34,817 bases of DNA, taken from assembly GCA_020072765.1 (NCBI GenBank), contig JAIQGD010000034.1, forward strand, positions 1-34,817, given 5' to 3'. Position 1 is the stretch's first letter. Each line of letters begins with the position of its first letter. The DNA is from Terriglobia bacterium (GTDB lineage Bacteria > Acidobacteriota > Terriglobia > Acidiferrales > UBA7541). Positions 1-34,817 of the stretch are shown here, piece after piece. The notes beneath the pieces were generated by a model, which worked only from the letters and a program-made list of their open reading frames with translations, made no database searches and had not been told where the DNA came from. Both the position numbers and the translations under genes were made by a program.

Positions 1-104
1 ATCAGCGAGTGCACCACCCCTAACATAGCGACGGACAGCCCGCAGACCGGCACGATCAGGTCGCGCCGCCGCGTCCGTGTCCTGGCGGCCCAAGCCGACT
101 CGCG
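1..104 (-). CDS. possible partial membrane protein at window edge
   Basis: Read on the minus strand, one frame stays open from about 104 to the window edge. It encodes an Arg-rich stretch followed by a clearly hydrophobic segment (LIVPVCGLSVAMLGVVHSL), which looks like a basic flank and a membrane helix. A stop lies at about 105-107 and no ATG precedes the helix, so this is either the start of a gene using an alternative codon or a 5'-truncated remnant. The VHSL pattern is reminiscent of O-antigen-ligase-like proteins, but that rests on memory of a short motif and is weak. The gene would be divergent from the oxidase that starts at 123. Confidence 0.25.
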
Positions 105-105
105 C

Positions 106-111
106 TACACT
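106..111 (+). promoter_or_regulatory. candidate -10 element, possibly leaderless transcript
   Basis: TACACT lies 11 nt before the ATG at 123, and no Shine-Dalgarno-like sequence is visible in between. If this is the -10 hexamer, transcription would begin almost at the start codon. The matching -35 (around 82-88, CTGGCG) is weak. Prediction only. Confidence 0.22.
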
Positions 112-122
112 CAGCCCCCATC

Positions 123-1364
123 ATGGCTCGCTCGAACACCCTCGCGGCCCGCCGCGACTTTCTCAAGTTTCTGGCCGCCAGCCCCTATGTCGCCGCGCTT
201 GGCGGCGTCGCTGCCTTCCTTCCGGAAGGCGTCCTCGCCCAGAACCCCCCGGATTCCTCCGGCGTCATCACCGACCCGGCCCAGGCCTTCGCCGTCTTCG
301 ATTTCGAGGAAGCCGCTCACCGCAAGGTCCCGGCCGGCCACTGGGCCTACATGGCCAGTGGAGTCGACGACGACGCCACCCTGCGCGCCAATCGCGAAGC
401 GTTCCAGCACGTCCAGTTGCGCCCGCGCCGCCTGCGCGACGCCACCCACGTCGACATGCGCGTCGAGCTGTTCGGCACCGTCTACAACAGCCCGATCTTC
501 CTGTGCCCGACGGGCGGCGAACGATCGTTCCATCCCGGCGGAGAATTGGCCGTGGCCCGCGCCGCTCAAGCCCGCGGCACGCTGCAGATCCTCTCCACCA
601 TGACCTCGACCCCGGTCGAAGAGGTCAACCAGGCCCTCGGCCGCCCGACGTGGTATCAGCTCTACGCACCCGACTCCTGGGACGTCTGCGAGAAACTGCT
701 GCGGCGCGTGGAAGCCTCCGGATGCTCCGTGATCGCCCTCACCGTCGACGTCACCACCGGCCGCAACCTGGAAACCTACTCGCGCACTCGCCCCAAGGAC
801 CTGCACCAGTGCGCCGCCTGCCACGATAGCGAGCCGGGCCGGTCGGCCAAAGAGCACCCCATGTACGACGGCATCAACATGACCGGCGTGAACTCGGTGA
901 ATCCCGCCATGGACTGGGCGTTCGTCGACCGCCTGCGCAAATTCTGGCGGGGAACACTCCTCCTCAAGGGGATCGACACCCGCGAGGACGCCCGTCTGTG
1001 CGTCGAGCACGGCCTGGACGGCATTCTCGTCTCCAACCACGGCGGGCGCGCCACCGAAACCGCGCGGGCGACCCTCGAGGCTCTGCCCGAAATCGTCGAC
1101 GAAGTCCGCAACCGCCTTCCCGTCCTGGTCGATAGCGGCTTTCGCCGCGGCACCGATGTCTTCAAAGCCCTGGCGTTGGGCGCCAAGGCTGTCGGAATCG
1201 GTCGCCCCTTCCTGTGGGGGTTGGGCGCGTTTGGCCAGGCCGGCGTGGACCGCGTGATCGACATTCTTCAGGGCGAGCTGCATTTGGCGATGGCCAATTG
1301 CGGCACGCGCACCCTCGCCGAGATCACCCGCGCCTACGTCGCCACACCCGATTGGAAACTCTAG
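123..1364 (+). CDS. exported FMN-dependent alpha-hydroxy-acid oxidase/dehydrogenase with CXXCH motif
   Basis: This 413-aa protein belongs to the family of glycolate oxidase, lactate oxidase and flavocytochrome b2, which use FMN to oxidise L-2-hydroxy acids to 2-oxo acids. The N-terminus carries RRDFLKF and a hydrophobic stretch to about residue 40, consistent with a Tat-type signal, so it probably acts outside the cytoplasm. The FMN/active-site landmarks are present: WYQLYAP near 177, LLKGI with Lys282, SNHGGR at 304-309 (catalytic His306, Arg309), and DSGFRRGTDVFKALALGAKAVGIGRP at the C-terminal phosphate-binding end, given here in two parts: DSGFRRGTDVF and KALALGAKAVGIGRP. Unusually, the loop between TVDV (207-210) and LLKGI contains CAACH at 230-234, a c-type heme-like motif. 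The substrate cannot be read from sequence. It stands alone, with the next gene convergent. Confidence 0.88.
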   Translation: MARSNTLAARRDFLKFLAASPYVAALGGVAAFLPEGVLAQNPPDSSGVITDPAQAFAVFDFEEAAHRKVPAGHWAYMASGVDDDATLRANREAFQHVQLRPRRLRDATHVDMRVELFGTVYNSPIFLCPTGGERSFHPGGELAVARAAQARGTLQILSTMTSTPVEEVNQALGRPTWYQLYAPDSWDVCEKLLRRVEASGCSVIALTVDVTTGRNLETYSRTRPKDLHQCAACHDSEPGRSAKEHPMYDGINMTGVNSVNPAMDWAFVDRLRKFWRGTLLLKGIDTREDARLCVEHGLDGILVSNHGGRATETARATLEALPEIVDEVRNRLPVLVDSGFRRGTDVFKALALGAKAVGIGRPFLWGLGAFGQAGVDRVIDILQGELHLAMANCGTRTLAEITRAYVATPDWKL

Positions 1365-1370
1365 CCTGCC

Positions 1371-1404
1371 CCACGGAGGAGATCGATTTTGTAGCGGCCG
1401 GTCC
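1371..1404. repeat. 34-bp dispersed repeat, copy 1
   Basis: This 34-bp stretch matches 14802-14835 at 31 of 34 positions (shared core TTTTGTAGCGGCCG). It lies between the convergent oxidase and VWA-protein genes. It looks like a small intergenic repeat, with no coding role visible. Confidence 0.6.
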
Positions 1405-1423
1405 CCAACCGCGAGCGCCCGGC

Positions 1424-3709
1424 TTATCGCGGCGCGTCGGGTGCGGAACCGGCCGAGGCTGCCGGCGCGGACGCGGACGCGGACTGTTCCAGGGCGAGAT
1501 AGGCGCGGCCAAAAGCGGATTGCTGCGTTCCGGCGGCGATGGCGACCGCTTGCACCGTGTATCGTCCGGCGGGCAGCTTGGTCAGCGGCAGGCTGATGCG
1601 AAACGACGCGCTGCGCGCCTTCGCATCGCTCTCCGTCGGCGCCAGCAGCGGCGTCGCATTCACCTGCACGCCCCCGCGGAAAAACACCAGAGCGGCGCGC
1701 ATCGCGCCGGCGTCGAACGACCCCGACTTCTCGGGAGCGTAGGCCTGAAAGAACACGTAGAGCGTCTGCTGCGGCGTGAAAAATCGCGTCACGCTCGGGA
1801 CGATTTTCTCTCCCCCCATTTCCAGCGGCGACGCGGCGATCGGGGCGCGCACGCCCTGCACCTTCGTCTCCACCTCGGATGACTTCTCCACCGGCACCAG
1901 CTGGCTCGACAACAGCACCGAGCTGAGCGTCATCCGCGCCGCCGCCCGCGCCGGGATGATAAGCGGCTGCTCAAAGGTCCCGATCTTCCCGGACTCGTTT
2001 TCCCGCGCCAGGAATTTCAGCCGGTACGTTCCCGGCGCGAGCACCACGCCTCCCTGGTAGACCAGGTTGCTCCGGCGCACCTGCGCGAAGCGCTGCTCGT
2101 CCAGACGCACGCGGACCGTGTCGCGCAGCTCCGCCACGGTCTTCCCGGAGGGCGCGGCGCGTACTTCCGCCGCAAAGTCGAACTCCGCCTCGCGCCGGCC
2201 GTGCTTCTGCGCCCAATCCAGCGCGCTCGACGAAAGCTTCGCGGAGATCGGAACGTACACCTGCTGATCGCCCAAGCGGAACATCGCCGTCTCGACCGCG
2301 ATCGGGAGATCGACCTCGGGACGTTCCGATCGCATGGCCTCGGCCAGCTGCTGCTCGCGGTCTTCCCTCTGGAGGTGCTGAAAGTCGCGCGGCGCGTAAT
2401 AGCCGTTGCGATAGCGAACGTGCGCGCCCGGCACGTTGACCTTCACCGTCACGGCGCGCCAGCGCCCGTCGCGCTTCACGTCGGGCGGCAAATTGTAGCC
2501 CACCAGGTAGTAGCCCGTGTTGTCTTCCTGGATTTTCGGAAACGCGTCGCTCAGATCGCCCAAATCGAAGAACGCCCGCCCGCCGGTATCGGTCGCAAGC
2601 GTTGTTAACGTGTCGCGCGAGTCCTCCCGCTGATCGCTCTGGTGATACACCGACGCGCCGCTGAACAGCGACGTGCCGCTGGCCGCCGCCGTGGTGGCGT
2701 CGCCCCCCGGCGGCGCGGCAAACATCCCGCGCGCGTCGATCGAATAGACGGAGACGTTGGCGCGATTGGCGGCATCCGTGGCGGCGCGCAGCTCCGCGCG
2801 GTTCTCCTCGCCCGTCTGCGTGATTCCGCCCGTGAATTCGACCACGGCCTTGCGTCCCGGAATTCCCGCCAGGACGTTCGCGAGATCCTCAAGCGCGATC
2901 AGCTTCTGGTCCGTATTGAACACGTTGAACTCGGTCTCGTCGGGCGTGTAGGCGGCGCCCAGGTCTTGCTGCACGTCGGCTTCGCCGTTCTGCGCCGCGG
3001 CGTACAGCGGAGTGGCAAGCTGCGATGCCGCGCCCGGCACCACCTGCGCCACGGCCTTGCTGAGCGCCGCGCGATCGTTCGTGAAATTCGCGAGCACGGA
3101 AAGGCGCGTGCTGAACACCACGACGGCGACCAAGTCGGCCGGGCTCATCTGCTGCTTCAGGAATTTCACCGCGGCGTCGTGCGCGCGGAGGATGTCGTCG
3201 GTCTCCATCGACGTCAGATCGAAGAACAGCACGATCATCCGGCGGTCGTGAACCTGTTCGGCGGCCTCGGCCGCTCCCGGCCCTGCCGTATCGACTGGCA
3301 CAACGACCGGCTTGGCATCCAGCGCTCCAGCGATCTCCACTTTCTCGATATCCGCATAGGAAAACGCCGTGATGTGCTGCGCTTTGCCGTCATCGCTGAT
3401 CGTGAACTGTTCCGGCTTCAATCCCCGAATCGCTTTCCCACTGCGGTCGGTAACCTCCACATCGATGCGCACAACGCTCGTTTGCGCGCGCAGGGCGCCG
3501 GACGCTTGCGGAGGAAGCGGCTGCGGATTCTGCGGTAAGGGAGCCTGCAAAGCCGCAGGGGATGACGCTTCTTGCGCGAACGTGGCGATGGGCGTGGCAA
3601 TAGGCGCCGCGATCAGTCCGGCAACAAGCCAGAAGGACACCACGGCGCGAAGAAAGGAACACCGCGCCATTCCCGTCGAGCCTTCCTTCCGGCTTTGTAC
3701 CAAAGTCAT
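1424..3709 (-). CDS. secreted VWA-domain protein (Acidobacteria-type)
   Basis: The 761-aa product has a signal peptide (hydrophobic 20-45, cleavage near TFAQ), a Pro-rich linker, and a beta-rich segment at about 77-120 (VVRIDVEVTDRSGK, then GLKPEQFTISDDGK). A von Willebrand factor A domain then spans about 157-400. This architecture matches the VWFA-related proteins expanded in Acidobacteriota, whose function is unknown. The metal site that is normally DxSxS appears as DLTSM at 164-168, so the metal-dependent adhesion site is degenerate. The C-terminal third is beta-rich and unassigned. ATG 3709 has a GGGAG 7-8 nt upstream. A second ATG at 3670 also has a good AAGGAAGG and gives a shorter signal peptide, so the start is uncertain. 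It lies 24 bp downstream of the receptor gene and is probably cotranscribed with it. Confidence 0.85.
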   Translation of the reverse strand: MTLVQSRKEGSTGMARCSFLRAVVSFWLVAGLIAAPIATPIATFAQEASSPAALQAPLPQNPQPLPPQASGALRAQTSVVRIDVEVTDRSGKAIRGLKPEQFTISDDGKAQHITAFSYADIEKVEIAGALDAKPVVVPVDTAGPGAAEAAEQVHDRRMIVLFFDLTSMETDDILRAHDAAVKFLKQQMSPADLVAVVVFSTRLSVLANFTNDRAALSKAVAQVVPGAASQLATPLYAAAQNGEADVQQDLGAAYTPDETEFNVFNTDQKLIALEDLANVLAGIPGRKAVVEFTGGITQTGEENRAELRAATDAANRANVSVYSIDARGMFAAPPGGDATTAAASGTSLFSGASVYHQSDQREDSRDTLTTLATDTGGRAFFDLGDLSDAFPKIQEDNTGYYLVGYNLPPDVKRDGRWRAVTVKVNVPGAHVRYRNGYYAPRDFQHLQREDREQQLAEAMRSERPEVDLPIAVETAMFRLGDQQVYVPISAKLSSSALDWAQKHGRREAEFDFAAEVRAAPSGKTVAELRDTVRVRLDEQRFAQVRRSNLVYQGGVVLAPGTYRLKFLARENESGKIGTFEQPLIIPARAAARMTLSSVLLSSQLVPVEKSSEVETKVQGVRAPIAASPLEMGGEKIVPSVTRFFTPQQTLYVFFQAYAPEKSGSFDAGAMRAALVFFRGGVQVNATPLLAPTESDAKARSASFRISLPLTKLPAGRYTVQAVAIAAGTQQSAFGRAYLALEQSASASAPAASAGSAPDAPR

Positions 3710-3733
3710 CCTACAACTCCCTCTCGCAGCCCC

Positions 3734-6700
3734 TCATAAGTTGAATCGAACCATCAAGGACATCGTGCGCATCGAGCCTGCGCTGGTCACCCGGCCGAAG
3801 AACGACGAACTCGGCCCCGTGGCCGATCCATTGGCGGCGGGAATGAACTGCGTCCCAATCCCCGTGAAGTTCGGCGTGTTTGTCAGATTCTGGATCTGCC
3901 AGCTCACGTTCATCACCCGCCGCTGTTCCGGGCCGAACCGGAAGGATTTCCCCAGCGACGCATTCCAGCTGAACTGGCACGGCCCTTCGACCGAGCCCCG
4001 CGCTTCGTTGCCGTAGGTCAGATGGCCGCCCGCATCCGTGGGCAGCGCGAATACCTTTGTATTGAAAAATGCGGCCGGCGAGCCCCCGCACAGTCCGAGG
4101 TTCGGATTCCCCGTCATATCGGGACGCAGGGAGAAATTGGCGCCCGTCCCGTTATCCGAGGCGACGCCGCCCAGCAGCACGGTGAAGGGCGTGCCGGTCT
4201 GCCACGTGAAGATATTCTGAAGCCTCCAGTTGCCGAAGACCTTCTCCTGCCATCCATGGTTCGCCCGGCGGCTCCGCTGGCCGAAGGGCAGCTCCCACAT
4301 CGAAACCGCGCGGAACTGGTGGCGAATGTCGAACGTCGAAAGGCCGTACTCGGCGTGCAGGTTGCCATCCTGCTGCTCGACCGTGGCCGCTCCGCCGCCG
4401 ATGGAGCTCGCATCATCCAGCGACTTGCCCCACGTATAGATCCCCTGCAGCATGAATCCGCGCGTGAAACGGTGCACCACGCGCACCTGGAGCGCGTTGT
4501 AAATGGAGTTGGCGCCGGATTGGTCGAACGTGAAGCCCGTCGCGGACGGATCGATGCGGTTCTGCTGGATCTGGTCCTGCGGCGTCCCCAGCGGCGCGCG
4601 GTTGGGCGCTCGCAGCACGTCGAGATGCGTTCCCTTCGTGCCCGTATAGGTCAGGTCCAGAATCCAATTCTGCGTGATCGATGTTTCGGTCCCCAGGTTC
4701 CAGACCTGCCCGTAGCCGTTCTGGTAAAACGGATCGACGGCCTGCGTGTTCGGCACGGCGATCGAACTCGACTGGGCGCCCGTAAAACCGTTTGCTAGCG
4801 TGAGCGGCTCGCTCGAAGTCGTGGTCAGCGTTTGCGCGACGGCCACCGGCGCCTGATAGGCCAGCTCTCTCGCCAGCGTGTTATAGATCGACTCGTTGTA
4901 GAACATCGAATAGCCCGCGTGCACGACCGTCTTCGGCTTGAGAAACTTCGGCTGCCAGGCGATGCCGATGCGCGGCTCCCAATTGTTATAGTTGCCGTGA
5001 ACCAGCGCGCGAGGCAGCCCCGGAGCCGACAGATTCGGCTGTCCGTGCGCCACCTGAACGACGTGTGCAAGATTCGTGATATCGAGGTTCACAATGTTGT
5101 TGAAAAGCTCGATGGGCGGCGTAACCGCGTCGTAGCGGATGCCGTACTGCAGCGAAAACGTCTTGCTGACCCGCCAGTCATCCTGCGCATAGGCCGAAAA
5201 ACCCCAGCTGCGGAAATACGTGTTCGGATTGCCGACCTGCTCGGACGTGTTGTAAGGCATTCCGATCAGGAAGTCGGCGAAGTCATTGCCCGTGCCGGCA
5301 ATGGGGGTGCCGCCGGCATTCAACTGGCTCGTCAGAAAACCGGTGAATGCAAATCCGCCGCGTGGATTCGGATTGGCATCGGTGTTGAGTTGGACCCGGC
5401 GAATCTCCCCTCCGAAGCGCATCGAGTGCTGCGCATGGACCCACGTGAGACCGTCATCGAACCGGAACGTCTGATTCCGCACCAGCGACGGAATGGGGTC
5501 GTTCAAGCCCGAAAAATTGGAAAAGCTGATCTGCGGCAGGCCGTCATCGACGGCACGCAACGCGCTGGCGGGAATGCCCAGGCTGATCCCCAGCGCGCTG
5601 GGCGTGAACGCGCTGTTGAACGAGTTATCGCTCAGGATTTGAACCCGATTGCGGCTCCAATTGATGCTCGTGTTCTCCACCAGGCGCGGCGACCAGTTGT
5701 GCGAAAGCGCCAGGCTGACGTTCTGGCTGAGCGTGGACTGGTGGCCGCCGATCCCCGCGAAGTTGCTGAGCGTGTCCGAACGCCTCGAAGTGAAGTTGTA
5801 GCCGCCGTTGACGTTGAATTTCCCGTTGATCGTGTGCAGCACGTGAATGTTCGCCGAGTCCGTGTTCTGCGGCGTGGTGGCTTGCAGCAGATAATTCTGG
5901 ACCGTGCTCGACAAGTTCGTCGGCTGGGGAACGTACTTCAAGAACCCTTGCGCCACGCTGCTCACCGGCACCTGCTGCGCGCTCCCGCTCGGGCAGTTCG
6001 CATCGCTGACCGTAGGGTACGGCGCCGCGCTGAACGGCAGGAACAGCGTTGGCGTGCTCGCGTTCGCCAGGCAGAAAAATCCGTTGCGCTGGTCCAGCGT
6101 TGGAACCGTCGAGTACGTGTTGACCGGATTGGTGGCCGTCTCGTGCTGATAGTTCGCGAAAAAATACGTCTTGTCGCTGCCGTTATAGATGTGCGGGATC
6201 TTGAGCGGGCCGCCCATGTTGCCGCCCACGCGCTCGTCATAGTGGCCGATCTTGGCCGCCGGCTTGCCCGTGATGGCAAACGGGCGCGCGTCGAACCCGG
6301 AGTTCTGGTAGCTGTCGTAAAAGCTAAAACGCATGCGGTTGGCCTGTTGGCGAAACATGCGGCCCATACCTCCGCCGGGGCCGCCGCCGGGACCTCCCCG
6401 GCCGCCGCCGAATCCTCCGGGTCCGCCACCCCCGGGCCCGCCACCGGCCGGGGGACCAAATCCCTGCCCCGGGCCGCCGCCCGGCCCGCCGGGCTCCATT
6501 CCTCCCGGCCCAAATCCTCCCGGCCCGCCAAAGCTATTCGGCGATAGCCCTTGTCCCACAGTTCCTTGCAGCAGAAACGAGTCGGAAGACGCTCCCGCGC
6601 CGGAAGCAAGCGCGACGCTCCCCACTGCCGCCGTGCTGGATTCCCCCGCCGTCTCTTCGCCTAACCCACTGGCCCCGGCCTCACCAGTCAAATCGGTCTG

Positions 6701-7396
6701 CTGAAACCCGCCCACAGCCATCCCCTGGCGAACCGCGTTGAGGATGCCCGGAGGAAGCTGTCCGCGGGCTCCATTTCTGCCGCCGGGCCCCGTGGCGTTC
6801 GGTCCGGGCGCAGGGTTCGCGGCGCCGGGTGCGGCGCCCCCTGGCGGCCCGCCCGGTAACCTACGTCCCGCGTGCGTTGCCCCGGAGGATTCCGGCGGAG
6901 CAGCAAGTTCGGCGAGCGTCGCCACTCGCAGCACCAGCACAAGGGGCGGGGGCGGCGGTCCGGGCCCGAGCTGCACGTCGATCGACGCATGAACAAAACC
7001 AAGCTGCGTGGCCTCGGCCGTGTAATGGCCCGCGGGCAGCGCCGGAAATTCAAATTTACCCGATTCGTCCGTCCAACTGACCCACACCTTCCCCGTCTCG
7101 GCGTGGGTCAGTCGCAACATCGCTCCGGGAATGGGCGCGCCATCCACCGTCCGCACGAACCCGCCCGCACGCGCTCTCGCCAAGCTCTCCTGGCGCGGCG
7201 GCGCGGGAGCCGAAGGCTGTTGCGCGAGACTCGGAGGCGAAGCCATCAGCAGCGCGAGACCCACCCACCGGCCAAGCCGGGCGGCTCTTTGGCCAATAGC
7301 TCTTCGGCGGCGGATCTGCTTTCCGATTGTTCGTTGGCGAATGGAGTGGAAGAACACAGCTCTCTCAGTGGACGGCTTCACAGGGCCGCCGTGCAT
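3734..7396 (-). CDS. Oar-like TonB-dependent outer-membrane receptor with CarboxypepD_reg domain
   Basis: This 1220-aa outer-membrane beta-barrel protein is of the large Oar/SusC-like kind found in Acidobacteriota. After a long basic N-terminus comes a signal sequence (hydrophobic 44-58, ending SLAQ). Next is a carboxypeptidase-regulatory-like domain at about 78-155 (VDGAPIPGAMLRLT, then GKFEFPALPAGHYTAEAT), a Pro/Gly-rich region, an extreme Gly/Pro tract at about 290-345, and the plug and barrel to the end. It terminates in FNL, where a terminal aromatic residue would be usual for barrel assembly. Such receptors are thought to import or bind large substrates with TonB energy, but the ligand is not predictable. 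The start at 7396 leaves an unusually long pre-signal N-terminus of about 43 residues, so an alternative internal GTG or TTG start is possible. It is followed at 24 bp by the VWA protein gene. Confidence 0.85.
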   Translation of the reverse strand: MHGGPVKPSTERAVFFHSIRQRTIGKQIRRRRAIGQRAARLGRWVGLALLMASPPSLAQQPSAPAPPRQESLARARAGGFVRTVDGAPIPGAMLRLTHAETGKVWVSWTDESGKFEFPALPAGHYTAEATQLGFVHASIDVQLGPGPPPPPLVLVLRVATLAELAAPPESSGATHAGRRLPGGPPGGAAPGAANPAPGPNATGPGGRNGARGQLPPGILNAVRQGMAVGGFQQTDLTGEAGASGLGEETAGESSTAAVGSVALASGAGASSDSFLLQGTVGQGLSPNSFGGPGGFGPGGMEPGGPGGGPGQGFGPPAGGGPGGGGPGGFGGGRGGPGGGPGGGMGRMFRQQANRMRFSFYDSYQNSGFDARPFAITGKPAAKIGHYDERVGGNMGGPLKIPHIYNGSDKTYFFANYQHETATNPVNTYSTVPTLDQRNGFFCLANASTPTLFLPFSAAPYPTVSDANCPSGSAQQVPVSSVAQGFLKYVPQPTNLSSTVQNYLLQATTPQNTDSANIHVLHTINGKFNVNGGYNFTSRRSDTLSNFAGIGGHQSTLSQNVSLALSHNWSPRLVENTSINWSRNRVQILSDNSFNSAFTPSALGISLGIPASALRAVDDGLPQISFSNFSGLNDPIPSLVRNQTFRFDDGLTWVHAQHSMRFGGEIRRVQLNTDANPNPRGGFAFTGFLTSQLNAGGTPIAGTGNDFADFLIGMPYNTSEQVGNPNTYFRSWGFSAYAQDDWRVSKTFSLQYGIRYDAVTPPIELFNNIVNLDITNLAHVVQVAHGQPNLSAPGLPRALVHGNYNNWEPRIGIAWQPKFLKPKTVVHAGYSMFYNESIYNTLARELAYQAPVAVAQTLTTTSSEPLTLANGFTGAQSSSIAVPNTQAVDPFYQNGYGQVWNLGTETSITQNWILDLTYTGTKGTHLDVLRAPNRAPLGTPQDQIQQNRIDPSATGFTFDQSGANSIYNALQVRVVHRFTRGFMLQGIYTWGKSLDDASSIGGGAATVEQQDGNLHAEYGLSTFDIRHQFRAVSMWELPFGQRSRRANHGWQEKVFGNWRLQNIFTWQTGTPFTVLLGGVASDNGTGANFSLRPDMTGNPNLGLCGGSPAAFFNTKVFALPTDAGGHLTYGNEARGSVEGPCQFSWNASLGKSFRFGPEQRRVMNVSWQIQNLTNTPNFTGIGTQFIPAANGSATGPSSSFFGRVTSAGSMRTMSLMVRFNL
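6362..6529 (-). repeat. Gly/Pro-rich low-complexity tract inside the receptor gene
   Basis: Residues about 290-345 of the receptor consist almost entirely of GGPGG, GPGG and GGG units, encoded by degenerate ggcccgccg/ccgcc repeats. The reading frame is kept through the tract. It separates the N-terminal regulatory-like domain from the plug/barrel and is probably a flexible linker. Repeat-driven length variation is likely. Confidence 0.7.
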
Positions 7397-7423
7397 TGTT
7401 GGACGGCGTCGCGCAGGAGCCGG

Positions 7424-7642
7424 TTACCCGCCTGATTTGACTGCATCGCACCCGAAGCGCATGGTGACCGGCTGCTCCAAGCGCGGGTTTTCCATGCGCG
7501 TCGTAACCTGAAGCTGTTTGCCATCCGCGGAAACCTCGTAGCTGCGCGTCGTGCTGCCGCCGCGTCTCGGCGGCGCCCTTCCCGGCTCTTTGCCGCACAA
7601 CAGGGATTCCCTTCCAGGCAGGCGGAAGTTCCACAATCTCAT
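7424..7642 (-). pseudogene. 3' remnant (or short version) of an exported Acidobacteria hypothetical protein
   Basis: The frame ending at 7424 encodes RSYEVSADGKQLQVTTRM followed by ENPRLEQPVTMRF, an ordered beta-strand-like sequence. It resembles the C-terminal end of small secreted proteins from Acidobacteriota. The upstream part of the same frame (from ATG 7642, 72 aa in total) is Arg/Pro-rich and looks unlike a protein domain, and the frame beyond that runs antisense through the VOC gene. I infer that only the tail of a once longer gene is left, although the ATG at 7642 has a purine-rich GGGAGAGAG upstream and might still be translated. It lies 27 bp before the receptor gene on the same strand. 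Confidence 0.42.
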
Positions 7643-7783
7643 TGGAAACTTCTCTCTCCCAAGCCTGGGCATGTCGGCTACAGATTGGCTTCCCTGTGGG
7701 ACCGAGCCTGTGGCATGATCGACCCGGCCCGCGCGGCCAGCACGAAGACGGTCGCAAGCAGGCACGGAGACGGAGGAGTGTTC

Positions 7784-8971
7784 ATGAAGAAGCGGACGGC
7801 AGTGAGTTTTTTCTTGTCGCGCAATCTGGGCGTCATCAAGCGGACGGCAGTGAGTTTTTTCTTGTCGCGCAATCTGGGCGTCATCGTTGTGGCGGGTGCT
7901 ATTGCGATCGCGTTGGCAGCCGGCTCGTGGGCCGGCGCGCAGAAGACCGCAGCGGCCGGCAAGGAAGGCAAAGTTCTCGGCATCGCCTTCGACGGCCACC
8001 AGGTCTCGAACCTCGACCAGTCCATCAAATACTACGAAGCGATCGACTTTCACTTGTCCGGCAAGCCCACTGATTGGGCCGTCGATAAAGTCGTCAACCA
8101 GTTGGGCGGCACCAAGGGCGCGGAATCCCGTACCGCCATCATGACCATTCAGAGCTCCGTTTCCGATAAGCCCTTCTCGCTGATCCTGCGCGAATACCGC
8201 GGCATCGACCGCAAGAATTGGAGCGGGCTCTCCTCCTCCGACCTTCTCTCGGGTCACATGGATCTGACCGTGCAAGACGACTGCACCCCGTCGATGGACA
8301 AGCTCAAGGCCATCAATATGCTCAAGATGCCCCCCATGAATCTTCCCGGCGGAGCCGCTGCCCCCACTGGGCCGCGCCGCTTCGTCTTCGTGCAGGATCC
8401 CGATGGCTGGTTCATTGAATTGTTCGCCATCATGCCGCCGCCTCCGGGCGCGCCTCCCGAAGGACCCAAAGTTTCCAATTCCACCGCGACCAACGCCAAC
8501 ATCGACCGGCTCGGCAAACAGACCGGCTTCAACCACATCGGCTTGAACGTGGTCGATCCGAAGAAGGCCCTCGCGTTTTACCAGGACGTCCTGGGCGGAG
8601 ACTACCCGCCCCTGGCCCCCCCGCCGGCCGCACCGGCCGCCGCACCGCCCGCCGGCGCCGCCCCGCGCATGAACATGATGAACGGCTGGTTTCCGCAAGC
8701 CACCACCAACGGAAACGTGCGCCTCGAGTTGATCGCCTTCCCGCAGCCGCCGGGTAAACAACAGCCCCCCGACGAGCACTTTGCCGATGTCGCCGTCAAC
8801 TATGTCGGCTTTCAGGTGACTGATATCGACGCGGTGTACGCCAAAGCCAAGGCCGCTGGCGCCATCACCGTGTCCGAGGGCGGCATCGTGAAGGTCAAGG
8901 ACGGCCGCGCCGTCATCCTGCGCGACCCCGACGTCGGCGGATTCGTCGAACTGTGGGAGCCGTCGAAGTAG
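7784..8971 (+). CDS. exported protein with two VOC (glyoxalase-fold) domains
   Basis: Translation from ATG 7784, preceded by GGAGACGGAGGAG, gives 395 aa. The open frame extends 5' to 7685, but this ATG has the ribosome binding site and starts the signal region. The N-terminus is a signal/anchor whose 16-residue unit KRTAVSFFLSRNLGVI occurs twice in tandem, followed by the hydrophobic stretch VVAGAIAIALAAG. Two vicinal-oxygen-chelate domains follow: about 65-215 (GHQVSNLDQSIKYYE ... DPDGWFIEL) and about 247-392 (NHIGLNVVDPKKALAFYQ ... DPDVGGFVEL). The His and Glu residues typical of metal ligands are present in each half (His72/Glu212 and His251/Glu389). VOC enzymes include glyoxalases, dioxygenases and resistance proteins, so the reaction cannot be assigned. 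An Ala/Pro-rich insert (about 276-294) interrupts the second domain. Confidence 0.82.
   Translation: MKKRTAVSFFLSRNLGVIKRTAVSFFLSRNLGVIVVAGAIAIALAAGSWAGAQKTAAAGKEGKVLGIAFDGHQVSNLDQSIKYYEAIDFHLSGKPTDWAVDKVVNQLGGTKGAESRTAIMTIQSSVSDKPFSLILREYRGIDRKNWSGLSSSDLLSGHMDLTVQDDCTPSMDKLKAINMLKMPPMNLPGGAAAPTGPRRFVFVQDPDGWFIELFAIMPPPPGAPPEGPKVSNSTATNANIDRLGKQTGFNHIGLNVVDPKKALAFYQDVLGGDYPPLAPPPAAPAAAPPAGAAPRMNMMNGWFPQATTNGNVRLELIAFPQPPGKQQPPDEHFADVAVNYVGFQVTDIDAVYAKAKAAGAITVSEGGIVKVKDGRAVILRDPDVGGFVELWEPSK
7790..7885 (+). repeat. exact 48-bp tandem duplication in the VOC signal region
   Basis: Positions 7790-7837 and 7838-7885 are identical over 48 bp and in frame, encoding the same 16 residues twice. Perfect identity implies a very recent duplication, or an assembly or sequencing artefact. 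Confidence 0.95.
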
Positions 8972-9000
8972 CGCGCATCTTTGCTGCGCGTCCGCAGACT

Positions 9001-9096
9001 CGTCATTCTGAGTGAAGCGTCCCGGAGACTTTTTCCTTCCGGAAATCGCGGTTCGAGCGATTTCCGGCCGGGACGCGCAGTCGAAGAATCCCTCTT
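9001..9096. repeat. REP-like intergenic palindrome
   Basis: A GTCATTCTGAGTGAAGCG ... GTCGAAGAATCCCT element, a type widespread in Acidobacteriota intergenic DNA, encloses nested inverted repeats. The outer arms are CGTCCCGG (9018-9025) and CCGGGACG (9068-9075). The inner arms are CCGGAAATCGC (9039-9049) and GCGATTTCCGG (9057-9067), with a 7-nt loop. It lies just downstream of the VOC gene and could act as a transcript-end hairpin. Confidence 0.7.
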
Positions 9097-9141
9097 ACGC
9101 TGCGCCAGATAGAAGGACGTCAACGGGGCCAACCCTTCTCG

Positions 9142-9448
9142 GGCGGGTGGTCCAGGCTATGGCGCCTCTAGGCATTCGGTTCGCTCCACACCGCACGGCG
9201 CATGATACCAGCGCAACACTTCACTCGGGAGTATGTGTGGCGGGTGCCCCATTCTTCGCGCCGTGTGCGAAGGGTGGGGCCTTTGCGGCGTTTGCGCTGT
9301 CCTCGGAACCATTCAGGCGCATCCGCCGTTGCGGCCACCTGCATTTCCCCGTCGTAACCTGTCATCGTCGCTTCCCACTTCTTGCCTCAACGCCTTCCCG
9401 AGACACGTGCGCCCAGGTTCTCGGTGAGATCAGAAATTGACAGGAGAG
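9142..9448 (+). repeat. ~307-bp dispersed repeat, copy 1
   Basis: From GGCGGGTGG to GACAGGAGAG this segment aligns almost end to end with 14261-14570 in the same orientation. It includes the shared block CACTTCACTCGGGAGTATGT and an imperfect hairpin (CCCATTCTTCGC ... GCGAAGGGTGGG). Identity is very high in the middle and lower at the 3' end. A reading frame can be followed through both copies, but the composition and shared hairpin argue for a non-coding repeat. Together with the palindrome at 9001-9096 it fills most of the 555-bp gap between the two VOC genes. Confidence 0.88.
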
Positions 9449-9527
9449 CTGTGAGACAGATCGAGTTCCCGGCCGGGCTGAGCCTACAGCCCCGTTCGGG
9501 ACGCCGGAAAGCGCTTGTCCGGTGGCG

Positions 9528-10703
9528 CTATTTCCCCGCTGGGTCCTTCTTCACGTCGTGGTCCATGAACTCCAGCCAGAACCCTTGCGGATCGGTCACG
9601 AAGAACATCCGCGTCGTGGGTGCGATGAACACCGGCGCGTTGGACGGGCTCGCCGTGTGCAAATTCGCTGCCTTGACCCGCTCGATCATCACATCGTCGT
9701 CTTTCGCCATGAACAGGAAATGCGCGGCGCCGGGATCCTGAAAGTGTGGCCGTTGAAACTGCTTGCTGTGATTCTGGTATTCGATCAGCTCCATGACCAC
9801 CGGAGAGCCGGGTACCATCGCCTCCGCTAACCGGAACTGGCCGTGCGTGCCGGTCAGCTTCTCGTAGCTCTCGTCGCCCATGAGCGCGGGATTCAGCCAG
9901 AACTTGAAATCGGGGCCGGCCAGGCTCTGGTACAGGCGGCCGGTCTTTTCCAGATTGTCCACCACCACGGCGACGCGCGCGCCGAGCACCTTGCTGCCAG
10001 GGTCGGCGGTTGTCGCGGGCGCGGGCGTCTGCTCGATTAATTCCACCGGGTATCCATCGGGATCGCGCACGAAGACCGCTCGGATCTTCCCCGTCATGCC
10101 CGGCCAGCCGGAAAGCTCGACCGGGCTTCCCCCGGCCGTGATCACCTCAAACCGCTCGTCTTTCAGAAGGGCCAGAGTCTTATCCAGGTCCCTGACGATC
10201 AGCTTCAAGTACGACGCGCCCGGATCGGTCAATGGCGGATGGAAGGGATGCGACGCGATGCCCTTGATTTCGATGGCCTCAATCGTCATTTCCGGCCCAC
10301 CCGGCGCCGCGGCCGTCCCGGGAATCGGAAGCAGCGCGACGCGGCTGACTTGGTCGTAGGGGTTCGGCACGCCTTGGACGAGCATCGCAACTTCCTGCAA
10401 CCCGCGATTCCTGCCGAAGGGACGCGGTTGGTCGCGCGTGCCGCGAAGTTCGAGCCCGATCAGATCGTGATAGAAATGCATGATCGCCTCGACTTCGGCG
10501 ATCTCCCGGCCCAGGTGCCCCGGGCGAAGAACATCTCCGGAAGGCGCGATGCCCGATGGAGGCGCCTTCAGCGTCGCCCAGCTCGTCTGCGCCGAAGCCA
10601 TCGGGACAAAGATCGGCAGCGTCAGGATGATCGCAACGATTCCGCGCGCCATGCTTTGACTTGCAACGATCCCGCGTGCCATGTTTTTGAATGATCGCGA
10701 CAC
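9528..10703 (-). CDS. exported two-domain VOC-family protein
   Basis: This 391-aa product has a signal peptide (AIILTLPIFVPMASAQ) followed by two VOC-fold halves. The first, about 62-235, contains YHDLIGLELRGTRDQ and later FVRDPDGYPVELIEQ. The second, about 244-385, contains VVVDNLEKTGRLYQSL and FVTDPQGFWLEFMDHD. The pattern beta-strand, helix (FYHDLIGLEL) and closing D-P-x-G-x-x-[VL]-E is typical of this fold. The substrate is unknown. The predicted start at 10703 is GTG with GAGAGG 5 nt upstream. ATGs at 10682 and 10652 are alternatives that fall at the two copies of a 10-codon repeat (MARGIVA). It is a paralogue in architecture of the VOC protein at 7784-8971 on the other side of the repeat element, so the two may act in the same pathway. 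Confidence 0.82.
   Translation of the reverse strand: MSRSFKNMARGIVASQSMARGIVAIILTLPIFVPMASAQTSWATLKAPPSGIAPSGDVLRPGHLGREIAEVEAIMHFYHDLIGLELRGTRDQPRPFGRNRGLQEVAMLVQGVPNPYDQVSRVALLPIPGTAAAPGGPEMTIEAIEIKGIASHPFHPPLTDPGASYLKLIVRDLDKTLALLKDERFEVITAGGSPVELSGWPGMTGKIRAVFVRDPDGYPVELIEQTPAPATTADPGSKVLGARVAVVVDNLEKTGRLYQSLAGPDFKFWLNPALMGDESYEKLTGTHGQFRLAEAMVPGSPVVMELIEYQNHSKQFQRPHFQDPGAAHFLFMAKDDDVMIERVKAANLHTASPSNAPVFIAPTTRMFFVTDPQGFWLEFMDHDVKKDPAGK
10623..10682 (-). repeat. 30-bp-period imperfect duplication at the VOC N-terminus
   Basis: Two adjacent 30-bp units (10682-10653 and 10652-10623 on the minus strand) both begin ATG and encode MARGIVA. The first 21 nt agree at 18 positions, all differences being third-base changes. 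Each copy provides a possible start codon. Confidence 0.8.
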
Positions 10704-10728
10704 GTGCGCCTCTCTAATCTGACGTGCG

Positions 10729-11712
10729 CTATCCCTTCATCCCGCGCTGCCACAGCGCGCACAAGGCGGTGTTGTAGAGCGCCAGCGCGGTCGTAATCTG
10801 CCCCAGATGATTGTCGTGGGTCGATAGATAGGCCGCTTTGTGTAGCACGTCCGCATGCAAGTTTCCTTCGGTGGAACAGTCGATGATCACGGCGCCGTCT
10901 TTCACGTTGCGCACCAAGTCCGCCTCGGACTGCGCCGGGAATGCCGTCACGATGATGTCCGCGGTCTGGAGATACGCTTCCCGGTCTTCCGGCCGGGTCT
11001 GCGGATGGATCATGAGCGCGGTGGCCCCGATCCGCATCAGCATGCTTTGCAGCGGAATGCCGATGCGCGGCGAGCTATTGCAGATCGCCACCGTCGGACC
11101 GCTTTGCCGGGCCTCGCGCGGAAACATGTTCTTGATCTCCCCGTGCTGGTGCAGCAGAGTGAGGATCGCTTTTGCCGTGCAGGGCACCACGCCTTCGTAC
11201 TTCTCTTCTTCGTCGACCGTCTTGATGTTCAGCGCCATGCGGCCGGTGTTCTCGACCGTGAGCCCTTCGATGTCCTTCTCCGGCCGCACCCGCCGTAGAA
11301 AATAATCCTCGGTCTTGCCGAACGGCGCCGGGAAGAAGATAAATGTCCCGTAGATCTTGTCGTGGACTTGCGCGCCCATCAGAAGCAGTTCCAGGGCGTC
11401 GGCGCTGTGCGCTTCCTCAACGCGAAAATCCAGGCCGCGCCGCCGGAACTGCTTTCCCATATAGCTGGCGTACCGCCGGGAGCCTCGGTCGACTTCCACG
11501 TTCGGCAGCCGCGGCATAAACGCCGCGACGCGGATCTCCCCCCGGTCGAGGCCGGTCTCCTCGACCTGCGCCAGTTTCTGTTCCGCCTGAGCAAACACTT
11601 CCTCGGCCGCTGCAATGCAGTTCAATCGCTTGCTCGGCGGAACTTGCTGTGTCCAGCTCATGTCAGGCGCGAACGAACTTTTTCGCGCCTGCGGCATGTT
11701 CAGTGTGCCCAT
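10729..11712 (-). CDS. FolD-family methylenetetrahydrofolate dehydrogenase, Mtd1-like
   Basis: This 327-aa protein has the FolD two-domain layout: a catalytic domain to about 180 and a Rossmann domain at about 200-295. PEKDIEG (144-150) matches the family's PxKDVDG with its Asp. VVPCTAKAI (176-184) matches the PCTPxG segment, and CNSSPRIGIP (211-220) stands where GRSxxVGxP is usual. Bifunctional FolD enzymes carry Y-x3-K for cyclohydrolase chemistry; here the aligned segment is YASYMGK (81-87), with Met85 in the Lys position. The Gln of VQLPLP is replaced (FIFFPAP, 124-130). Both traits, and the segment FFPAPFGKTEDYFLR, resemble the yeast NAD-dependent monofunctional dehydrogenase Mtd1. I infer oxidation of methylene-THF without hydrolysis of methenyl-THF. 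It lies 25 bp upstream of the VOC gene on the same strand and may be cotranscribed with it. Confidence 0.78.
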   Translation of the reverse strand: MGTLNMPQARKSSFAPDMSWTQQVPPSKRLNCIAAAEEVFAQAEQKLAQVEETGLDRGEIRVAAFMPRLPNVEVDRGSRRYASYMGKQFRRRGLDFRVEEAHSADALELLLMGAQVHDKIYGTFIFFPAPFGKTEDYFLRRVRPEKDIEGLTVENTGRMALNIKTVDEEEKYEGVVPCTAKAILTLLHQHGEIKNMFPREARQSGPTVAICNSSPRIGIPLQSMLMRIGATALMIHPQTRPEDREAYLQTADIIVTAFPAQSEADLVRNVKDGAVIIDCSTEGNLHADVLHKAAYLSTHDNHLGQITTALALYNTALCALWQRGMKG

Positions 11713-12128
11713 ATCCGACGTTGATTATCGCGCGGCCGGCCCCCGATGACAAAGCTCTTATCAGGATTCCGCGTCACGGCCATTCCGATACCGTTGCGCC
11801 TGCGTTCGCTGCGGGCGAAGGTTTGAAGGTTTGAATGTAGGGCCGCGGCCTTCAGTGCGCTTCTTGCATCCCGGACAGCAGTCGGGACGCGGCATCCGTG
11901 TTTCTCCCGGCAACGCCATCGTGCCGGGCTGAAGCCCCCGGCGCTACATAGCGCCTGAAGTCGATCTTATTAAGAACGGCGGGAGCCGTGCGCGAAGGTT
12001 TTCGCATATACTACGCCTGCTATACGATTCCAGTTGAACTGCCCGTGCGGGGTGCCACATCCGGAATTCTACAGGCGCCACACTGCTCGGGGCGGCCCAC
12101 ATCGCAGCGCGCCAAAGGAGAGGAACAC
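11713..12128. other. intergenic region with REP-like element
   Basis: This 416-bp divergent gap separates the Mtd1-like gene from the DoxX-like gene. It holds a repeat unit at about 11841-11897 related to 15651-15706, and a GC-rich hairpin-forming stretch near 11929-11947 (GCCGGGCTGAAGCCCCCGGC). AT-rich TATACT (12007-12012) and TATACG (12021-12026) could be promoter -10 elements for the DoxX-like gene. No gene was recognised. Confidence 0.5.
11841..11897. repeat. REP-like element, copy 1
   Basis: The core CCCGGACAGCAGTCGGGAC is flanked by GC-rich arms (GCCGCG ... CGCGGC). The same organisation and core recur at 15651-15706, so it is a dispersed folded element. Confidence 0.6.
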
Positions 12129-12554
12129 ATGAATGCCATTGATGTTCCGTTGAGTGAAACGAATGGGAAGCGTTGGCTGGTGTGGGCTGGCTGGGTTGTT
12201 TCGCTCTGGCCCGTTTTCGTTGTGGGGATGAGCGCTCACTGGAAGCTGACCCGAAACCCCGCTTATCTCGGGATGTTTGCACAAATCGGCTGGCCGGATA
12301 GGGCCTTGACGCTCCTCGCATGCCTGCAACTCGGCTGCATCATCCTGTTCATGATTCCGCCCACCGCGGTTCTGGGTGCGGTGCTTCTCACCGGTTATCT
12401 CGGCGGAGCCGTCGCCGCCTATACCCGCATTGGGCACCCTTATCCAATACTAGTCCCCTTTTCAACAAGCGTGATTGCCTGGGCGGGAATCTGGCTGCGG
12501 GACGAGCGCCTTCGAGCGCTGCTCCCGATCCGGCGCGGAGTAGCGAAGGAATAG
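12129..12554 (+). CDS. DoxX-like small membrane protein
   Basis: The 141-aa product starts at ATG 12129 behind AAAGGAGA. The frame is open further upstream, but only this start has a ribosome binding site. It contains four hydrophobic segments: about 17-36 (VWAGWVVSLWPVFVVGMSA), about 57-76, about 77-96 (AVLGAVLLTGYLGGAVAAY), and about 108-124. The motif GYLGGAVAAYTRIG followed by a final helix is characteristic of DoxX-like (DoxX_2) proteins. Members are integral inner-membrane proteins, some linked to quinone or redox partners, but a role here cannot be assigned. It appears to be a single-gene unit transcribed away from the Mtd1-like gene. Confidence 0.75.
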   Translation: MNAIDVPLSETNGKRWLVWAGWVVSLWPVFVVGMSAHWKLTRNPAYLGMFAQIGWPDRALTLLACLQLGCIILFMIPPTAVLGAVLLTGYLGGAVAAYTRIGHPYPILVPFSTSVIAWAGIWLRDERLRALLPIRRGVAKE

Positions 12555-12661
12555 CGCCGTCTGCAATCACTTTCCATCCTCTCGGCGCGCACGCCTTTCA
12601 GGCTAATACCCGATTAAGGGGTTACCGGACAATTGGTTTCTGGCAGGACCTTTGGTTCGAA

Positions 12662-12805
12662 ATGAATATAAGCGTACTTTTGGCAGTGATTGAAGAGAAA
12701 CCTCTAAAGAAGTGGCGCGCCCAAGGGGACGATCTTAGAACTTTCCTCGGCGAAGTCGTGGCAGCTTTACCACAGATGGGGTTTCCCGCTGAATTGAGCC
12801 TGTAG
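12662..12805 (+). CDS. short hypothetical protein or gene fragment
   Basis: From ATG 12662 a 47-aa peptide can be read. It begins MNISVLLAVIEEKPLKKW and ends in LPQMGFPAELSL. The ending resembles QIEFPAGLSL, readable at about 9455-9484 immediately after repeat copy 1 (23 of 33 nt agree). No clear ribosome binding site is seen. It may be the 3' remnant of a longer gene. The frame upstream (to 12320) overlaps the DoxX gene and looks non-coding. Function unknown. Confidence 0.35.
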   Translation: MNISVLLAVIEEKPLKKWRAQGDDLRTFLGEVVAALPQMGFPAELSL

Positions 12806-12973
12806 TGTGGCTGGGCACTCGGACTGCTCCGCGCCGATCTCTTGCGCTCTGGCCGAAGCGCACTGGCCGTTTGCCTTTGACAACCTGATTTGGCCCACCT
12901 TCAAAATCACATTCAAGTTTGAACGGATTTTGGGGAGCAGATCACTCTGATGGCCGCTTATACTCGAACCATG

Positions 12974-14242
12974 CTAAACCTTCCGAAAGTTTTCTCGCCA
13001 TTCAGAGATGTGACCATCCTGCGGGGGTGAGGCGAAGACACCTGGTGGCTGTGGAAATCTCGCCTTTTCGTTTCGAATCATAACGCGGGCCATCAGACGC
13101 AATAAGCTGATCCAACGCGCGAGTTCTACGCGGTGACTTTGCGTGTCCGGTGAGAGGCTTAAGTCGCCGCCGGGTGCGCTAAGCATGTGGGCAACCTTGT
13201 TTCTAATTTCTTCGAGCCTCTCCTGCCTAATTCGATTAAATCTCCAACCGAGGACCTCTGCCGGAGCCACATGGTCCCAGCGCTCATCGTTTACCCCAGC
13301 GGGGTCCAGCAACGGAAACACTTCGCTGACGAACTTACGCAATTCTTCCTTAGTGTCCGGAAGCAATTCAGGAAACCTGAGTCTGAAGCGTGCCCTGGCA
13401 GTGGTATCCGACAACTCCTCAGTGCGTTTCCAAGTGATTCCTTCCAGTACCTTATACCAGCACAAGAACTGGTAGTTGATGCTGTTGCTGTTAATCCCTT
13501 CACGATAGAGGGACAGCAGTGACTGGACATAGGAAAGGTTGCTGAGATCGGTCCCCGCCGATGTCAAATGCACGTCTGGATACGGACAGGCATACGTCAT
13601 CGACGCGTTTTGAGTTGTCGTCTGCTCAATATTCAGTTGGCCTAGCCGAACCGGAACATCAAGTTCAAACGCCAGCGTACTGAAGAAACTACTTGCGGCG
13701 CCAAACGCGATTCGGTCAGCTTCGGTAAAGCTGGCCGCGTTCAACTCCACTACACACTGTGCGAGGCGCCCCTCTTTATTCGGAATTCCTTGCATCTCGA
13801 TCTTCTCTACGCCGGTCGAAGTCGTGTGAGAGGAGAAAACCACCAACCTATCTGGATCTTCCGGCCTCCTCTCAGTCTCGGGTCTCACTATTTGAACAAA
13901 TGAGTCTCCCGTCCCCTTGAAATCCAGATTCTGTTTGTCGAGCGGATGTCGGCTCAGCGTGAAAACGACCCGGTACTTGTCCGGCCGGTCTTGAAATGGT
14001 GACTGAGGATCTTCTCCCTTCCTGACATTGCGCACCCACATCTGATACGAGCCTCCAGGGATGCCCAAGACGTCACGCGGTATTTCTGTATTGAAAGTAC
14101 CCGGAGAAGGGGCCGCGTTCTCCTTTAGGGGTTGTTGAAGTTGCGATGGAGCGGCATTCACGTGTTGTCCATACTGCCCATGGCATTGCTTATATTTGCG
14201 ACCACTGCCGCAAGGGCATCTTTCATTCCGACCTATCTTCAT
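12974..14242 (-). CDS. SEC-C motif protein with HEPN-like C-terminal region (MauJ-like)
   Basis: This 422-aa protein begins with a SEC-C zinc-binding motif (CPCGSGRKYKQCH, residues 9-21). A linker and a mixed alpha/beta region (about 60-235) follow, then an alpha-helical C-terminal region (about 237-395) with YREGINSNSINYQFLCWYKVLE split across 246-267. That region ends in EEIRNKVAHML, where R347-x4-H352 fits the Rx4-6H signature of HEPN RNases. Similar C-terminal regions are annotated in databases as methylamine-utilisation MauJ, but no methylamine genes are nearby. The gene is visibly less GC-rich than its neighbours, suggesting transfer. Its start lies about 19 bp from repeat copy 2, and a tRNA-Arg follows within 380 bp upstream. 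HEPN assignment and any RNase or defence role are inference. Confidence 0.75.
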   Translation of the reverse strand: MKIGRNERCPCGSGRKYKQCHGQYGQHVNAAPSQLQQPLKENAAPSPGTFNTEIPRDVLGIPGGSYQMWVRNVRKGEDPQSPFQDRPDKYRVVFTLSRHPLDKQNLDFKGTGDSFVQIVRPETERRPEDPDRLVVFSSHTTSTGVEKIEMQGIPNKEGRLAQCVVELNAASFTEADRIAFGAASSFFSTLAFELDVPVRLGQLNIEQTTTQNASMTYACPYPDVHLTSAGTDLSNLSYVQSLLSLYREGINSNSINYQFLCWYKVLEGITWKRTEELSDTTARARFRLRFPELLPDTKEELRKFVSEVFPLLDPAGVNDERWDHVAPAEVLGWRFNRIRQERLEEIRNKVAHMLSAPGGDLSLSPDTQSHRVELARWISLLRLMARVMIRNEKARFPQPPGVFASPPQDGHISEWRENFRKV

Positions 14243-14260
14243 GTCTGGTATGTCACCCCC

Positions 14261-14570
14261 GGCGGGTGGCCCAGGCTATGGCACCTCTAGGCACTCGGTT
14301 CCCTCCACACCGCACAGCGCATGATACCATCGCAACACTTCACTCGGGAGTATGTGTGGCGGGTGCCCCATTCTTCGCGCCGTGTGCGAAGGGTGGGGCC
14401 TTTGCGGCGTTTGCGCTGTCCTTTCGCAAGCATTCAGACGCATCCGCAGTTTTGGGCCAGCTGCGTTTCTCCGTCATGAGTTGTTATCGCCGCTTCTCAC
14501 TTCTCGCCGCAGCGCCCTCCCGAGACACGCGCGTCCAGGCTCTCGGTGAGATCAGGGATCGACAGGAGAG
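14261..14570 (+). repeat. ~307-bp dispersed repeat, copy 2
   Basis: This is the direct-orientation partner of 9142-9448, sharing the same boundaries, hairpin and central block. It sits just 5' of the SEC-C gene (transcribed leftward) and 48 bp from the 3' end of tRNA-Arg, and so occupies the promoter region of the SEC-C gene. Confidence 0.88.
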
Positions 14571-14618
14571 GATCCCAAGGGGTTGCCGCACGGCTGGTCG
14601 AAAGCCAGAGAGAAAAAG

Positions 14619-14695
14619 TGGCGCGCCCGGAGGGATTCGAACCCCCGACCCTCTGCTTAGAAGGCAGACGCTCTTTCCAACTGAGCTACGGGCGC
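14619..14695 (-). tRNA. tRNA-Arg (anticodon UCU)
   Basis: The minus strand folds as a complete cloverleaf. The acceptor stem is GCGCCCG paired with CGGGCGC, with discriminator G and an encoded CCA (14619-14621). The D arm is TAGCTCAGTTGG. The anticodon stem TCTGC/GCAGA encloses loop CTTCTAA with TCT at the anticodon, and the T arm contains GGTTCGAATCC. It decodes AGA. It is transcribed leftward, toward the repeat-bounded segment. Confidence 0.95.
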
Positions 14696-15054
14696 GCTGT
14701 CCCTAATTTCTCACAATCCAAACGCCCGCGCCACAACCTCGTCGGCGATGTGCATCGTCCGTACCGAAGCACGACTAAAGGATACCGAGCCGGCACCGAG
14801 TCCACGGAGGAGACCGGTTTTGTAGCGGCCGATCCGGCGAAGCCGGACCGGGCATATTCCGCGTCGGCCCAGGCACCGACGCGCGCCTCCACATATTTGT
14901 CCCTCCATCGCCGCCCTGCAGCCGGAAGCCGGTTCTTGCAATGAGGATGGCGCGCCCGCACAGAATCGAGAAAGAGGCAGGGCCTTCGACTTCGAACCAG
15001 GAGCAACGCCGGGGCACCACAGCAGCGCGGGACACAAGCAACGGCGGGAAGTGT
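14696..15054. other. intergenic region between tRNA-Arg and tRNA-Glu
   Basis: This 359-bp stretch contains copy 2 of the 34-bp repeat (14802-14835). I see no convincing gene. The open frames crossing it are Arg/Ser-rich and uneven. A TTCGACTTCGAACC stretch near 14987-15000 looks faintly like a T arm but lacks the rest of a tRNA. Confidence 0.5.
14802..14835. repeat. 34-bp dispersed repeat, copy 2
   Basis: It agrees with 1371-1404 at 31 of 34 positions, in the same orientation, and lies between two tRNA genes. Confidence 0.6.
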
Positions 15055-15129
15055 TGGTAGCGGTACGGGGAATCGAACCCCGGTTTCGAGGTTGAGAACC
15101 TCGCGTCCTAACCCCTAGACGATACCGCC
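15055..15129 (-). tRNA. tRNA-Glu (anticodon CUC)
   Basis: The minus strand gives acceptor GGCGGTA with TACCGCT (first pair G-U), discriminator A and an encoded CCA (15055-15057). Anticodon stem CGAGG/CCTCG encloses loop TTCTCAA with CTC at the anticodon, and the T arm has GGTTCGATTCC. It decodes GAG. It lies about 850 bp from gatCA, but on the opposite strand. Confidence 0.95.
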
Positions 15130-15199
15130 GAATCGGAAAGTAACCTTCCCAATTTTCGCACGGTCGCATTGGCGGTGCAAGCGCGCGTGCGCGTCGTGC

Positions 15200-15205
15200 T
15201 AGAAT
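15200..15205 (+). promoter_or_regulatory. candidate -10 element for the DUF721 gene
   Basis: TAGAAT ends 9 nt before ATG 15215, and no Shine-Dalgarno sequence is visible. This would fit a leaderless or near-leaderless transcript. No convincing -35 was found, so this is tentative. Confidence 0.25.
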
Positions 15206-15214
15206 ACCCGTCCC

Positions 15215-15595
15215 ATGGAAAAGGCAGGCGACTTCCTCGGACGCGTGGTGCGCCGGCTCGACCGGCCCGAAGCGGCGCTGGCCTGGCTGGTGGGCGCCTG
15301 GCCGGCGGTCGCCGGGAAAGCTATCGCGGACCACACCACGCCCCTGCGATGCGAGCAGGGCCGCCTGGAACTGGCGGCCGACGGCAAGGCCTGGCAGCAG
15401 CAGCTCGAACCCATGCAGCGCGAAATCCGCGACCGCATCAACCGGGCCTGGGGTTCCACGCTGGTGCGCGAAGTGAAGTTCGTTCCCCCCAACGCGGCCC
15501 AAGGCACCAGCCAGTTCCCGCCCCCGGCCACGCCGCACCTTGCCCACGCCGCCGATAACACTCACACTCCCTTCATTCGCCGCCGCCGCTCCTGA
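15215..15595 (+). CDS. DUF721 / DciA-like protein
   Basis: The 126-aa protein matches the DUF721 pattern: W-P-A-V-A-G-K (about 29-35), IADHTTPLRC, GRLELAADGKAWQQQL (about 49-64), then IRDRINRAWG and a closing VREVKFV, followed by a Pro-rich tail. DUF721 includes DciA, the ancestral loader or recruiter of the replicative helicase DnaB in bacteria lacking DnaC/DnaI. That role is known for some members and is inferred here. DciA proteins often carry an extra disordered region; the tail from about residue 93 is short and low-complexity. It is a monocistronic-looking gene between tRNA-Glu and gatC. Confidence 0.78.
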   Translation: MEKAGDFLGRVVRRLDRPEAALAWLVGAWPAVAGKAIADHTTPLRCEQGRLELAADGKAWQQQLEPMQREIRDRINRAWGSTLVREVKFVPPNAAQGTSQFPPPATPHLAHAADNTHTPFIRRRRS

Positions 15596-15903
15596 ACCAA
15601 GGCGCGCCCAGCGCCCAGCAGACTGCTGAAAAACTCCAAGAGCTTTGTGGGTCGCGGCTTTAGCGCGCCGTCTGCGTCCCGGACAGCCGTCGGGACCGCG
15701 ACATAACCACCCTAAGATCAGTGGGGCTTTAGCCCCTGAAGCTCCCTGAGGCGTCTTTTGCACCACCTTGCTAGGGCTGCCGGCTTTTTGCTACCCGCAG
15801 CACTTGAATTGCCCGTCGTTTCTACTAAGATGGTTCGCATGAAACCGTGCACCGAAATTGACTGCCCGCGCGCCGCGCGCGCCGCAGAAAGCCTGCGCCG
15901 GCC
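15596..15903. other. intergenic region with REP-like element and mini-ORF
   Basis: The 308-bp gap before gatC holds a REP-like element (15651-15706), a small GGGGCTTTAGCCCC hairpin (15722-15735), a CTGCTGAAAAACTC string of the kind seen near insertion-sequence ends (about 15622-15635), and a 25-codon ORF at 15830-15907. No transposase is present. Confidence 0.5.
15651..15706. repeat. REP-like element, copy 2
   Basis: Outer arms GTCGCGG (15651-15657) and CCGCGAC (15696-15702) enclose the core GTCCCGGACAGCCGTCGGGAC, which itself has 6-bp arms (GTCCCG/CGGGAC). It is related to 11841-11897. Confidence 0.65.
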
Positions 15904-15907
15904 ATGA
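15830..15907 (+). CDS. possible 25-aa leader peptide overlapping gatC
   Basis: This ORF runs from ATG 15830 to a TGA that overlaps the gatC start codon as ATGA (15904-15907). It encodes MVRMKPCTEIDC followed by an Ala/Arg-rich end. gatC has no good ribosome binding site of its own, so translational coupling is conceivable. The ORF also lacks a clear ribosome binding site and may be chance. Confidence 0.2.
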   Translation: MVRMKPCTEIDCPRAARAAESLRRP

Positions 15908-16221
15908 AGATCAGCCGGGAGGAAGTGCTGCGCGTGGCCGAACTGGCCCATCTGGGATTGTCCCCGGAAGAAATCGAAACCTACGGCCGGCAGCTCGACG
16001 ACATCCTCGCCTACGTGGACAAACTGAAGGCGCTCGACGTGACGAACGTCGAGCCCATGACGCAAGTGCTCTACCCGGCAGCCGGCGCCGACGGCGCGGA
16101 AAGCCATCCCGAGCTGCGCGAGGACACCTTGCGGCCCTCCGATGTCGCCGACGCCGTCCTCGCCAGAGCGCCCGAAGCCGAAAAGCCCTTTTTCCGCGTC
16201 CCCAAGGTGATCGACCGGTGA
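15904..16221 (+). CDS. gatC: Asp-tRNA(Asn)/Glu-tRNA(Gln) amidotransferase subunit C
   Basis: The 105-aa protein has the GatC signature: an N-terminal helix [17 protein letters not shown], then [22 protein letters not shown] (here residues about 31-52), and the C-terminal extended strand ending FFRVPKVID. GatC wraps around GatA and holds it to GatB, in the cytoplasmic GatCAB complex that converts misacylated Glu-tRNA(Gln) or Asp-tRNA(Asn) to the amide form. The length is typical. It lies 19 bp upstream of gatA, clearly in one operon. Confidence 0.95.
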
Positions 16222-16240
16222 GGTCGAAGGGAAAAAACCG

Positions 16241-17686
16241 ATGAGTGGTGCAGCGCCCTGGACCATTGCCGGAGTGCGAGCCGCGCTGGCGGCCAAAAAG
16301 ATTTCCGCCCGCGAATTGGCCGCCGAATTCTACAGCCGGATTGATCGCCGCAACGCGGAGTTGAACGCCTATCTCACACTTTCCCCCGAGCGCGCCTACG
16401 CCCAAGCGGACCGCATCGACGCCGCCGTGTCCCGCGGAGAAACGCTGCCCCCGCTGGCGGGCGTCCCCATGGCCATCAAGGACGTCATCAGCACGCGCGG
16501 CGTGCGCACCACCTGCGCATCCAAGATGCTGGAGGATTACATCCCGCCCTACGATGCCACCGCGGCCGAACGCCTCGAACGGGCCGGCGCGGTTTTCCTC
16601 GGAAAAACGAATTGCGACGAATTCGCCATGGGCGGCTCGAACGAAAACTCCGCCTACGGCCCGGTGCGCAATCCTGTCGCCCTGGACCGCGTGCCCGGAG
16701 GGTCCAGCGGCGGGTCCGCTGCCGCCGTGGCCGCCGGTCTGGCCGTAGCGGCGCTCGGAACCGACACCGGCGGCTCGATCCGCCAGCCGGGCGCGTTTTG
16801 CGGGATTCCGGGGTTGATGCCGACCTATGGCCGTGTTTCGCGGTACGGGCTAGTGGCGTTCGCGTCTTCTCTCGACAAAATCGGCCCTTTCGCCGGGAAC
16901 GTGGCCGATATCGCCGCAGTGACGGCAGCCATCGCCGGACACGACACCTATGACTCCACGTCGGCGGCCGTGCCCGTGCCCGACTACGCGGCGGGACTCG
17001 AAAAACCCGTTCAGGGACTGCGGATCGGCGTGCCCGAGGACTACTTCGGCAAAGGCCTCGATCCCGAAGTGCAGGAAAAAATTCACGCGGGGATTGCGCT
17101 GCTCGAGCGGCTGGGCTGCCGGCGCATTCCTCTGCGCATGCCGCACACCGATTACGCCATCGCCACGTACTACATCATCGCGACGGCGGAGGCGAGTTCC
17201 AATTTGGCGCGCTACGACGGGGTGCGCTACGGCCTGCGAGCGCCCGGCGCCACGCTCACGGAAATGTACCGCCAGACGCGGGATCGCGGGTTCGGCTCCG
17301 AGGTGAAGCGGCGGATCATGCTGGGAACCTACGTGCTATCGGCCGGATATTACGACGCTTACTATCTGCGCGCCCAGCGGGTGCGCGCGCTAATCGCCCG
17401 GGACTTCTCCGACGCGTTTGAGAAAGTGGACGCGATCATCACCCCCACCGCCCCTACGACCGCGTTCCGGCTGGGCGAGAAGACGGCTGATCCGCTGCAG
17501 ATGTATCTGGCCGACGTCTATACGGTCACCGGATCGCTCGCCGGGGTGCCCGGCATCTCCGTGCCCTGCGGGAAGACGCGCGCGGGGCTCCCGGTGGGCC
17601 TGCAAATTTTCGGGCCGCATTTCAGCGAGGAGCGCGTCCTGCAAATCGCGCATGCTTTTGAAGCAGCCGGAGGATTTTCCTTGTGA
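16241..17686 (+). CDS. gatA: Asp-tRNA(Asn)/Glu-tRNA(Gln) amidotransferase subunit A
   Basis: This 481-aa amidase-signature enzyme hydrolyses glutamine to supply ammonia to GatB. The Ser-cisSer-Lys triad is in place: Lys80 in MAIKDV, Ser155 within [14 protein letters not shown], and Ser179 in [10 protein letters not shown]. Full length matches the family. The segment after the signature reads [17 protein letters not shown], where most GatA have GLKPTYG; the Lys-to-Met change is a minor oddity. The start ATG has AAGGGA 8 nt upstream. gatB does not follow, so it must be encoded elsewhere. Confidence 0.96.
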
Positions 17687-17974
17687 GCGGCAGCCAGTTC
17701 CCGCGCTCAATCGCCGTCATACGACGGCAGAGCATATCCGCAAAATTGTAAGAAATATTCCAAGCATGGATTTTTTTTTCGCGTCTGGGACTTCAGCGCT
17801 CTGAACAGCATTGGCCCTCCGCTCGCCCACCAGCACCTATCTGACAGACACCACAACAGTTACACATCCATCGAAACCTGAAAGTTTCAGCCTCATAGTA
17901 CGGAACGACTATTGCAGGAGAACTGTGCGGAGTTTAGGCTGGCATCCATATTCGACGGTTCGCGAGGCCCGCAC

Positions 17975-18193
17975 ATGGTCCGAGTTAAGCTGAGCCAGAA
18001 ATTTTTTACCGAAGATGAAGTCACGACGTTGACGGGCATCTGCCAGGAACACCTCCAGGGGCTGGCCCGCAACAAGCATCTGGGAAGACTGGGACGCGCG
18101 GCGGAAGCCGCCGGCGCGGAAGCCGGAAAGTGGATCTTCACCAATGCGGACCTGATGATCTTGACCGCCATCCAGCCCCGCTGCCAGCACTAG
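17975..18193 (+). CDS. small conserved-looking hypothetical protein
   Basis: From ATG 17975 the frame gives 72 aa. It includes VKLSQKFFTEDEVTTLTGIC, then HLQGLARNKHLGRLGRAAEA and a C-terminal KWIFTNADLMILTAIQ. The balanced composition and alternating hydrophobic pattern look like a real small helical protein, unlike the surrounding shadow frames. An ATG in frame at 17912 would add 21 residues of less protein-like sequence. No domain is recognised. Upstream (17687-17974) is an apparently gene-free stretch that includes a run of nine T at 17771-17779, which might end the gatCA transcript. Confidence 0.5.
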   Translation: MVRVKLSQKFFTEDEVTTLTGICQEHLQGLARNKHLGRLGRAAEAAGAEAGKWIFTNADLMILTAIQPRCQH

Positions 18194-18554
18194 CTGAAAC
18201 TGTCGGCGATCTCCCCGCCGCCGACACGCCGCCCGCACTGTCTTCCCCCGGTTCCCGCCACTTCCAGGAAGTTGAGACCTGCATTGATCGGCTTGCGCGG
18301 GGCGTCCGGGCACGGCTGGCGTCCCGAACCGCGGCGCAAAAAGTGCCGCAACGGGAGCATGAACTTTGCTCCCGTTGCGGCCCCTAAATGGCCGTTTTTG
18401 GCACCATACAGAGGCTCAAACCGGGCTTAGCAGGGTTCAAAATGGCCCCTTTTTTGCCTGACCCGTTGTGACGCGGCACCGGCCGGTCTATTCTGGAGCG
18501 GCTCAACGGAAACCCCGTAAGATGCATCCTACTTCTTCGGGAGGCACAGCAGGG
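18194..18554. other. intergenic region with strong hairpin
   Basis: This 361-bp gap contains the perfect inverted repeat at 18346-18380 and two later T-runs (GGCCGTTTTTGG near 18390 and CCCCTTTTTTGCC near 18446). In-frame ATGs at 18468 and 18522 could extend the next gene into it. No other gene was seen. Confidence 0.5.
18346..18380. terminator. perfect 14-bp inverted repeat, possible terminator
   Basis: Arms CCGCAACGGGAGCA (18346-18359) and TGCTCCCGTTGCGG (18367-18380) pair perfectly around a 7-nt loop. A T-run appears only about 14 nt further on, so a classical intrinsic terminator is not certain. A transcript-end or protein-binding palindrome is also possible. Confidence 0.5.
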
Positions 18555-19508
18555 ATGGCTCACAGGCGGCGAACCACAGGCCGGGCGCTGGCAGTTCTCG
18601 CTGCCTTTCACGGGCTGCTGCTCGCGGCTGGCTGTCTGCCCCTGGTCACCGCCGCGCAGGACCCCGCCAACACGGCTCCGGCATCCGCAGCGAGCACCTC
18701 GCCAGCAACACAGGCCGACGCCTCGGCGCTGCCGCGGGGAAAGAAGCTGGTGCTCAAGGACGGTAGCTTCCAGCCCGTGCGCGAATACCGGATCGAGGGA
18801 GACCGGGTGCGTTACTACAGCCTCGACAGCTCGCAATGGGAGCAGATGCCCGAGGCGCTGGTGGACTGGGAAGCCACTAAGAAGATCGAGGAGCAGGAAG
18901 CGCGGCGGGATGCGGCCGTGGTGGCGAAGGCGCAGGCCCGGGAAGCCGCGCGCCACGCCGAACCGCTGGACATCGACGCCAGCCTGGAGGTGGCCCCGGG
19001 ACTTTTCCTGCCGCCGGGCGAAGGATTATTTGTCTACGATGGGAAGGGGCTGCAGCGGCTGGCGCAGGCGGAGACGGCCTCGAAGCTGGCCAAGCGGCGG
19101 CTGCTCGAACAGGTGCTGGTGCCGGTTCCCATTGTTCCGTCGAGCCACACGGTTTCGATACACGGGCCGCGGGCGAAGTTGCGGCTGGGCAATCCGGTGC
19201 CGGAGTTTTACATGCGCACGGTGGATGCCCGCGAACCCGATATCGAGCTGCTGCGCGCCAAGCTGCGGGGAGAAAACCGGCAAATCGAGAACACCGATGA
19301 ACTGTTCGGCCAGCGGCGCGCCAACCGCGACACCGTCCCCATCCAACGCTGGCAGGTGGCGCGCGGGGTCTACCGCTTCACGCTGGGCCAGGCTCTGCCG
19401 CCGGGGGAATATGCGGTGGCGGAGATCGTGCAGGGCGAGGCGTTGAGCGTGTACGTGTGGGACTTCGGGGTGGAGGGCGCGCCGCCCGCGCCGCGCGAAC
19501 CCCAATGA
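18555..19508 (+). CDS. exported protein of unknown function
   Basis: From ATG 18555 the product is 317 aa. The frame is open to 18468, but this ATG directly precedes a signal sequence (basic MAHRRRTTGR, then hydrophobic to about 36). LLAAGC resembles a lipobox, so it may be a lipoprotein; otherwise cleavage would be near TAAQ. After an Ala/Thr/Ser-rich linker comes LPRGKKLVLKDGSFQPVREY with GDRVRYYSLDSSQWEQMPEA, an SH3-like beta segment seen in Acidobacteriota exported proteins. A charged helical stretch (IEEQEARRDAAVVAKAQ) and a beta-rich C-terminal half follow. No enzymatic motif is visible. It is convergent with the sensor kinase, whose gene ends 16 bp away. Confidence 0.75.
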   Translation: MAHRRRTTGRALAVLAAFHGLLLAAGCLPLVTAAQDPANTAPASAASTSPATQADASALPRGKKLVLKDGSFQPVREYRIEGDRVRYYSLDSSQWEQMPEALVDWEATKKIEEQEARRDAAVVAKAQAREAARHAEPLDIDASLEVAPGLFLPPGEGLFVYDGKGLQRLAQAETASKLAKRRLLEQVLVPVPIVPSSHTVSIHGPRAKLRLGNPVPEFYMRTVDAREPDIELLRAKLRGENRQIENTDELFGQRRANRDTVPIQRWQVARGVYRFTLGQALPPGEYAVAEIVQGEALSVYVWDFGVEGAPPAPREPQ

Positions 19509-19524
19509 GGGAAGACCTGCGAGT

Positions 19525-21873
19525 CTACTGGGGCTGGGCGGACTCGGGGAGGCCCGGGCCGGCGACCAGAGCGGCCAGCGCGGAAACGTGAAAGGGCTTT
19601 TGCACCACCGAGGCGCCGTGTTCGCGCATGCGCTCGGAAACTTCCAGATCGACCAGATCGCCGGTCATGAAAATGAAGCGGGGGAGCCGCTTCCCCAACT
19701 GGGCGTGCGCCTTGTCGAACAACTGCTCTCCGTTCAGGCCGGGAAGATTGAAATCGCACACGACCACGTCGAAGGCATGCTTGGCCAACTGAGACAGGGC
19801 CGCTTGGGAATCGGCCGCGGTGGCGACCTTCATGCCCCTGGCGGAAAGGCCCTCGCGGACGATTTCCAGAATACTCTCCTCGTCATCCACCACGAGCACG
19901 GCCTGGCGTGGTAAGGCGTCGGGGCTGAGTTCGTCCATCGCAGCGATGGCAGCGGCTGGCCCGGGTTCGGCGGATTCCTGCGCCACAACCGGCAAGAAGA
20001 CGCGGAACGTGGCGCCCCCGCCGGGGGTGGGCTCGACTTGGATCTTGCCGCCATGATCCTTCACCAGGACGGTGCAGATGGTGAGACCGAGGCCGCTGCC
20101 GCCGCCGGGACGCTTGGTGGTGAAAAAGGGATCGAAAATTTTCCCCAGGTTCTCGGGAGCAATGCCGGGGCCGTCATCGGCGACCGTCACGCAAACGCCG
20201 GCATCCTGGCGCGCCAGGGAGACGTCGATCAGGCCGTGGTCGCGCCCGGCGCCGGAAATGGATTGTTCGGCATTGACGAGCAGGTTCTGAAAGACCTGCG
20301 TGAGCAGCTTGCGGTCTCCCTCGACCGGAGGAAGGTCGCGGGGGGCACTGAAATTCACGCGGATATTTTTTTGGCCGAGCACCGCGCGCTCGAGTTGCAC
20401 GACGTGCTGGACGATATCGGCGATATGGAGCGGTGTGCGCTTCTCGAGCGGGGGGCGCGACAGGGCCAGCAGATCGCGGACGATGCCCGCGGCGCGGCGC
20501 GCCTGTTGCAGGACGATGTCGGCATGGCGGCGCGTGGTGTCGTCCGGGGCGCGTTCCCGCAGCAGGTCGGCGATGCCCAGGATGGCCGTGAGCGGGTTGT
20601 TCAGCTCATGAGCGGCCCCGCCCAGCATCTGCCCCATGGCGGCGAGCTTTTCGGCGCGGGCCAACTGCTGCTCCAGCTGCTTGGAGTCGGTCACATCCCG
20701 GCTGGTCACGACGGCCCCGGCGATGTTCCCCTCGTCGTCCAACAACGGGCCGAAACTGCTCAGCAGGGTGTGCCAAGCGCCATCGGCGTGCAGCAAGCGG
20801 TGCTCGATTTCGGCGTAGCGCTTGTGGCCCGAAAGGATGCTTTGCAAGGTCCTGGCCAACCGCATTTGATCTTCGAGGTAGGTTCGCTGTCCGATGTAGT
20901 GACCCAGCACATCCTGCGGCCTGATGCCCAGGACGGCGCGCACGCGCTCGCTGACGAAGGTGAAGCGCCCCTGGCGGTCGACCGCGGCCACGATGTTGGG
21001 CAGGCTTTCCATGAGAGGGCGGACGAATTTTTGCTCCGCGCGCAGTTTTCTCTGCGTTTCGCGGAGTTCGGTGACGTCCTCGACCATGCCCTGAAAGCGG
21101 AGGCGTCCGGCGGAATCGCGGACGGCGGAAGCCGATGCCAGGCAGTGAATGCGGCGGCCGTCCTTGCGGCGGTACACGATTTCGACATCGTGCACCGTGC
21201 CCTTGGCAAGGGTGTCGCGGACCAGACCGTCCCGCTGTGACGGCGTGTCGTGGAACTCGCGAACGTCGCAGGCCAGCAGCTCTTCCTTGCTGTCGTAGCC
21301 CAGCATGCGCACAAAGGCCGGATTGGCATCCAGAATGCGGCCTTCGGGCGTGGAGAAAAAGATGCCCTCGCGGAGGGATGCAAACAAGTCGGTGAAGCGG
21401 ACTTCGGATTCGAGTTGCCCGGTGATGTCGCGGGCCCAGCCAAATATGGCGGTGATGTGTTGGCCCTCGACCATGGCATGCAGCCAGCAGTTGAAGTGGC
21501 GGAGGGCGCCGTCCCTCTTCAGACGGACCGGAACGACTCCGGTCCACATCCCCTCCCTGGCCAGCAAAGGGAGGGAGGGCTGGACTTCTTCCAAGGTGGG
21601 CGAATCGACAAAGTCGCTCAAGCGATGGCCGATCAGCTCCTGAAAGGTAACGCCGAGAATTTCGAGCAGGCAGCGGTTGGCTACGCGGACTTCGCCGTCG
21701 GCGGAGAGAGTGAAGACGGCCTGATCGAGGTTATCAATCAGCTCGCGGTAGTTTTGCTGCGAGCGGGAAATGACGTCGACGAGTTGCTCGAATTGTTGGC
21801 GGGAGAAGGGCGCGGAGTCTGCGCGGTCTCCGCTCCTATCCGCTGAATGCGCGCGCATGGAAGTCATGTTCAT
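19525..21873 (-). CDS. hybrid sensor histidine kinase (three PAS, HisKA, HATPase, receiver)
   Basis: The 782-aa product is soluble in appearance, with no membrane helix. Three PAS domains follow in order: about 40-150, 158-272 and 283-395. Then come a HisKA dimerisation domain with phospho-acceptor His422 (AAHELNNPLT) and an HATPase_c domain at about 515-630 (N box around 530-534, DDGPG 567-571, FFTTK 583-587, GSGLGL 592-597). A receiver domain at about 656-772 carries acidic pair Asp663-Asp664, phospho-acceptor Asp707 (CDFNLPG), Thr737 and Lys759. No PAS cofactor motif could be assigned, so the stimulus is unknown. There is no output domain or partner response regulator next to it, so phosphotransfer to a distant protein is likely. 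It lies downstream of rpoC on the same strand, about 300 bp away. Confidence 0.92.
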   Translation of the reverse strand: MNMTSMRAHSADRSGDRADSAPFSRQQFEQLVDVISRSQQNYRELIDNLDQAVFTLSADGEVRVANRCLLEILGVTFQELIGHRLSDFVDSPTLEEVQPSLPLLAREGMWTGVVPVRLKRDGALRHFNCWLHAMVEGQHITAIFGWARDITGQLESEVRFTDLFASLREGIFFSTPEGRILDANPAFVRMLGYDSKEELLACDVREFHDTPSQRDGLVRDTLAKGTVHDVEIVYRRKDGRRIHCLASASAVRDSAGRLRFQGMVEDVTELRETQRKLRAEQKFVRPLMESLPNIVAAVDRQGRFTFVSERVRAVLGIRPQDVLGHYIGQRTYLEDQMRLARTLQSILSGHKRYAEIEHRLLHADGAWHTLLSSFGPLLDDEGNIAGAVVTSRDVTDSKQLEQQLARAEKLAAMGQMLGGAAHELNNPLTAILGIADLLRERAPDDTTRRHADIVLQQARRAAGIVRDLLALSRPPLEKRTPLHIADIVQHVVQLERAVLGQKNIRVNFSAPRDLPPVEGDRKLLTQVFQNLLVNAEQSISGAGRDHGLIDVSLARQDAGVCVTVADDGPGIAPENLGKIFDPFFTTKRPGGGSGLGLTICTVLVKDHGGKIQVEPTPGGGATFRVFLPVVAQESAEPGPAAAIAAMDELSPDALPRQAVLVVDDEESILEIVREGLSARGMKVATAADSQAALSQLAKHAFDVVVCDFNLPGLNGEQLFDKAHAQLGKRLPRFIFMTGDLVDLEVSERMREHGASVVQKPFHVSALAALVAGPGLPESAQPQ

Positions 21874-22029
21874 TTTACAACCTGGGTGCCGCCCGGAGAG
21901 AAATAAAGCGGGCGGATATGCTCAGGAGTTCATCAGGGAGCCGACAGCCGGCGGAAGGCGGAGGTGACGGAGTGGTCCTGCAAGAGAAGGGGCGCAGGTG
22001 TGCCGGAAGCGGGACGACGCGGTGAAGGC

Positions 22030-22049
22030 GGGCACGGCGTGCCGTGCCC
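22030..22049. repeat. REP-like hairpin between sensor kinase and rpoC
   Basis: Perfect arms GGGCACGGC (22030-22038) and GCCGTGCCC (22041-22049) are separated by GT. Read on the minus strand it lies 121 bp after the rpoC stop. It has no T-run, so it is better called a repeat element than a terminator. Confidence 0.55.
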
Positions 22050-22169
22050 CTACGGGAAAACGGCGAGAAACAGCGTGATCGGACTCTTCGGTGGCGTGGA
22101 CTACTTGGGGCAAATGCTGGTTCCCGGGGCGGCGGTGGAAAAAATGCCGCCCCGTGAACCGGAGTGTTC

Positions 22170-26357
<4,188 letters not shown>

Positions 26358-26444
26358 GGGCTGATCCTCCTGTCCGGCAACGCCGGACGATAAAACGAAG
26401 CAAGAATCTTCGCGAACGCCCCGGGAACTTCCCCGGGGCGCGCC

Positions 26445-30890
<4,446 letters not shown>

Positions 30891-31011
30891 GGACGATCCT
30901 TTTTAGACCAACGCCGGAACCGGCGCGGATACACACCCGCCCGCCGGTCCGCATGGGACATTTTTTGAGGTTCTGAGTTGAAAAGGAGCACGCGCGTACG
31001 CGAATTCCCCT

Positions 31012-31031
31012 GCGGCCCGCCCGGGGGCCGC
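31012..31031 (-). promoter_or_regulatory. hairpin in the rplL-rpoB intergenic region
   Basis: Arms GCGGCCC (31012-31018) and GGGCCGC (31025-31031) enclose a 6-nt loop, directly downstream of the rplL stop. No T-run follows. In other bacteria this gap holds an attenuator or RNA-processing site that lowers rpoBC relative to rplL; that role here is inference. Confidence 0.45.
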
Positions 31032-31046
31032 CGACCCGCACCGCCA

Positions 31047-31430
31047 CTACTTGATCTCGACCTTGGCCCCGGCGTCCTCGAACTTCTTCTTGATGGTGGC
31101 GGCTTCTTCCTTGTTGACGCCCTCTTTCACCGTCTTGGGCGCGCCGTCGACCAGGTCCTTGGCTTCCTTCAGCCCCAGGCTGGTGACTTCCCGGACCGCT
31201 TTAATCACGTTGATTTTGTTGGCGCCGACTTCGGACAAGACGACGGAAAATTCCGTCTTCTCCTCGGCCGCCGCGCCGCCCGCCGCGCCCGCCGCGCCGG
31301 CCATCATCACCGGAGCCGCCGCAGCCGCCGATACGCCGAAGGCTTCTTCCATTTTCTTCACCAGTTCGGACGCCTCGAGCAACGAAAGACCCTTGATTTC
31401 TTCCAGAATTGTTTCGACTTTGCTAGCCAT
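31047..31430 (-). CDS. rplL: 50S ribosomal protein L7/L12
   Basis: The 127-aa stalk protein has the N-terminal dimerisation helix region (about 1-35), an Ala/Gly hinge (about 36-56), and the C-terminal domain with [20 protein letters not shown] and [20 protein letters not shown], which binds elongation factors. It is present in several copies on L10. The start ATG 31430 has AGGA at close spacing and AGGAGG a little further upstream. It follows rplJ in the usual order. Confidence 0.98.
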
Positions 31431-31500
31431 TGCTGTTTCCTATCCTCCTCCGAGAGAGAAACCGTTTTTCCACCAAACCGACTGCATCAAAAAAACCGGA

Positions 31501-32061
31501 CTAAGCAGCGGACTCCGGTGCCGGAGCGCCCGCTTCCTGCCCAAACTTATTGGCCTTGACCGCCTCGCTGGTGACCACGGCGAGATTGCGCGGCACGGCG
31601 GCCAGCGCCGAGGCCACGCGCTGCGCCGGAGCGTTCAGCATGAACATGATCTTGCTGATGAGCTCTTCCTTGCTCGGCAGCACCGCCAGCTGGTTGATCT
31701 CCTCGATGGAGACCACCCGGCCCTCGACCCATCCGGCGCGGAACTTGAACGCCGGAACCTCCTTGGCCACCTTGGTGAGAGCCTTGGCGAGCGCTACCGC
31801 GTCGGCGGCCGTATAGGCGATCGAGTTCGTGCCCTTCAAATTCTTGAGCAGCGGCGCGGTCGGCGTGCCTTCGGCGGCGTGTTCCACCACGGTGTTCTTC
31901 ACCACTTCGTAGCGCCCGCCGACGGCCTCCACCGAGCGCCGCAGCTTGGTATCCTGCTCCACGGTGATTCCCTGAAACGTCGAGAGAATGACGGTGGAAA
32001 CGTTGGCGAGCTGCTTGCGCAACTCGTCGGCCTGCGTTTTCTTTTCGGCCTTCTTCTTCAT
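31501..32061 (-). CDS. rplJ: 50S ribosomal protein L10
   Basis: The 186-aa protein anchors the L7/L12 stalk to 23S rRNA. It shows the L10 pattern: an early helix with KAEKKTQADELRKQLANVST, then GITVEQDTKLRRSVEAVGGR, NTVVEHAAEGT, and the central F-R-A-G-W-V-E-G strand. The C-terminal helix that carries L7/L12 dimers ends the chain, with a short Ala/Pro tail. AAAGGGAG precedes ATG 32061. It lies 31 bp after rplA; autogenous control through a leader would have little room in this short gap. Confidence 0.97.
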   Translation of the reverse strand: MKKKAEKKTQADELRKQLANVSTVILSTFQGITVEQDTKLRRSVEAVGGRYEVVKNTVVEHAAEGTPTAPLLKNLKGTNSIAYTAADAVALAKALTKVAKEVPAFKFRAGWVEGRVVSIEEINQLAVLPSKEELISKIMFMLNAPAQRVASALAAVPRNLAVVTSEAVKANKFGQEAGAPAPESAA

Positions 32062-32092
32062 GCCGAACTCCCTTTCTTGCGTGTTCCGTTTG

Positions 32093-32815
32093 TTACGCTG
32101 CCACGGCCGTGGCCGCTTCGGCCTCGGCGTGATCGATCAAGATGCCCGGCCCCATGGTCGAGGTCAGCGTGATCCTCTTGATGTATCTTCCCTTAGCCGC
32201 TGCGGGCTTGGCCTTGACGACCGCGCCCAGCAAGGCCTGGGCGTTTTCCGCCAGGCTCTTGGCCGCAAAGCTGATTTTGCCCACCGGCGAATGGATGATC
32301 CCGGTCTTGTCGAGCCGGAATTCCACCTTGCCGGCCTTGATTTCCTGTACCGCGCGCGCGACGTCAAAGGTGACCGTGCCGGTCTTGGGGTTGGGCATCA
32401 GGCCGCGCGGGCCGAGCACTTTTCCCAGGCGCCCGGCAGACTTCATCATGTCCGGCGTGGCGATGACGGCTTCGTAATCGGTCCAGCCCTCGGTGATTTT
32501 CTGGACCATGTCCTCGCCGCCCACGAAATCGGCGCCGGCTTCCTGCGCCTCGCGGACTTTGTCCCCGCTGGCGATCACCAGGACGCGCTTGGATTTGCCC
32601 AGGCCGTGCGGCAGCACGACGGTGCCGCGCACCATCTGGTCGGACTGCTTGGGGTCCACCCCGAGATTGAGCACCAGCTCGACCGTCTCATCGAACTTGA
32701 CGAAGTGCGCCTTGCGGAGGAGTTCGGCGGCTTCCTCGAGATGGTACGGGCGCGCCTCGACGAGTTTGCGGGCGCGATCAATGTTCTTTCCACCGTTCTT
32801 TGCGCTGCGGCCCAT
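32093..32815 (-). CDS. rplA: 50S ribosomal protein L1
   Basis: This 240-aa protein binds 23S rRNA at the L1 stalk and helps tRNA leave the E site. In many bacteria it also represses its own operon. Diagnostic segments are [39 protein letters not shown], and [20 protein letters not shown]. The start ATG 32815 is preceded by GGAG. The gap to rplK is 19 bp, the usual rplK-rplA pairing. Confidence 0.98.
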
Positions 32816-32834
32816 GGCTGTGTCTCCTGCTCCC

Positions 32835-33263
32835 TTAGTCCGTGACTTCGATGCCCATGTTGCGGGCCGTGCCCATGATCGAGCGCACGGCGGAATCCAG
32901 CTTCGTCGTGTTCAGATCGGGCAGCTTGGTCTTGGCGATTTCTTCCACTTGCTTGCGGGTCACCTTGGCGACCTTGTTGCGGTTGGGCTCGGGCGAACCC
33001 TTGACGATGCCCGCGGCGCGCTTCAGGAGCTCGGAGGCCGGGGGCGTCTTGAGAATGAAGGTGAAGGTGCGGTCGCTGTAGATCGTCACCAGCACGGGAA
33101 TGATCATCCCGTCCGGCTCCTTGGACGTCTTGGCGTTGAACTGCTTGCAGAAATCCATGATGTTGACGCCGTGCGGCCCCAGCGCGGTGCCCACGGGCGG
33201 CGCGGGGGTTGCCTTGGTCGCCGGCAACTGCAGCTTCACCGTTGATTGAATCTTCTTGGCCAT
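32835..33263 (-). CDS. rplK: 50S ribosomal protein L11
   Basis: The 142-aa protein matches L11 throughout: [20 protein letters not shown] followed by [17 protein letters not shown] in the N-terminal domain, and [20 protein letters not shown] then [12 protein letters not shown] in the rRNA-binding domain. It shapes the GTPase-associated centre. GAGGAAA precedes ATG 33263. A 77-bp gap separates it from nusG. Confidence 0.98.
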
Positions 33264-33340
33264 TTCGTTTCCTCTGTCCCGGCTATTGTTTTCGGCGCGG
33301 CGAAGAATCTCGGTTCGCTACGCCACGGGACGACAATGTT

Positions 33341-33874
33341 CTACGCGACTTTTTCCACCTGCGCGAAATCCAGCTCCACCGGCGTCGAGCGGCCGAAAAT
33401 CGTGACCGAAACCTTCAGGGTGCTGCGGTCCGCGTTGACTTCTTCCACGACGCCCGTGAAATTCGCGAACGGCCCTTCCCCGATGCGCACTTTTTCCCCG
33501 CGCTCGAACGACAGCCGCGGCTTGGGCTTTTCCGCCGTGGTGGTGGCGCGGTTCAGAATGTTCTGCACTTCTTCTTCGGTGAGCGGCGAGGGCATCTGCC
33601 CTGAGCCCACGAAACCCGTGACCTTGGGAGTGGAGCGGACCACGTGCCAGGTGTAGTCGTCCAGATCCATCTCGACCAGCACATAGCCCGGGTAGCACAT
33701 GCGCGGGGAGATCACCTTCTTGCCGCCGCGCACCTCGACCACCGATTCGGTGGGGATGATGATCTGGCCGATCTTCTCCCCCAGACCGAACGCCGTCACG
33801 CGTCCTTCGAGGCTCTCCTTCACCTTCTTCTCAAACCCCGAGTAGGTGTGGACGATGTACCACTGCTTGGCCAT
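33341..33874 (-). CDS. nusG: transcription termination/antitermination factor NusG
   Basis: The 177-aa protein has the NGN domain ([20 protein letters not shown], later [20 protein letters not shown]) and the C-terminal KOW domain ([20 protein letters not shown]). NusG binds RNA polymerase, increases processivity and couples it to the ribosome or Rho. I chose the ATG at 33874: it starts the conserved MAKQWY and has GAAGGAAC nearby. An upstream in-frame ATG at 33907 would overlap secE and add 11 unconserved residues. Confidence 0.96.
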
Positions 33875-33884
33875 TTCGGTTCCT

Positions 33885-34178
33885 TCAGTGATGCTTTCCA
33901 TAGTCAATCAGCCAGCTGATAGCCCTTTGCGCGGTCGTGTCGGTCAGGAGAAAATAAACGCCGAAGAAAGCCACGGTCACCGCCACCACGATGGTCGTCG
34001 ACACGACATCGGAGCGCGACGGCCAGTTCACGGCCTTCATCTCGATCCGAACCTCGTGCAGAAACTGCCGCAGCCGGCGCGGATATTCGCCCAAATTTCC
34101 CAGCGCCGTGGTGAGGCCGTTGCCGCCGCCACCGCCGCCGCGTATGCCCTCGTCCTTCAACTTCAGCGCGTCCGCCAT
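33885..34178 (-). CDS. secE: preprotein translocase subunit SecE
   Basis: The 97-aa product has the SecE core near the C-terminus: [20 protein letters not shown] followed by the single membrane helix [21 protein letters not shown]. SecE clamps the SecY channel. The N-terminus includes a run of six Gly encoded by ccgccaccgcc repeats. The ATG at 34178 with GGGGA upstream is used; the frame remains open into the tRNA-Trp gene, which rules out the longer version. It sits in its standard place between tRNA-Trp and nusG. Confidence 0.93.
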
Positions 34179-34230
34179 GAGTCCCCGTTCAATTCTTGCC
34201 GTCGGCCCGCCGCAGGTCCCGCCAGAAAAC

Positions 34231-34305
34231 TGGCAGGGGAGGAGGGATTTGAACCCCCACATCCGGTTTTGGAGACCGGCGGTCTACCGTTGAACCTACT
34301 CCCCT
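34231..34305 (-). tRNA. tRNA-Trp (anticodon CCA)
   Basis: The minus strand gives acceptor AGGGGAG with CTCCCCT, discriminator G and an encoded CCA (34231-34233). Anticodon stem CCGGT/ACCGG encloses loop CTCCAAA with CCA at the anticodon, and the T arm contains GGTTCAAATCC. It lies between rpmG and secE, the conserved position for tRNA-Trp, and is presumably cut out of the operon transcript. Confidence 0.96.
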
Positions 34306-34320
34306 GAATTCGGAGCCGGT

Positions 34321-34470
34321 CTACTTTACTTCCTTGTGCGCGGTGTGTTTCCGGCACGAGTTGCAGAACTTCTGCAACTCCAGGCGATCCTGATGCTTCT
34401 TCCGGTTCTTGGTGGTCGTGTAGTTCCGGTTTTTGCACTCGTTGCACTGTAATGTGATGATTTCTCGCAT
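34321..34470 (-). CDS. rpmG: 50S ribosomal protein L33
   Basis: This 49-aa gene lies between tuf and tRNA-Trp. It encodes [20 protein letters not shown], then [20 protein letters not shown] and a basic end. Two CxxC pairs (Cys9/Cys12 and Cys36/Cys39) form the zinc-binding type of L33. ATG 34470 begins 3 bp after the tuf stop, so it is probably translationally coupled to tuf. Confidence 0.96.
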
Positions 34471-34473
34471 AGG

Positions 34474-34817
34474 TTACTCGATGATCTCGGAGACGGCGCC
34501 GGCGCCCACGGTGTGGCCGCCCTCGCGGATGGCGAAGCGCAGCCCCTTCTCCAGCGCCACCGGCGTGATCAGCGTGATCTCCATCGCAATGTTGTCTCCC
34601 GGCATCACCATCTCCACTCCCGCCGGCAGCTTCACGTCCCCGGTCACGTCGGTCGTCCGAAAATAAAACTGCGGCCGATACCCCGTGAAAAACGGCGTGT
34701 GCCGCCCGCCTTCTTCCTTCGTCAGCACGTACGCCTCCGCCTTGAACTTCGTGTGCGGCGTGATCGAACCCGGCTTGCACAGCACCTGCCCGCGCTCCAC
34801 TTCGTCCTTCTCCGTCC
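34474..34817 (-). CDS. tuf: elongation factor Tu, C-terminal part (cut by window end)
   Basis: The last 114 codons of EF-Tu are present, and the 5' part lies beyond the window. Domain 3 landmarks are visible: [54 protein letters not shown], and the terminal [22 protein letters not shown]-Tu delivers aminoacyl-tRNA to the ribosome. It is the upstream-most gene of the cluster seen here. Confidence 0.97.

Follow-up and report, generated by a model that had tools for sequence, protein, structure and literature searches.

The window, by which we mean the whole analysed stretch of 34,817 nucleotides, carries near its start a forward-strand gene for an FMN-dependent alpha-hydroxy-acid oxidoreductase (the window enzyme), in which the following features were located.

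123..1364, + strand: open reading frame of the FMN-dependent alpha-hydroxy-acid oxidoreductase with CXXCH, 413 amino acids plus stop (FMN_dh match)
123..242, + strand: Tat-type signal peptide region, residues 1-40, ARRDFLKFLAASPYVAALGG..., with the twin arginine codons at 150-155 (sequence and homologues)
339..341, + strand: His73, candidate distal heme ligand, at the position of Ala140 in flavocytochrome b2 (alignment)
348..350, + strand: Tyr76, active-site tyrosine (glycolate oxidase Tyr24, flavocytochrome b2 Tyr143), Tyr in 91/95 CXXCH members
747..749, + strand: Asp209, catalytic (glycolate oxidase Asp157), 95/95
759..908, + strand: lid segment, loop 4, residues 213-262, which houses the CXXCH (glycolate oxidase alignment)
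810..824, + strand: CAACH (Cys230, Cys233, His234), where heme c is predicted to be attached, with His234 as the putative proximal ligand (alignment)
966..968, + strand: Lys282, FMN-contacting family lysine (glycolate oxidase Lys230), 95/95
1038..1040, + strand: His306, catalytic base (glycolate oxidase His254), 95/95

The coding part of this frame runs from the ATG at 123 to 1361, and Pfam assigns the product to FMN_dh (PF01070) along its full length, with residues 65-407 matching profile positions 1-349 of 350 (E 1.2e-117). The enzyme scores far under the cut-offs of the NCBIfam models for LldD, lactate oxidase and MftD and therefore belongs to none of these three groups. Among solved structures it is closest in sequence to glycolate and lactate oxidases, and the best Foldseek matches were HAO1 and glycolate oxidases (TM by target about 0.9); the descriptions of the structures matched to it name no heme c protein. 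Orthologues in related genomes share 73-78% identity. One of them, 78% identical (L005, G022:C21:95352-96584), is interrupted at residue 318 by an in-frame TAG and is either a recent pseudogene or the product of a sequencing error.

Downstream of the enzyme, the reverse-strand gene at 1424-3709 encodes a protein of 761 residues with a signal-like N-terminus and no Pfam matches at 1e-5, which presumably resembles the VWFA-related proteins common in Acidobacteriota. Elsewhere in the window, a glyoxalase-domain protein (7685-8971) contains in its signal-like N-terminus a perfect 48-bp tandem duplication at 7790-7885, with repeats KRTAVSFFLSRNLGVI. The reverse-strand gene at 10729-11712 has only the C-terminal NAD-binding domain of methylene-tetrahydrofolate dehydrogenase (PF02882, residues 172-318), its product possibly being a lone FolD/MtdA-like reductase, and that at 12974-14242, also on the reverse strand, fuses a SEC-C motif (CPCGSGRKYKQCHG) to a MauJ-like domain, with no methylamine genes among the neighbours examined. 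At the loci of the enzyme that we examined, no conserved neighbour partner was found, with ORF calling crude enough for a weak association to escape. Nor did a cytochrome gene lie within two genes of the enzyme, save for one ORF at L179 with a single CXXCH, which may be a second tandem copy of the enzyme itself. Two genomes carry two CXXCH copies each: one pair lies adjacent in tandem at G820:C147:399352-401961 (L156, L172), while the copies of the other, on G025:C47 (L006, L026), are oppositely oriented and separated by about 16 kb.

The motif reported in the earlier note at 810-824 is genuine, as its codons (tgc gcc gcc tgc cac) are in frame with the ATG at 123 within the full-length FMN_dh frame and specify residues 230-234; alignment with glycolate oxidase likewise agrees with the placement given there, in the lid loop between TVDV (D209) and K282. 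Outside the motif, loop 4 varies in length among homologues, and it is modelled by AlphaFold2 with low confidence. The predicted window protein is a confident barrel (pLDDT 88.6) in which the CXXCH segment reaches only 51-64, while in a short-loop member (L058, pLDDT 87.4) the motif lies in a helical turn or short helix, residues 222-226, at about 70. Shuffling the enzyme's own residues produces a CXXCH in 0.27% of cases; since the motif is conserved in 95 aligned relatives and 25 Nitrobacteraceae sequences, a chance origin is excluded.

Homologues were gathered from related genomes, one plasmid and 84,980 species genomes, to which 396 genomes sampled evenly from the same phylum were added. 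The combined alignment held 134 sequences, 95 with CXXCH and 39 without, after L072 had been left out of the counts because of masked letters at the motif. Each of the 95 has a single CXXCH, always aligned at 230-234, and Cys230 and Cys233 are their sole invariant cysteines, despite pairwise identities as low as 37% and a spread over 20 clusters at 60% identity. In a sample from the Bradyrhizobium family (Nitrobacteraceae), which includes some loci already counted (e.g. L162, L048), both CXXCH and His73 were present in 25/25. The presence of the motif in the same loop throughout these sequences bears out the suggestion of a conserved subfamily. A literature search, with most subscription journals outside its coverage, found neither CXXCH nor heme c reported for the FMN_dh family, and neither a paper nor a solved structure was found for the CXXCH branch. 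The CXXCH enzymes, among them this one from a soil bacterium, are a widespread and apparently undescribed branch of the glycolate and lactate oxidase relatives.

The N-terminus of the window enzyme is a good Tat-type signal of the RRxFLK type, and a Tat-type signal was present in every one of the 92 CXXCH members that are complete at the N-terminus, export being predicted from the signal alone. Of these calls, 87 followed a mechanical rule and five were made by eye (L036, L038, L047, L080, L084), with three N-terminally cut-off members excluded. The signals follow the pattern [RK]R-x-[FLM]-[LIVM] and then a short hydrophobic stretch, typically SRRxFLKFLAASPLLA and more generally of the RRxFL[KR]FLAASP type; L075 has KR in place of the twin arginine, and in some members from Gemmatimonadota (L061, L065, L067) the signal closes with LPGC or IPGC, which is lipobox-like. 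The earlier note had proposed a test of whether motif and signal co-occur, and had named a lack of cysteine conservation among exported homologues as grounds for giving up its idea. The cysteines proved conserved and every judgeable CXXCH member carries a signal, yet the signal is not restricted to them: 15 of the 39 CXXCH-less relatives also have Tat-like signals, so export predates CXXCH and extends beyond its carriers. In one CXXCH sub-branch (L132, L133, L134, L135, L136, L137, L139, L091), about 50-70 extra residues separate the Tat signal from the barrel and contain a CxxCG pair (CPDCG, CADCG, CEICG, CRACG), which may be an additional site for a metal or for redox chemistry.

A second histidine accompanies the motif. 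His73, in the context PPAHFGYMASGVDDD, is found in 95/95 CXXCH members versus 3/39 other sequences of the combined alignment; the usual residues at this position in the latter group are Ala, Gly, Pro, Val or Ile. This pairing was first seen in one sequence set and held for the CXXCH members of two sets fetched later. The idea that His73 is exclusive to CXXCH members was weakened by the three exceptions (L140/L141 and L142), which come from two unrelated lineages. The only invariant histidines of the CXXCH members are H73, H234 and the catalytic H306, which together with the two motif cysteines is just enough for a bis-His heme c. Met247 was also considered as a distal ligand and rejected, since it was invariant in the first 14 sequences but is Met in only 69/95. 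Of the evidence from sequence, the His73-CXXCH pairing, absent from the earlier note, speaks most strongly for a bis-His heme as against a disulfide. In the alignment, His73 lies three residues N-terminal of Tyr76, the equivalent of flavocytochrome b2 Tyr143, which Xia and Mathews in 1990 reportedly found to face the heme domain at the flavin-heme domain contact; the His73/Tyr76 site would thus suit electron uptake from FMN to heme.

Besides the invariant catalytic residues, R309 (glycolate oxidase R257) and Y181 are each kept in 92/95 CXXCH members. The second substrate arginine of glycolate oxidase, Arg164, aligns with Leu216 of the window enzyme beside a gap that makes the alignment uncertain; with the same uncertainty, position 216 is R in 41/95 CXXCH members and otherwise T, Q or S. 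Because the catalytic residues are kept and the apparent Arg164 equivalent is not conserved, a 2-hydroxy acid is expected as the substrate, possibly anchored by its acid group in another way, and the substrate range may differ from that of glycolate oxidase; the neighbouring genes gave no hint of which acid it is. Three divergent paralogues with CXXCH and H73 (L027, L028, L030, from G034, G022 and G025), whose genomes also carry a close orthologue, have lost Tyr181 and have His in place of Arg309, which suggests other chemistry.

In trees from which the lid columns and column 73 had been left out, a single branch separates the CXXCH members from all other sequences, with support that was not strong (SH-aLRT 74 and 80); the branch joining the CXXCH members with the Tat-exported but CXXCH-less L095, L097 and L138 had a support of 100. 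H73 was gained on the same branch as CXXCH, and a single gain of both in a Tat-exported ancestor is the best reading of these trees. As both would have arisen once, their association represents one event followed by conservation, rather than many independent gains.

Going by record titles, CXXCH members were found in about nine phyla: Acidobacteriota, Pseudomonadota, Gemmatimonadota, Verrucomicrobiota, Planctomycetota, Myxococcota, Bacteroidota, Rokubacteria and one Chloroflexota MAG, with single MAGs possibly misbinned. Their spread is patchy, with the enzyme in 22/396 sampled Acidobacteriota genomes and 23/199 Bradyrhizobium-family genomes. No CXXCH member other than L053 was found in 274 genomes from the class of that gammaproteobacterial locus, and none besides the query locus in 200 genomes of the Polynucleobacter family. 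The viral contigs searched held no relatives of the window enzyme; the single CXXCH member from the plasmid search lies on a replicon of Methylobacterium bullatum whose record lacks annotation. Cultured carriers named in database titles include Bradyrhizobium lablabi, two Polynucleobacter species and Sandarakinorhabdus rubra.

The earlier note had also reasoned that the protein could meet the cytochrome c maturation machinery, and this remains sound: the host genome encodes CcmE and CcmF, and the window enzyme has a Tat-type signal. Among the first 61 genomes, CcmE was present in 10/10 that bear CXXCH and in 56/61 overall; since nearly all of this sample has it, CcmE permits heme without proving it. 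The heme-lyase core family PF01578 was found in 17/18 hosts picked across phyla, the lone negative being a MAG (G458, locus L042) that may be incomplete. Heme c is normally attached to unfolded, Sec-exported chains, and a folded, Tat-exported substrate is unusual. A precedent on paper comes from archaeal split-Soret cytochromes c, for which predicted Tat signals have been reported (PMC4429474). Bacterial CcsBA joins heme to CXXCH peptides of down to 11 residues, requiring both thiols and the histidine (PMC8112865), which makes the loop a plausible substrate for heme attachment.

Taken together, these data make it likely that the window enzyme is a periplasmic single-domain flavocytochrome c, in which a 2-hydroxy acid would be oxidised at FMN and the electrons passed on via a heme c in the lid. 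They would probably leave through this built-in heme and not by making hydrogen peroxide. We lean mildly towards the further proposal that the barrel gained its heme c through a lid CXXCH and a distal histidine on the barrel, without a cytochrome domain, and that the heme is attached after Tat export to a folded, FMN-loaded protein, which would make it a minimal flavocytochrome c of one domain. Under the favoured reading, the enzyme would fold around FMN in the cytoplasm and then be exported by Tat, after which the periplasmic Ccm machinery would attach heme to the exposed, flexible lid at Cys230 and Cys233, with His234 as the proximal and His73 as the distal iron ligand. Following oxidation of the 2-hydroxy acid at FMN, two electrons would exit singly via the heme beside the active site. 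Their acceptor would be a periplasmic one, such as a soluble cytochrome c, and not O2 or quinone.

Other uses of the same residues have to be weighed against this proposal. Cys230, Cys233, His234 and His73 are four invariant side chains that could form a C2H2 site, and they might bind a structural or redox metal (e.g. Zn or mononuclear iron) that clamps the lid, with no heme involved; Tat export fits such cofactor loading in the cytoplasm. We regard this as unlikely, however, as the neighbouring residues Cys233 and His234 are an uncommon pair on one metal, and the spacing in 95 sequences is strictly C-x-x-C-H, a requirement of cytochrome c synthases. A disulfide between Cys230 and Cys233 in the exported lid, structural or as a thiol switch, with the histidines serving substrate binding, appears more improbable still. 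CXXC pairs in the periplasm are readily oxidised by DsbA, and thiol oxidation there competes with heme attachment (PMC3420020). A disulfide, however, leaves unexplained both the absolute conservation of the CXXCH histidine and the presence of His73, which 36/39 CXXCH-less relatives with intact catalytic residues do without.

It is also conceivable, though we give it slightly less credence than the disulfide, that heme c is attached and does not act as a relay, the heme serving instead as a peroxidase-like centre or sensor, or that the barrel has a chemistry other than 2-hydroxy-acid oxidation. The variable position 216 and the paralogue branch that lacks Y181 and R309 are in keeping with this. 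Against it, D209, K282 and H306 are invariant, with R309, Y181 and Y76 nearly so, and an invariant histidine at both presumed axial positions fits electron transfer better than iron catalysis. Heme c is favoured overall because it alone explains together the exact C-x-x-C-H spacing, the invariant second histidine, the constant export signal and the retained flavin catalysis.

If this holds true, a textbook family usually seen as cytoplasmic or peroxisomal oxidases would include periplasmic enzymes that deliver electrons directly to respiration by way of their own heme. These would occur in Acidobacteriota, Bradyrhizobium relatives, Gemmatimonadota and others, in which the annotation of related genes goes no further than 'alpha-hydroxy-acid oxidizing protein'. 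A single loop and a single residue would then suffice to graft heme c to an enzyme. This would raise the question of how cytochrome c synthases deal with a substrate that Tat delivers folded, and compact direct-electron-transfer enzymes could be envisaged for lactate- or glycolate-type sensors. As cultured carriers exist, laboratory tests are feasible now.

Among known systems, glycolate oxidase, HAO1 and 4-hydroxymandelate oxidase share with the window enzyme the same fold and the same catalytic Asp, Lys and His, but they are O2-using oxidases, and the aligned glycolate oxidase has neither CXXCH nor His73. The family members (S)-mandelate dehydrogenase and LldD pass electrons not to O2 but to the membrane quinone, an acceptor to which their loop-4 segment or acceptor site is suited; the loop-4 insert there targets the cytoplasmic membrane and not a heme, and these enzymes are not known to have an export signal. 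Periplasmic transfer from flavin to heme c, with some parts Tat-exported, is also seen in flavocytochrome c (FccAB sulfide dehydrogenase) and in Tat-linked FAD dehydrogenases that have cytochrome c subunits. One of the latter is the FAD glucose dehydrogenase hitchhiker system (PMC6719666). These differ in having unrelated flavoprotein folds and the heme on a separate subunit or domain with a cytochrome c fold. There is also a likeness in logic to flavocytochrome b2, the yeast L-lactate:cytochrome c oxidoreductase, an alpha-hydroxy-acid dehydrogenase with an FMN barrel, to which the route proposed here, from FMN to heme to cytochrome c, corresponds. Flavocytochrome b2 is, however, mitochondrial and holds a non-covalent heme in a separate N-terminal cytochrome b5-like domain, whereas the window enzyme consists of a bacterial Tat signal and one barrel, with a c-type motif inside the lid loop. 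Pfam gave only FMN_dh and related barrel families for it, with no cytochrome b5-like domain found; the window enzyme is thus predicted to work like flavocytochrome b2 without being a member of that group.
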